52,968 bases of DNA from Gemmatimonadaceae bacterium. GTDB lineage: Bacteria > Gemmatimonadota > Gemmatimonadetes > Gemmatimonadales > Gemmatimonadaceae. Positions within the stretch are counted from its first letter, which is position 1. The number at the start of each line of letters is the position of its first letter. The translations under genes were made by a program, and so were the position numbers. The DNA lies in NCBI GenBank assembly GCA_022843265.1, contig JALHNZ010000022.1, positions 1-52,968 on the forward strand, given 5' to 3'. The notes under the pieces are model-generated. The model worked only from the letters and a program-made list of their open reading frames with translations, did not search any database and was not told the origin of the DNA. This document shows positions 1 through 52,968 of the stretch, piece by piece.

Positions 1-109
1 CCCCCTTTCGAAACAGTGAGGCCGAAAAGCCAAATGGCCTTGGGCTCCGGCTACTGGGCCGAATGACCGCATCAGGAACGGCAACTGCGTTGAGCCAAAG
101 AAACGCGCG
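1..109. other. Left-edge non-coding stretch
   Basis: Nothing coding or structural could be assigned here. It lies downstream of the minus-strand TPR gene. Short GC-rich inverted segments (GGCC pairs) occur, but no riboswitch or tRNA consensus was recognised. Confidence 0.4.
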
Positions 110-424
110 TTAATCCAACGTATCCAAAAACGCTTCCAAATCTCCAACCAGCGTTGGATGCTGGTGCCGGTTTGCAGCCTCAATCCCCTTCTCAATCGCA
201 GCGCGCGCATCGTCAATACGATCTACGTGCCTGAGCGACTCGGCGTAGCGCAGCCAACCATTGCCTTCGTCATCGTGCATGCTGAGATACTGCGCAAAGT
301 GCTCTGCGGCTTCCGCATGCGATCCCACTTTCGCAAGCTCAGTGGCCAGGCCGAATCGCGCCATGGCGTGTGCGGGCTGGCGCGCGACCATCACACGGAA
401 TGTCTCTAGTCGATCGTTGCTCAT
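110..424 (-). CDS. Small TPR-repeat protein
   Basis: 104 residues. The sequence carries tetratricopeptide-like helices: residues about 20-55 (MARFGLATELAKVGSHAEAAEHF) and 55-90 (GWLRYAESLRHVDRIDDARAAIEKGI) have the spaced small and aromatic residues of TPR units, so it probably mediates protein-protein contacts in the cytoplasm. No signal peptide or membrane segment is present. The ATG at 424 is chosen because GGGAG lies about 6 bases upstream; a longer reading frame continues upstream but overlaps the hydrolase gene. It follows the alpha/beta-hydrolase by 22 bases on the same strand, so the two are probably one transcript. The partner is unknown. Confidence 0.8.
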   Translation of the reverse strand: MSNDRLETFRVMVARQPAHAMARFGLATELAKVGSHAEAAEHFAQYLSMHDDEGNGWLRYAESLRHVDRIDDARAAIEKGIEAANRHQHPTLVGDLEAFLDTLD

Positions 425-446
425 CACGGCTCCCGTGCGCTGCACA

Positions 447-1292
447 TCATTGAACCAGTAACTCCGCCACCGCCATTGCCAATCGGTCCGGCGCTTCTTC
501 AGGAATTGCGTGTGACATGCCGGCGAGTCGGTGCACCGTGAGCGAACCAGTGACACACTCGGGCAACGCCCGACGCAACGATTCGCCGCCGCGTGGCACG
601 AATGGATCATCGGCGCCAAGCATGAGTCCGACCGGCATATGCAAGCTAGCGGGCGCCAGTGCGATTGGACCAGCGATGGACACGAGTGATTCAAGTTGAC
701 GACAGGCCACTTCTCGTCCGTCTTCGCTGCGAAACACTTTGAGTGACACATCAGTCGCATTTGCCGCGAGCAGCCGATTGGTGTAGCCACGCACGAGTGC
801 GCTGTGTAGTGCTGATGCGAGCCAGTCTGGCGGCAACGTGCGCCACACCCGAGTAGCTCGCGCCAGACGACGCATCGTACGCGGGGCTTCAGCGCTTGCA
901 CCGTCGGGCTGCACCAGGCATGGATTGCACAACAACAATCGCTCCACGCGATCCGGCTCGGTTTGCGCGATCGATACCGCCACGGCCGCGCCCAGCCCAT
1001 GTCCCACCACGCACGCCGGTTCCACCCCCAACGCCTGCAACAACGCCATCACTCGTGTCGCGTGCGCCGCGGTTCCAAAATCAGCGTGGCGCGGAAGATC
1101 GCTGCGGCCGTGACCGAGCAGGTCGATCACGAGCACGCGGTGCCCCTTTGGCAGGCGCGAAATCAGATCCCGCCAGATGTGCGATGATGTGAAGGCGCCG
1201 TGCAAGAGCACAATCGGCTCGCCCGCACCGCGCGTGCCGGCGGCGAAGCAATACAGGCGCGTATCGTCGAGGTCGACAAACTCGCCGCGCAT
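447..1292 (-). CDS. Alpha/beta-hydrolase fold protein, nucleophile replaced
   Basis: 281 residues, the usual length of a single-domain alpha/beta-hydrolase. Visible are the oxyanion HG motif (IVLLHGAFTSSHIW, about 27-40), DLLGHGRSDLP (about 57-67), the nucleophile elbow VVGHGLGAAVA (about 95-105), a candidate acid Asp in MLGADDPFVP (about 225) and the His in GMSHAIPEE (about 258). The elbow normally reads G-x-S-x-G; here it reads G-H-G-L-G and the codon is GGG, so the nucleophilic Ser is absent. The protein may be non-hydrolytic or use another chemistry. No signal peptide is present, so it is probably cytoplasmic. It leads a two-gene unit with the TPR protein. The ATG at 1292 has no clear ribosome site. 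Confidence 0.85.
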   Translation of the reverse strand: MRGEFVDLDDTRLYCFAAGTRGAGEPIVLLHGAFTSSHIWRDLISRLPKGHRVLVIDLLGHGRSDLPRHADFGTAAHATRVMALLQALGVEPACVVGHGLGAAVAVSIAQTEPDRVERLLLCNPCLVQPDGASAEAPRTMRRLARATRVWRTLPPDWLASALHSALVRGYTNRLLAANATDVSLKVFRSEDGREVACRQLESLVSIAGPIALAPASLHMPVGLMLGADDPFVPRGGESLRRALPECVTGSLTVHRLAGMSHAIPEEAPDRLAMAVAELLVQ

Positions 1293-1398
1293 CAGCGGAT
1301 GATCAGAAAGGATGCGAGCAGTTCAGCGGCCGAGTTCATGTCGCGCAATCTCTCCGCGTGCCAAACCCAATGACAAGGGAACGGCGGGTTAAAACAGA

Positions 1399-1428
1399 CG
1401 AGGGACGGTCCACACGGACCGTCCCTCG
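1399..1428 (-). terminator. Rho-independent terminator
   Basis: A perfect 13-bp inverted repeat (1399-1411 with 1416-1428, loop ACAC). Read on the minus strand it is followed by TCTGTTTT. It lies 32 bases downstream of the stop of the exported Gly-rich protein and separates it from the hydrolase gene. Confidence 0.9.
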
Positions 1429-1460
1429 CTGAACGAGCAGTTGCGTATGGCGAAACGCGA

Positions 1461-1892
1461 TTAGCGCACCGAGTACGAGAACGACGGCGGACGACGACCC
1501 GCGCCCGGCGCCGGCATCGCTTCGACGTTCTTGTCAAACTGCGCCTGCTGGTCGGCCTTGAGCACGGCACGGAGCGCGGTGCGCTGTTCCGTCTGAATGC
1601 TCTGCATCTGCGCCATCATCGCCTGACGGTCACCGCCGCCACCCATGGCCGCCTGACGCATTTCGGCCAGCTTGGCCGTCGACGCCGTGAAGATCGAATC
1701 CACCTGCTTGTTCTGCGCGTCATCGAGCGTGATGTCCTTAAAGAGCAAACCCTTCTGGCGCTCCATCATGTTGCCGCCGCCCATGCCGCCGCGGCCGCCG
1801 CCACCACCACCGCCGCCACCCTGCGCTTCCACCTGCGTGCTCGCCGCAACCAGCATGAACGCCACAGTAACGAACTTATTGAGGGACATCAT
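1461..1892 (-). CDS. Exported Gly-rich, Spy/LTxxQ-like protein
   Basis: 143 residues. An N-terminal Sec signal (MMSLNKFVTVAFMLVAASTQVEAQ) is followed by a Gly-rich stretch containing nine consecutive glycines and then a Met-rich linker. The remainder is helical and rich in Gln and Met (DDAQNKQVDSIF, QAMMAQMQSIQTEQRTALRAVL), resembling periplasmic Spy/CpxP-like LTxxQ proteins; this is a resemblance rather than a proven membership. GAGGAAAG is about 9 bases before the ATG at 1892, which fixes the start despite an in-frame ATG at 1925. A strong terminator follows. A role in envelope stress or metal sensing would fit the family but is inference. Confidence 0.75.
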   Translation of the reverse strand: MMSLNKFVTVAFMLVAASTQVEAQGGGGGGGGGRGGMGGGNMMERQKGLLFKDITLDDAQNKQVDSIFTASTAKLAEMRQAAMGGGGDRQAMMAQMQSIQTEQRTALRAVLKADQQAQFDKNVEAMPAPGAGRRPPSFSYSVR

Positions 1893-2126
1893 GGAGACAC
1901 TTTCCTCTAGGAAGGTAGGGAGCAATCGAGCACACCCGCTCGTTGGGAGTACCGGTGTGAGCGGTCTATCAGGTGAGACGCCAGCCAGTGCGCTGCGTTA
2001 ACCTTAGGTAGCTCGTGCGACGAAAAAAGTCCAAGGCCCTTCGTTCCACAGATTGGAAAAAGGAAAGCTCGCAGATTTAGTGACCCCACGGTATCCGAAC
2101 TACTGGCGCACCGCTCCAAATCCTGT

Positions 2127-3338
2127 ATGATATCGGGACTTGGCCGCTCCGACGCCGAGCCTCCATCGCTCCCGCCCGTGACCCTGCCAGAAACCTCGCC
2201 TCCGCTGCCGTTTCCTGTGTCGATGCCATCAAGCGCCTCGACGTTGCCTCAGCCACCTGCCACCTTCCCGCTCCGCTGGCTGCTGGCCAATGGCTCGCCC
2301 GCGGTTCGCTATCGGTCCCTGGTGGAGGTCGCCGCGCTGCCACTCGCGGCGGACACACGCGTCGGCCGCATACCCTACGCCTCGCGCCAGGGATGGGAAC
2401 TGCTGCTGCATCAACAGATAGACGGGACCTGGGGACACGGGATGCTGACCGTTCCGGGCACGGTGCTCGGCACCAAGCCCGCCGTTGGAGGCATTCCGGG
2501 CTATCGCCGGCTCCTGGAGCTCGGCTGGGACCCTGAGTCGGCCCCGCTGGCCACGGCTCGTCGGGCGCTCTTCCGTTTGCTCCCCGAAGACAACGATCCG
2601 GCTTTCCTTTATGAATTTGCCAAGGATGCGGGCTCCGATCCGGACCTGATCGCACGCGGACGGCAAATTCTTCGCGAGGCCGCCGCGGCCGCGCTGGCGC
2701 AGGCGGGCTATGAAGCCGACCCACGCCTGCGCGGTGCAGCACGTCGGATTATTGACCGGATGGGCGCGTTCCTTCGCTCACCGGCGGCTGAGAAGCCGTT
2801 TATTCGTGTGGGCAATCAGCACGTCTTGCCACTGGAGGCATCGCCGCCGTCGTTTCATACGCTGGTGATGCTGGCCTACATGCCGCATTTTCGCAGTGAG
2901 TACTACGACAACATGGAGCGGCTCTACCATTGGTTGTCGTTGCAGCTGCCACGCATGGCGCCCATGCAGCAGGTGGGAGAAACCCACATGATTGAACAGC
3001 CACATCTGGCATTGGGCGACATTCTTCCGTCGCGGCATATCATGGATGCCGATATGCCCACCGCCTTGGCCTGGCTGGAAATCATGGCGCGTCTGGGCTA
3101 CCTGCGACGCAATGAGGGGTGGGGGCGCTTGTTCGATCGGCTGCTCGACGATCGGGACCGCCACGGGGTTTGGCATCCGCCGCGTTCGGTCACCATGCCG
3201 GCCACCGTGCCGGATTGGGTGTGGCCCACGATGCCGCTCACAGATCGGCAGGCGGAGGCGGACGATTACGCGGTGGACGTCACCTTCCGGCTTGGCGTAA
3301 TCGCGAAGCTGGCGGGACGGCCGATCGAACTGATTTGA
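2127..3338 (+). CDS. Uncharacterised helical protein (toroid-like)
   Basis: 403 residues, not confidently recognised. After a Pro/Ser-rich N-terminus (about 1-45) come repeated helical segments with Trp, Leu and Gly patterns such as WLLANGSPAVRYRSLVEVA, LLHQQIDGTWG, GYRRLLELGWDP and WLEIMARLGYLRRNEGWGRL, reminiscent of the alpha/alpha-toroid of terpenoid-cyclase or prenyltransferase-like proteins. The DxDD or QW repeats of squalene cyclases were not seen, so no enzymatic role is claimed. No signal peptide. The start is uncertain: ATG 2127 has no ribosome site and ATG 2223 is an alternative. The stop is 39 bases before rhlE. Confidence 0.75.
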   Translation: MISGLGRSDAEPPSLPPVTLPETSPPLPFPVSMPSSASTLPQPPATFPLRWLLANGSPAVRYRSLVEVAALPLAADTRVGRIPYASRQGWELLLHQQIDGTWGHGMLTVPGTVLGTKPAVGGIPGYRRLLELGWDPESAPLATARRALFRLLPEDNDPAFLYEFAKDAGSDPDLIARGRQILREAAAAALAQAGYEADPRLRGAARRIIDRMGAFLRSPAAEKPFIRVGNQHVLPLEASPPSFHTLVMLAYMPHFRSEYYDNMERLYHWLSLQLPRMAPMQQVGETHMIEQPHLALGDILPSRHIMDADMPTALAWLEIMARLGYLRRNEGWGRLFDRLLDDRDRHGVWHPPRSVTMPATVPDWVWPTMPLTDRQAEADDYAVDVTFRLGVIAKLAGRPIELI

Positions 3339-3347
3339 TGCGGCGAC

Positions 3348-3372
3348 CCCGGAAAGCGATTAGCTTTCCGGG
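3348..3372 (+). promoter_or_regulatory. Hairpin abutting the rhlE start codon
   Basis: A perfect 10-bp inverted repeat (3348-3357 and 3363-3372, loop GATTA). Its right arm ends 5 bases before the rhlE ATG and contains the only weak ribosome-binding sequence (GGGA). No T-run follows, so it fits a translational control hairpin at least as well as a terminator for the upstream gene. Confidence 0.55.
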
Positions 3373-3377
3373 ATAAC

Positions 3378-4589
3378 ATGCCGAATACACAGAAGATACT
3401 GCCCCCGACCTTCGCTCAGCTCGGGCTCGCAAAAGAGTTGATGGACGCCCTGAAGGACGCCGGATACGAGCACCCGACCCCGATTCAGTCTGAGGCGATT
3501 CCAATCGCGCTCACTGGTCGCGACATCATTGGACTGGCCCAAACCGGCACCGGAAAAACGGCCAGCTTTACGCTGCCCATTCTGGACAGGCTGATGCACG
3601 GCCCGCGACGCACACGCGCGTTGGTGCTCACACCCACGCGCGAACTGTGTCTTCAAGTTGAAGAGAGTGTGCGCAAGTATTCCAAACATGCGCCGCTCGA
3701 TGTGATCCCGGTATTTGGTGGGGTGAGCTACGAGCCGCAGGAAAAAGCGTTGCGCTCTGGCGTTGATATTGTGGTGGCCACGCCCGGCCGATTGATCGAT
3801 CAGATGGATCGTCGGAATGTGGATTTTTCGTATCTCGAAATTCTCGTGCTCGACGAAGCGGACCGCATGCTCGACATGGGATTTGCGCCGCAGATTCAGA
3901 AGGTGATCGAGCAGATTCCGCGTTATCGTCAGACGATGCTTTTTTCGGCTACGATGCCGCCGGAAGTTGAAGCGCTTGGTCGCAAGTATCTGCGTCGGCC
4001 GGTTGTGGTACAGGTTGGTCGGCGCTCGCAGGCTGCGAGCACGGTCACGCACGCGGTGTATCCCGTGCGCAAAGAACGCAAAACCGAGCTGCTGGTAGAT
4101 TTGCTGACCAAGTCGCACCACGACTCCGTGCTGGTGTTTACGCGCACGAAGCACGGCGCCGACAAGATTGAATCGGAGTTGCAGCGCCGAGGCATTCCCG
4201 CGGCCGCCATGCACGCCGACAAGTCGCAGCCACAACGCATTCGCGCGCTGGAAGATTTTCGCTCGAACAAGATTCGAGTGCTGGTGGCTACGGACATTGC
4301 GCAGCGCGGGCTCGATATTGACGGCATTTCGCACGTGATCAACTACGATGTGCCGCAGGCGCCGGAAGATTACGTGCACCGTATTGGCCGCACGGGACGC
4401 GCGGCGACCACGGGTGACGCGTACACGTTCATGTCGCCCGACGAGATCGGCATGGTGCGCACGATTGAGCGTGAGATCAATCAGGAAATCCCGCGTATCT
4501 CCGTGCCCGGCTTTGATTTTGGCACGGTGGCCGCGACCGCGGTTGCGGCCCATCCGCACGACGCGTCGCTGACCGCGCCGATCGCCTGA
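3378..4589 (+). CDS. rhlE: DEAD-box RNA helicase, RhlE-like
   Basis: 403 residues, the compact two-RecA-domain form. Motifs in order: Q motif GYEHPTPIQSEAIP, I AQTGTGKT (about 54), Ia PTRELCLQ, Ib TPGR, II DEAD (about 155), III SAT (about 188), V ATDIAQRGLDI, VI HRIGRTGR (about 331). This set defines an ATP-dependent RNA-unwinding enzyme, cytoplasmic, typically acting in ribosome assembly and RNA decay. The C-terminus is short and lacks the basic or RGG tail many RhlE proteins carry. The start codon sits 5 bases after a 10-bp hairpin, suggesting controlled translation. It converges on the pseudopilin gene 17 bases away. The exact subfamily (RhlE rather than CsdA or SrmB) is judged from length and motifs. 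Confidence 0.93.
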   Translation: MPNTQKILPPTFAQLGLAKELMDALKDAGYEHPTPIQSEAIPIALTGRDIIGLAQTGTGKTASFTLPILDRLMHGPRRTRALVLTPTRELCLQVEESVRKYSKHAPLDVIPVFGGVSYEPQEKALRSGVDIVVATPGRLIDQMDRRNVDFSYLEILVLDEADRMLDMGFAPQIQKVIEQIPRYRQTMLFSATMPPEVEALGRKYLRRPVVVQVGRRSQAASTVTHAVYPVRKERKTELLVDLLTKSHHDSVLVFTRTKHGADKIESELQRRGIPAAAMHADKSQPQRIRALEDFRSNKIRVLVATDIAQRGLDIDGISHVINYDVPQAPEDYVHRIGRTGRAATTGDAYTFMSPDEIGMVRTIEREINQEIPRISVPGFDFGTVAATAVAAHPHDASLTAPIA

Positions 4590-4597
4590 CTTCGCAT

Positions 4598-4620
4598 GCC
4601 GCGTGCTCATCGCACGCGGC
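4598..4620. terminator. Hairpin between convergent genes
   Basis: A perfect 9-bp stem (4598-4606 with 4612-4620, loop TCATC) in the gap between the rhlE stop and the end of the pseudopilin gene. The pseudopilin stop codon lies in the loop. Neither side has a T-run, so termination activity is uncertain. Confidence 0.4.
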
Positions 4621-5029
4621 CAAGTCGCGACACCGTAATGGTGTCGACTCTGGTCCCGCGAGAGAGCACGAGGCTGAGGTTCGACGCCCCGAAGCCAAGT
4701 CCCGAGGGCAAGTAGGACATGGAGTCGCGCGTGGCGGTAAACGTGACACCATGCGTTCGCGCGAGCGCGAGCTGCGCCAGTGAGTCGGCGCCGGCATGCA
4801 CGGTTACGCGCCCTTGGGCTTCGCTGAAACGAACGGCGGTTCGCTGCCCCGACGCCCCCGCGTGCTCGCGGGCGAGCGCGAACGCGTCTTTCACTGCACG
4901 TGCGGCCGCTTGCACCGCCAGCGTGTCTCGCATCACGCCGACGCCTCGCAATGCAATGGACAGCACCAGGGCCAGCAGCACGATCGTCACAAGTTGATCG
5001 ATCACAGTGAAGCCGCACTTGCGGCGCAT
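4607..5029 (-). CDS. Type IV pilin-like pseudopilin (FimT/GspH type)
   Basis: 140 residues. The short basic leader MRRKCG precedes a class III prepilin segment FTVIDQLVTIVLLALVLSIAL, so prepilin peptidase would cut after the Gly and leave an N-terminal Phe. The remainder (RAVKDAFALAREHA, then beta-rich sequence) follows the GspH/FimT arrangement: helix, then small beta domain. Position +5 of the mature protein is Asp, where nearly all pilins have Glu. It would sit at the inner membrane as a minor pseudopilin of a pilus or secretion system. No other pilus gene is in the window, so its machinery must be elsewhere. Divergent from the coiled-coil lipoprotein gene. Confidence 0.85.
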   Translation of the reverse strand: MRRKCGFTVIDQLVTIVLLALVLSIALRGVGVMRDTLAVQAAARAVKDAFALAREHAGASGQRTAVRFSEAQGRVTVHAGADSLAQLALARTHGVTFTATRDSMSYLPSGLGFGASNLSLVLSRGTRVDTITVSRLGRVR

Positions 5030-5145
5030 ACGTTCCTCCGGGACGGGTCTGACGTTATATCCACCAGAAGCGCCGCCACTCCATCACCAGAATCGCGCCG
5101 CGCCAAGCGTTTTCCCGCACCACCGGTCTCTCCCTCGGAGTTCGC

Positions 5146-5415
5146 ATGTCGAGCCGAAAGCTTCCTCCCATCGTTCGCACCCTGCTTGTGTCTGCCGCAG
5201 TGCTCCCGGTAATCGTTGGCTGCAAGCAGATCACCAATCCCGGCGCGGAGGTCGAGCTCCAGCAGTCGCTCTACGACCTGCAGGACCTCCTGGTGCAGAT
5301 GCGTGAGGAAACGTCGCTCCTGCAGTCTCAGGTGGACTCGCTGCAGTTTGTCGTGGCACGGCAGGACACGGCCCTTCGCCGCATCGCCAACCTGATGGGC
5401 GCCCCGCTCCCCTGA
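5146..5415 (+). CDS. Small coiled-coil lipoprotein
   Basis: 89 residues. A signal peptide ends in the lipobox VIVGC, so Cys26 should be lipidated and the protein membrane-anchored on the periplasmic side. Residues about 34-80 form a predicted coiled coil with hydrophobic heptads (LQQSLYDLQDLLVQM, LLQSQVDSLQFVV). In layout this resembles Lpp-like or YbgF-N-terminal trimerising lipoproteins, but no specific family was recognised. GGAG lies about 6 bases before the ATG. It is divergent from the pseudopilin gene (116 bases between starts). Confidence 0.8.
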   Translation: MSSRKLPPIVRTLLVSAAVLPVIVGCKQITNPGAEVELQQSLYDLQDLLVQMREETSLLQSQVDSLQFVVARQDTALRRIANLMGAPLP

Positions 5416-5427
5416 GCGTGGTCCGAT

Positions 5428-5466
5428 AGCACGGCCCGTCAGCACGGCCCGTCATTGCGGCCCGTG
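5428..5466. repeat. 13-nt tandem repeat
   Basis: Two perfect copies of AGCACGGCCCGTC (5428-5440, 5441-5453) and a third degenerate copy ATTGCGGCCCGTG (5454-5466), starting 12 bases after the lipoprotein stop. Confidence 0.8.
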
Positions 5467-5515
5467 ATTCGCACAACTGTTGCGCAACTCGGTGGGCGAC
5501 GTCGCCGTGGGGGCA

Positions 5516-5522
5516 GTACATT
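5516..5522 (+). promoter_or_regulatory. Putative -10-like GTACATT element before pfk
   Basis: GTACATT lies 50 bases before the phosphofructokinase ATG. It is one of four GTAYATT sequences found upstream of plus-strand genes in this window. No good -35 is visible, so this is tentative. Confidence 0.25.
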
Positions 5523-5572
5523 CCACCGTTACGACGATTGTCGTGGTGACCCATTTCTTCTGACGTTTCGGC

Positions 5573-6652
5573 ATGCGCATTGCAATATCCACCGGCGGCG
5601 GAGATGCTCCCGGACTGAACGCTGTTATTCGTGCCGCGGTACTCTCCGCGCGCAATCGCGGGTGGGACGTACTCGGCAGCAAGCGCGGTTACGCCGGATT
5701 GCTTGGTGATGATGATGTCGTTCCGCTCACCGGTGAGTCCGTGCGCGGCATTATGGCCCACGGCGGAACGATTCTTCGCACGACCAACCGTGGCAGTCCC
5801 TTCGCGTATCCCGTGCGCAATGCAGACGGCTCGTGGAGTGAAGTGGATCGCTCCGACGAAATCATGGAGAACGCGCGCAATCTCGGCATTGATGCGCTGA
5901 TCTCGATTGGCGGAGACGGTTCACTCGCCATTGCGCAACGTCTCGTCGACAAAGGCATGCGCATTGTGGGCGTGCCCAAGACGATCGACAACGATGTGTC
6001 AGGCACCGTGATGACATTCGGTTTCGACACGGCGGTGAACACAGCGATCGAAGCGATTGACAAGTTGCACACCACCGCCGAGAGCCATGATCGTGTCATG
6101 GTGCTTGAGGTCATGGGTCGCGACGCGGGATTCATTGCGCTGTACGCGGGCATTGCCGGTACGGCCGACGTGATTCTGGTGCCGGAAATTCCGTGGGCGA
6201 TGGAAAAAGTGTGTGAGAAGATTCGCGCTCGTGATGCGGCCGGTCGACGCTTCAGCATTGTCGTTGTGGCGGAGGGCGTGACCATGCCGAGCGGCGATGT
6301 GGGTGTCATGGGCGAATCGCTGCCGGGGCAGATGAAGCGCGTGGGTGGCGTCGCCGATACGATCGCGCGCGAAATCCAGGAGCGGACGGGCAAGGAAACG
6401 CGGTCGCTGGTGCTGGGGCATTTGCAGCGAGGCGGGTCACCCACCGGCTATGACCGGTTGCTCGCTACCCGATTTGGCGGCGCCGCGGTGGAGGCGGTCG
6501 CGGCAAAAAAATGGGGCCACATGGTGGCGCTGCAGTCGCCGCACATTGTGACGATACCTATTGTCGAGGTGCTCAAGGAGAGCAAACGCGTGGAGCCCGA
6601 CCACGATGTGGTGCGGACGGCTCGAGCGGTCGGGATCAGCTTTGGTGATTGA
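5573..6652 (+). CDS. pfkA: 6-phosphofructokinase, atypical Gly/Lys active site
   Basis: 359 residues. Phosphorylates fructose 6-phosphate to fructose 1,6-bisphosphate, the committed glycolytic step, in the cytoplasm. Visible: phosphate loop STGGGDAPGLN (about 6-16), IGGDGS (about 106), catalytic PKTIDNDV (about 131), MGRDAGFIALYAG (about 182), EGV and GHLQRGGSP (about 285). GGDG is the ATP-type residue (Gly104 in E. coli numbering) but PKTIDND carries Lys where E. coli has Gly124, the state seen in PPi-dependent enzymes. The Gly/Lys pair is known from atypical, partly ATP-dependent enzymes, so ATP use is likely but not certain. The ATG at 5573 lacks a clear ribosome site. Monocistronic by layout. 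Confidence 0.93.
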   Translation: MRIAISTGGGDAPGLNAVIRAAVLSARNRGWDVLGSKRGYAGLLGDDDVVPLTGESVRGIMAHGGTILRTTNRGSPFAYPVRNADGSWSEVDRSDEIMENARNLGIDALISIGGDGSLAIAQRLVDKGMRIVGVPKTIDNDVSGTVMTFGFDTAVNTAIEAIDKLHTTAESHDRVMVLEVMGRDAGFIALYAGIAGTADVILVPEIPWAMEKVCEKIRARDAAGRRFSIVVVAEGVTMPSGDVGVMGESLPGQMKRVGGVADTIAREIQERTGKETRSLVLGHLQRGGSPTGYDRLLATRFGGAAVEAVAAKKWGHMVALQSPHIVTIPIVEVLKESKRVEPDHDVVRTARAVGISFGD

Positions 6653-6879
6653 GGGGTAGCAGCAGGCGGAAGCTGAGGGGTCGTCTCCCAGGTGGGACGC
6701 GACTGTCCCGCGGACGGGACGACAGAATTCCGGGTCACACGCCGGACGCACCCCCCGTCAGAGGGGAAACCGGTCGAATACCAGGCGAACTCAGCGTTGG
6801 CACGGCTTCTGCGTTGACTATTGGTGTGGCGTCCGCGTCATCAATGGGGATGGAGCAGGACGTCTCGCTGGAGGAAATC

Positions 6880-7866
6880 ATGGTACGTCAGTTTTTTCAT
6901 CGAACAGTGATCGCAGCCGGGCTGCTGATCGCGGTGAGCGTTCCCGTGGAACGTGCGGCCGCGCAATCGGCAGGCTCGACTCGTGTATCCTCGGATAGCG
7001 TGCCCAGGGAGTTTCTTCCGCCTGCCGATATGTGCCGCATCTGGCTCGACGGCGTGCCGGCCACGCAGCAGCCGGCGCCAACGGAGTGCAGCCTTGCGGT
7101 GCGCAACAAGCCACCCAACGGCAAGGTGATCTACGGTCCGAAGAAGGCCGGCGCCTCGAGCAAGGGGCTCACCGACGTGCCGATCAAGCGATTCGACAAC
7201 AAAGCCACGCCTAAACCGCCCATCAAGATCCCTGGTCGGCCGGATATGAGCGACGCCGGTCGGGAGCCGTGGGACTCCAAGCGCGTGACCGACGAACAGT
7301 TGTATGGCGACCGGCAGGGGAATCTGCCGGTTTCGTCGTCTGGTGGCTTCGGTGTGCCCGTGGGCCCTAACGGCACCTTTGACGCGTATGTGGGGCAAGG
7401 CGGGTTGCTCATGGGCACAGGCCCGATGGTCGACCCGCGGTATTTCTCCGGCAACACACCGCCCCCTGGCCGCGGCTCTACCACGTGCCTCGATCGCGAT
7501 AGTGATGGCTGGTGCGACGATTTCCGCTTTGGTCCGCCGCCGTGTCTGGATCGCGACAAGGATGGTCGGTGTGATGACCTGCCAGCCTTTGCGTCGCAGC
7601 CGTATCCGCAGGTGTTGCCCCGGATGCAGTCGGCCGTGGATGTGATGCAGGGCCGCGCGAGCGTCGAAGTCGCGCAGTGGCTCGGCACCAACGAGTTCGT
7701 CGCACGATTGCCGGATCAGGGTCGCGGCACCCCGTGGCGCGCAATTTTTCTTGATGCGAACAGCAACCAGCTGATGCAGGTCTGGACTGATCGCGACAAA
7801 GACGGCCTGGTGGATCGCGTTGAAGTCTTTCGCGATGGACAACGGGTCAAGCTGATACAGCGTTAA
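6880..7866 (+). CDS. Exported protein with Ca-binding-type DxDxDG repeats
   Basis: 328 residues. A Sec signal peptide (MVRQFFHRTVIAAGLLIAVSVPVERAAAQ) leads a Pro-rich, low-complexity mid-region. Two Cys-bracketed loops, CLDRDSDGWCDD and CLDRDKDGRCDD (about 205-235), and a third, DRDKDGLVDRVEVF (about 306), match EF-hand/thrombospondin type-3 calcium loops. GGAGG 5 bases before the ATG at 6880 decides the start; the frame is open upstream but that part looks non-coding. Probably an extracytoplasmic calcium-stabilised protein. No enzyme domain was seen. It follows pfk with a 227-base gap and precedes the DEAH helicase, and appears to be its own unit. Confidence 0.75.
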   Translation: MVRQFFHRTVIAAGLLIAVSVPVERAAAQSAGSTRVSSDSVPREFLPPADMCRIWLDGVPATQQPAPTECSLAVRNKPPNGKVIYGPKKAGASSKGLTDVPIKRFDNKATPKPPIKIPGRPDMSDAGREPWDSKRVTDEQLYGDRQGNLPVSSSGGFGVPVGPNGTFDAYVGQGGLLMGTGPMVDPRYFSGNTPPPGRGSTTCLDRDSDGWCDDFRFGPPPCLDRDKDGRCDDLPAFASQPYPQVLPRMQSAVDVMQGRASVEVAQWLGTNEFVARLPDQGRGTPWRAIFLDANSNQLMQVWTDRDKDGLVDRVEVFRDGQRVKLIQR

Positions 7867-7891
7867 CGCGCGAGGCCGTTAGCTTACGGCT

Positions 7892-10642
7892 GTGCGCACC
7901 GTCTACGACCGCTATCTACCAATCGACCGCGACGCCTTCGTCGCGGCCAAGCCGAGTACGGGTCGCGTGATCGTGATCGCGCCCACTCGCGCCGCGTGCG
8001 AGACCATTGAGCTCGCCGTGGGATTGCATATTGACACGTTTCTCGAGCGCACCCGCGGCGAGGACCTGCGCCGACTTGCGGCCAGCGGCTCCGGGTTTGG
8101 CATTGTTGCCGGCACTGGAACCGGCAAGACGCTCGCCATTCGCCCGATCGCCGAAACGATACTCGGCACCACGGCATTGCGCGTTGGCGTGATCAATCGC
8201 GAGCGAGAGGCAACGCCGGAAACGCCCGAGTGGAATGTCATCATTGTCACCACCGGCATCGCGCGACGCTGGTTTCAGGATGGCGACATTCTGCCGCAGG
8301 ACACGCTGATTGTTGATGAGATTCACCAGACGAGTGCTGAACTTGAGTTGTGTCTTGCGCTCGGCAAGCGCACGGGCTGTCGATTTATCTGGTTGTCGGC
8401 CACCGTCGATCCCACGTTTTATTCGCGTTATCTCGAGAGCGCGGAAGTACTCGCGGTCACCGCGTTTGACGCGCAGAAAGCAGCCACGGTCGATGTGGTG
8501 CGCAAACAGCCCGTTGAGTTTCTCGATGATGGGTTCTTGCGCAAAGCCGTGAAAGCGGGGCGTGGCATTGCCATGTTTTTGCCTACGCGCGCGATGGTGG
8601 AGGAAGCCGCGGCGTGGGTGCAATCGCGCTATCCCACGATTGCCGCGGCGCACTATCACGGCGGCGAACCCATTCGTGTGATTCGACCGTTTCTCGAAGG
8701 GGAAGTCAAAAAGCCGTTTTTTCTGTCGATGACGGCGGCTGGACAAAGCGCGCTAAATGTGCCGGGGCTCGACACGGTCATCATTGACGATTCGCGCTTC
8801 ACCAACGTGATCATGCGTGGGCGCAATGTGCTCACGCGTACGCATCTGGGCTCGAACGAAATTCTGCAGATGGCTGGGCGTGTGCACGGCCGCGTTGCCG
8901 GCGGGCGCGTGCACATTCTGAGTGATCGCGATATCCACTTTGCGTCGCTGAAGCCAACGGAACCCGAGTTTCAGCTCGCAGGTGATTCAGAGCGCGTGGC
9001 CCTGACGTGCGCGGGATTGGGTGTGCGTGCCGATGATCTCGAACTGCCGGTACCGCTTGATCGTGCGGCGTATCGCAACGCGCTCTCCCTGCTGGAATCT
9101 CGTGGGTTGGTAGACGCCGGTCGACTTACCGACTACGGTCGCGCGGTCGAAGCGCTCCCCGTCGAGCGCGCGTGGGGCGAACTGATTGTGCACGGCGAAG
9201 ATGAGTTGCTGCCGTATCTCACCGTGATGAGTGGCATTGAATCGCTGCATCGCATGACACGCGATGATCGCAATCTTGAAGGGCTGGTCATTCACGGCAG
9301 CGATCATCTCACGGCCTACAATCTGTACGCGGAAGCATTCGCGGAAGCGGGTCACGTCGGTGAAGTGTACGGACTCGCCCGTCACTTGTTTGATGCCGAA
9401 CGCATTGCGTTGTGGGCCGAACGTCGTGGTGTGCTGGTGAAGTCGCTCGAAGACGCGGCACTTGCGATGGCGAGCGTGTATCGCAGTGTGAGTCAACCGC
9501 TGCCGTCGAGCATGCCGTTGGCGCGCGAACACACGCTGCGCCGCTTTCAGGATTTGCTGGCCGAGTTCATGCCGTTCGATCTCGTGATCGACGAACAGAC
9601 GATTGACGGACAGAGCGCGCGCGTCTCACGCACCAGCGTGTGTGGCAGTTGGGGTGCCGTGGCCGGTTCACTGCGGTTCTTTGCCGATCGGTTTGGCGTG
9701 CCGCGTGCTGGGATCGAGGGTACGCAGCTGTCACTCGATCTGGTTCGGCGGCACGCGCATCGACATGCCCCGGAGTTGGTGCTGGATCCAGGGCGCGGGC
9801 ACACGCCGATTGTTGAGCGTCGGCGTGTGTCGTACTTCGGTTTTGAACTGTCGCGTGAATCAGAGCCGCTGCGCGAATGGAATGGCGAGCATGCTCCGCG
9901 CGCGCGCGATCTGGTGGCGGAGGGATTGGCGTCCGGTCAGCTTCGCCATCACGCGGTGAAACGCAATCACGCGGCCATTGAAGAAGTGCGTGAAGTGTGG
10001 CGCCGCCTTGGTGGCACCACGCGTCGTCTGGGACAGGCGGAGCTGGCGGCGTGGTATCGCACGCAGCTCGACGACGTGAACAATTGGGAAGACGTGCGTC
10101 GTCTCGCGCTGGCGCTTGATGTGCGCGATTTCGTGTCCGACGCCGATCGTGAGCGCGCCGGTTCCATGCCGGATGAAGTGCTGGTGCGTGACCGTGGTGT
10201 GTCGCTCGAATACGATGTGGACGTGGCGGCCGATGGTACGATGAGCTCCTCGGTGCGCCTGCGTCTGCCGGAAAAACTCGCCCGCACGTTATCGGTGGAA
10301 GAAGTACCCAAGCTGACCGGTGTGCTGGCAGGGCGACCGCTGCGATTTGTCGTGACACGTGGACAACGCGGTGCGGTGCGCGCCGATTCACTGCCCGAGT
10401 TGCAGGACAAACTCGACGCACCGTGGACCGATGAAGAGATCGCCGCACACGCACGGGCGCGTGATCAGAAGCGCGAAGCGTATCGACAGGAAGGGCAGCG
10501 TCGCGGTGACCGCGGACGCGGGGGGCCCGGGCGCGATAACGCCGGGCGAGGTGGTGCGGGTCGCGGTGGTCCGGGTGGCTACCAAGGTGGCGGCTCAGGC
10601 GGCCGCGGGAAGCCTCGTAACCCCAAGCGGCGCGGCCGCTAG
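7892..10642 (+). CDS. DEAH-box helicase (HrpA/HrpB-like) with RGG tail
   Basis: 916 residues. Motif I AGTGTGKT (about 73-80), II DEIH (about 141), III LSATVD (about 167), a motif-V-like SALNVPGLDTVII and motif VI QMAGRVHGR (about 325) define a DExH superfamily-2 RNA helicase. A winged-helix/ratchet-like region follows, then a long region ending near 850. The last ~45 residues are a Gly/Arg-rich tail with RGG and RGGPG units and a basic end, an expected RNA-binding disordered segment. HrpA/HrpB resemblance is by motif only; the C-terminal half does not clearly match either. Start is GTG 7892, preceded directly by a small 5-bp hairpin and no strong ribosome site. Confidence 0.85.
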   Translation: MRTVYDRYLPIDRDAFVAAKPSTGRVIVIAPTRAACETIELAVGLHIDTFLERTRGEDLRRLAASGSGFGIVAGTGTGKTLAIRPIAETILGTTALRVGVINREREATPETPEWNVIIVTTGIARRWFQDGDILPQDTLIVDEIHQTSAELELCLALGKRTGCRFIWLSATVDPTFYSRYLESAEVLAVTAFDAQKAATVDVVRKQPVEFLDDGFLRKAVKAGRGIAMFLPTRAMVEEAAAWVQSRYPTIAAAHYHGGEPIRVIRPFLEGEVKKPFFLSMTAAGQSALNVPGLDTVIIDDSRFTNVIMRGRNVLTRTHLGSNEILQMAGRVHGRVAGGRVHILSDRDIHFASLKPTEPEFQLAGDSERVALTCAGLGVRADDLELPVPLDRAAYRNALSLLESRGLVDAGRLTDYGRAVEALPVERAWGELIVHGEDELLPYLTVMSGIESLHRMTRDDRNLEGLVIHGSDHLTAYNLYAEAFAEAGHVGEVYGLARHLFDAERIALWAERRGVLVKSLEDAALAMASVYRSVSQPLPSSMPLAREHTLRRFQDLLAEFMPFDLVIDEQTIDGQSARVSRTSVCGSWGAVAGSLRFFADRFGVPRAGIEGTQLSLDLVRRHAHRHAPELVLDPGRGHTPIVERRRVSYFGFELSRESEPLREWNGEHAPRARDLVAEGLASGQLRHHAVKRNHAAIEEVREVWRRLGGTTRRLGQAELAAWYRTQLDDVNNWEDVRRLALALDVRDFVSDADRERAGSMPDEVLVRDRGVSLEYDVDVAADGTMSSSVRLRLPEKLARTLSVEEVPKLTGVLAGRPLRFVVTRGQRGAVRADSLPELQDKLDAPWTDEEIAAHARARDQKREAYRQEGQRRGDRGRGGPGRDNAGRGGAGRGGPGGYQGGGSGGRGKPRNPKRRGR

Positions 10643-10658
10643 CGCTTTCGCGCGCGAC

Positions 10659-10677
10659 GTCGGACTCCGTGTCCGAC
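10659..10677 (+). terminator. Hairpin downstream of DEAH helicase
   Basis: A perfect 7-bp stem (10659-10665 with 10671-10677, loop TCCGT), 16 bases after the helicase stop. It is followed by A-rich rather than T-rich sequence, so it is a weak terminator candidate or a 3'-end stabiliser. Confidence 0.35.
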
Positions 10678-10783
10678 AGAAAAAATTCGAGAGAATGCCT
10701 ATTGCCGACAGTACTGCGGCAGTGCTATGTCACGGTCTCGCATTATTCTTCGTGCTGGTTTCCGCGAGTATTCTGTAAGTCTA

Positions 10784-10802
10784 TGTAAAACAGTGGTTTA
10801 CA
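10784..10802. promoter_or_regulatory. Palindromic operator candidate for TetR
   Basis: TGTAAAACAGTGGTTTACA is a 19-bp palindrome with one mismatched pair, centred at 10793. It lies 58 bases before the TetR start codon. TetR-family genes commonly sit next to such sites and repress themselves, so autoregulation is the natural reading. Confidence 0.65.
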
Positions 10803-10821
10803 ACGATGTGTGGAGACGCCC

Positions 10822-10850
10822 TTGCGTTTTGGACTACTCAGTCCTACTTT
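10822..10850 (+). promoter_or_regulatory. Sigma-70-like promoter, possibly leaderless
   Basis: TTGCGT (10822-10827), a 17-base spacer, and TACTTT (10845-10850). A start site about 7 bases on would fall at roughly 10857-10860, on or next to the TetR ATG (10860), giving a leaderless message. No ribosome site precedes that ATG, which agrees. Confidence 0.4.
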
Positions 10851-10859
10851 CACTCCACG

Positions 10860-11471
10860 ATGTCTGACAGACGCCTCCAAATCCTCGACGCCGCCGCGAC
10901 ACTGATCGCGGAACGCGGTTACACCTCCACTTCGGTGGATGATGTCATCCGCGGCGCGAAGCTCAGCGGAAAGAGCCACTTCTACCACTACTTCCGATCC
11001 AAGGAAGAGTTGGGGTACGAGGTGCTCAACCGGCAGTTCGAGCGCTTTGCCGAACGCGGCCTCGCCATCCTGCGCGAGCCCATGATCGACCCGCTCGAGC
11101 GCCTGGCGCTGTTTATCGATGCGGTCGTGGCGCTTCAGGCCGAGCGTGGAGGCCGTGGTGGCTCACCGTTTGGTAATCTCGCCGCCGAACTCGCGGATGC
11201 ACACGAAGGATTCCGCATCCGAATCGAGGCCGTGTTCGAACGCTGGGCTAGTCAGATCCGATCACTGTTGTGGGAAGCGCGTCCGCAGCTGAATGACGAT
11301 GTGGATGCAGTACGTCTCTCGCGGTTCATCATCGCCACGCTCGAAGGCGCAGTGTTGATGACGCGAGTGAAGCGGGACCTGGGTGTGCTCGAAGGAATCG
11401 CGATTGATCTCAAGCGATTCATTGGCACTCATGTGCGAGACGGCGGGGCCGTAGTCGCGTTGCACGGGTGA
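10860..11471 (+). CDS. TetR-family transcriptional regulator
   Basis: 203 residues. The N-terminal helix-turn-helix is clear: RRLQILDAAATLIAERGYTSTSVDDVIRGAKLSGKSHFYHYFRSKEEL (about 4-51), with the YxYF-KEEL signature of TetR. The C-terminal two-thirds is the variable ligand-binding and dimerisation domain; its effector cannot be deduced. The start at ATG 10860 leaves the canonical short N-terminus; the longer frame from 10806 would add a non-homologous leader across the promoter. A near-perfect 19-bp palindrome upstream is the probable operator. The ECF sigma gene begins 106 bases downstream in the same direction and might be co-transcribed. Confidence 0.9.
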   Translation: MSDRRLQILDAAATLIAERGYTSTSVDDVIRGAKLSGKSHFYHYFRSKEELGYEVLNRQFERFAERGLAILREPMIDPLERLALFIDAVVALQAERGGRGGSPFGNLAAELADAHEGFRIRIEAVFERWASQIRSLLWEARPQLNDDVDAVRLSRFIIATLEGAVLMTRVKRDLGVLEGIAIDLKRFIGTHVRDGGAVVALHG

Positions 11472-11577
11472 AGTGGGTGGTGGTCCAGCACGCAGGTTCG
11501 CGACGCGTCGGTCGCGGGACTGCGAGATGGCAACGGGTGGAATGGTCACGGGTAGCGTGACCAGGGAGCAATACGCG

Positions 11578-12261
11578 ATGGGAACGAGCAGCGAATCGAT
11601 GGTGCGTCAGCCGGAAGAGCTGGAAGTCACCGTTGACATTGCCGATGAAACCACGGGCGCATCATCTGCGGATCGTGTCGCGCGCCGCGCGCAGTTCGAA
11701 CGCGAGGCACTGGTGCATTTGGACGCGCTGTATTCCTTCGCGCTCAAACTTGCGCGCTCGCGAGACGATGCCGAAGATCTCGTGAGCGACACCATGCTGC
11801 GTGCTATTGAGCGGTGGGAGCAGTATCATCTGGGCACAAACATTCGTGCGTGGCTCTTCACGATCCTGTACCACGTGTTCGTGAGCCGCAAGCGTCGTAT
11901 CGATGCGCGCGAAGTGCAGCAGCCGGAGGACACCGAGGGGTGGGCGCTGTTTGAGGCCGTCGGCGAGGCGGATCCCGAGGGACGTTTTTACGACTCGTTC
12001 CTCGACGACGAAATCACGCGCGCCATTCGTGCGCTGCCGGAAGAGTATCGCGCGGCGGTGGTGCTCAGTGATTTGCAGGGGCTGCGTTACGCCGAAATCG
12101 CGGAGGCGCTGGGTGTGCCGGAAGGCACGGTGAAGTCGCGTCTCTTCCGCGGTCGTCGCATTTTGCAGAAGAAGCTGGCGGGATACGCGGTTGACATGGG
12201 CTACATCAAGCCGTCGTCGATCGTAGATCGCTCACCGGCATTGCACGCTGCCGCGCATTAG
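11578..12261 (+). CDS. ECF-family RNA polymerase sigma factor
   Basis: 227 residues. Region 2 (DALYSFALKLARSRDDAEDLVSDTMLRAIERWEQY, with the NIRAWLFTILYHVF core) and region 4 (IRALPEEYRAAVVLSDLQGLRYAEIAEALGVPEGTVKSRLFRGRRIL) are both intact, so it should direct RNA polymerase to a specific promoter set. The first ~40 residues are acidic and not conserved. ATG 11578 is chosen because AGGGAG lies about 9 bases upstream; in-frame codons from 11473 are possible but unlikely. No anti-sigma gene is adjacent. The next gene is convergent and overlaps its stop by 4 bases. Regulated group unknown. Confidence 0.9.
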   Translation: MGTSSESMVRQPEELEVTVDIADETTGASSADRVARRAQFEREALVHLDALYSFALKLARSRDDAEDLVSDTMLRAIERWEQYHLGTNIRAWLFTILYHVFVSRKRRIDAREVQQPEDTEGWALFEAVGEADPEGRFYDSFLDDEITRAIRALPEEYRAAVVLSDLQGLRYAEIAEALGVPEGTVKSRLFRGRRILQKKLAGYAVDMGYIKPSSIVDRSPALHAAAH

Positions 12262-13094
12262 TTCATGCCGAGGGCGCCCGCCGCGCGACTGAGTTCGGCG
12301 AGCGCCCGTTCCACTGTACCGCTCCACTGCTGCAACCGCGTGCGCAGTGCGGTGAGTTCGCCGCTGGTATCCTGCGCATGCATCACGGCGGCATCGCGTT
12401 CCTGCTCCAGCAACGCCAGACGCTCGCGCAGCTGCAACAGCTGCGCACGCTCTCTCTCCAGCGACAGCACGCGTTCGCGCAGCGTGGCGGATGTTTCCTG
12501 GAGTCTTGCCAGCTCCGTCACGGCCATGGACGATGCGCGGCGCTGTTCCACCGCCTCATCCACCGTTTCCTGATGCACGGTGGAGAGCACCGCCATGCGC
12601 TCGCGCAGGGTGCTGACTTCGGATTCGATCAGCTCGCGCGAGCGCTCCGATTCTTCGAGCATGGTGTGCACCGCAGCGCGCGTACGCGTTTGGAACTCGC
12701 ACATGGCGCGCCAACTGTCGCGCTCCTGAATGAGCGCACGACGCGTGGCGAGATCACGACCGAGGATCTCGCGCAGTCGGGTGAGGCGCGCCACAAGTGA
12801 CCCGTTGCCGTCAACACGTGTGGCTTCGCCGAGCAACAGCAGCGCGTCCTGAATCTCCCGGTCCAGCAGCTGAGCACGTTCCGCATGTTCGTCGCGCGCG
12901 CGTCGTGTTTCATCGAGCGTTGTGAGTGCTTCGCGTAGTGCGCGCAACTCCACCGCAATGCGACGCACGCCTCGCGCTTCACCTTCAGCAACGAGCCAGC
13001 GGAGCGACGCGACAAACCCACGCTCGAGCGTGGGATCGGGCGTGTGCCGAGGAATGCCTGGCACCGGGCGCTCGGGAGTGCGTCTCGCGTCCAC
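12258..13094 (-). CDS. Coiled-coil protein coupled to CGNR regulator
   Basis: 278 residues, almost entirely charged alpha-helix with heptad spacing (about 60-265: LRALREALTTLDETRRARDEHAERAQLL, TLRERVLSLERERAQLLQLRERL), so a long coiled coil without signal peptide or membrane segment. No catalytic motif and no family recognised. The GTG at 13094 is chosen because it begins 1 base after the stop of the upstream zinc-finger gene, which implies translational coupling; the frame is open upstream but would overlap that gene. It may be a structural or scaffolding partner. Its 3' end overlaps the sigma-factor gene tail-to-tail by 4 bases. Confidence 0.75.
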   Translation of the reverse strand: MDARRTPERPVPGIPRHTPDPTLERGFVASLRWLVAEGEARGVRRIAVELRALREALTTLDETRRARDEHAERAQLLDREIQDALLLLGEATRVDGNGSLVARLTRLREILGRDLATRRALIQERDSWRAMCEFQTRTRAAVHTMLEESERSRELIESEVSTLRERMAVLSTVHQETVDEAVEQRRASSMAVTELARLQETSATLRERVLSLERERAQLLQLRERLALLEQERDAAVMHAQDTSGELTALRTRLQQWSGTVERALAELSRAAGALGMN

Positions 13095-13095
13095 G

Positions 13096-13794
13096 CTAAC
13101 CGGCTGAAAGATCAGATGCGTTCGAGCCCGCGCGCGGCATCGCGTCGCTTGAGCGCACACGCGCGCGATGACGGGCCGCCTTGGCTCGGTTTCCGCACGT
13201 GCCCATGTCACACCAGCGTCTCGTGCCGTTGCGCGACGTGTCAAGAAAGACACGTGAGCAGCGTGTGTCGGCGCAGCGTCTGACGCGCGGCAGTTCGTCA
13301 ATCACCAGCGCATCAGCGGCTGATTCCACGATGGGAATCATCAGGCCGGCGAACGCGTCACCGGTAGGCACGAAGACGCGGACAAACTCCCCGTCTTCCC
13401 GCTGATCCACGCGTCGCGTGCCCGTGGAGCGCCCCAACACCCGATTGATTTCGGCCACCGCATCGTCGCGTACTCGCGCCGACATCGCGCCACGCTCGGC
13501 GAGCGCCCGAAGCGCGACTCGCACACGCCGCGCATCAACGAGCGTGGCCGAGGCGGCGGCGGGCTGCAGCAACGCGCGGCGACTCAGCCCTGACGCGCGC
13601 TCGAGGTCGACCACGCCGCGCTCCACGAGCCAACGAACGAGGGTGCCGAAGTCGCGAAGCAAGTCACCGCGTGGTACAGGCAACGCGGTGTCGGTGTTGA
13701 CGAACTCGAGCCACAACCGAGTGCGCGGCGCGCTCCCCATCGGAGATCGCGTCTCACTGGCGGCTCGCGAAAGCGCGGAAGAGGATGCGTGCAT
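13096..13794 (-). CDS. CGNR zinc-finger (ABATE-type) regulator
   Basis: 232 residues. The N-terminal ABATE-like domain opens with LWLEFVNTDTALP (about 28-40) and contains LRDFGTLVRWLVERGVV. The C-terminal zinc finger is plain: RRCADTRCSRVFLDTSRNG then RRWCDMGTCGNRAKAARHR, with four Cys in two CxxxxC pairs and the CGNR signature. This family is thought to be transcriptional regulators sensing a small ligand; no ligand is known. Start is uncertain: ATG 13794, or ATG 13740, which would put the conserved LEFVNT close to the N-terminus. It is transcribed with the coupled coiled-coil protein. Confidence 0.85.
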   Translation of the reverse strand: MHASSSALSRAASETRSPMGSAPRTRLWLEFVNTDTALPVPRGDLLRDFGTLVRWLVERGVVDLERASGLSRRALLQPAAASATLVDARRVRVALRALAERGAMSARVRDDAVAEINRVLGRSTGTRRVDQREDGEFVRVFVPTGDAFAGLMIPIVESAADALVIDELPRVRRCADTRCSRVFLDTSRNGTRRWCDMGTCGNRAKAARHRARVRSSDAMPRAGSNASDLSAG

Positions 13795-13849
13795 GCAGTG
13801 TGGGCTACGTTACTCGCATACGTGCCTGCAAGCAAGCATTTTTCATGCT

Positions 13850-14401
13850 ATGGAGATGCTCGAACCTTTCGCGCCACGCCTCGTTGTTGTTGGCAGCACG
13901 AACCCCGTGAAAATCGGCGCCGTGGCAAGCGTGCTCAGCCGTATCGCGCCCCGTGCCGTGGTGTTCGGGCTCGCGGCGCGTTCCGGGGTGCCCGATCAGC
14001 CGTGGGGGGACGAACAAACGATTCAGGGCGCACGTGGTCGCGCGCTGTTCGCGCTCGCTGAAAGCGACGCCGAGCTGGCCGTCGGTCTGGAGGGTGGTGT
14101 TGTTGAGCTGCCGGACGGTCAGCTGCGCACCTGCGCCTGGGCGGTTGCCTGCGCACGTGATGGCCGCGAAGGCGTGGGCGGTTCGATGGTGCTTCCACTG
14201 CCTGACCGCGTGGCCGCGCGACTCCGTGCTGGAGCAGAACTTGGCCACGCCATGGATGCGGAAGCGAGGACGCAGGGCACGGGAGTCGGCGTTGGGGCGG
14301 TGGGAGTGCTTACCGCCGGTTTGTTCGACCGACAGCGCGCGTACGAAGTGCTGGTGAGCTACGCACTCGCGCCGTTCCTGGCACCCACGTTTTATCGCTA
14401 G
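13850..14401 (+). CDS. yjjX: Inosine/xanthosine triphosphatase (YjjX/DUF84)
   Basis: 183 residues, the normal length. The opening VVVGSTNPVKIGAVASVLSRI (about 12-32), SGVPDQPWGDEQTIQGARGRA (about 49-69), AVGLEGGVVELPDG (about 80-93) and the tail region GTGVGVGAVGVLTAGLFDRQRAYE are characteristic of the YjjX family. The enzyme dephosphorylates non-canonical purine triphosphates (ITP, XTP), keeping them out of nucleic acids. Cytoplasmic. The ATG at 13850 has no strong ribosome site; ATG 13856 is an alternative. A short AGCAT/ATGCT hairpin abuts it. Converges on the universal stress gene (15-base gap). Confidence 0.9.
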   Translation: MEMLEPFAPRLVVVGSTNPVKIGAVASVLSRIAPRAVVFGLAARSGVPDQPWGDEQTIQGARGRALFALAESDAELAVGLEGGVVELPDGQLRTCAWAVACARDGREGVGGSMVLPLPDRVAARLRAGAELGHAMDAEARTQGTGVGVGAVGVLTAGLFDRQRAYEVLVSYALAPFLAPTFYR

Positions 14402-14416
14402 TGCCGTGTGAAGCCG

Positions 14417-15358
14417 TTACGCGTGCGACTGTTGTTGCTCGCGATCCGTGGGGCGGTAGAGCAAAAGCGCCTGCGGTGCGCCGCGCAGCACGGCGTCTGC
14501 TACACTGCCCATGACCAGTCGCGCCAAGCCGGTGCGCCCGTGCGTGGCCATCGCGATCACGCTCGCGCCGATCGCGGCGGCCTTTTCGATGATCGGACGC
14601 GCGGCCGTCATGTCAGTGCCCACGTCTACGGTGCAGTTTGGTGGCAATGTGCCCGCGAGCGCAGTGAGACGTTCTCGCGCTTCCTGTTCCTGATGCGACA
14701 GATCGCCTTCGTCGGCCAGGAGCGCTTCGGCTCCGAACGGCGCCATAGGGATCGCGTGTGGAATGGCCACCGTATACAGCGCGAGTGGCGCGTCGAGCGC
14801 TTCGGCCAGGCGCACGGCGTGATACACAATGGCATCGCCAAAGGCTGAGCCGTCGAGCGGTACCAGCACCGGCCCCGTCGGCACCAGCGACTCGGCAACA
14901 GGCGCGCTCCCGCCGCTTGGTCGCACAAGGTACACCGCGCACGGAGAGCGCTGGATGAAGGCGGTGGCCACGCTGCCGAGCCAGAGTCGCTCGAGGCCGC
15001 TGCGGCCGTGCGTTGTCATGACCACCAGGTCGGCTCCAATCTTTACGGCGTATTCGCCGATCGATTCAACAACCGTTCCCTCAAGCAGCGTGCCGGCCGC
15101 GTGAATGCCCTGGGCGCCAAGCTCGCTGGCCACCTGCTGAAGCGCCTCGGTGTCGGCCTGTCGCCGCGCTTCCAGCGCGTCGGTGTCCATCACCGGCACC
15201 AGCACTTCGCCGGGCACGAACGGCACGTAGGCGCTCGGATCGAGCACGCTGACGACGTGCAATGTGGCGCCGGTGCGCTTCGCCAGTGTTGCGGCGACCG
15301 GAATTGCCCGGGCGCTGAAGGGCGAACCGTCGAGAGGAAGCAGGATGGTCTTGTACAT
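14417..15358 (-). CDS. Double-domain universal stress protein
   Basis: 313 residues made of two tandem UspA domains. Domain 1 starts MYKTILLPLDGSPFSARAIPVA and ends with the nucleotide-binding stretch THGRSGLERLWLGS (about 119); domain 2 starts VLVPLDGSAFGDAIVYHAV (about 165) and ends THGRTGLARLVMGS (about 273). Both hold the G-x2-G-x9-G-S pattern of ATP-binding Usp proteins, so ATP binding is likely. A stress-resilience role is family knowledge; the trigger is not visible. ATG 15358 is preceded by GAGG at 5 bases. It is divergent from the thioesterase gene. Confidence 0.92.
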   Translation of the reverse strand: MYKTILLPLDGSPFSARAIPVAATLAKRTGATLHVVSVLDPSAYVPFVPGEVLVPVMDTDALEARRQADTEALQQVASELGAQGIHAAGTLLEGTVVESIGEYAVKIGADLVVMTTHGRSGLERLWLGSVATAFIQRSPCAVYLVRPSGGSAPVAESLVPTGPVLVPLDGSAFGDAIVYHAVRLAEALDAPLALYTVAIPHAIPMAPFGAEALLADEGDLSHQEQEARERLTALAGTLPPNCTVDVGTDMTAARPIIEKAAAIGASVIAMATHGRTGLARLVMGSVADAVLRGAPQALLLYRPTDREQQQSHA

Positions 15359-15421
15359 GATGCCTCGAACGTGCGCGATAGGTGGGAATAGCGCCAGCGG
15401 GGGAGTGCGCCGCACATCCCA

Positions 15422-15428
15422 GTATATT
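15422..15428 (+). promoter_or_regulatory. Putative -10-like GTATATT element
   Basis: GTATATT about 80 bases before the thioesterase start, in the divergent gap with the universal stress gene; one of four GTAYATT sites. Tentative, no matching -35. Confidence 0.25.
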
Positions 15429-15507
15429 GCCTGTGGGTACGTCTTGTGTCAGGGAAATCACGCTGGTCGTGCGCGGGTTGTGGCGCGATCTGCGACATTC
15501 GGATGGA

Positions 15508-16002
15508 ATGGTCATGGCCAATGCGCCGCATGTGTGCGCCGAGCGAGTTCGCTGGGCAGATGTTGATCTGGTGGGGATAACGCGCTTCAGCGCCTTTACC
15601 CGGTTTGTTGAGTACGGCGAGCAGGAATGGCTGCGCGCGGCGGGGCTGCCGTACTCGGAAATCTTCAACGCGCCGTCCAGCTGGATGCCGCGGCGTCACA
15701 TGAGCATTGACTACTTTGCGCCGGCGCGCCTGGACGAGGCGCTCGCGCTTGTGACCTACGTGCCGCGCATTGGCAACACGTCGTTCACGTTCAATGTGGA
15801 CGTGGTTGGCTTGGCCGACGGAGCCCCGAGGGCCAGCGCGAGTGTGGTGGTGGTGTGTGTGACGGTGGAAGACTTTGCGAAGCGCCCGCTGCCGCGCCTG
15901 GTGCTGGATGCGATCGCCCCGTTTCATCTGGATCGCGACGCGGCGCTCGAAGCGGCCGCTTCTCAGCGCCAGACGCTCGCGGAACTTGCTATCTTTCAGT
16001 GA
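15508..16002 (+). CDS. Acyl-CoA thioesterase (4HBT/hot-dog fold)
   Basis: 164 residues. The opening CAERVRWADVDLVGITRFSAFTRFVEYGEQEWL contains the D-x(3)-G-x(10)-E-x(3)-E pattern of 4-hydroxybenzoyl-CoA/YbgC-type thioesterases (Asp near residue 18). Hot-dog strands follow (LVTYVPRIGNTSFTFNVDV, RASASVVVVCVTVE). It should hydrolyse acyl-CoA; chain length unknown. Cytoplasmic. ATG 15508 (or 15514) is preferred because upstream sequence is non-coding in style. The stop overlaps the IspH ribosome area: TGA at 16000 and the next ATG at 16004, so the pair is coupled. Confidence 0.82.
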   Translation: MVMANAPHVCAERVRWADVDLVGITRFSAFTRFVEYGEQEWLRAAGLPYSEIFNAPSSWMPRRHMSIDYFAPARLDEALALVTYVPRIGNTSFTFNVDVVGLADGAPRASASVVVVCVTVEDFAKRPLPRLVLDAIAPFHLDRDAALEAAASQRQTLAELAIFQ

Positions 16003-16003
16003 T

Positions 16004-17260
16004 ATGACTGACTCTATCGCCGCCGCTGCTTCGGGACAGTACGTCCGCAAAGGATTTGGGCTGAAGGCCGAGGTGCAGGACACGCTCGCCGCCGACTACA
16101 CGGGCCACCTGGTGGATCTGCTGCGAGCGAGGGATTTTTCGTTGCAGGCCGGTGACACCACCGTGGTGCTCGCGCGCGAGTTCGGATTCTGTTACGGCGT
16201 GGAGCGCGCGGTGGACTACGCGTACCAGACCAGACAGAAGTTTCCGGATCGCCGGATTTTTCTGGCCGGCGAGATCATTCACAACCCGCACGTGAATGTG
16301 AAGCTGCAAGACATGGGCATCACGTTCCTTGAGGCGAAAGGTACGGGTTTTGACTATTCACCGGTGCAGGCCGCTGATGTGGTCTTGTTGCCCGCATTTG
16401 GTGTGACGATTCACGACTTCGAAACACTGCGGGCGCTTGGCTGCGTGATCGTGGACACCACGTGCGGATCCGTGCTCAACGTGTGGAAAAGGGTTGAAGC
16501 GTACGCACGCGATGGATTTACGGCGCTGATTCACGGCAAGTACTACCACGAAGAGACGCGCGCTACCGCGTCGCAGGTGGAGAAGTACCCCGGCGGTATG
16601 TATCTGGTGGTGCGCGATATGGCCGAGGCGGAACTGGTCATGGATTACATCGAGGCGTCACAAGGAAAACCAACGGCTCGGGCGCCGCTTTCGCGCGTGG
16701 AGTTTCTGGCGCGTTTCGAGAAGCAGGCGCCGTCGCACTTCGATCCTGATTTGCATCTCGTGCGGATTGGCGTAGCCAATCAAACGACCATGTTGGCTCG
16801 CGAATCACTCGCCATTGCCCACGCGGTCGGCGAAGCGATGGAGCGTGCGTATGGTGCGGAGCACCGGGCGGCGCATTTCCGCTCGTTCGACACCATTTGC
16901 AGCGCCACGCAGGAGCGTCAGGACGCGGTGGTGGAAATGCTCAAGGATCCGCTCGATCTGATGGTCGTGGTGGGTGGCTACAACTCCAGCAATACGATCT
17001 CACTGGCGGCCCTGTGCGCGGAGCAGGTGACCACGTATCACATTGCGGATCCAGACGAGATTGAGGTGGAAAAGAACTTTGCGCGTTTTCGCACCATCGG
17101 TCCGCACGGTGAGTTGGCGAGCATGTTCGAATGGATTCCGGTTGGTCAGCCGTTGCGCGTGGGTGTCACGGCGGGCGCCAGTACGCCGAACAACAAGATC
17201 GGCGAAACGGTGGCGCGGATTTTTCAGATTCGGGGTGTGGATCCCGCGACCATCACGTGA
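16004..17260 (+). CDS. ispH: 4-hydroxy-3-methylbut-2-enyl diphosphate reductase (long form)
   Basis: 418 residues. Last step of the MEP isoprenoid pathway, reducing HMBPP to IPP and DMAPP with a [4Fe-4S] cluster. Three cluster Cys are visible in FGFCYGVERAVDYAY (about 64), DTTCGSVLNVWKR (about 155) and DTICSATQERQDAV (about 304); HGKYYHEETRATAS contributes substrate contacts, and GGYNSSNTISL follows near 325. It is about 100 residues longer than the E. coli enzyme, like cyanobacterial and plant forms. There is no ribosome site and only 1 base separates it from the thioesterase stop, so translation is probably coupled. Organisms with this form use the MEP pathway. Confidence 0.93.
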   Translation: MTDSIAAAASGQYVRKGFGLKAEVQDTLAADYTGHLVDLLRARDFSLQAGDTTVVLAREFGFCYGVERAVDYAYQTRQKFPDRRIFLAGEIIHNPHVNVKLQDMGITFLEAKGTGFDYSPVQAADVVLLPAFGVTIHDFETLRALGCVIVDTTCGSVLNVWKRVEAYARDGFTALIHGKYYHEETRATASQVEKYPGGMYLVVRDMAEAELVMDYIEASQGKPTARAPLSRVEFLARFEKQAPSHFDPDLHLVRIGVANQTTMLARESLAIAHAVGEAMERAYGAEHRAAHFRSFDTICSATQERQDAVVEMLKDPLDLMVVVGGYNSSNTISLAALCAEQVTTYHIADPDEIEVEKNFARFRTIGPHGELASMFEWIPVGQPLRVGVTAGASTPNNKIGETVARIFQIRGVDPATIT

Positions 17261-17414
17261 TCGGCGATGATGGGGTAATGCGGCGTGGTACGCTGCATCA
17301 CCCCCAGTAGTCACGTGGGGGCGTGCCGGTGTATTCGGGACCTGCATGGAGCGCATGCGGGTACTGCAACATCACATGTCTCTCGCGGAGGAACCCTTGC
17401 GTTCAGATCATGAC

Positions 17415-18668
17415 ATGGCAGGTGCCGTACGTCGACCTGTATCGGCCCTGCTGGCGGCTGGCGCGCTGCTGCTGAGCGCGTGCAGCGATGCGACCGCTCC
17501 GATCGGCAGCACGCCGGAGCCACTCACTGCGCTGCCGCGCACGCTCACGGCGCTCGAGCAACAGGCGATTTCGGCGAGCAATACGTTTGGCTTTGCGCTG
17601 CTGCGTGAAGTGGCGGCGGACAAGCCAAATGAAAACATCGTGCTCTCGCCGTTCAGCGCACACGTTGCGCTCGGTATGGCTTATGCCGGTGCTGACGGTA
17701 GCACGGCCGACTCCATGCGCGTCGCACTCGGCTGGGGCGCGCGTTCGCGCGCCGAGGTGCTGGCAGGTTACAAGGAGTTGCCAGGATTGATCCTGTCGCT
17801 GGACCCACAGGTAGATCTGCGCAACGCCAACTCGCTGTGGGTGCGCCAGGGATTTCCCATCTTGCCAGCGTACACGGAAGAGATGCGTTCCGTGTTCAAT
17901 GCGGACGTGCGCACCGGAGACTTTGGACCGACCACGGTGGCCGCGATGAACGCGTGGGCGTCGGAGAAGACCAACGGCAAAATACCGAAGGTGGTGGAGT
18001 CGTTGGGTGCCGATGCGGTGGCCATGTTGATGAACGCGCTCTATTTCAAAGCCAGCTGGCGCGACCGGTTTGATGTGGCCAAGAGCCGCGATATTCCGTT
18101 TACCACCGCATCCGGCGCCAAGCCATCGGTGCGTACCATGTTTCGCAGTGGCGAAAATATTGGTTACCGCGAAGCGTTCGGTGCACAGTGGGCGGAGTTG
18201 CCCTATGGAAACAGCGCATTTGTGATGACGCTGGTGCTGCCCTCAAGCACCGCAACGCCGCGGCAATGGTTGGCCGGTTTTGACGCATCGCAGTTTCAAA
18301 CGACGGTGCAGCGTCTCGACTCGGCCAGGGTGGAGCTGGCGCTTCCGAAGTTCCGGTTGCCGCTCAAGTACGCGCTCAAGGAGCCGCTCTCGCGCATGGG
18401 CATGGGCATCGCGTTCCAGGACCGTGTGGCCAACTTCCGGCGTATTGCCAATGCCGAGCTTTCCATTTCCCACGTCACGCAGGATGTGTTCATCGACGTG
18501 AACGAAGAGGGGACCGAGGCTGCGGCAGTCACTCAGGTGGGAATTCGCCTCACATCGGCGCCCGTTATTCCGGTCATGACGCTCGATCGGCCGTTCCTGT
18601 TCTTTATTCGCGAACGCCTGAGTGGTACGATTCTCTTTGCCGGAATTATTGAGAATCCGCAAATGTAG
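17415..18668 (+). CDS. Serpin (serine protease inhibitor), lipoprotein
   Basis: 417 residues. A lipobox (LLLSAC, Cys23) makes it a membrane-anchored, probably periplasmic or surface lipoprotein. Serpin hallmarks: SPFSAHVALGMAYAGADGST (about 75), NSLWVRQGFPILPAY, MNALYFKASWRDRF (about 205), and the C-terminal DRPFLFFIRERLSGTILFAGII. The hinge DVNEEGTEAAAVTQ has small residues at P12-P10, the inhibitory type; counting from it puts P1-P1' near Thr-Ser in IRLTSAP, so an elastase-like or other non-trypsin protease might be inhibited. Start at ATG 17415 gives a proper signal; longer frames exist. The next gene begins 12 bases on. Confidence 0.92.
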   Translation: MAGAVRRPVSALLAAGALLLSACSDATAPIGSTPEPLTALPRTLTALEQQAISASNTFGFALLREVAADKPNENIVLSPFSAHVALGMAYAGADGSTADSMRVALGWGARSRAEVLAGYKELPGLILSLDPQVDLRNANSLWVRQGFPILPAYTEEMRSVFNADVRTGDFGPTTVAAMNAWASEKTNGKIPKVVESLGADAVAMLMNALYFKASWRDRFDVAKSRDIPFTTASGAKPSVRTMFRSGENIGYREAFGAQWAELPYGNSAFVMTLVLPSSTATPRQWLAGFDASQFQTTVQRLDSARVELALPKFRLPLKYALKEPLSRMGMGIAFQDRVANFRRIANAELSISHVTQDVFIDVNEEGTEAAAVTQVGIRLTSAPVIPVMTLDRPFLFFIRERLSGTILFAGIIENPQM

Positions 18669-18680
18669 CCTGGGGCGGTG

Positions 18681-20273
18681 ATGAGGGTGTCAGAGCATCA
18701 GCAGAGATTGTGGAAGCGCGCGGCGGTGACGCGAGTCATCGCCGCGCTCGCGTTGTCAACGACCTCAATGTTGGCGTCGTGTGCGCGCGCGCCGCGAGTG
18801 GCACCGCTGACCACGGGTGCGCCGGTGCGCTTTCTGCTGGTGAACGATGTGTACGTCAGCGACACACTACGCGACGGCAGCGGAGGGCTGGCGCGCGTGG
18901 CGGCGTGGCGCGACTCGATTGAGCAGGCGTCGGGCGAGAAGGTGTTGCTCATGTTCGCGGGCGATTTGTTCTCACCTTCGCTGCTGAGCAAGTGGTTTCA
19001 CGGACGCCAGATGGTGGAGGCGTTCAACGCGGCACGATTTGATTTTGCCACGCTGGGCAATCACGAGTTTGATGTTGATCGCGCCCAGTTTACGGCGCGT
19101 GTCACGGAATCGCGGTTCCGGTGGTTGTCCGCCAACTGCCGCTACGGTGATGACGCGCCTTTTCCGAATGTTCGCGGATGGGATACGGTGACCGTGAACG
19201 GTACGCGCGTTGGTGTGTTTGGCACCACGATTGTGGCGGAATATCGCTCGTGGGTTCGCTGCACGGATCCCGACGCGGCGGCCACGCGCATGGTCGATTC
19301 GTTGTCGCAGCTGGGAGTGGACCTCATTGTTGGCCTCACGCATCAGCCAATCTGGCGCGACAGCGCGACGCTGGTTCGCGACCCGCGCATTTCGCTGCTG
19401 CTTGGCGGGCACGAACATGATGGTCGACGCGTGGCGCACGAGGGTCGACTCATGATCAAGGCCGCGTCAAACGCGCGCACTGCGGCGTACGTGGAAGCTC
19501 AGCGTAGCAGCAACGCGTGGTCGTTGCGTGATACGATCATCCGGCCGTTACGCTCGTGGCGAGAGCAGGCGGCGACTGCGGCCATCACCGCCGCGTGGCG
19601 CGATACGCTCGTTCGGCGCATCGGTACCGATCGTGTGCTCGGTGTGGCTCCTGACGCCATCGATGCGGTGGATAGCACGTCGCGTGGCGGTGAAAGCCGA
19701 TTTGGGAATCTGGTGGCCGATGCCTACCGACTCGGAACCGGCGCCGATGTGGGCATGATCAATTCCGGCGCGCTGCGGCTCGACGATATGCTCGGGCCCG
19801 GTCCGATCACCGCGCACGAGCTCGAGTCGGTGTTTCTCTTCGCCGACGAAACGCGGGTGGTCACGTTCCCGCTCACCGGTGCGCGATTGCGCGAGTTGCT
19901 GGAGCACGGCGTGTCGGCACGGCGGTTGGGCAGTGGTGCGTATCCGCAGCTCAGTGGCGTGTCGTTTACGTTCGACGCACGGCTCGCGAGTGGCGCACGA
20001 ATTGTGGGTCCGATCACGCGAGCCGATGGGCGACCGATCGCGGCTGGTGACGCGGTGCGCATCTCGTTTGCCTCGTACCCCGCCTGCCTCGGCGGCGATG
20101 GCTACGTGATTCCTGAGGCCAAGCCCGCGTGCGAGGCGCTGGAACGTGACGTGACCACGGCGCCGCGCAGTGCAGAGTTGGTGATTCGACACGTCGAGAC
20201 CATGGGCGGCACAATTGTGGCGCCGCCCGTTGGCCGCCTTACCAGGCTGGACCGCGTACGAGGGACACGCTAA
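18681..20273 (+). CDS. 5'-nucleotidase/metallophosphatase lipoprotein
   Basis: 530 residues. A lipobox (MLASC) anchors it outside the cytoplasm. The N-terminal calcineurin-like domain has FAGDLFSPS (about 95), TLGNHEFD (about 127), GLTHQP (about 218) and LLGGHEHD (about 241); the C-terminal 5'-nucleotidase domain has RFGNLVADAYR and DVGMINSGALR (about 335-365). It would hydrolyse extracellular nucleotides or related phosphate esters, releasing nucleoside and phosphate. The first metal motif, normally D-x-H, reads NDVYVSD, so the His is Tyr, which appears in part of the family. It follows the serpin gene by 12 bases and probably shares its transcript. ATG 18681 is preferred over the GTG just before. 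Confidence 0.9.
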   Translation: MRVSEHQQRLWKRAAVTRVIAALALSTTSMLASCARAPRVAPLTTGAPVRFLLVNDVYVSDTLRDGSGGLARVAAWRDSIEQASGEKVLLMFAGDLFSPSLLSKWFHGRQMVEAFNAARFDFATLGNHEFDVDRAQFTARVTESRFRWLSANCRYGDDAPFPNVRGWDTVTVNGTRVGVFGTTIVAEYRSWVRCTDPDAAATRMVDSLSQLGVDLIVGLTHQPIWRDSATLVRDPRISLLLGGHEHDGRRVAHEGRLMIKAASNARTAAYVEAQRSSNAWSLRDTIIRPLRSWREQAATAAITAAWRDTLVRRIGTDRVLGVAPDAIDAVDSTSRGGESRFGNLVADAYRLGTGADVGMINSGALRLDDMLGPGPITAHELESVFLFADETRVVTFPLTGARLRELLEHGVSARRLGSGAYPQLSGVSFTFDARLASGARIVGPITRADGRPIAAGDAVRISFASYPACLGGDGYVIPEAKPACEALERDVTTAPRSAELVIRHVETMGGTIVAPPVGRLTRLDRVRGTR

Positions 20274-20282
20274 GACAGCGAG

Positions 20283-20327
20283 TCCCTGATGCATCGTGGT
20301 GCATTCCCCGGTTGTGTCTGTCAGGGA
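20283..20327 (+). promoter_or_regulatory. Nested hairpin before the 4-hydroxyacid operon
   Basis: Outer arms TCCCTGA (20283-20289) and TCAGGGA (20321-20327) enclose an inner TGCA/TGCA pair. It lies about 60 bases before the first gene of the SDR operon and 10 after the nucleotidase stop, so it may be a leader control element or a 3' end. Confidence 0.3.
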
Positions 20328-20385
20328 GCAGCCGTAGCGTCCCGATGGGTGACGAACTGATTTTTCTCTCGCGCTGGAGTGCCTC

Positions 20386-21186
20386 GTGATAACGCATGAA
20401 CCGGTGACCGCTCGTGATGCCGACGCGATTGCACACCTTCGTCTCGACGGCAAAGTCGCGATTGTAACCGGCGGTACGCGCGGCATTGGATTCGCGGCCG
20501 CCACCACGCTGGCCCGCGCAGGTGCACGGGTTGTGATTGCCAGCCGCAAGCCCGAGCATGTGGCATCGGCCGAGCTCGCACTGCGCAATGATGGTCTCGA
20601 CGTGACCGGCATTGTGGCCAACATGAGTCACATGGATGATGTGCGCGGCCTCGCCGCGCGCACGGTGGAGGCCTACGATGGCATTGATATCATCGTGAAC
20701 AACGCCGCCACGAACCCGGTCTTCGGGCCGCTGCAAACACAGGGAGAAGAGGTGTTTGCCAAGATCATGGCGGTGAATGTCATGGGCGTCCTTGAGCTGT
20801 GTCGGTCGTCGCATTCGGTCATGCAGTCGCGCGGCGGCGGTTCGATCGTGAATATCTCATCGATCGGTGGCGTCTCGCCCGAGGCGGGTCTCGGATTGTA
20901 TTCGGTGAGCAAAGCGGCGCTGATCTCGCTTACCAAGGTGATGGCCATGGAGTGGGGCGCCGACGGCATTCGCGCCAACGCCGTCTGTCCCGGGCTCATC
21001 AAAACGCGTTTCAGCAAAGCGCTCTGGGATGATCCGGCTATTGCGCACTCGATCATGGACAAACAGCCCATCGGTCGTATCGGCACCCCTGATGATATCG
21101 CAGGGCTGATCCTGTTTCTCGCGAGCGGCGCGTCGGCGTACTGCACGGGCGGTGTGTATATGGCAGAAGGCGGATATCTGCTGTGA
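20386..21186 (+). CDS. SDR oxidoreductase of 4-hydroxyacid-type operon
   Basis: 266 residues, classic short-chain dehydrogenase. Cofactor motif TGGTRGIGFAA (about 29-39), NNAATNP (about 106), catalytic Ser in NISSIGG and Y-S-V-S-K (about 164-168), and CPGLIKTRF. By position in the cluster it would be the LvaD-like enzyme, interconverting 4-keto- and 4-hydroxyacyl-CoA, but SDR substrates cannot be read from sequence. Start is GTG 20386, with GGAG 6 bases upstream. The stop overlaps the next gene's GTG start (GTGA), giving strong coupling. Alternative: a 3-oxoacyl reductase of ordinary fatty acid metabolism. Confidence 0.85.
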   Translation: MITHEPVTARDADAIAHLRLDGKVAIVTGGTRGIGFAAATTLARAGARVVIASRKPEHVASAELALRNDGLDVTGIVANMSHMDDVRGLAARTVEAYDGIDIIVNNAATNPVFGPLQTQGEEVFAKIMAVNVMGVLELCRSSHSVMQSRGGGSIVNISSIGGVSPEAGLGLYSVSKAALISLTKVMAMEWGADGIRANAVCPGLIKTRFSKALWDDPAIAHSIMDKQPIGRIGTPDDIAGLILFLASGASAYCTGGVYMAEGGYLL

Positions 21187-22367
21187 GTGCACACGAGGCG
21201 CTGCTTGAGAACGCGCGGGCATTTGTTCACGCCGAGCTGATTCCACGGGAACGTGAGATGCTGCACAACGACTGGGCGACGAACGCTCCGTTGTTGGCGC
21301 AGCTTCGCGAACAGGCGCGCACGCGCGGACTGTGGGCGCCCTTTCTGTCGCCATCGCACGGTGGGCCGGGGTTGCCACTTGAAGCCTTTGCGCGACTCTC
21401 CGAGGTGCTCGGCTGGACACCGTTCGGTCACTACGTGTGCAACTGTCAGGCGCCGGATGTTGGGAACATGGAGTTGCTGCACATGTTCGGTACGCCCGAG
21501 CAGCAGCACGCTTGGCTGCATCCGTTGGCGCAGGGTGCGATTCGTAGCTGTTTTGCGATGACGGAACCTGATCTCGCCGGCAGCAATCCTACGCAGCTGG
21601 CCACACGCGCCGAGCGCGATGGCGACGAGTACGTAATCAGTGGACACAAGTGGTTTACCTCGAGTGCCGACGGGGCGTCGTTCGCCGTGGTGATGGCGGT
21701 AACAAATCCTGACGCCGAACCGCACGCTCGTGCGTCGCAAATCATTGTGCCGCTGCCATCGCCAGGCTTCACGCTGGTGCGCAACATCTCCGTGATGGGC
21801 GAAACCGGAGGTGGATGGGCGAGTCACGCGGAAGTGACGTTCGAGCATGTGCGCGTTCCGGTGACCAATCGTCTGGGTGCAGAGGGCGCAGGCTTTGCGC
21901 TGGCACAAGAGCGGTTGGGACCGGGACGCATTCACCACTGCATGCGCTGGATTGGCGTGTGTGAGCGGGTGTTCGATCTCATGTGCCGGCGCGCTGTGTC
22001 GCGTGAGTTGGCGCCTGGAGATCCGCTCGCCAACAAGCAGGCGGTGCAGTTCTGGATTGCCGATTCACGCATTGAAATTCACGCGGCACGATTGATGGTG
22101 CTGGATGCGGCGGCACGTATCTCACGTGAGGGCCAGCGCGCGGCCCGCGCGGAGGTTGCGTACATCAAGGTGTTTGTGGCGAATGTGTTGCAGCGTGTGC
22201 TCGATCGCGCGCTGCAGGCCCACGGTGCGCTGGGCATGACAGATGACACTCCGATCGCCTGGTGGTACCGGCACGAGCGCGCCGCGCGCATTTACGACGG
22301 TGCCGATGAAGTGCACAAGAGCGTGATTGCGCGTCGGGCGTTGGCGCCGTACATGGGTGGGCGGTGA
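21183..22367 (+). CDS. ACAD11-type acyl-CoA dehydrogenase
   Basis: 394 residues, the standard ACAD length. FAD-dependent fold with MTEPDLAGSNPTQ (about 124), SGHKWFTSSADG (about 158), VMGETGGGWASH and QAHGALGMTDD (about 344). The usual catalytic Glu motif YEG is YDG here (IYDGADEVHKSV, about 370), so Asp replaces Glu; this feature and GPGRIHHCMR recall the ACAD10/11 group, which acts on 4-phosphoacyl-CoA. With the kinase next to it, the likely role is eliminating phosphate from 4-phosphoacyl-CoA to form enoyl-CoA. The GTG start overlaps the SDR stop by 4 bases. A plain alpha,beta-dehydrogenase is the alternative. Confidence 0.85.
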   Translation: MSAHEALLENARAFVHAELIPREREMLHNDWATNAPLLAQLREQARTRGLWAPFLSPSHGGPGLPLEAFARLSEVLGWTPFGHYVCNCQAPDVGNMELLHMFGTPEQQHAWLHPLAQGAIRSCFAMTEPDLAGSNPTQLATRAERDGDEYVISGHKWFTSSADGASFAVVMAVTNPDAEPHARASQIIVPLPSPGFTLVRNISVMGETGGGWASHAEVTFEHVRVPVTNRLGAEGAGFALAQERLGPGRIHHCMRWIGVCERVFDLMCRRAVSRELAPGDPLANKQAVQFWIADSRIEIHAARLMVLDAAARISREGQRAARAEVAYIKVFVANVLQRVLDRALQAHGALGMTDDTPIAWWYRHERAARIYDGADEVHKSVIARRALAPYMGGR

Positions 22368-23458
22368 GCGATCGCGTGGGCGGCCCGCATGACACGGTGC
22401 GTGTGCGCGCCGGTGAAGAGTTGGACGCGGCGTCGCTGACGGTCTGGTTGCACGGCCATGCGCCGGAGTTGCTTGGCCCATCCACTGCAGCGCTGCAGAT
22501 CACGCAGTTCGGTGGCGGTTTTTCGAATCTGACGTATCTCGTGCAGGCGGGTGAGCAGCAGTTTGTGCTGCGCCGTCCGCCGCGTGGTGTTGGGCGCGGT
22601 GTGGCGCACGATATGTCGCGCGAGTATCGGCTGCTGCGTGCGTTGCATCCGGCGGGTGTACCAGTGCCGCGCGCGCTTGCGTTCTGCGACGATGATTCGG
22701 TGCTCGGCGCGCCGTTTTATCTGATGGAGCATGTGGACGGCGTGATCTTGCGACAGACAGCGCCCGCGCATGTACGTTTTGATGCAGACGTGGCGCGCGG
22801 ACTCGCCGACGCCTTCGTGGCACAGCTGGTTGCGCTGCACGCGCTTGATGTCTCGGCGAGTGGGCTGGCTGAGCTCGGCCGAGCAGATGGGTATGTCGCA
22901 CGACAGGTTGCCGGGTGGACCAAACGCTGGATTGCGTCCCAGACGAGTGTGGTGCCGGACATGGACGCTGTTGCACAGTGGCTCGCGGCGAATCAGCCCG
23001 CTGAAGTGGGCGCCGCACTGCTGCACAACGATTTCAAGTACGACAACCTTGTCCTTGATCCAGCCAACGCAACACACATTCGCGCAATTCTCGACTGGGA
23101 AATGGCCACGATCGGTTGTCCGCTCATGGATCTCGGCACGACGCTCGCGTACTGGGTGCAGGCGGATGATCCGCCATTGTTACGTGCGCTCGGGCTTGGC
23201 ATTACTGCGTATCCCGGCAGTCCCACGCGCAGCGAGCTGGTGCGAATGTACGAGCGTTCGAGTGGAAGCGCGGTGGCGCAGCCTGTCTTTTACTACGTGT
23301 ATGGGCTGTTCAAGCTGGCTGTGGTCGCGCAACAGATTTACGCGCGTCACGTACGCGGACTCACCAGCGATGCGCGATTTGCCCAGTTGGACAAAGCGGT
23401 CGCGCTGCTCTCGAACCTCGCGGTGCGCAGCGTCGACACGGCCTCGATCGGACGCTAG
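22364..23458 (+). CDS. APH-fold phosphotransferase, LvaA/ACAD11-kinase-like
   Basis: 364 residues. Protein-kinase-like aminoglycoside phosphotransferase fold: FGGGFSNLTYLV (about 46), LRRPP (Arg/Lys region), catalytic LLHNDFKYDNLVLD (about 222) and metal-binding ILDWEMATIGCPLMDLG (about 243). In ACAD10/11 and in LvaA this fold phosphorylates the 4-hydroxyl of a hydroxyacyl-CoA. Its GTG start overlaps the ACAD stop (GTGA), so the three genes form one coupled operon. A LvaB-like helper and a CoA ligase were not seen in the cluster. Antibiotic resistance is unlikely given the context. Confidence 0.85.
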   Translation: MSDRVGGPHDTVRVRAGEELDAASLTVWLHGHAPELLGPSTAALQITQFGGGFSNLTYLVQAGEQQFVLRRPPRGVGRGVAHDMSREYRLLRALHPAGVPVPRALAFCDDDSVLGAPFYLMEHVDGVILRQTAPAHVRFDADVARGLADAFVAQLVALHALDVSASGLAELGRADGYVARQVAGWTKRWIASQTSVVPDMDAVAQWLAANQPAEVGAALLHNDFKYDNLVLDPANATHIRAILDWEMATIGCPLMDLGTTLAYWVQADDPPLLRALGLGITAYPGSPTRSELVRMYERSSGSAVAQPVFYYVYGLFKLAVVAQQIYARHVRGLTSDARFAQLDKAVALLSNLAVRSVDTASIGR

Positions 23459-23512
23459 CGTTCCGAACTTCGTGACATAGCGCACACAACGGAACGGGAA
23501 CGCGACCAGCGC

Positions 23513-23519
23513 GTACATT
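23513..23519 (+). promoter_or_regulatory. Putative -10-like GTACATT element
   Basis: GTACATT about 60 bases before the CHRD lipoprotein start. One of four GTAYATT sites in the window; no clear -35. Confidence 0.25.
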
Positions 23520-23578
23520 GGGTGTCACGCGCCACGCTGCTTATCGTGCGTGCTCCCCCAATTTTCTGGAGATCACCA

Positions 23579-24130
23579 ATGATTCGATTTCGCAACGCCT
23601 TGATCCCGTTTGTCGCGACCTCTGCGCTCATGCTTGCCGCGTGCGGTGGCAACAAGGACAACGCCGATGACTTGCCGGCCGATGTGGTTGCTGCCGAAGA
23701 TGCCGCGGCCATCATGGAGACCGCCCCTGCTGAAACGTTCATGGTGACACTGAGCGGCGCTGCGGAGCGTCCAACGCCGGTTGTGACCAAGGCCGAGGCA
23801 GAGGCCACGATCATGGTGTATGCCGATAGCATTGCGTACGTGGTGAACGGACTGAACGTGATGGGCGTAACAGCCGTGCATGTGCACAAGGGCGGCGCTG
23901 AGGAAGCGGGTGGTGTGCTTGCCACGCTTTATACGAGCGAGGCCGGTAACGATTTTCCAAGCGGCCCGATGGCGATGGGCACGATTACGCGTGAGACCCC
24001 GCTGTCAGAAGGTGCCACGTTCGACGAGCTCCGCGAGCTTGTGCGCACGGGCGCGGCGTACCTCAACGTGCACACCAAGGCAAACCCCAAGGGCGAGCTG
24101 CGCGCGCAGACGGCTGGCAACACGATGTAA
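23579..24130 (+). CDS. CHRD-domain lipoprotein
   Basis: 183 residues. A lipobox (MLAAC, Cys22) and Asp-rich linker lead to a CHRD domain (about 60-180): MVTLSGAAERPTP, VTAVHVHKGGAEEAGGVLATL and YLNVHTKANPKGELRAQT carry the paired His-containing beta motifs of the family. CHRD domains, first named in chordin, occur in many bacterial envelope proteins; function unknown. It sits between the fatty-acid operon and the convergent thiolase gene, but nothing ties it to them. ATG 23579 has GGAG about 8 bases before it. A bidirectional terminator follows. Confidence 0.88.
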   Translation: MIRFRNALIPFVATSALMLAACGGNKDNADDLPADVVAAEDAAAIMETAPAETFMVTLSGAAERPTPVVTKAEAEATIMVYADSIAYVVNGLNVMGVTAVHVHKGGAEEAGGVLATLYTSEAGNDFPSGPMAMGTITRETPLSEGATFDELRELVRTGAAYLNVHTKANPKGELRAQTAGNTM

Positions 24131-24173
24131 GGACCCGCGTCACGCCACGTGCGGTGACGCTGCAGTACATAGA

Positions 24174-24212
24174 AAAGCGGGGCGCCGACCACTGTGGTCG
24201 GCGCCCCGCTTT
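24174..24212. terminator. Bidirectional terminator
   Basis: A perfect 39-nt palindrome (19-nt arms around 24193) between the convergent CHRD lipoprotein and thiolase genes. The outer AAAAG/CTTT flanks supply short T-runs for both strands. Confidence 0.9.
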
Positions 24213-24237
24213 GTCATGCGCGCGTCGCGGCGCTCGT

Positions 24238-25401
24238 TCAGTACACTTCAAACAATCCGGCTGCGCCCATGCCGCCACCAATGCACATCGTGACGAGTCC
24301 GAGTCCGCCACCGCGACGTTGCAGCTCATGCACCAGCTGCGTGGTCAGTTTGGCACCAGTTGCGCCCAACGGATGACCAAGCGCAATCGCGCCGCCATTC
24401 ACATTGGTGATCGCCGGGTCCATTCCCAGATCGTTCATGACGGCGAGGGCCTGCGCCGCGAACGCTTCGTTGAACTCAATGAGCTTGACGTCACTGAGCG
24501 AAACACCGGCGCGTGCGAGCGCTTTGGGTACCGCATTGATCGGGCCAATGCCCATGATGTCGGGCGACACGCCGGCCGTGGCAAACGTCACGAACCGCGC
24601 GATGGGTTTGAGCCCGAGTGCATCGGCTTTGGCGCGACTCATGAGCAATACGGCCGACGCGCCATCTGAGAACGGGGATGCATTGCCCGCTGTCACCGTG
24701 CCCTTGGCGGAGAATGCAGGGCGAAGCGCGGCCATCTGCTCGCGCGTGGTTTCCGGACGCGGGGTTTCATCTACCGTGAAGACGTGCTCCGTTGTTGTGC
24801 GACGCGCACCCTCCCAGCTGTCGCGCGTTACCGTGACAGGCACGATTTCTGGCGCAAACACTTTGCTTGCGAGCGCCGCACCCGCTTTCTGCTGTGAAGC
24901 AAACGCAAAGTCATCGGCCATCTCTCGCGTGATGCCCCATTGTTTGGCCACACGCTCGGCTGTGAAACCCATGCCGATATAACTCTCGGTGATTTCCGGC
25001 GAGAGCCGCGTGTGATATCCAGACATTGGCACCTGCGACATCATCTCGATGCCGCCGGCGAGAATCACATCAGCATGACCCGCGATGATTGCCTGCGCGC
25101 CGTACGCTACCGCCTGCAGGCCAGACGAACAAAACCGATTGATGGTCGCGGCTGATGTTTCCACCGGGAAGCCCGCTCGCAACCAGGCGAGTCGCGCGTG
25201 GTTGAGCCCCTGCGAGGCTTCGGGCATGGCACAGCCCCACTGCACATCATCAACAATGGCGGCATCAATACCGGCCCGCGCGATGGCTTCGCGCATCACC
25301 GCAGACGAGAGATCAACCGGATGAATGGACGCCAGTGCGCCGTCTGCTTTGCCGCGTGCGACGGCCGATCGCACAGCGCTCACGATTACGACTTCAGTCA
25401 T
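24238..25401 (-). CDS. fadA: Acetyl-CoA C-acyltransferase (thiolase)
   Basis: 387 residues, typical. Catalyses thiolytic cleavage of 3-ketoacyl-CoA to acetyl-CoA and a shortened acyl-CoA. Catalytic Cys in NRFCSSGLQAV (about 87), His in GGAIALGHPLGATGA (about 342), second Cys in TMCIGGGMGAAG (about 372), and FNEAFAAQ (about 312). The ATG at 25401 has GAGGAG in front. It is 22 bases downstream of the multifunctional oxidation gene and shares its operon; together they cover the last three steps of beta-oxidation. Cytoplasmic. A terminator separates it from the CHRD gene. Confidence 0.94.
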   Translation of the reverse strand: MTEVVIVSAVRSAVARGKADGALASIHPVDLSSAVMREAIARAGIDAAIVDDVQWGCAMPEASQGLNHARLAWLRAGFPVETSAATINRFCSSGLQAVAYGAQAIIAGHADVILAGGIEMMSQVPMSGYHTRLSPEITESYIGMGFTAERVAKQWGITREMADDFAFASQQKAGAALASKVFAPEIVPVTVTRDSWEGARRTTTEHVFTVDETPRPETTREQMAALRPAFSAKGTVTAGNASPFSDGASAVLLMSRAKADALGLKPIARFVTFATAGVSPDIMGIGPINAVPKALARAGVSLSDVKLIEFNEAFAAQALAVMNDLGMDPAITNVNGGAIALGHPLGATGAKLTTQLVHELQRRGGGLGLVTMCIGGGMGAAGLFEVY

Positions 25402-25423
25402 GGATTCTGTCTCCTCGTCGCAA

Positions 25424-27733
25424 TCAGTTACGAAGCGGTTTGCCCGTGGTGAGCATGTGCTCAATCCGGGCCTGAGTTTCTTTCGTGCCGAGCAGCATGA
25501 GGAACTGTTCACGCTCAAGATCCAGCAGATCCTGTTCGCTCACGTCCCGTGGTGCGCCGTCGCCGCCGCACAAGACGTAGGCTACGGATCGGCCAACGCG
25601 CAGATCGTGCGCACTCGCCTGACCGGCCTCTCCGGCTGCCCACAGTGCGTACTGCAAGTTGCCAAAGCCTTCGCGGCCCAGTGCACGCATGCGCTTTTCC
25701 GCTGGCGTCACGTAGTCCGGTGCCAGGTCGAGCACACGTTGACGCGCGTCGGAGAGCAACGTGTCGCGATTCATGCTGATGCGATCGCCTTCGCGTAGAA
25801 AGCCCATCGCGCGTGCTTCGGGTGCGCTTGTGCTGGTGGCGGCAAACGCAATGAGCTTGAACGCGCGCTTGATCGCTTCAAACGGATCGGCTTCGTCGTA
25901 CGGTGCGAGCGCTTCGGTAAACCGGAACGCGAGTTCCTTGGTACCACCACCACCAGGAATCACACCCACGCCTACCTCAACGAGGCCCATGTACGTTTCG
26001 GCCGCCGCCTGCACCCGATCGGCGTGCAGCACGAATTCGCTGCCACCACCAAGAGTGAGACCGTGCGGCGCCACGACGACGGGGAACGGTGCGCGCCGAA
26101 TCGACATCACGCTTTGCTGAAACGCGTTGATGCTCTCTTCCAGCTCATCCCACGCACCTGCGGCAACACCGAACGATACGGCCGCCAGATCAGCACCGGC
26201 ACTGAAGGTGCGTGCGTCGTCATTGCCAATCACAAGGCCCACGTACCCACCGCGCTCCACTTTGCGCAGCGATGCGGCCAGGCCTTCCATCAAACCCTGA
26301 CCCAGTGAATTCATCTTGGAGCGGAACTCAAAGCACAACACACCTTCGCCAAGATCCACCAATCGTGCAGACCCGAAGTCTTCGATCGTGCGGCCGGCGG
26401 TGTGTTGCAATGCCAGATTGATGTTGCCAGGAATGCTCGGCACGGTTTCATACACGCCGGCGTATGTGAGAAATTCTCCGCCCTTGTAGAACGCGCCGTT
26501 GGCGGCGTCCAGCAGTACCGGCACGCTGTCGCCGCGCGCGGTGAACTGCGCGCGCAACCAGTCATGGCCAAGCAAGTCCATCACCTGGAACGGTCCGATC
26601 TCCCAGCCATAGCCCCACTGCAGGGCACGATCAATCGATACCAGATCGTGCGAGAGTGATTCGGCGAGTGTCAGCGTGTAGTGCGCGGCGTCAAGCAAAT
26701 GATCGCGCAAAAACGCTCCGTGCGCACCGCCGAGGTCGCGCGCGCCGGCCAGTCGTGCGGCGTGTGGTTGACGCGTGAGTGATCCAACATCTCCACCACT
26801 CATGCGATTCCCGGGCGCATAGGCTGCGGTTTTCCAATCATAGGTGAGAATGCCGTCTTTCACCTTCTGATAAAAACCACCACCGGTTTTGTCGCCGAGT
26901 TTTCCCTGCGCAATGAGTGCATGCACCCAGTCAGGAAGCGCGAGATCTTCACCGGTCTGCTGGCTCATGCCTTTGGTGACATGGCCAAGCACGTCGAGTC
27001 CACTGAGGTCACCCGTGCGAAACGTGGCCGACTTGGCGCGACCCACCAGTAAGCCAGTCAGTCCATCGACTTCGTCGATGGTGAGATCATGCTGCATCAT
27101 GCGACGCATGGTGCTCACCATGCCGTATACGCCCAGTCGATTGGCGATGAAGCCCGGAACGTCTTTGGCAATCACGGTGCCTTTGCCAAGAATGCGCTCG
27201 GCGAAGTTGCGCATGGCACCAATCACGGCCGGATCTGTTTCCGGTGTTGGAATCAGTTCCAGCAAATGCATGTAGCGCGGCGGATTGAAAAAGTGCGTGC
27301 CAAGAAAACGGCGACGGAATTTTTCTGATCGGCCTTCGAGCAGCACGGACATGGGTATGCCGCTCGTGTTCGTGGTCACGATCGCCGATGCTTTGAGCAG
27401 CGGTTCCAGTCGTGTGAACAGCTGCTGTTTGGGCTCGGGCAACTCGATGATCGCTTCCACGATCCAGTCGCACTCCGAGAGCCACTCCAGATGGTCTTCC
27501 GTATTGCCGCAACGCACGCGCGCCGCGGCACTGCTGTGCATGAACGCGGCGGGTTTGGCTTTGATAGCTTTTTGCAGGCCGGCTTTGGCCGGGCCGCTGC
27601 GATCGGGGAACCCCCGTTCGGGGGAACCGGGAACGTCGAGCAGAACGACGCGGAGACCGGCTGAGGCAGCGAGCGCAGCGATGCCGCTACCCATCGCACC
27701 GGCACCCACGACACCGACGGTCGTGACGCGCAT
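25424..27733 (-). CDS. fadN: 3-hydroxyacyl-CoA dehydrogenase/enoyl-CoA hydratase (FadN-type)
   Basis: 769 residues. N-terminal NAD domain: GVVGAGAMGSGIA (about 6-18), TTNTSGIP and HFFNPPRYMHLLELI (catalytic His, about 148). Then 3HCDH C-terminal segments, and from about 455 an enoyl-CoA hydratase/isomerase domain with oxyanion and Glu motifs (FSAGADLAAV, HGLTLGGGSEF, GLVEVGVGVIPGGGGTKEL). This dehydrogenase-first order is the FadN arrangement, opposite to FadB. It hydrates enoyl-CoA and oxidises the hydroxyacyl-CoA to 3-keto form for the thiolase. ATG 27733 has GGAG 6 bases upstream. It may use the enoyl-CoA made by the ACAD11-type module nearby; that link is inferred. Confidence 0.93.
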   Translation of the reverse strand: MRVTTVGVVGAGAMGSGIAALAASAGLRVVLLDVPGSPERGFPDRSGPAKAGLQKAIKAKPAAFMHSSAAARVRCGNTEDHLEWLSECDWIVEAIIELPEPKQQLFTRLEPLLKASAIVTTNTSGIPMSVLLEGRSEKFRRRFLGTHFFNPPRYMHLLELIPTPETDPAVIGAMRNFAERILGKGTVIAKDVPGFIANRLGVYGMVSTMRRMMQHDLTIDEVDGLTGLLVGRAKSATFRTGDLSGLDVLGHVTKGMSQQTGEDLALPDWVHALIAQGKLGDKTGGGFYQKVKDGILTYDWKTAAYAPGNRMSGGDVGSLTRQPHAARLAGARDLGGAHGAFLRDHLLDAAHYTLTLAESLSHDLVSIDRALQWGYGWEIGPFQVMDLLGHDWLRAQFTARGDSVPVLLDAANGAFYKGGEFLTYAGVYETVPSIPGNINLALQHTAGRTIEDFGSARLVDLGEGVLCFEFRSKMNSLGQGLMEGLAASLRKVERGGYVGLVIGNDDARTFSAGADLAAVSFGVAAGAWDELEESINAFQQSVMSIRRAPFPVVVAPHGLTLGGGSEFVLHADRVQAAAETYMGLVEVGVGVIPGGGGTKELAFRFTEALAPYDEADPFEAIKRAFKLIAFAATSTSAPEARAMGFLREGDRISMNRDTLLSDARQRVLDLAPDYVTPAEKRMRALGREGFGNLQYALWAAGEAGQASAHDLRVGRSVAYVLCGGDGAPRDVSEQDLLDLEREQFLMLLGTKETQARIEHMLTTGKPLRN

Positions 27734-27848
27734 GAACACTCCGGAGGGCGCGCGGTGTCGCGGGGCGGCCGGACAGTCAGGAGGACCGCACCACGGCGCA
27801 CGCCCGTTCCGCCACGCGAAAGGGGACTCCTGAAATGTTCAGCGCGGG

Positions 27849-27876
27849 CGGGCCAACCGGAAGGGGGATTGGCCCG
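27849..27876 (-). terminator. Weak terminator candidate downstream of msrA
   Basis: An 8-bp perfect stem CGGGCCAA/TTGGCCCG (27849-27856, 27869-27876) with a 12-base loop, between the end of msrA and the fadN start. On the minus strand no T-run follows it, so termination is doubtful. Confidence 0.3.
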
Positions 27877-27893
27877 AAAATATGACGGTTACG

Positions 27894-28454
27894 TCACGTT
27901 TGGTGCGTGGACAGCTTTTGCCAGAACAGTTTCCGCGCCTTGGCCACCTTGGGGGCGACCACGCCCATGCAATAGGGCTTGCTCGGGTTCCGGCTGAAGT
28001 AGTCCTGATGCTCAGGCTCGGCCGGCCAGAATGCCGGGGCCGGGGTGATCTCGGTGACGATCGGAGCGGGCCACATGGCCTGCGCGGTCAGGTCCGCGAT
28101 CACCGCGCGCGCCGTGTCTTCCTGTAGCGCGTCATGCGTGTAAATGACCGAGCGATATTGAGTGCCCACATCGTAGCCCTGGCGATCGAGCGTGGTGGGA
28201 TCGTGAATGACAAAAAAGATGTCGAGCAAATCACGATAGCTGATCACCGCGGGATCGAAGGTGATCTGCACCACTTCGGCGTGTCCCGTTACACCGAGAC
28301 ACACGAGTTCATACGTGGGGTTTTTCCCGGCGCCGCCCGCGTAGCCAGACACAACGGACACAACGCCGCGCAGTTCGCGATACACCGCGTCGAGGCACCA
28401 GAAACAGCCGCCGCCAAGTGTGGCGACCGCGTGAGAAGAAGCAGAATCAGACAT
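27894..28454 (-). CDS. msrA: Peptide methionine sulfoxide reductase A
   Basis: 186 residues. Catalytic motif GGCFWCLDAVYREL (about 15-28) with the reactive Cys in GCFWC, then SGYAGG, TYELVCLGVTGHAEVVQI and DPTTLDRQGYDVGTQYRS of the family, and a C-terminal PYCMGVVAPKV Cys that can serve as resolving residue. It reduces the S-epimer of Met sulfoxide in proteins. No signal peptide, so cytoplasmic. Downstream of the acyltransferase (18-base gap) on the same strand; the MsrB gene lies just across on the other strand, giving a complete repair pair. Confidence 0.95.
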   Translation of the reverse strand: MSDSASSHAVATLGGGCFWCLDAVYRELRGVVSVVSGYAGGAGKNPTYELVCLGVTGHAEVVQITFDPAVISYRDLLDIFFVIHDPTTLDRQGYDVGTQYRSVIYTHDALQEDTARAVIADLTAQAMWPAPIVTEITPAPAFWPAEPEHQDYFSRNPSKPYCMGVVAPKVAKARKLFWQKLSTHQT

Positions 28455-28472
28455 GGTGGTGAGGCGTGTGAG

Positions 28473-29102
28473 TCAGGCTTGCAGGTCTGGGTGGTACCCG
28501 CGAGTGTCGTCGTAGTGCGCTTTGATGCGTGCAATATCAACCGACGGTTCGGCGTCTTTTTGCACGGTCAGCGTTGGTCCGAATCGCACCTGTTTCGTGC
28601 CCCAGTCAATCGCCGCGCACACTATTGGAACGTCTGCGGTGCGCGCGATGTGCCAGAATCCTGAGCGCCACTTGTCCACCTTGAATCGCGTGCCTTCCGG
28701 TGCGAGCACGAGTACGAGCTGCTCGCGCTGCGTAAACTCATGGGCGCTGCGGTCCACTACCGCGTTGGCCGTTTTTCGGTTGACGGGAATGCCGCCAACG
28801 GCACGCATGAACCAGCCGAGTGGTGGTTTGAACAGTGTGTCTTTGCCTAGAAACTTGACGCGAAAACCCAGCGCCCATTTCGCGGCGAGCCCTACCGGAA
28901 AATCCCAGTTGGACGTGTGGGGTGCGACGATGACCACGAACTGCGGAAGGTCAGGAATGGCACCGGTCAGTTTCCATCCGGCGAGACGCAGCATCAGATG
29001 CCCAACAAACCTGAACACGCGGCCACGATGCTGTGGCACTGCGGGGCCGAGTACCGGCGTTGGCAGTATGGCGAGGGTACCGCTGGCGGGAGTTGGTGAC
29101 AT
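28473..29102 (-). CDS. PlsC-type glycerolphosphate acyltransferase
   Basis: 209 residues. The acyltransferase H-x4-D motif is APHTSNWDFP (about 55), followed by FLGKDTLFKPPLGWFMRAVGGIPVNR and LAPEGTR (about 135). These are the four blocks of 1-acyl-glycerol-3-phosphate acyltransferases, enzymes of phospholipid synthesis at the inner membrane; a single hydrophobic N-terminal stretch is consistent. Which acyl acceptor is used cannot be told. Start uncertain: ATG 29102 lies only 16 bases from the divergent msrB start; GTG 29018 matches the usual family start better and would leave a normal promoter region. Confidence 0.85.
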   Translation of the reverse strand: MSPTPASGTLAILPTPVLGPAVPQHRGRVFRFVGHLMLRLAGWKLTGAIPDLPQFVVIVAPHTSNWDFPVGLAAKWALGFRVKFLGKDTLFKPPLGWFMRAVGGIPVNRKTANAVVDRSAHEFTQREQLVLVLAPEGTRFKVDKWRSGFWHIARTADVPIVCAAIDWGTKQVRFGPTLTVQKDAEPSVDIARIKAHYDDTRGYHPDLQA

Positions 29103-29118
29103 GCGGTTAATTTGAGCT

Positions 29119-29562
29119 ATGTCTGACAAGATCCGCAAGAGCAACGACGAGTGGGCCGCGCAGCTCACGAAGATCCAGTACAAAGTGACCCGTGAACACG
29201 GCACTGAGCCAGCGTTTACGGGGGAGTACTGGGACCATCACGACGCGGGCACGTACCACTGTGTGTGCTGCGGTGCGCCACTGTTTGCATCGGATACCAA
29301 GTATGACTCTGGCACCGGGTGGCCGAGTTACTGGGCGCCGATCAGCGAGCACGCGGTCGAAACGACACGTGATCGCAGCTGGTTCATGGTGCGCACCGAG
29401 GTGCATTGTGCGCGTTGCGACGCGCATCTTGGGCACGTGTTTGACGATGGCCCCGCGCCGACCGGACTGCGGTACTGCATGAACAGCGCGTCGTTTACGT
29501 TCGCCGAGCGCGGTGAAGCATCGGCGAAGGACGGAACGTCTTCAGACGAGGCGGCGCGATGA
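29119..29562 (+). CDS. msrB: Peptide methionine sulfoxide reductase B
   Basis: 147 residues. Structural zinc CxxC pairs CVCCGAPL and [12 protein letters not shown], the [12 protein letters not shown] substrate motif (about 61-72), and the catalytic Cys in [11 protein letters not shown] (about 124). It reduces the R-epimer of Met sulfoxide, complementing MsrA. The Asp- and Lys-rich N-terminus lacks a signal peptide. Its stop overlaps the ATG of the following membrane-protein gene by 4 bases. Divergent from the acyltransferase. Confidence 0.95.
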
Positions 29563-30524
29563 GATCGTGGTCGATGGCGCGCTGCGTCGCGCTCGCGTCG
29601 CTGCTGCCGGCGATGCTCGCTGCACAGTCCGGTCCGAACATGACGGTGGCCGTCGAACCGTCGCACGTGGCGGCGATTGCGTCGCGCGTCCCTGCGGGAA
29701 CGGTCGCGCTCGCGCTTGGCAATGTCGGCATCGCGTCCACCGACGCCGACGTGTTGTTCTACAATCCCGGCATGCTCACCTCGGGGCGCGGGATGTCTCT
29801 GTCCGCACAGCGCTACAACGGCAATGGTACCGCTGCGTCGATGGCGGCAACGCAACTGGTGGGTTCTGTCGGCTTCGGAATTGGCGTGCGTTTCGCGGAT
29901 TGGCGCGGACCGCTGGGATTCGGTTATGCAGAAGCGGTGCGCGACGGACTTGGTGTGCTTGGATTGCCGGGAGCGGCACGCGCATCGAGCACGGCGCTCA
30001 CCGCCGCTGCGGCGCGTGCACTCGGTCCGGTGCGGCTCGGTGTGAGCGCGACGTACGCTCGTGAGACGTACGCGGCGCGGCACGATGAGACGACGCACTT
30101 CGACGTAGGCGTGGTGTGGCCCACCGGGCCCGGCAATCTCGCCTTGACGGTGCAGCATGAAGGTGCGCCCCTGGAAATAGCGGATGGTTTTCAAGAGTTC
30201 GAGGGCGCCGCCGAATGGCGCGCGACGCTGGGGTACGGCGCCTGGGGCTTTCCGCTCGCGACGTTCTGGGATTTCGGCGGCACGGCGCAGCTGTCCGTTG
30301 ACGAAGCAGGAAAGGTGCGGAGTGCCGGAGGCGTCGAGCTCACATACGTCCCGGTCGAAGGCGTCTCGATCGCTGCTCGTGTAGGAAGCCGGTCCACGAT
30401 TGGCAATGAACTGCCGATCACGGGTGGCCTGGGTTTGTCACTCGATCGTTATTCGCTTGACTACGCGCTTGAGTCCTTCCGCGGTGGGGTGCGGGCGCAT
30501 CGTGTCGGTTTGCGAGTTCGATAG
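29559..30524 (+). CDS. Exported outer-membrane beta-barrel protein
   Basis: 321 residues. A Sec signal ([23 protein letters not shown]) is followed by Gly/aromatic alternating beta sequence throughout, including FYNPGML (about 68), which recalls the PorV/FadL-type UPF0164 barrels, and terminal beta strands ending LRVR. No catalytic motif. Starts inside the msrB stop (ATGA), so it is translated with msrB; the partnership is odd for a cytoplasmic repair enzyme and may be coincidental gene order. A transport or secretion-associated barrel is the best guess. Confidence 0.75.
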
Positions 30525-30564
30525 TCAGCCCGATGTACGGCTCGTGCTGACCAAGACGCGTTCG

Positions 30565-31137
30565 TCACTCGGGATACAGCGCCGCCAGCTTTCGCATCGA
30601 CGTCACGTTCCGCATGGTCATTGGGGCACCAAGCAGCTTCTCAAGTTTCGCTCCCGTAACGTCTGACGTGCCGATTGTTTTTGCGCATAGCCAGTAGAAC
30701 TCACGCCCGGCAACAAAGAACTGATCTACCGGTGTTTGTGCCGACATGAGCGCGGCGACGACGTCCGCGCTCGGCGTTTGATGCAACATGCCGATGTACA
30801 GAGCGTGGTTGGCTGGCGGAAACTCTTTGGAGTCACCGAACCTCATGTTCGCAATGCGCGCATTCTCCGCCGGGGTTCGCACGAACACATCGCTGTGAAA
30901 TCCGAGCGCGAGTGCCAGCTCTGTTGTGAGCCACTGTTCGACCACTGCAGCCGTCCGCGATTGCGGATCGCGGAATATCAGATTGCCGCTGGCGATGAAC
31001 GTGGCGACGTCGGTGAGGCCCAGCTCGGTCGCGATTTCCCGCAATCGGGCCATCTGCACGGTGCGTTTGCCAACATTGATGGCACGGAGGAAAGCGATGT
31101 AGCGATTCGTCACAGGGACAAGCTGCTCGTCCTGCAC
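30565..31137 (-). CDS. DUF1697 family protein
   Basis: 190 residues. The opening TNRYIAFLRAINVGKRTVQMARLREIATELGLTDVATFIASGNLIF (about 10-55) is the conserved start of DUF1697 proteins, followed by VVEQWLTTELALALGFHSDVFVRTPAE. Function of the family is unknown. No signal peptide. The initial codon is GTG; an alternative GTG at 31113 starts 8 residues later and matches the family start better. Converges on the beta-barrel gene and is divergent from the LVIVD operon. Confidence 0.88.
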   Translation of the reverse strand: MQDEQLVPVTNRYIAFLRAINVGKRTVQMARLREIATELGLTDVATFIASGNLIFRDPQSRTAAVVEQWLTTELALALGFHSDVFVRTPAENARIANMRFGDSKEFPPANHALYIGMLHQTPSADVVAALMSAQTPVDQFFVAGREFYWLCAKTIGTSDVTGAKLEKLLGAPMTMRNVTSMRKLAALYPE

Positions 31138-31182
31138 TGGATCCGCCAGTCGGATGCATGGCTCGCGGGAGGGCTATTGGGG

Positions 31183-31189
31183 GTATATT
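31183..31189 (+). promoter_or_regulatory. Putative -10-like GTATATT element
   Basis: GTATATT about 95 bases before the LVIVD-operon start. One of four GTAYATT sites; no clear -35. Confidence 0.25.
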
Positions 31190-31284
31190 TCAAGGTTGTG
31201 TTCCCACCCTGTGCGATTCGTGGCCGGCCGTGCACGCACGTTGTTGCCAGCGATCGTCCTTCCTCACGTAGCGAGGTTTTGTAG

Positions 31285-33735
31285 ATGACCAATCTTCTCC
31301 TGCTGGCGGCGCTCATGTCGCCCTCAGCGGCGTCAGATTCGACGCGCTCCGCGCCCTCTGTTGCCGAGACCCGCTCATCGGCCGAGGCGTCCGTGATGGC
31401 GTCCTTTGGATCGTCGCTGGCGTTGAGTGGCGACTTCGCGTTTGTCGGCGAGCCGCGTGGCGACGCTGGGCTCGTGCATGTCTATCGCCGCGGACCGGCG
31501 GGCTGGCGTGCTGCGAGCACTCTCAAGGCGCCAACACCGGCCGCCAACGACATGTTTGGCGTCAGCGTCGCCGCCGACGGTGCCACGTTGCTGGTGGGGC
31601 AGTCGTCCGCACCCACGTCGCCCGATGGCGGCAAGGGCATGGTGCACGTGTTCAGCCGGACGACTGCCGGCGCGTGGCAATCGGCTGGTATGCTGAACGC
31701 TGCGTCACTCGCCCCGCGTGCGGGTTTTGGCACGGCGATGCTGGTCAAGGGAGACGTTGCGTTCGTTGGTGCGCCTGGCTTCGAGAATGGCGCGGTGTTC
31801 ATGTTCAAGCGCGCCGCCAATGGGACGTGGTCGGCGGCGGGCAGACTGGCGGTGGATGGTCTCGCGGAAAATGATCAGTTCGGTGCCGCGATTGCGATGG
31901 ACGGCGATCGACTCGCTGTTGGGGCGCCGGGCCGTGCGACGGCGAAGGGTGCCGTCTTCATGTTCACCCGCGACGCCGCAGGCAACTATACGCAGTCTGG
32001 ATTGTTGGTAGCGGCCGCCGGTGCCGATGCGGCGCGCCTTGGCTCGAGCCTCGCGCTCAATGGAACGCGCCTGATTGCCGGCGCGCCGGGTGCAAATCCG
32101 ATCGCGGGTCGTCGTGGTGCAAGCATGGGTTCCGTCACGGTGTTTGAATACAGCGCGATCGCGGAGATCTGGCGGGAGCGTCAGAGTTTCGCCCCGTTTG
32201 TTGCCGGCAACGCACGGTTTGGGCAGAGCGTTGCAGCGGCGGGCAATGAAGTGTGGGTTGGTGCACCGGCTACGTCGTACAACACCGGCAACATCTATCG
32301 CGTGCAGCCGGATGCTGAAGGCTCGTGGACGAACATGCGCACGCTGGCAGCCACCGGTGTTGAGCCTGGTTCCATGTTTGGCGCCACAATGGTGGTGAGC
32401 GGAAATACCGCGGCCGTTGGGATGCCAATGGATGCCGAGGGCGCGGGAACCGTGATGTTTTTCGCGCGCAACGCGGCTGGTGCGTGGTCCAAGACGAGCA
32501 CGGTGTTTCCGGCGCCTACGGCGAAAGTGTACTCCGCCGTGAAGGGCAAAGAAGTCATGTGCGGCACCGATGGTAAAGCCGGTGAGTTTGAGTGTGGCAA
32601 CGCGTCCCTGCTGTCGTTCCTGCCCATCTCGGCCATTGGCGGCAAGCGCGGCACGAGCATGAATGACAACTGGGGCTGGACAGACCCGGTCACGAATCGT
32701 GAGATCGCCATCCTCGGCCGTACCGATGGCACGTCGTTTGTCGACGTGACCGATCCGGCCAACCCGCGTTATCTCGGAGACCTGCCCAAAACGAAGGGTT
32801 CACCGTCGGCGGCGTGGCGTGATATGAAGGTGTTCAAGAATCACGCGTACATCGTGGCTGACAACTCCGGTGAGCACGGCATGCAGGTGTTTGATCTCAC
32901 GCGTCTGCGCACGGTGCGCACCCCGCAAACGTTCAAGCCCGACGTGACGTACGATCGCATCAACAGCGCGCACAACATTGTGTCGAACGAAGAGACCGGC
33001 TTCATGTACGTGGTGGGTGCGTCGGCCGGCGGTGAAACGTGCGGCGGTGGACACCACATGATTGATGTGAACGAGCCCAAGAAGCCCAAGTTTGCCGGTT
33101 GTTTTGGTGATGACAAAACCGGTCGTGCGGGCACGGGTTATTCGCACGATTCACAGTGTGTGTTGTACAAGGGTCCGGACCAGAAGTTTGTGGGCCGTGA
33201 GATCTGCATTGGCTCCAACGAAACGGCCATCAGCATTGCTGACGTGACGGACAAGAAGAACCCCAAGGCCATTTCTCGCGCGTCGTATCCGAACGTGGCG
33301 TACGCGCACCAGGCGTGGCTTACGGACGATCACAAGTATCTGTACCTGAACGACGAAGGCGACGAGTCGTCGGGGCAGGGCGAAGCGGCCAAGGGCACGC
33401 GCACACTGGTGTGGGATGTGCAGGATCTTTCCGATCCGGTACTTGTGAAGGAGCACGTTGGCACGACCAAGGCGATCGACCACAACCTGTACGTGAAGGG
33501 TGATCGCATGTATCAGGCCAACTACACCTCCGGTCTGCGCATTCTCGATGTGAGCGATCCGCGCAATCCGAAGGAAGTGGGATTCCTCGACACGCATCCG
33601 GGCGATGATGGCAAGCCGTCGTTCGCGGGATCGTGGAGTGTGTATCCGTACTTCAAGAGCGGATCGATCGTTGTGACCAGCATTGGCGAAGGTGTGTTCT
33701 TCGTGAAGGACCGCACGCGCCCGATCGTGCAGTGA
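31285..33735 (+). CDS. Exported FG-GAP-like plus LVIVD (choice-of-anchor B) protein
   Basis: 816 residues. A short signal peptide (MTNLLLLAALMSPSAAS) precedes seven-fold beta-propeller-like repeats (about 40-415) of the pattern FGxSLALSGDFAFVGAPG...GAVFMFxR, similar to FG-GAP repeats. The C-terminal half (about 420-816) is the LVIVD/choice-of-anchor B region, with VDVTDPANPRYLGDLP, SIADVTDKKNPKAISR and LDVSDPRNPKEVGFLD repeats. These proteins are surface or extracellular, with unknown ligand. GAGG lies 8 bases before the ATG. The stop overlaps the next gene by 1 base, so all three downstream genes form one operon. Confidence 0.9.
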   Translation: MTNLLLLAALMSPSAASDSTRSAPSVAETRSSAEASVMASFGSSLALSGDFAFVGEPRGDAGLVHVYRRGPAGWRAASTLKAPTPAANDMFGVSVAADGATLLVGQSSAPTSPDGGKGMVHVFSRTTAGAWQSAGMLNAASLAPRAGFGTAMLVKGDVAFVGAPGFENGAVFMFKRAANGTWSAAGRLAVDGLAENDQFGAAIAMDGDRLAVGAPGRATAKGAVFMFTRDAAGNYTQSGLLVAAAGADAARLGSSLALNGTRLIAGAPGANPIAGRRGASMGSVTVFEYSAIAEIWRERQSFAPFVAGNARFGQSVAAAGNEVWVGAPATSYNTGNIYRVQPDAEGSWTNMRTLAATGVEPGSMFGATMVVSGNTAAVGMPMDAEGAGTVMFFARNAAGAWSKTSTVFPAPTAKVYSAVKGKEVMCGTDGKAGEFECGNASLLSFLPISAIGGKRGTSMNDNWGWTDPVTNREIAILGRTDGTSFVDVTDPANPRYLGDLPKTKGSPSAAWRDMKVFKNHAYIVADNSGEHGMQVFDLTRLRTVRTPQTFKPDVTYDRINSAHNIVSNEETGFMYVVGASAGGETCGGGHHMIDVNEPKKPKFAGCFGDDKTGRAGTGYSHDSQCVLYKGPDQKFVGREICIGSNETAISIADVTDKKNPKAISRASYPNVAYAHQAWLTDDHKYLYLNDEGDESSGQGEAAKGTRTLVWDVQDLSDPVLVKEHVGTTKAIDHNLYVKGDRMYQANYTSGLRILDVSDPRNPKEVGFLDTHPGDDGKPSFAGSWSVYPYFKSGSIVVTSIGEGVFFVKDRTRPIVQ

Positions 33736-34805
33736 TGCGCATCCGTCGCGCGCTGCTTGCGATGTTCCTGTGTGCCGGTGGCGTGTCCGCCGCCGGTGCA
33801 CAGGAGCGCCTGTACGTGGTCAATCAGGCGGGCGCGACGATCTCGGTGATCGATCAGCAGAAGCTCGCGATCGACACCGTGCTGGATCTGCGTACGCTCG
33901 GCTTTACCGCGAACGCCAAGCCGCACCACGTTGTGGTGGAAGATGACGGCAGCTTCTGGTACGTGTCGCTGATTGGTGATGGTCGCGTTCTCAAGTTCGA
34001 TCGGCAGAACACGTTGGTGGGCCAGGTGAAGATGGAAACGCCCGGTCTGCTCACTCTTGATCCGGCACACGACTCGTTATACGTAGGGCGTTCAATGACG
34101 GCGGTGAATCCGCCGCGTGCGCTGGGGGTAATTGCGCGCAAGGCGTTCACGCTGGTTGACGAGCAGGAGATTGTATTGCCGCGTCCGCACGCGTTGGCCG
34201 TGACACGTGACGGGCAGTGGGTACACACCGCCTCACTGGCGGAGAACCAGATTGCGTCGGTGAATGTGGCCACGGGTCGTGTCACACTCACCACGATTCC
34301 GGGCGCGACGCGCTCACTTGTGCAGTTCGCTCTCTCACCAGACGGCAACACGATGGTGGCGGGCGGTGAGTTGTCGAACACGTTGCTGGTGTTTGACCTC
34401 ACGAAGCCGCCGCCATTTGTGCCCGTGCGCGAAATCACGGTGGAGGGCAAGCCGTGGGAACCGCGCTTCTCGCCGGACGGACGCACGCTGTATCTGTCGC
34501 TGCTGACAAAGAACGCGATCGCCGAGATTGATGTGGCCTCATGGAAAATCAAGCGCACGATCGATGGCCGTTTGGCGCAGCCGTACGGGATGATCATTCG
34601 ACAGGATGGTCGCTACGCGTTCATCAGCAATCAGAATGCGGGTGCGGTCAAGGAAGGGCATAGCGGTCACGAGATGCACGGCATGGCTGGCATGTCGGCG
34701 AGTGATGGCTGGCTTACCATTCTGGATCTGCGCACCGGCCAGGTGCACTCCACCCTCATGCTCGGCAACGGACCAACGGGCATGGGCGCCGCACGCGCTC
34801 GATGA
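33735..34805 (+). CDS. Exported YncE-like beta-propeller protein
   Basis: 356 residues. Signal peptide (MRIRRALLAMFLCAGGVSAAGAQ), then YVTN/YncE-type propeller repeats: YVVNQAGATISVIDQQK, NQIASVNVATGRVTL, NTLLVFDLTKPP, NAIAEIDVASWKIKRTI, YAFISNQNAG. Near residue 308 a His/Met-rich loop (EGHSGHEMHGMAGM) looks metal-binding, possibly for copper. Stop codon of the LVIVD gene overlaps its ATG (TGATG); its own stop overlaps the FG-GAP gene (ATGA). Role unknown; probably extracytoplasmic like its partners. Confidence 0.85.
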   Translation: MRIRRALLAMFLCAGGVSAAGAQERLYVVNQAGATISVIDQQKLAIDTVLDLRTLGFTANAKPHHVVVEDDGSFWYVSLIGDGRVLKFDRQNTLVGQVKMETPGLLTLDPAHDSLYVGRSMTAVNPPRALGVIARKAFTLVDEQEIVLPRPHALAVTRDGQWVHTASLAENQIASVNVATGRVTLTTIPGATRSLVQFALSPDGNTMVAGGELSNTLLVFDLTKPPPFVPVREITVEGKPWEPRFSPDGRTLYLSLLTKNAIAEIDVASWKIKRTIDGRLAQPYGMIIRQDGRYAFISNQNAGAVKEGHSGHEMHGMAGMSASDGWLTILDLRTGQVHSTLMLGNGPTGMGAARAR

Positions 34806-36724
34806 CACCAGAGTTTGCGCGAGTCGCCACACGCCTGGCCAGTGCGCTGTGTGTGATCACTCTGGCGGCGTGTGGAGTATCGGCGCCAGCGCTTGTGGCC
34901 CAGCCAGCCGCGGCCGGCGCTCCCGCGCCCGCCAATGACAGCACGCTGCGCTTTGCGCGCCGGGTGTCGCCATTTGCGTTGACAGATATCGCCGGCCGCG
35001 TTGTAGCGCAGCCGTTTCTGGGCGGTTTTGATGTACCGCGCCCGCAGCTCGTGGATATCGATGGCGATGGAGATCTTGATCTCTTCGTGCAGGAGCGTTC
35101 GAACGGTGTGATGTTCTTCGAGAATGTGAACGGCACATTCACGTGGCGCACCGATCGCTTTCTCGATCTGCCAGTAGGCGAGTGGTATCGTTTTGTAGAC
35201 CTCGACGCCGATGGTCTGCCGGATCTGCTCACTGAATCACCGGTGAGCTACATCCGCGCGTGGCGCAATGTGGGAACGCGCGCCGCACCGCGGTTCACGA
35301 TTGCGGTGGACTCGCTTCAAGACAGCAACGGCGAACCGATCGCCGCGGATCGTCAGAACATTCTGAATATTGTGGACATTGACTGCAACGGCCGCCTTGA
35401 TCTGTTTCTCGGTCGTGTGTCTGGTTCCGTTGATCGCTACGAAGCGGTGCCGGGCACGGAGCTCAACGGTGTCCCACGCTTCACGCTGCATACGGAGCGC
35501 TTTGAAGACATCGAAGTGCTGGGTCCGGTGCCAGGCGGCGTACCGCCGCTCGAACGCGGCAGCATGCGTCACGGCGCGAACACGCTCGCCTTTGCGGACA
35601 TTGACGGCGACGGTGATCTCGATCTGTTCTGGGGCGACTACTTCGAAGCGGGCGTTCTGCTCATTGAGAATCGCTCAACGGGCTGCACCATTCCGAATAT
35701 GCGTGGCAAGCCCGAACCGTTTCCCGTGGCGGCGCCGGTGCTCACCAGCGGCTACAATGCGCCCGCACTTGGCGATGTTACGGGAAACGGTCTCCCGGAT
35801 CTCGTGCTTGGCGTAATTGGCGGCGCGTATTCGCCGCGTACCACGTCTGTTGAGAATCTGTTGCTGGTGGCGCAGACCACACGTGGCACGTTCGAGGTCA
35901 CGACACGTCGACTCATTCGCACGCTCGACGTGGGCAGTGAAGCCATGCCGGTGCTGGCGGATCTTGATGGTGATGGAGATCTGGATTTGCTGGTGGGCAA
36001 CAAGATTTCGCCGAGCACTGACACCACCGGCACGATTACCTGGTTCGAGAACACTGGTACACGTTCGGCGCCGGCGTTTGTTGAGCGCGGACCGCTCGCC
36101 ATGCAGAGCGAGTTTCACTACGCCCCGTGGGTCGCCGATCTTGATGCCGACGGATTGCCCGATCTGGTGCTGGGCACGTGGCGCGATCGTGTGCAGTGGT
36201 GGCGCAATGTGGGTACACGCAGCGAGCCCAAATTTGCCTTGGCCGACAGCGCGCTGATCACCCTGACGCGCGGCAGCAATACCACGCCGACTTTGGCGGA
36301 TCTTGATGGTGATGGTGATCTGGATATGCTCGTGGGCGAAGCCTCGGGTCAGCTCAACCTGTACACCAACGTTGGTTCACGCACGGCGCCGCGGTTTGAG
36401 CTGGTGAGTGACACGTACCTCGATATCGATGTGGGTCGACGCAGCGCACCCGTGTTCGCGGACCTGCGTGGTGACGGTAAGCCAGACCTGCTGATTGGCA
36501 GTGAGGACGGCGGTGTGCAACGCTGGCGCAATGTGAGCGACGCCACGGGGATTCGGTTTGAGCGCGCCGAGGCGTTGGATATCAGCACCGGCACGTTCTC
36601 CACGATCGCCACGGGAGATCTTGACGGCGACGGGGATCTGGATGTGATCATCGGAACGGCGTCTGGCGGACTGCTGTACTTTGAGAACGTGAGCGGTACG
36701 CTGCGGCCAGCGTCGCGACGGTAG
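34802..36724 (+). CDS. FG-GAP/VCBS repeat lipoprotein
   Basis: 640 residues. A lipobox (TLAACG) suggests lipid anchoring. Ten FG-GAP-type calcium loops are visible, for example VDIDGDGDLDLFV, ADIDGDGDLDLFWG, ADLDGDGDLDLLVG, ADLRGDGKPDLLIG and GDLDGDGDLDVIIG; two or three deviate (DIDCNGRLD, DVTGNGLPD). This forms an integrin-alpha-like beta-propeller that needs calcium and is used for surface binding. No enzyme domain. It ends the coupled three-gene operon. Expected location: outer face of the cell. The nearest homolog would be a repeat protein of unknown ligand. Confidence 0.88.
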   Translation: MTPEFARVATRLASALCVITLAACGVSAPALVAQPAAAGAPAPANDSTLRFARRVSPFALTDIAGRVVAQPFLGGFDVPRPQLVDIDGDGDLDLFVQERSNGVMFFENVNGTFTWRTDRFLDLPVGEWYRFVDLDADGLPDLLTESPVSYIRAWRNVGTRAAPRFTIAVDSLQDSNGEPIAADRQNILNIVDIDCNGRLDLFLGRVSGSVDRYEAVPGTELNGVPRFTLHTERFEDIEVLGPVPGGVPPLERGSMRHGANTLAFADIDGDGDLDLFWGDYFEAGVLLIENRSTGCTIPNMRGKPEPFPVAAPVLTSGYNAPALGDVTGNGLPDLVLGVIGGAYSPRTTSVENLLLVAQTTRGTFEVTTRRLIRTLDVGSEAMPVLADLDGDGDLDLLVGNKISPSTDTTGTITWFENTGTRSAPAFVERGPLAMQSEFHYAPWVADLDADGLPDLVLGTWRDRVQWWRNVGTRSEPKFALADSALITLTRGSNTTPTLADLDGDGDLDMLVGEASGQLNLYTNVGSRTAPRFELVSDTYLDIDVGRRSAPVFADLRGDGKPDLLIGSEDGGVQRWRNVSDATGIRFERAEALDISTGTFSTIATGDLDGDGDLDVIIGTASGGLLYFENVSGTLRPASRR

Positions 36725-36728
36725 TTCA

Positions 36729-36761
36729 CTTGTCGATCGCTTGTCGATCACCCGTCGACCA
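36729..36761. repeat. 11-nt tandem repeat
   Basis: CTTGTCGATCG, CTTGTCGATCA and a third variant CCCGTCGACCA in tandem, starting 5 bases after the stop of the FG-GAP gene. Confidence 0.7.
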
Positions 36762-36800
36762 CTCATCGTTGCGTTGTTCGTTCGCACGTCGCGCGCCGCA

Positions 36801-37481
36801 CTATTTCCAGACTATGATGTCGTCGAGTGACTTGCGCGCGATGTCTGGCACCCGTGCATCGGCGGCAGGATACCCGACCGGCATCACGAGCATTGCTTTT
36901 TCGTTGACAGGGCGTTCGAGCAGCTCTGAGAGAAACGCCATGGGGCTCGGTGTGTGGGTGAGCGTGACAAGTCCCATGCAATGCACGGCTGCAATAAATA
37001 ATCCCGCTGCAATGCCGCACGACTCCTGCGTGTAGTAGAACGTACGCTTGCTGCCGTCTGCGTTCACGCCATACGTCTGTCTGAATAGCACCACCACCCA
37101 CGGCGCATCGGACAAGTGGGTTTTATGTTCATCGGTGCCGAGCGGGGCGAGAGCGGACAACCATTCTTCTGGTGCCTTGCCGTGATAGAACGCGTGCTCT
37201 TCGCGTTCTGCGGCGTCGCGCATGCGCTGTTTCAGTTCCGGCGCCGCCACGGCGACGAATGTCCATGGTTGCTGATGCGCGCCTGACGGTGCCGTGCCGG
37301 CCGTTCGAATCGCCAGCTCGATCAGCGCTCGCGGAACGCTTTCTGTGGAGAAGTGCCGTGTGGTGCGTCGTTGCTCCATCTGCTCGTAAAATGTTTGAGC
37401 GGCGAGCAACGACTGCTCAGGCGTTCGTCGCGCAAATGCAAGTGGCACGAAACGGGGCGCGGGGTAGCGGTCGGGTGTCAC
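36801..37481 (-). CDS. Nitroreductase-family protein (iodotyrosine deiodinase-like)
   Basis: 226 residues. FMN-dependent nitroreductase fold: RRTTRHFSTESVP (about 37-49), APSGAHQQPWTFV (about 64), and C-terminal GYPAADARVPDIARKSLDD, which resembles the iodotyrosine deiodinase/BluB-like subgroup. It should be a homodimeric flavin reductase of unknown substrate. Start chosen at GTG 37481 because it begins with the usual length of such enzymes; the frame is open further but overlaps the neighbouring gene's upstream region. No good ribosome site. Divergent from the membrane-protein operon, with 54 bases between starts. Confidence 0.85.
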   Translation of the reverse strand: MTPDRYPAPRFVPLAFARRTPEQSLLAAQTFYEQMEQRRTTRHFSTESVPRALIELAIRTAGTAPSGAHQQPWTFVAVAAPELKQRMRDAAEREEHAFYHGKAPEEWLSALAPLGTDEHKTHLSDAPWVVVLFRQTYGVNADGSKRTFYYTQESCGIAAGLFIAAVHCMGLVTLTHTPSPMAFLSELLERPVNEKAMLVMPVGYPAADARVPDIARKSLDDIIVWK

Positions 37482-37535
37482 GGCATGGTGATGGCGATGG
37501 GTTCGCTTAGATTGTGAGCAGGAACACACACAAGC

Positions 37536-37997
37536 ATGGAGCACTCCCCGCCCTCCCGCCAGCAGCACGCCTCGCGTCCAGACGTACTGGCACGCGCGAT
37601 GCTTGGTATACTCTTGCTCGCCGTTGTTGGCACGCTGGTGGAGTTGCTGCTGCTTGAGCACTACGATGGCTGGAGGCAGTGGATCCCGCTGGCCATTCTC
37701 AGTGGCACCACACTAGTGCTCGCCTGGCACGGCATCCGACCCAGCCGGGGTAGTACTCGGGTACTGCGAGTGGTAATGAGCGCGCTCATCGTCGCCGGCG
37801 CGGCGGGCGTCATCCTGCACATTCAAGGCAATCTGGAGTTCGAGGCCGAGCTGAATCCCGGTCTCACCGGCTGGCCGTTGTGGCTCGAAGTGGCGCGAGG
37901 CGCTACTCCCGCGCTGGCGCCTGGCTCTCTTGTTCCGTTTGGCTTGCTCGGCCTGTTGTACTCATGGCGGTTCAGTTCTCCATTCTCACAGGAATAG
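37536..37997 (+). CDS. Small membrane protein
   Basis: 153 residues with about four hydrophobic segments (about 22-42, 50-67, 77-96, 127-146), so an inner-membrane protein of unknown function. No motif or family recognised. It is the first of three tightly packed genes: its stop is 4 bases before the HhH gene, whose AGGA ribosome site lies over this stop. The context suggests an assembly or envelope role but nothing more can be said. Confidence 0.75.
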   Translation: MEHSPPSRQQHASRPDVLARAMLGILLLAVVGTLVELLLLEHYDGWRQWIPLAILSGTTLVLAWHGIRPSRGSTRVLRVVMSALIVAGAAGVILHIQGNLEFEAELNPGLTGWPLWLEVARGATPALAPGSLVPFGLLGLLYSWRFSSPFSQE

Positions 37998-38001
37998 ATC
38001 C

Positions 38002-38640
38002 ATGTCTACGTTATTTCGTCGCGTATGTGCTGCGCTCGCGGCGGTCGTATTTGTCGCCGTGGCGCTTCCCGCGCAGTCTGGCAAGTCGCTGGGTGTCCAG
38101 GACATCAATGTGGCCGCCGAAAAAGACATTGCGGCAATGCCGGGCATGAATGCGGCGTTGGCCAAAGAGCTGGTGGGCAAGCGACCGTTCCTGTCCATGA
38201 CGGATGTCGACGCGTTTCTGGCAACCAAGCTCAGCAAGGAGCAGCGCACGGCGCTTTACCCAAAACTGTTTTTGCAGATTAATCTGAATACTGCCTCGCG
38301 TGACGAGATCATGCTGGTGCCGCAGATGGGACCGCGATTCCTGCGCGAGTTTCTCGAGTATCGGCCGTACAAGTCGATGGCGCAGTGGCGCCGCGAAATG
38401 GGCAAGTACGTGAAGGAAGACGAAGTCGCGCGCATGGAGCAGTACGTGTTTGTGCCCGTCGACCTGAACACGGCAGCCGACGCAGATATTCTCACGCTCC
38501 CCGGCGTTGGCGCGCGTATGCTGCGCGAGTTCAAGGAATACCGCCCGTGGAAAACGATGGAGCAGTTCCGCCGCGAAATCGGCAAGTATGTGGATGCGAA
38601 GGAAGTCGCTCGCCTCGAGCGCTACGTGGAGATTCGGTAA
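38002..38640 (+). CDS. Exported helix-hairpin-helix (ComEA-like) repeat protein
   Basis: 212 residues. A signal peptide (MSTLFRRVCAALAAVVFVAVALPAQ) is followed by three tandem units of about 60 residues. Units 2 and 3 are clearly duplicated: NLNTASRDEIMLVPQMGPRF / DLNTAADADILTLPGVGARM, each followed by LREF.EYRP and RREMGKYV or RREIGKYV. The N-T-A-S and LPGVG patterns are those of HhH DNA-binding elements in ComEA. An exported protein of this type could bind DNA outside the cytoplasm. AGGA precedes the ATG, and the TAA overlaps the peptidase ATG (TAATG). Confidence 0.85.
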   Translation: MSTLFRRVCAALAAVVFVAVALPAQSGKSLGVQDINVAAEKDIAAMPGMNAALAKELVGKRPFLSMTDVDAFLATKLSKEQRTALYPKLFLQINLNTASRDEIMLVPQMGPRFLREFLEYRPYKSMAQWRREMGKYVKEDEVARMEQYVFVPVDLNTAADADILTLPGVGARMLREFKEYRPWKTMEQFRREIGKYVDAKEVARLERYVEIR

Positions 38641-40697
38641 TGGGGGTGCGACCGTTTGCCGGAGTGATTGGTGTTGCGGTGGGTGTAGCGTTCTCGGCAA
38701 CACTGCATGCGCAAACAACGCCGCAGCCAGAGCGCACCATTCGTCGTGATATCCCGATCACCAACGCGATTCGCCGCGCGTTTGAGGCGGGGACGCGTGA
38801 TTCCACCGGGCGCCCGGGGCGCAACTATTGGAGGCTGCGGGCCGATTACACGATCACCGCTCGTATCGATACGACGAGTTCGCGACTCTATGGTCGCGAG
38901 TCGGTCGTGGTGCACAATACGAGCCCCGATACCATGTCGATGATCGGACTACGACTGGATCCGAATCACTTCATTGGTACGGTACCGCGCGCGGCGAGTT
39001 GGGTGGCGGCCGAGAATACAGACGGTATGCTGATCACGCAGTTGTCAGTAGACGGAGAGCCCGTAAATCTCGCGTTGCAGGCCGGAGGATCGGGAGCGCA
39101 GGCGGCGCCCGCGTCTCAGGCTACGCTCATTGGAGCACGATCCACGGTGGCGCGGGTTCGCCTTGCAAAGCCACTGCCTCCTGGTTCGTCGGTGACACTG
39201 CGCATTTACTGGAATCACAAGTTGCCCGGTGGCCCCGGCGTGGGCCATCGCATGACACAGCGTTGGGCCGACTCGTTGTATCAGCCGACGCAGTGGTATC
39301 CGCGTGTGGCGATGTACGATGACCTTCGCGGATGGGACGCGGAGTTGTATCTCGGCCCGTCCGAGTTCTACAACGTGTTTGGCAAGTTCGATGTACGCAT
39401 CAGTGCGCCGGCCGGATGGCTCGTGAGCGGTACTGGTGTGTTGCAGAATCCAAAAGAAGTGCTCACGGCAACGGCGCGTGAACGCCTCGCGCGTGCGCTG
39501 ACGACCGACGCGAACACCATGATCGTTGGTCCAGATGAAATAGGACCCGGCAAAGCGACCGCCATGGGTAATGCGAATGGTGTAAACACGTGGCACTTTG
39601 TGGCCGATTCGGTCAACGACTTTGCCTGGGCAACGGCGAAGAAGTTTGTCTGGGAGTCCACGCGCGCCACGATCCCGGGAAAGGGCGTTGTTCCGATTCA
39701 CATGTTCTATTTGCCAGGTCGTGCGTCGCAGTTCGCGCGCGCCGGTCAGATCACGCGTCACGCGTTGGAGTTCTACTCGGCGCTGTGGTTTCCGTACCAG
39801 TTCCCGCAGCTCACGCTGCAGGACGGGCCGAGCGCTGGCATGGAGTATCCGATGGTGATCAACTCCAATCAGGGTGCGGCGGATCATGAGGCTGCGCACC
39901 AGTGGTGGCCGATGGTGGTGGGCAACAACGAAACGTGGTACGGCTGGATGGACGAAGGGTTCAATCAGTACATGAACATCCTGTCAGATGCGGATGCGGC
40001 GGGTCGCGCCCCCGTGCTCGACGGCTACGGTATGTCGTACGGACGCACGGCGGGTAACGAAGCGGAGCCGGTAATGATGTGGAACGCCAACTACGGCGGC
40101 CCACAGTTCTACGGCTTCACGACGTATCAGAAAACACCGCTGATGATGTCAATGCTGGGCGGAGTTGTTGGCGATAGCGCGGTGCAGCGTGCGCACAAGG
40201 AATGGGCGCAGGCGTGGATGTACAAACATCCGTCACCGTGGGATTGGATGTTCTTCATGAACAAGGCGCTCGGTCGTGACCTCGGCTGGTTCTGGTACGC
40301 GTGGCTGTTCGCCAACGAGAGTGTGGACGGCAGTATCAGCAACGTGAGTGGTGAGAATGGCCAGGCCCGCGTTACGGTGAAGCAGGCTGGGCAGATGCCG
40401 TCGCCGGTGGTGCTGGCAGTGAAGTTCGCGGCCGCTGGTGCACCGATTCGTGCGATGCCGAATGCGGTGATGAAGGACAGTGTGACGGCGGTGGTGACGT
40501 ACCCGGTCGATGTGTGGTTCACGGGGAGCCGTACGTTTACCGCGGCGCTGACGTTTGGTACGCGCGCGATTGAGTCGGTGACGTTGGATCCGGGGTGTCG
40601 TTTCCCGGATCGGGTGCCCGCGGATAATGTGTGGGTGCGGGGGGAGGGGAGCGTTGGTGCGAGTGCGGCGCCGTGCGCGGGGCCAGCGCGGCGGTAG
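38640..40697 (+). CDS. M1-family zinc metallopeptidase, exported
   Basis: 685 residues. A signal peptide (VGVAFSATLHAQ at the end) precedes the peptidase. Zinc site HEAAH followed exactly 18 residues later by Glu in MDEGFN (about 420-445) is the M1 HExxH-x18-E signature, and GMEYPMV just before it stands for the GAMEN exopeptidase motif. It probably trims N-terminal residues from peptides in the periplasm or outside. The ATG overlaps the HhH stop (TAATG), so it is cotranslated with it. C-terminal beta sequence follows, without a sorting domain. Confidence 0.92.
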   Translation: MGVRPFAGVIGVAVGVAFSATLHAQTTPQPERTIRRDIPITNAIRRAFEAGTRDSTGRPGRNYWRLRADYTITARIDTTSSRLYGRESVVVHNTSPDTMSMIGLRLDPNHFIGTVPRAASWVAAENTDGMLITQLSVDGEPVNLALQAGGSGAQAAPASQATLIGARSTVARVRLAKPLPPGSSVTLRIYWNHKLPGGPGVGHRMTQRWADSLYQPTQWYPRVAMYDDLRGWDAELYLGPSEFYNVFGKFDVRISAPAGWLVSGTGVLQNPKEVLTATARERLARALTTDANTMIVGPDEIGPGKATAMGNANGVNTWHFVADSVNDFAWATAKKFVWESTRATIPGKGVVPIHMFYLPGRASQFARAGQITRHALEFYSALWFPYQFPQLTLQDGPSAGMEYPMVINSNQGAADHEAAHQWWPMVVGNNETWYGWMDEGFNQYMNILSDADAAGRAPVLDGYGMSYGRTAGNEAEPVMMWNANYGGPQFYGFTTYQKTPLMMSMLGGVVGDSAVQRAHKEWAQAWMYKHPSPWDWMFFMNKALGRDLGWFWYAWLFANESVDGSISNVSGENGQARVTVKQAGQMPSPVVLAVKFAAAGAPIRAMPNAVMKDSVTAVVTYPVDVWFTGSRTFTAALTFGTRAIESVTLDPGCRFPDRVPADNVWVRGEGSVGASAAPCAGPARR

Positions 40698-40780
40698 GTG
40701 CGTGGTGCGTGCAAGTGAGTGCTGATGTGTTCAACAAAAAAAGGTACAGTGCGCATTTGTGATTCGATGAATGGAGCCGC

Positions 40781-40899
40781 ATGCAGTCTCTGCGCCTCCG
40801 CGTCTCTGCGTTTCAAGCTGTTGCATTTAGCCGGCGTTGTGAGCGAGTGCGAGGTCGATACTGAATGAACGCAGAGACGCAGAGGCGCAGAGACTGCAT
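40781..40899. repeat. 32-nt inverted repeat with 8-nt periodicity
   Basis: Arms 40781-40812 and 40868-40899 match at 31 of 32 positions, separated by 55 bases. Each arm carries 8-mers such as GTCTCTGC, GCCTCCGC, GTCTCTGC. It resembles dispersed intergenic repeats I recall from several environmental bacterial phyla, though I cannot verify the family here. Confidence 0.85.
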
Positions 40900-40971
40900 G
40901 TTGGAGGCGAAGGCTATAGCGGCGAAAGGCATTGTTTTTGGATAACAACGCACGCGCTTCAACGACGTCTC

Positions 40972-40995
40972 CTCCGTGCCTCCGTGTCTCCGTGG
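40972..40995. repeat. 8-nt tandem repeat
   Basis: Three consecutive 8-mers CTCCGTGC, CTCCGTGT and CTCCGTGG, 73 bases after the inverted repeat and of the same period. Confidence 0.75.
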
Positions 40996-41065
40996 TAAAT
41001 GCTGTTGCGGTTGCAGGTTACGATGATGCCCGGCTTCAGCGCCGACACCCTACGCCACACCCACT

Positions 41066-42133
41066 ATGATCAAAGCCCTGCGCGTCCCCGAGCGGTTGTT
41101 TGCCATCGCGATGTGGGGCGTCTCGCTCGTGTTCGCCAGTTTCCTGATCGGGCTCGGCGGCAAGATTGTCGGTGATCTGCCGGGCGTGGATCAGAGCATT
41201 CAGCTCGAGCAGTACATTGACGCGAGCGCGCTGCGCGCGGTGAATGCGCGGCAGGATACACTGCGCATTGACGAACGTACGCGGTCAGGCGAACGCGAGC
41301 GGGCGGAATTGGCGTTGCGTGCATCGCAGAACGCATATAATGCGGCGCGTGACGGATTCTCCAACTGGATTGCCACGCGTACTGCCACAACCGATCCCAG
41401 TCAGGACCCGGAAGTCATTCAGCGCACGCGAGACCTTGATGTGCTCGGCGTGGGCGCGCGCGACGCGGAAACGGCAGTCGAGCGCATTGACGCGGAGCTG
41501 CTCCGGATCCGACAGGCCCAGTCCGACGCGATGCTGACCGAAGAGGCGCTTCGGGATGCGGCGCGTTCTACCTACGAGCGCGCGTTATTCTGGCATGAGC
41601 TCAAGATCTTTGGCGTGCGGCTGGCGTTGACGTTGCCGCTGCTGGTGCTCGCAGGCTGGATGATTGCGCGCAAGCGTCGCAGCGAATACTGGCCGTTATA
41701 TCGCGGCTTCGTGCTCTTTGCCGTGTTCGCGTTTTTTGTGGAGCTCGTGCCGTACTTGCCAAGTTATGGCGGCTACATTCGCTACGGTGTGGGCATCCTC
41801 GCGTCAGCGATTGTCGGACACTACGCCATTCGCGCGATGCGTCGATATCTCGCGCGCCGTCAGGAAGAAGCGCAGCGTACCGAAGCGGAGCGGCGGCATG
41901 CGCTGGGCTATGAAGAGGCGCTCAAGCGCATGGCCGGTGGTGTGTGCCCCGGGTGTGAACGAGCGATCGCCGGCGGCGTGAACTCCAACTCGAACTACTG
42001 CGTGCACTGCGGCATGATGCTCTATGATCAATGCGGCGCGTGCGATACGCGCAAGAACGCGTTTTTTCAGTTCTGTCCAAGTTGTGGAGTGCCCGCCACC
42101 GGTGATGCTGTCCCCGTACTGACTACCACCTGA
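41066..42133 (+). CDS. Membrane protein with double zinc ribbon
   Basis: 355 residues. One N-terminal hydrophobic segment (about 12-32), then a long charged coiled-coil region (about 55-170), then about three membrane segments (178-255) and a cytoplasmic helix. The C-terminal tail has four CxxC-type pairs: CPGC, CVHC, CGAC and CPSC (about 303-345), a double zinc ribbon. No catalytic motif was recognised. It may sense or scaffold at the inner membrane. Its end overlaps the next, convergent gene by 11 bases. ATG 41066 has no ribosome site. Confidence 0.8.
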   Translation: MIKALRVPERLFAIAMWGVSLVFASFLIGLGGKIVGDLPGVDQSIQLEQYIDASALRAVNARQDTLRIDERTRSGERERAELALRASQNAYNAARDGFSNWIATRTATTDPSQDPEVIQRTRDLDVLGVGARDAETAVERIDAELLRIRQAQSDAMLTEEALRDAARSTYERALFWHELKIFGVRLALTLPLLVLAGWMIARKRRSEYWPLYRGFVLFAVFAFFVELVPYLPSYGGYIRYGVGILASAIVGHYAIRAMRRYLARRQEEAQRTEAERRHALGYEEALKRMAGGVCPGCERAIAGGVNSNSNYCVHCGMMLYDQCGACDTRKNAFFQFCPSCGVPATGDAVPVLTTT

Positions 42134-43031
42134 TGTCAATGTCGTAGTGGGCCGCGCCGCCACGCGGGTCGCGCACACGCACAACGCCGGTGTACTCGTT
42201 CCACGGTGCGGGCTGCTGCGCGACCGACACGTTGCCTCGTCCATCCGCATACACAACACGCAACAATCCGGATTCACGCGGCAGTCCGGCCCCACTGAAC
42301 GTTGAGCGTGCATCACGCGTACGCACACCGCTGCGCTCAACCACGTCCACACGTCGGTTGCGGATGCGCAGCTCTACGTCATCATCAACCAGTCCGCTCC
42401 AACGCACGCCTCCGTTATTGCGGCCGTCTCGGTCATTACGGTCCCACGGTCCATCGCGGTCGTCATCGCGATCATCGCGGCGATCATCCCGGCGATCATC
42501 CCGACGATCGTCACCGCGCCCCCAGTCCCCGTCACGATTGCGCGAATCATTGCCACCGCGACGCGCGTCCGGCTCCCACGAGGCCGTCAGACGATACCGG
42601 TCATCACCGCTGCGAGGATCACGAATACGGACAATCGTTGTGTAATTGTTCCGCGACGTGGGCTGCTGAATCACGTCTACCTCACCGCGGCCATCAAGCG
42701 TACGAACGCGCACGAAACCATCAGTGCGCGGCAACGCGCCGCTTGTCCGGGGCCGCTCCGTGCGGGTGGCAAGAATGCCTCGCTCGCCGCGAACGGTTAG
42801 CTCGCGGCCCTGCATCACCAGCAGCACTTCGCGGTCCACGTTTCCGGACCACGTGAACAACGTGCGCGCGTTATCACGACCGTTATCACGACCGTTGTTA
42901 CCACGCGATTCACTGCCACGATTGTTTTTGTCGTTTCCGTTGCCACGTCCCGGCTGCGCGTTGGCGTAGTCAGGAATAACCGCGAGGAACGCGAGCGACA
43001 GGCTTACTGCGGTCGCACGAAACAGAGACAT
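42123..43031 (-). CDS. Exported protein with duplicated domain and R/D linker
   Basis: 302 residues. Signal peptide (LSLAFLAVIPDYANAQ) then an Asn/Arg/Gly linker. Two similar domains of about 95 residues follow: domain A (about 56-152, TLFTWSGNVDREVLLVMQGR to RIRDPRSGDDRYRLTASW) and domain B (about 208-302, GVRWSGLVDDDVELRIRNR to RVRDPRGGAAHYDIDIRW), sharing WSG.VD, DGRG.V.V.QQP and R.RDPR.G motifs. They are joined by a charged Asp/Arg linker encoded by a 12-nt tandem repeat. No known family. GGAGA is 6 bases before the ATG. Confidence 0.75.
   Translation of the reverse strand: MSLFRATAVSLSLAFLAVIPDYANAQPGRGNGNDKNNRGSESRGNNGRDNGRDNARTLFTWSGNVDREVLLVMQGRELTVRGERGILATRTERPRTSGALPRTDGFVRVRTLDGRGEVDVIQQPTSRNNYTTIVRIRDPRSGDDRYRLTASWEPDARRGGNDSRNRDGDWGRGDDRRDDRRDDRRDDRDDDRDGPWDRNDRDGRNNGGVRWSGLVDDDVELRIRNRRVDVVERSGVRTRDARSTFSGAGLPRESGLLRVVYADGRGNVSVAQQPAPWNEYTGVVRVRDPRGGAAHYDIDIRW
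42457..42516. repeat. 12-nt tandem repeat within the coding region
   Basis: Five 12-nt units, for example CGATCATCGCGG, CGATCATCCCGG and CGATCATCCCGA, encoding the Arg/Asp-rich linker of the duplicated secreted protein on the minus strand. Confidence 0.85.
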
Positions 43032-43338
43032 GGTGCTCTCCTGCTACTGACGCATTGTCGCGCCGGTCAGCGTTGCGTCATCAGGCTGATCGGTGAACGT
43101 CCGCCAAGCGCGTGATTGCCTTGGTGTCACCAATGCAGCAGTGCAGAGAGAGTGCCAGTGCGCGCGCAGTGGCGCGCACGATGTCGTAAACGCCATCGGC
43201 CACGCGACTTGCGCGTATCTCGCGCGGTCAGCGTGGCCGATGATTTGTCACCCGCAGGTGACAACTTGCTTTCAAACTGCAGGACGACTGCGCCTGGGCA
43301 ACGTGTGGCGTCGAGCCGGTACTACAACGTGCGTTTGT
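43032..43338. other. Intergenic region with three hairpins
   Basis: No convincing gene in these 307 bases; a 149-codon plus-strand frame overlapping it looks like a by-product of composition. It carries three consecutive perfect hairpins (separate entry). The region is the upstream side of the duplicated secreted protein gene. Confidence 0.6.
43158..43264. ncRNA. Three-hairpin structured element, candidate ncRNA
   Basis: Three perfect inverted repeats in 107 bases: 43158-43165/43172-43179 (8 bp), 43194-43205/43231-43242 (12 bp, with an inner GCGCG/CGCGC pair) and 43245-43252/43257-43264 (8 bp, loop CGCA). No T-run or promoter decides a strand. It could be a structured 5' leader, a small RNA or a 3'-end region of the NHL gene. 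Confidence 0.35.
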
Positions 43339-44520
43339 TTACCGGCCTGTTGGCCACACCACGCCTTGATCACGTTTGGTGACCGGACGCACACCTTTGT
43401 ACACGAAACGCTGCAGGCGCTTGCCTTCGTACGTTTCGGTGGTGAAGATGTTGCCCTTGGAATCGGTCGCAATGCTGTGCACCGCGAAGAACTGTCCAGG
43501 CTGACGACCACCGTCGCCAAACGTGGTGAGCACTTCAAGTGACTGCCGGTCCATCACGTGCACGCGCATGTTCTTGCCGTCGGCAAGATACATATACTTC
43601 TGCGCCGGATCACGAGAGAACGCGATGTCCCAGGTGGAGCCGTCGCCCAGTGTGCGTGGCATGACTTGCACTTCCTTGACGAACGTCCCGTTCTTGCGGA
43701 AGACCTGAATCCGGTTATTCGGTCGATCGCACACGTACACGTGTCCATCGTTCGTTGGCTCGGCGCAGTGTACCGGATTGCGAAACTGCTGCACGAGCGG
43801 CGCATCGGGATTGTACGGACCAAGGTTGCTGTCGCTGGGTGCGTTTCCGTACGCACCCCAGAAGCGCTTGATGGCACCGCTGTTCAGGTCGAGGACTGCA
43901 ACGCGCTTGTTGAGATACCCGTCGCTGACATACGCTTCGTTCGCCGCGTTGTCGATGGAGATTTTGGCGACGCGACCGAATGCATCCATGGACTTGCTGT
44001 CGGCCGCGCGTCCCGGCACGCCGTACTGGGCGATGAACTTGCCATCACGACTGAACTTCAGAATGTGCGAGTCGTTGGTGCCGTTGCCGCCAATCCAGAC
44101 ATGATCGTTCTTGTCAATGGAAATGCCGTGATTGGACTGCGGCCACGTGTAGCCCTGACCTTCGCCGCCCCACGAATTCACCAGGTTGCCTTCCGGATCA
44201 AACTCAAGCACCGGCGGCGCCGCGGCGCAGCACGCGCCGGATGGCGGATCGGAGAGCAGCCCCGCTTCCGTGCGCGCGTTCAGCGTGGCCGCGCCGCGAT
44301 GCACAATGAACACGTGGTCGCGTGAGTCGACACCCACGCCAATCACCATGCCGAGCAGCCAGTGGTTCGGAAGCGGCTTGGGCCACAGTGGGTCGACTTC
44401 GAAGGCCGGCGCTTGCTGTTGATCGGCCACGGCCTCGCTCACCCGCGACTGGGCAATGGCAAGGGTGACAATGGCCGTGCAGAGCAAACCAGCGAGCAGT
44501 GGCTTGGACGGGGTGCGCAT
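43339..44520 (-). CDS. Exported NHL-repeat protein (PAL-like propeller)
   Basis: 393 residues. Signal peptide (LLAGLLCTAIVTLAIAQ) then NHL beta-propeller repeats: IGVGVDSRDHVFIVHRG, HGISIDKNDHVWIGGNGTN, KISIDNAANEAYVSDGYLNKR, NPVHCAEPTNDGHVYVCDRPNNRIQVF, HSIATDSKGNIFTTETYEGKRLQRF. The arrangement resembles peptidyl-alpha-hydroxyglycine alpha-amidating lyase-type bacterial proteins, though catalytic metal residues were not checked. It is probably periplasmic. GGGAG precedes the ATG at about 12 bases. Divergent from the HupE gene. Confidence 0.88.
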   Translation of the reverse strand: MRTPSKPLLAGLLCTAIVTLAIAQSRVSEAVADQQQAPAFEVDPLWPKPLPNHWLLGMVIGVGVDSRDHVFIVHRGAATLNARTEAGLLSDPPSGACCAAAPPVLEFDPEGNLVNSWGGEGQGYTWPQSNHGISIDKNDHVWIGGNGTNDSHILKFSRDGKFIAQYGVPGRAADSKSMDAFGRVAKISIDNAANEAYVSDGYLNKRVAVLDLNSGAIKRFWGAYGNAPSDSNLGPYNPDAPLVQQFRNPVHCAEPTNDGHVYVCDRPNNRIQVFRKNGTFVKEVQVMPRTLGDGSTWDIAFSRDPAQKYMYLADGKNMRVHVMDRQSLEVLTTFGDGGRQPGQFFAVHSIATDSKGNIFTTETYEGKRLQRFVYKGVRPVTKRDQGVVWPTGR

Positions 44521-44654
44521 GGACGAGGGAGCTCCCGGGAGTGGCAGCCGACGCTGTGCGAATCGGCGGGGCGTGATAAGTTCGGCGGGTACGGCGGGAC
44601 GCCAAGGCTCGCGGACGCGTCCGGTCGCCTGAGCGTACGCTAACTAACGCACCA

Positions 44655-46058
44655 TTGCGCCATTCGTCCAGAGCATTTGTTCTCGTGCCATCAATATTCC
44701 GGGTTTTGCGCCGTCCGTGGTGTGTCCTGACGCTGTGCGCGTGCGTGTGCGCGCTACTCACGCCCCGTGCGGCCAGCGCGCATGAAATGCCACAACGAGT
44801 GGCGATCACCCTGCTGGTCAAGCCTGAGGGTGGACGCCTGCGGGTGCTGGTGCGCGTACCGCTTGAAGCGATGCGCGATGTCGACTTTGTCACGCGTGCG
44901 GACGGCACGCTCGATATCGCGCTCGCCACGCCACTGTTGCGTGAGGCGGCCACCGTGTGGCTGGTATCGGGGCTCTCCGTGTACGAGGATGGCAGGCCGA
45001 TGCCTGCGCCCACAGTGCGCGCAACGCGACTCGCGGAGCCCTCTGATCGTGCGTTTTCGCGCTATGACACGGCACTCGACGCGCTGCAACGCGCTGGTGT
45101 TGATACGCTCATTCGCGTGCGGCGAGAGCAGGCACTGCTCGATGTGTGGCTCGACTATCCAGTCGCCAACACCAACGCGCGATTTGATGTGGAGCCGAAA
45201 CTCGCGAATCTCGGTGTGCGCACCGTGACCGTGTTGCGGTATGTGCTCGACGACAATACCGAGCGTGCCTTCCAGTACACGGGGGATCCCGGTCGAATCG
45301 CGCTTGATCCGCGCTGGTATCAGGCCGCACGAACGTTCGTGTCACTCGGTTTCACGCACATTCTCGGCGGCATCGACCATCTGTTGTTTGTGTTCTGCCT
45401 TGTGATTCCGGTGCGGCGGTGGCGTCCGCTGGTGGCGATTGTTTCGGCCTTCACGGTGGCGCATTCGCTCACCCTCGCCACCGCGGCCTTCGGCTACACA
45501 CCGGATGCGCTCTGGTTTCCGCCGCTCGTCGAAACGCTCATCGCGGCGTCTATCGTGTTCATGGCCATTGAAAACGTGATCCGCCCGGAAAAGGCGCTTG
45601 AACGCCGATGGCCCATGGCGTTCGGGTTTGGGCTCATTCACGGTTTTGGCTTTTCGTTCGCCCTGCAGGAATCGCTGCAGTTTGTGGGCTCGCACCTTGT
45701 CACCTCGCTCGCCGCGTTCAATGTCGGCGTGGAGTTGGGGCAGGTGGCGGTGCTCGCGATCGCGGTGCCGCTGCTTGCACTGGTCGCGAGGCGCGTGCCC
45801 AACCGTTATGCGCTCACGGTGGCGCTGTCCGCGCTCGTGGCACACTCGGCGTGGCACTGGATGACGGAACGCGGCGCCGAGCTGCTCTCGTACGACCTGT
45901 CGTTGCCGTCGCCAAGCGCCGTGTTGTGGCTGTCACTCCTGCGGGGCGCTCTGCTGCTGGCGGTGGCGGCTGCCGTTGCCTGGGGCTTGTCGGGGGTATT
46001 TGATCGCCTGTCCAGGGAGCCGGGCGGTGGCGCCGCGACCTCCGAGCGGTCGGCGTAA
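44655..46058 (+). CDS. HupE/UreJ-2 membrane protein with extracytoplasmic domain
   Basis: 467 residues. A signal (TLCACVCALLTPRAASA) and an exported beta-rich domain (about 42-225) precede a membrane half of about six to seven helices. That half has the HupE/UreJ_2 signature: GFTHILGGIDHLLFVFCLVIP (about 233), AFTVAHSLTLATA, PLVETLIAASIVFMAIEN, GFGLIHGFGFSFAL (about 322) and FNVGVELGQVA. The family is thought to move nickel, cobalt or other metals; substrate here is not visible. Start uncertain: TTG 44655 and GTG 44685 are candidates. Upstream of the cytochrome c gene by about 100 bases. Confidence 0.85.
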   Translation: MRHSSRAFVLVPSIFRVLRRPWCVLTLCACVCALLTPRAASAHEMPQRVAITLLVKPEGGRLRVLVRVPLEAMRDVDFVTRADGTLDIALATPLLREAATVWLVSGLSVYEDGRPMPAPTVRATRLAEPSDRAFSRYDTALDALQRAGVDTLIRVRREQALLDVWLDYPVANTNARFDVEPKLANLGVRTVTVLRYVLDDNTERAFQYTGDPGRIALDPRWYQAARTFVSLGFTHILGGIDHLLFVFCLVIPVRRWRPLVAIVSAFTVAHSLTLATAAFGYTPDALWFPPLVETLIAASIVFMAIENVIRPEKALERRWPMAFGFGLIHGFGFSFALQESLQFVGSHLVTSLAAFNVGVELGQVAVLAIAVPLLALVARRVPNRYALTVALSALVAHSAWHWMTERGAELLSYDLSLPSPSAVLWLSLLRGALLLAVAAAVAWGLSGVFDRLSREPGGGAATSERSA

Positions 46059-46154
46059 TCCGGCGGAACGCGCCTCTGCGCTGGCCTGCGGGCGCGTGGG
46101 GCGACAGATTCAAGCTCTGTGGTTGAATACCGCTTCCGACTCAACTCTTTTCGT

Positions 46155-46631
46155 ATGATTGTTTGCTCGGCGAAGTTGCCGCAAAATCAACTCTGGCGAC
46201 GATTGGCGTTCGTTGTCGCGTGTGCGGTAACGGCGCTGGTGCCGCTGTCCGTGCACGCGCAAGGTCCGGCGGCGCGCACAACCGTTGACGGTGTGTACAC
46301 GTCACTGCAAGCCACGAAAGGCGCCGACATCTACGCGATGCTGTGCCAGTCGTGTCATTCAGCCGAGTCGCACACCGGTGCACCGTTTCGCAATAAATGG
46401 GTTGGCAAACCGCTCGGTGAACTCTTTGCGTACATCAGCAGCGAGATGCCAAAGACTGAGCCAGGTTCTCTCAGCGCGGACGAATATGCCGTGGTGCTGG
46501 CGTACATTCTGAAGATGAATGGCATGCCGGCGGGACGACGGACGCTGGTTGCTGACGCGTCGGCGCTGGATTCCATTCGCATTGACCTTCCGAAAAAAGG
46601 CGTGACCGGCGGAAGTACGCGCCAGCGTTGA
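46155..46631 (+). CDS. Exported monoheme cytochrome c
   Basis: 158 residues. Signal peptide (LAFVVACAVTALVPLSVHAQ), one heme attachment site CQSCH (about 75), and a downstream Met (EMPKTEPG) that may be the axial ligand. It would carry electrons in the periplasm. The gene lies 85 bases before the PQQ dehydrogenase on the same strand, so it is the likely electron acceptor for it. ATG 46155 is chosen because it gives a proper signal peptide; a longer frame from 46119 exists. Confidence 0.9.
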   Translation: MIVCSAKLPQNQLWRRLAFVVACAVTALVPLSVHAQGPAARTTVDGVYTSLQATKGADIYAMLCQSCHSAESHTGAPFRNKWVGKPLGELFAYISSEMPKTEPGSLSADEYAVVLAYILKMNGMPAGRRTLVADASALDSIRIDLPKKGVTGGSTRQR

Positions 46632-46646
46632 CGTTGTTTGCAGTAC

Positions 46647-46683
46647 CGGTTGCCGAACTGCTGTTCCCTCCCGTCGGCAACCG
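46647..46683 (+). promoter_or_regulatory. Intercistronic hairpin
   Basis: A perfect 10-bp stem (46647-46656 with 46674-46683, 17-base loop) between the cytochrome c and PQQ dehydrogenase genes, possibly an RNA processing or attenuation site. Confidence 0.4.
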
Positions 46684-46716
46684 CACGTGATCCCTACACG
46701 ATCGAGAGTGCGCGTC

Positions 46717-48936
46717 ATGGCAACATCGACGAGATCCCGACAGAATATTGCGTCCGCGGTCATGGGCGTCCTGTCCCTTGCAGGCGTTATCTGGTGGCAC
46801 GCGCAAGCGCTGGTCGCCGCGCCGCCCGCGCCGGAGGCTGTAGTGCTTGAGCGCGGTAATGTGCCAGGTGAATGGCGCTATTGGGGCGGCGACGCGTGGA
46901 GTTCGCGCTACTCGCCGCTCGATCAGATCAACGCGCGCAACTTTGACTCGCTTGAAACGGCGTGGCAGTGGAATGCCGGCGCGTTTGGAAAAGACGAGTA
47001 CTATCGCACGACGCCGTTGTATGCGAACGGACGTCTCTTTACGGTGGCGTCAACACGTCGTGTCGCCACGGCGATTGATCCGGAAACCGGCGAGACGCTC
47101 TGGATGTGGCGCCTTGACGAAGGCATTCGCTGGCAGAAGGCGCCACGCCAGTTCGCGGGCCGTGGTGTGGCCTACTGGAACGAAGGCAACGAAGAGCGAG
47201 TGATTGTGGTGACGCCCGGTTTTCACATGGCGTCGCTCGATGCAAAAACCGGCGTGCCTGATCCGAAGTTTGGCAAGAATGGAATCGTCGACTTGCAGGA
47301 TGGTTTGGGATTGCCACTGGTGCCGTTGGCGGTAGACGACTCGGGCCCGCTCATTATTTCTGATGCGGCGCCAGCACGCAAAGCGAAGCCGGGTGAGACG
47401 TGGGATCCAGTGCGCAAGATTGGCGCGGATGGCACGATCGGCATTGATCCGTCGCTTGGTCAGATCGCCAACAGCTCACCGGCCATCATTGTTGGTGATG
47501 TGATCGTCGTGGGCAGCTCGTCGATTCACGGCTACTATCCGATTCGTGTGCGCAACCTTCCAGGTCATGTGCGCGGCTTCGATGTGAAGACGGGTAAACA
47601 ACTCTGGAAGTTCAATCTCGTGCCGGAGCCCGGTGAGTTTGGTGCGGACACCTGGAAGAATGGCTCGAAGGTTGGTGACGAAGGTGTCGGCAAGAACGAT
47701 GCGTGGGCCACGCTGTCTGCCGATCCGGAACTTGGATTGGTCTACATTCCGGTGGGCATGCCGCTCATGGACGAATACGGCGGTCATCGTCCGGGCGACA
47801 ACCTGTTTGGCAACAGTCTCGTCGCCATCGATGTTAAAACCGGCAAGCGCAAGTGGCATTTCCAGATGGTGCACCATGACATCTGGGATTACGACACGCC
47901 AATAGCGCCGAATCTGATGGATGTCACGATTGACGGTCGCGCGCGCAAGATCATTGCGCAGCCCACCAAGCAGGGGTGGTTGTACGTCTTTGATCGCGCC
48001 ACCGGCGTCCCGATCTGGCCGATTGAAGAAAAGCCCGTGCTCAAGAGTGAAGTGCCAGGTGAGGTGAGTGCACCAACGCAGCCGATTCCCAGCAAGCCGG
48101 TACCGTACGCGCAGCAGGGACTCGAAGAAGAAGATCTCATTGACTACACACCCGCGATCAAGGATTCCGCGCTGAAGCTGGCGCGTCGTTGTCGCATGGG
48201 ACCGTACTTCATTCCCGCGTCGCTCAGCGATGGCAGCACGCCGAGTGGTTTGCGATGTTCGTGGTACGCACCGGGTGCTGCGGGTGGTGTGAATATCGAT
48301 GGCGGTGCGTCGGTTGATCCGGAAACGGGCATGCTCTATGTGGCGTCACAGAGTGGACTGAGCACGATCTCGTTGCAGAAGGATCCGTGCTCGGAGTTCC
48401 GTTACAGCTCACCACGCGACAACTGTGGCTTGATTGGCGCGCTTGATCCGCCGCCGGGTTACAAGCCGCCGTCGGAGCGTCCGGGCGGTTTCGCGGGTCG
48501 CGGCGGTGCGTCGCAGATTGGTGGCGTGTCGATTCTCAAGCCGCGTGAGCTTGGTGGTGTGACGGCGTACAACATGAACACGGGCGAGAAGGCGTGGTGG
48601 ATTCCGAACGGTGGATTTATTCCGACGACAAGTCGTGATCCGTTGTTCGCCGGTGTCACGTTGCCCGCGCGTTCATCGGCGGGTCAGGCGCAGGTGATCA
48701 CGACCAAGACGCTGATGATTTACGGAACGGGACGCAGCGGTGGCGTTCCGGGTCAGCCGCCGCAACTCTTTGCCGTTGACAAGGCCACGGGCAAGCAGGT
48801 TGGTGCGGTGGGGATTCCGTCAAAGACCACCGCGGTGCCGATGACGTTCATGCACAAGGGCAAGCAGTACATCGTGTTTGCGACGGGCAGTGGCTCGAAT
48901 GCGACGCTGGTGTCGTTGAGGTTGCCGGCGAAGTAA
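46717..48936 (+). CDS. PQQ-dependent quinoprotein dehydrogenase
   Basis: 739 residues. Eight-bladed PQQ propeller: YWGGDAWSSRYSPLDQIN (about 54-71), repeated blade tags such as VATAIDPETGETLW, DVKTGKQLWKFN, VTAYNMNTGEKAWW and FAVDKATGKQVGAV, and HHDIWDYDTPIAPNLMDV (about 387-404) as in glucose/alcohol dehydrogenases. An N-terminal hydrophobic stretch (ASAVMGVLSLAGVIWW) may anchor it at the membrane. There is no CxxCH, so electrons must pass to a separate cytochrome, presumably the upstream gene product. Substrate unknown. Start at ATG 46717. Confidence 0.92.
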   Translation: MATSTRSRQNIASAVMGVLSLAGVIWWHAQALVAAPPAPEAVVLERGNVPGEWRYWGGDAWSSRYSPLDQINARNFDSLETAWQWNAGAFGKDEYYRTTPLYANGRLFTVASTRRVATAIDPETGETLWMWRLDEGIRWQKAPRQFAGRGVAYWNEGNEERVIVVTPGFHMASLDAKTGVPDPKFGKNGIVDLQDGLGLPLVPLAVDDSGPLIISDAAPARKAKPGETWDPVRKIGADGTIGIDPSLGQIANSSPAIIVGDVIVVGSSSIHGYYPIRVRNLPGHVRGFDVKTGKQLWKFNLVPEPGEFGADTWKNGSKVGDEGVGKNDAWATLSADPELGLVYIPVGMPLMDEYGGHRPGDNLFGNSLVAIDVKTGKRKWHFQMVHHDIWDYDTPIAPNLMDVTIDGRARKIIAQPTKQGWLYVFDRATGVPIWPIEEKPVLKSEVPGEVSAPTQPIPSKPVPYAQQGLEEEDLIDYTPAIKDSALKLARRCRMGPYFIPASLSDGSTPSGLRCSWYAPGAAGGVNIDGGASVDPETGMLYVASQSGLSTISLQKDPCSEFRYSSPRDNCGLIGALDPPPGYKPPSERPGGFAGRGGASQIGGVSILKPRELGGVTAYNMNTGEKAWWIPNGGFIPTTSRDPLFAGVTLPARSSAGQAQVITTKTLMIYGTGRSGGVPGQPPQLFAVDKATGKQVGAVGIPSKTTAVPMTFMHKGKQYIVFATGSGSNATLVSLRLPAK

Positions 48937-48987
48937 GGGAGCGTATCGCAGACGTGATCCGGCCCGCGGGGGAACTGCGGGCGGGAA

Positions 48988-49012
48988 GGACACGAAAGCA
49001 CGAAGGGCACGA
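48988..49012. repeat. Short periodic repeat
   Basis: Units GGACACGA, AAGCACGA and AGGGCACGA (8, 8, 9 nt), just before the bidirectional terminator. Similar in style to the 8-nt repeats near 40.8-41.0 kb. Confidence 0.65.
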
Positions 49013-49017
49013 AAAAC

Positions 49018-49059
49018 AGCACCCACTTTGAGACGGTCAAAGTGGGTGCTGGTTTTTTT
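49018..49059. terminator. Bidirectional rho-independent terminator
   Basis: A perfect 14-bp stem (49018-49031 with 49037-49050, loop GACGG), then a run of seven T. On the minus strand it is followed by GTTTTT. It ends the PQQ gene and the convergent NHL gene. Confidence 0.95.
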
Positions 49060-49074
49060 GTGGTGCAGGATGTG

Positions 49075-50139
49075 CTAACGCTTTATGTATTTCTTAAGGG
49101 CACGTGGGCCGACTTCTGCCCCGTAGACGTTGCCCTTCGCATCCACCGCAACTCCCTCGGCCGCACTGGTGTTGCGGGTGGTCTCAATCGGATCGGGAAT
49201 GAAGCTCCACACCGCGCCGTCTTTGGCGCTGCCAATGCGGATGCCGCGTTTCCATTCGGGGCGGCCGGGAGCGATGGAGCCGGATTCCGAGTCTGCGGCA
49301 TAGAGTGTGTCGCCCGGTGTGATCCAGAGACCGCTGTTGCGCGAGAACTGATACCACGTGTCGAGATGTTTGCCGTTCTGATCGAAAATCTGAATGCGAT
49401 CGTTGCCACGGTCGGCTACAAACAAACGGCCCTGTGAATCCATGGCGAGCGCGTGCGGCTGATCGAACTCGCTGACGCCCGTGCCTTTCTTTCCCCACTG
49501 CGTGAGCAGTTTGCCGCTCTTGTCGAACTTGAGCACGCGTGCGTTGGCCGTGGCGTTCGAGGCGTGGCCTTCGGCGACAAAAATTGTGCCCTCACGCGTG
49601 ACGAACACCGCGTTGGGTTGCCAGAAGAAAAGGCTATCGCGACCACCGCCCGGTGTGCCGAGCGACATAAGCAGTTTACCGTCAGGGGAGAACTTGAGCA
49701 CCTGATGTCCGTTGATGTTGGACGGACGACGTGGCGCGGCCGTATCTCCCGGGGCGCGCGCCGGCGTGTTGTCACGACCGTCTACCACCCACACGTTGTT
49801 TTCGTGATCCACGAAAATACCGTGCGGCCAGTTCACCATGCCCGCACCAAACGACTGTACCAGTGTGCCGGCCGCATTGAACTTGAGAATCGGATGCAGC
49901 GACGAACCAACGCAGCTGTTCTGTGCGCATCGCTCACCCACCCACACACTTTCACCATCGCGATCAATCGCGACCGCGCTCGTTGAACCCCACGTGCGCC
50001 CCTCGGGAAGCTTGGCCCAGCCTTCAATCGTACGATACGGATTCGGACGATCATTTACCGGCTGATTCGCGGGTGTGCGCTGCGCGAGCAACGGCGTGCT
50101 CACCATGCAGAGCAGAAGTGCAGAGACTGCGTGTCGCAT
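49075..50139 (-). CDS. Exported NHL-repeat protein, coupled to FAD enzyme
   Basis: 354 residues. Signal peptide (RHAVSALLLCMVSTPLLAQ), then NHL-type propeller repeats: SAVAIDRDGESVWVGERC, HGIFVDHENNVWVVDGRDN, NAVFVTREGTIFVAEGHASN, HALAMDSQGRLFVADRGNDRIQIF and EGVAVDAKGNVYGAEVG. Similar to the other NHL protein at 43.3 kb and probably periplasmic. Its ATG overlaps the stop of the FAD oxidoreductase gene (TGATG), so the two are made together; a joint task is plausible but unknown. Confidence 0.9.
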   Translation of the reverse strand: MRHAVSALLLCMVSTPLLAQRTPANQPVNDRPNPYRTIEGWAKLPEGRTWGSTSAVAIDRDGESVWVGERCAQNSCVGSSLHPILKFNAAGTLVQSFGAGMVNWPHGIFVDHENNVWVVDGRDNTPARAPGDTAAPRRPSNINGHQVLKFSPDGKLLMSLGTPGGGRDSLFFWQPNAVFVTREGTIFVAEGHASNATANARVLKFDKSGKLLTQWGKKGTGVSEFDQPHALAMDSQGRLFVADRGNDRIQIFDQNGKHLDTWYQFSRNSGLWITPGDTLYAADSESGSIAPGRPEWKRGIRIGSAKDGAVWSFIPDPIETTRNTSAAEGVAVDAKGNVYGAEVGPRALKKYIKR

Positions 50140-51629
50140 CACTCGTCCTCGAAATCACCGGGCGTGCCGGTGGGTTGATCGTACGATTCAGTGGGCATCG
50201 CGAACGCTTTCGCGAGGTCAGGATCCGTCTTGTCACCGAGTACACGCTGGGTGACATATTGTGCGGCAATTGGCGCGAACTTGAATCCTTCGGCTTGTCC
50301 GAGGCCGGCCACCCACGCGTTCGTGGTGTTTGGCACGAGATCGATCACGAAGTTGCGATTGATGCTCGATTCGTAGTGACACGAGCGTGTTTCAAGCAGC
50401 GGTGCATTGGCCAGCAGTGGAAAGCGTCGTTCAAGCAATCGACGCGATCCTTCCAGACGATCGGCACTGGCCCAGCGCACGCTCAGGTCAGGATCTGATT
50501 GTGTGGGATCCGCGGGTGGGCGTGGAGGTGGGGCGGGAAGTTTTTCCTTGATGGCATTTGGCGGCGGCGGTGGTGGTGCGATTCCACCGCGCACACGGAA
50601 GCCGCGGTTGTCCACGGGTAAAGCCACCCAGCCCGTCACACCCGGAAAATTCCAGCTTGGGAGATTCGGGAAACTGAAGCGTGCATCGTTCACGGGTGTG
50701 CCGTAGTAACACGCCGTGCCAATCGGAACGCGAATCTTGTTGCCGAGTAATTCGGGAAATACTTTGCCGAGCCACGGACCGCATGCGAAGACGAAGGCGT
50801 CGGCCTGCAGCTGCGATCCGTCTTCGAGAATCACGTACTGCATTTTGCCACCCACGGTGGCACCCGGGCGCACGCGCGATGTGACAAGTGTCGCGCCCAA
50901 ACGTGCGGCGATTGCGGCGGTGGCCTGTGTGGCGTGACGCGCCCGCGCGACACCCGCGTCTGGTTCGTACAGTGCGATGGTAATGTCGTCCGCGTTAATC
51001 ACGGGCCAACGCTTGCGAACTTCGTCACCGTTGAACTGTTCGAACTGCACCTTCTGCTGCGTCCAGAACTCGCGCGTTTTGGTGAGAAACGGTTCGTCGC
51101 GCGTGCGCATGATCACGTCGCCCGTGGTCATGAAAAAGCGTGTGCCGAAGTCCTTGGCGTGTTCGGCGTCAAACTCGCGCCAGTGGGTGATCGCGCGTCG
51201 CGCCCACGCGGTCCACAGATCACCTGACGTGGTGCGGTCGCCATAGGAGGACCGGATCCCGCGCGTTTCGTCGCCGCTCGTCGCGCGCGAGTTACCGGGG
51301 CCGTAGGCATCAACCAGCGTCACGCGCTCACCGCGTTTGCAGAGCTCAAGCGCCGTGGACGCGCCCCAGATGCCAGCCCCGATCACGACGATGTGACTGG
51401 CGCCTGGTCGTCGCGGCGGCGCCCGGAAGGCACTCGGAGCCGCGAATGCGGCGTTGGGAACGGCGTGCGCGAGCAACGCACCGGCGCCGAGTCCGGCTAC
51501 GCGCAGGAAGTCGCGCCGTGGCAGGGCGGCGCCCTCGGTCGCGTGTTCAGCGCACGGCGTCGTGGTGTTCACGGGCGTGTTCAACGCCGAAGCGGCGGGC
51601 GGAAGATCGTCGCGGGTGGGATCGGTCAC
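50139..51629 (-). CDS. Tat-exported sarcosine-oxidase-like FAD enzyme
   Basis: 496 residues. A twin-arginine signal (LPRRDFLRVAGLGAGALLAHA, about 36-56) indicates folded export. The FAD site is VVIGAGIWGASTALELCKRG (about 80), followed by SRATSGDETRGIRSSYG (about 111), as in monomeric sarcosine oxidase/DAO enzymes. TRSCHYESSINRNFVID (about 407) corresponds to the Cys that covalently binds flavin in that family. Two proline-rich runs (about 355-385) form an insertion. It should oxidise an amine or amino acid with oxygen, giving an imine and peroxide. Start is GTG 51629 with AGGAG about 10 bases before it. Confidence 0.88.
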   Translation of the reverse strand: MTDPTRDDLPPAASALNTPVNTTTPCAEHATEGAALPRRDFLRVAGLGAGALLAHAVPNAAFAAPSAFRAPPRRPGASHIVVIGAGIWGASTALELCKRGERVTLVDAYGPGNSRATSGDETRGIRSSYGDRTTSGDLWTAWARRAITHWREFDAEHAKDFGTRFFMTTGDVIMRTRDEPFLTKTREFWTQQKVQFEQFNGDEVRKRWPVINADDITIALYEPDAGVARARHATQATAAIAARLGATLVTSRVRPGATVGGKMQYVILEDGSQLQADAFVFACGPWLGKVFPELLGNKIRVPIGTACYYGTPVNDARFSFPNLPSWNFPGVTGWVALPVDNRGFRVRGGIAPPPPPPNAIKEKLPAPPPRPPADPTQSDPDLSVRWASADRLEGSRRLLERRFPLLANAPLLETRSCHYESSINRNFVIDLVPNTTNAWVAGLGQAEGFKFAPIAAQYVTQRVLGDKTDPDLAKAFAMPTESYDQPTGTPGDFEDE

Positions 51630-51660
51630 GCGGGAGGGGCTCCTGAGAAGTTCGGTGGGA

Positions 51661-51775
51661 TATGCGAAGTTGCGCGTTTGGCCTGTGCATCGCAATGTGT
51701 GGCGCAGCGCCGACCGTGCGAAGCCGGCGCCGACCGGATTGCCTCTGCAGCGGTGACCGTGCAGGTTATGCGAAG
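51661..51775. repeat. 9-nt direct repeat in divergent promoter region
   Basis: TATGCGAAG at 51661-51669 and 51767-51775, 106 bases apart in the 220-base gap between the FAD oxidase and RidA genes. It might mark a shared binding site. Confidence 0.4.
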
Positions 51776-51849
51776 AACTCCCCACCTGCTCGTTGGCCAT
51801 CGATACAGGGCCCGAGCTTTACGACTGTTTCTCCGATTCAGGGCTGCCA

Positions 51850-52296
51850 ATGCGTACGTCTTTCATTCTCGCGACATGTGCGGTGTTGTTTACGTCCACG
51901 CTCGGTGCGCAGGTTGCGCCCCGGTCTCAGGTGATCCCGGAGGGGCAGCGCGCGTCGGCGACCCTCACGCCCGGAATTCGCTTCGGCGATATCGTGTACG
52001 CGTCGGGTCAGCTTGGGACGAGTCGTGATGATCCGAACGCCACGATTCAGAATGAGACTCGTCGCGCGCTGGAGGCCACGAAGAAGGTGTTCGAGGCGGC
52101 GGGCACCACGATGGCGCAGACGATCAAGTGCACGGTGTTCCTGATCAATGTGGCGGACTTTGGTGGCATGAATGAGGCGTACCGGGAGTTTTTCCCCACG
52201 TCGCCGCCGGCGCGGTCTACGGTGGTGATTGCGGCGCTCGTGGTGCCGGGTGCCAAGGTGGAGATCGAGTGCATGGCGGCGATTCCGCCGAAGTAG
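51850..52296 (+). CDS. Exported RidA-family enamine/imine deaminase
   Basis: 148 residues. A signal peptide (MRTSFILATCAVLFTSTLGAQ) sets it apart from ordinary cytoplasmic RidA. The fold is intact: FGDIVYASGQLG (about 44), TKKVFEAAGTTMAQTIKCTVFL, and the active Arg of PARSTVVIAAL (about 126) and Glu of VEIECMAAI (about 139). RidA enzymes hydrolyse imines and enamines to keto compounds and ammonia. It is divergent from the Tat-exported oxidase, whose reaction produces imines, so a joint role outside the cytoplasm is likely. Confidence 0.9.
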   Translation: MRTSFILATCAVLFTSTLGAQVAPRSQVIPEGQRASATLTPGIRFGDIVYASGQLGTSRDDPNATIQNETRRALEATKKVFEAAGTTMAQTIKCTVFLINVADFGGMNEAYREFFPTSPPARSTVVIAALVVPGAKVEIECMAAIPPK

Positions 52297-52466
52297 GTCG
52301 GCGCGGCGGGACGATTTCGCGCTGGACGAGATGGGGCGCACAGCAACTGTGCGTAGTCGACTGTTTGCGTGTAGCTGTATCCCTCTCGCGAATGCCGTAG
52401 CGGATTTGAATGGTCTCCGTGCGGCTGGCGCTTCCTCGCCCACCTGTTGCTTGTTAGGAGACTCCC

Positions 52467-52968
52467 ATGCGCCAAATGTGGCGCCGCGTCGCGGCGTTCA
52501 TCGGCATGCTGGCCATCAGTACCACTGTCGCGGAGGGTCAGACGACTGGAACGATTACCGGTCGAGTGCTCGAAGCGGCGGGCGGAACTCCGATCTCAAA
52601 CTCTGCGATTACCGTTGCCGGAACAACGATTCGCGCTGTGAGCGGCGAGGATGGTCGCTACACCTTGCGCAACGTGCCGGTGGGCGCGGCAACAATCAGA
52701 GCGGTGCGGCTGGGTTACTCCGAGTTTTCACGACAGATTACCGTCACTGCGGGTGATGCCGTGGCGCTTGACATCGGCTTGATCAAGGTCGCGTTCGACT
52801 TGACCGCCGTCGTCACCACGGCAACTGGTGATCAGCGACGACTTGAGGTGCCCAATCAGATTGCGCAGATCGACGCGAATAAGGCGATTGAATCCGCGCA
52901 GATCAGCAACGTGGGCGACCTGCTAATCGGTAAGGCTGCCGGTGTGCAAATTCTGCCAGGTACAGGTG
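52467..52968 (+). CDS. SusC/RagA-type TonB receptor (5' part)
   Basis: 167 codons, runs off the right edge. Signal peptide (FIGMLAISTTVAEGQ), then a carboxypeptidase-regulatory-like domain (about 28-110: GTITGRVLEAAGGTPISNSAITVAG, GRYTLRNVPVGAATIRAV), then the plug start VGDLLIGKAAGVQILPG. This is the layout of SusC-type TonB-linked outer-membrane importers. AGGAG lies 7 bases before the ATG. Substrate unknown; a SusD partner would be expected just outside the window. Confidence 0.9.
   Translation, partial: MRQMWRRVAAFIGMLAISTTVAEGQTTGTITGRVLEAAGGTPISNSAITVAGTTIRAVSGEDGRYTLRNVPVGAATIRAVRLGYSEFSRQITVTAGDAVALDIGLIKVAFDLTAVVTTATGDQRRLEVPNQIAQIDANKAIESAQISNVGDLLIGKAAGVQILPGTG

Follow-up and report, generated by a model that had tools for sequence, protein, structure and literature searches.

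An SDR, ACAD and kinase operon in a Gemmatimonadaceae genome, predicted to phosphorylate 4-hydroxyacyl-CoA and eliminate the phosphate

The window, i.e., the whole stretch of DNA that was analysed, covers 52,968 nucleotides of one contig from a Gemmatimonadaceae bacterium. The genes considered here, and two sites within the second of them, are:

20386-21186, + strand: SDR-family oxidoreductase, 266 aa, GTG start, TGA stop (Pfam adh_short_C2, 1e-59)
21183-22367, + strand: ACAD homologue of the ACAD11/LvaC type, predicted 4-phosphoacyl-CoA phosphate-eliminating enzyme, 394 aa, GTG start, TGA stop (Pfam Acyl-CoA_dh_1, 3e-38)
21912-21947, + strand: RLGPGRIHHCMR segment of the ACAD, residues 244-255; R244, R249, H252 and R255 align with mouse ACAD11 R626, R631, H634 and R637
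22296-22298, + strand: catalytic Asp of the ACAD, D372 (IYDG), aligning with mouse ACAD11 D753
22364-23458, + strand: APH-fold kinase, predicted 4-hydroxyacyl-CoA kinase, 364 aa, GTG start, TAG stop (Pfam APH, 1e-53)
24238-25518, - strand: thiolase (acetyl-CoA C-acyltransferase), probable downstream beta-oxidation enzyme (Pfam/family matches; conserved neighbour)
25424-27739, - strand: FadN-type 3-hydroxyacyl-CoA dehydrogenase/enoyl-CoA hydratase (3HCDH/ECH), probable downstream beta-oxidation enzyme (Pfam/family matches; neighbourhood survey)

The SDR, ACAD and kinase ORFs are all complete, and their Pfam domain matches back their coding status. The bases read GTGA at 21183-21186 and at 22364-22367, i.e., the stops of the SDR and ACAD genes overlap the start of the respective next gene. 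This is the arrangement described in the first-pass annotation, which had also placed a thiolase and a FadN-type enzyme nearby; we find both on the opposite strand, behind a CHRD-domain protein gene that lies downstream of the kinase gene. The source genome encodes one ACAD of the ACAD11/LvaC type and one such kinase.

We compared the window ACAD with solved proteins (phmmer against the PDB). Its best matches are the ACAD11 entries 2WBI, 8V3U and 8V3V as well as 4HR3, with 290-297 bits, and the top match to an ordinary ACAD is 1UKW with 166 bits. Within the ACAD domain it is 42-43% identical to ACAD11, and 38% identical to the LvaC of lva-type operons. For its AlphaFold model (pLDDT 92), VIA-align yields Z scores of 52.0, 50.0 and 49.7 for 4HR3, 2WBI and 8V3U (rmsd 1.6-2.2, 387-389 aligned) vs. 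41.8 or less for every other fold match, where such fold searches report similarity only. The record of 4HR3, an ACAD of Mycobacterium abscessus, states no function.

The first-pass annotation had drawn attention to an Asp in place of the catalytic Glu and to a GRIHHCMR segment recalling ACAD10/11, and both observations are borne out by the alignment. The Glu of the YEG motif of ordinary ACADs is replaced by D372, and GRIHHCMR spans residues 248-255, while the ordinary ACADs that were aligned (L002-L004 from the source genome and Thermus 1UKW) show IYEG and no HCMR. Across about 120 aligned members of the ACAD11/LvaC family, R244, R249, H252, R255, H215 and D372 are invariant; with the exception of R249, they are missing from the same ordinary ACADs. 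That is, the Arg/His/Arg cluster with which ACAD11 contacts the 4-phosphate (R626, H634, R637) is kept in the window protein as R244, H252 and R255. Replacing these three residues of ACAD10/11 by Ala or Leu gave the most disruptive substitutions for elimination, and Asn in place of the catalytic Asp gives the ACAD-dead form (PMC12440821).

Family placement was computed from a maximum likelihood tree of 83 ACAD sequences (quick search, SH-aLRT support, without bootstrap). Here, the ACAD11/LvaC family, including the window ACAD, is split from the ordinary alpha,beta-dehydrogenases with an SH-aLRT support of 100. Within the family we observe three clades, namely LvaC from lva-type Pseudomonas loci, ACAD11, and a third, deep clade (36 rows, support 100) that holds the window ACAD and spans Gemmatimonadota, Bacteroidota, Chloroflexota, Acidobacteriota, Planctomycetota and others. 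No assayed enzyme of this third clade was found in the searched literature. Phylogeny and structure prediction, both proposed as checks in the first-pass annotation, thus place the ACAD with ACAD11 and its relatives, and the name "split ACAD11/LvaA-type" given there is right in part. The ACAD11 part stands and kinase and ACAD are indeed separate genes; the LvaA label does not fit the ACAD, since the published naming uses LvaA for the kinase and LvaC for the ACAD, and being split is the normal bacterial state, as in the lva operon. Two other Gemmatimonadota genomes, G011 and G039, carry differing versions (L022/L059 and L021/L058): G011 has an LvaC-clade ACAD with its kinase, and G039 an ACAD from a mainly actinobacterial sister clade, again with its kinase.

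For the kinase, the closest solved proteins by sequence are 9O56 (273 bits), the ACAD11 kinase domain (189-192 bits) and 3DXP, which favours the first-pass reading as well. By fold, the best match of the kinase model is 3DXP (Z 33.1), followed by the 25-hydroxy steroid kinase (25-HSK) entries 9FT5 and 9FSG with Z of about 28. The records of 9O56 and 3DXP, both APH-type kinases, state no function. The catalytic residues D223 and N228 lie within the motif HNDFKYDN (221-228) and align, together with R180, with D220, N225 and R176 of ACAD11. An Arg preceding a Glu is found as R86-E87 in the window kinase; by our count the matching Arg of mouse ACAD11 stands at position 84, which does not agree with the published R86 beside the alpha-C glutamate, and we make no use of that residue. 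In the kinase tree, the window protein groups with the kinases of its neighbours and with 9O56, apart from both the ACAD11 and the LvaA-like kinases. In one Deinococcus locus (L044) and two Bacillus loci (L116, L127), a kinase of the window's clade is paired with an ACAD11-clade ACAD; since different clades are combined there, the two modules may have been exchanged, as these sequences suggest.

We surveyed gene linkage in 108 Gemmatimonadaceae genomes, 48 with and 60 without the ACAD. Every one of the 48 ACAD-positive genomes also has the kinase, vs. 3/60 ACAD-negative ones, i.e., co-occurrence is near-obligate (Fisher p of about 2e-27, which is not a strict probability since the genomes are related). 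Both genes lie side by side on one strand in 44/48 ACAD-positive genomes, and the pairing is therefore not due to chance. Gemmatirosa kalamazoonensis, a cultured species of the family, has both. The SDR gene adjoins the ACAD gene in 21 of the 48. FadN is found in all 48 and in 29/60 of the remaining genomes; it lies at most 12 kb from the ACAD gene in 27/48, of which 26 are convergent, spanning nine genera, and it is often the FadN/thiolase pair that is convergent near the ACAD. In Bacteroidota such as Aquiflexum and one genome of the Cyclobacteriaceae, SDR-ACAD-APH is followed by a 3-hydroxyacyl-CoA dehydrogenase.

In ACAD10/11 as well as in LvaA/C, the 4-hydroxyl group is phosphorylated and subsequently lost by FAD-dependent elimination, which yields 2-enoyl-CoA with no net redox change; transient flavin reduction is the mechanism proposed by the ACAD10/11 authors (PMC12440821, PMC11342911). 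Since the residues are conserved, the same reactions are the best prediction for the window proteins, and we are confident, short of certainty, that the operon encodes two proteins for the reaction known from ACAD10/11 and LvaA/LvaC, plus an accessory reductase. The chemistry and the substrate that we infer are as follows. 4-Hydroxyacyl-CoA would come either from a CoA ligase whose gene lies elsewhere or from reduction of 4-oxoacyl-CoA by the SDR. The APH-fold kinase would then phosphorylate its 4-hydroxyl group, and the ACAD-fold flavoprotein would grip the 4-phosphate via R244, H252 and R255. D372 would take the C2 proton and, with FAD being used transiently, the phosphate would be expelled to give 2-enoyl-CoA, for which the FadN-type enzyme and the thiolase presumably complete beta-oxidation. 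Against this reading, the window kinase shares only 28% identity with the kinase of lva-type operons, and no ligase gene is linked to the operon.

Since the window ACAD is only about 38-43% identical to ACAD11 and to the lva-type LvaC, its substrate could differ. The same kinase and elimination chemistry might have a different hydroxyacyl-CoA as its substrate (with a branched, a hydroxylated isoprenoid or a steroid side-chain acyl group) instead of a straight-chain 4-hydroxy one. Membership in the third clade, at that distance from the best-known enzymes, would fit this, as would the rank of 25-HSK directly behind 3DXP among the fold matches of the kinase model, because it means that this superfamily includes hydroxyl kinases with other lipid substrates. 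On the other hand, all ACAD11 residues that contact the phosphate are retained and, by sequence, 9O56 and the ACAD11 kinase domain are far nearer to the kinase (273 and 192 bits) than 25-HSK is (51 bits), such that we regard another substrate class as unlikely. We rejected identity with the steroid kinase itself, which is a structural relative that is far weaker by sequence; its own lyase gene was not yet known when it was described (PMC8449060). A broader version of the predicted elimination reaction is a tentative possibility, on balance doubtful: the third clade would be a multi-phylum group of 4-phosphoacyl-CoA eliminating systems, commonly ordered SDR-ACAD-kinase, with genes for FadN-type enzymes or 3-hydroxyacyl-CoA dehydrogenases next to them. 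Its substrate range would differ from levulinate as well as from the 4-hydroxy fatty acids of mammals, and the SDR would supply or epimerise the 4-hydroxy carbon.

The Pfam domains, which are the generic ACAD and APH ones, would also fit an ordinary FAD-dependent alpha,beta-dehydrogenase next to a kinase that is unrelated to it. However, Glu has been exchanged for Asp, the protein has the HCMR cluster, and the tree sets it apart from such dehydrogenases; we reject this reading as very improbable, the more so as every ACAD-positive genome has the kinase. Still less credible, with hardly any probability left, is an aminoglycoside-modifying kinase. The APH fold and family name point that way, and 9O56 is labelled an aminoglycoside phosphotransferase, but the NCBIfam APH(3') model scores 24 bits vs. 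a cut-off of 205. Such low NCBIfam scores, the strict linkage to the ACAD gene and the matches to the ACAD11 kinase domain led us to discard aminoglycoside modification.

Within the predicted two-protein system, the role of the SDR is the weakest part of the operon reading. The protein shows TGGTRGIG, a Ser-Arg after beta2 and YSVSK, i.e., the catalytic YxxxK motif; an Arg after beta2 suggests NADP(H) in SDRs. Its nearest solved protein is DHRS4 (198 bits). In the SDR tree it clusters with cassette SDRs located beside the ACAD in Bacteroidota and Gemmatimonadaceae, a clade different from that of the SDR of lva-type operons, to which it is 32% identical. For these two reasons, homology does not fix its pathway role, and we rejected it as an LvaD orthologue. 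Reduction of 4-oxoacyl-CoA to 4-hydroxyacyl-CoA is plausible, with both role and direction being what we infer. A close relative is located about 1.2 kb from FadN in four genomes (G180, G015, G179, G181), of which G180 and G015 have neither the ACAD nor the kinase. The SDR may thus not belong to the 4-hydroxyacyl step, and a more general role in beta-oxidation is possible.

Compared with known systems, the operon resembles the mammalian proteins in its APH-type kinase and its Asp-containing ACAD with R626/H634/R637 equivalents. ACAD11 and ACAD10 are single fused polypeptides whose ACAD and kinase belong to other clades than those of the window, where the genes are separate and overlapping. Closer in layout is lvaABCDE of Pseudomonas (levulinate catabolism), which has kinase, ACAD and SDR as separate genes and an ACAD with IYDG and HCMRW. 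The full layout of these loci, which were picked by gene order and not by strain name, reads PrpR-type regulator, APH, DUF6285, ACAD, SDR, AMP-ligase, symporter; neither the regulator nor DUF6285, ligase or symporter adjoins the window operon. The ACADs of loci chosen in this way are 36-37% identical to human ACAD11, unlike the published 62%/56% between LvaC and ACAD10/11. Separate bacterial proteins are also known from Burkholderia pseudomallei, whose kinase and ACAD orthologues, chosen for closeness to ACAD10, each replaced its counterpart in ACAD10 in vitro (PMC11342911).

From its place in the Pseudomonas layout (L158-L161), DUF6285 (PF19802) holds the LvaB position, which gives this helper a family name; it occurs in 6/59 sampled Pseudomonas genomes. 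As anticipated in the first-pass annotation, neither an LvaB nor a CoA ligase gene is adjacent: DUF6285 has no match in the source genome (95% complete), and a Pfam scan of 30 window ORFs gave no AMP-binding CoA ligase. The same 30 ORFs contain no lva-style symporter and no sigma-54 regulator, both of which are present in the reference lva loci. Eleven AMP-binding (AMP-forming) ligases are encoded elsewhere in the genome and could supply CoA ligation. The further suggestion that the operon is a leaner version of the system does not hold. ACAD10/11 have no LvaB part either, and the lva cluster of P. citronellolis LA18T comprises kinase, ACAD and SDR without lvaB, together with a histidine phosphatase gene and a nearby lvaE2 ligase (PMC6692424). 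By this comparison, the lack of LvaB is ordinary, i.e., neither new nor leaner.

Kinase/elimination chemistry has precedents in human ACAD10/11 and in Pseudomonas, and that the window operon is a member of this kind is well supported. The role of ACAD10/11 in the catabolism of 4-hydroxy acids was recognised only in 2024-2025 (PMC11342911, PMC12440821), and levulinate in Pseudomonas is the main subject of the bacterial papers we found. The compact LvaB-free cassette is found in slightly fewer than half of the sampled Gemmatimonadaceae genomes as well as in Bacteroidota, Chloroflexota and others, a distribution that points to phosphorylation-driven loss of the 4-hydroxyl group as a widespread step of bacterial lipid degradation rather than a levulinate speciality. 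Judging from the sequences, 4-hydroxy fatty acyl-CoAs would very probably enter normal fat breakdown after phosphorylation and phosphate removal by the operon. Given its predicted activity, the kinase/ACAD pair would also allow the FAD 'rebound' elimination to be studied with just two bacterial proteins.

Elsewhere in the window, a Serpin-family protease inhibitor gene (17346-18668, Pfam E 3e-92) lies beside IspH and a UshA-like nucleotidase, an order that is kept in two genomes of the same genus (G002 and G003). A gene for a PQQ-dependent dehydrogenase beta-propeller is located at 46687-48936, with a HupE/UreJ-type gene upstream (44655-46058).
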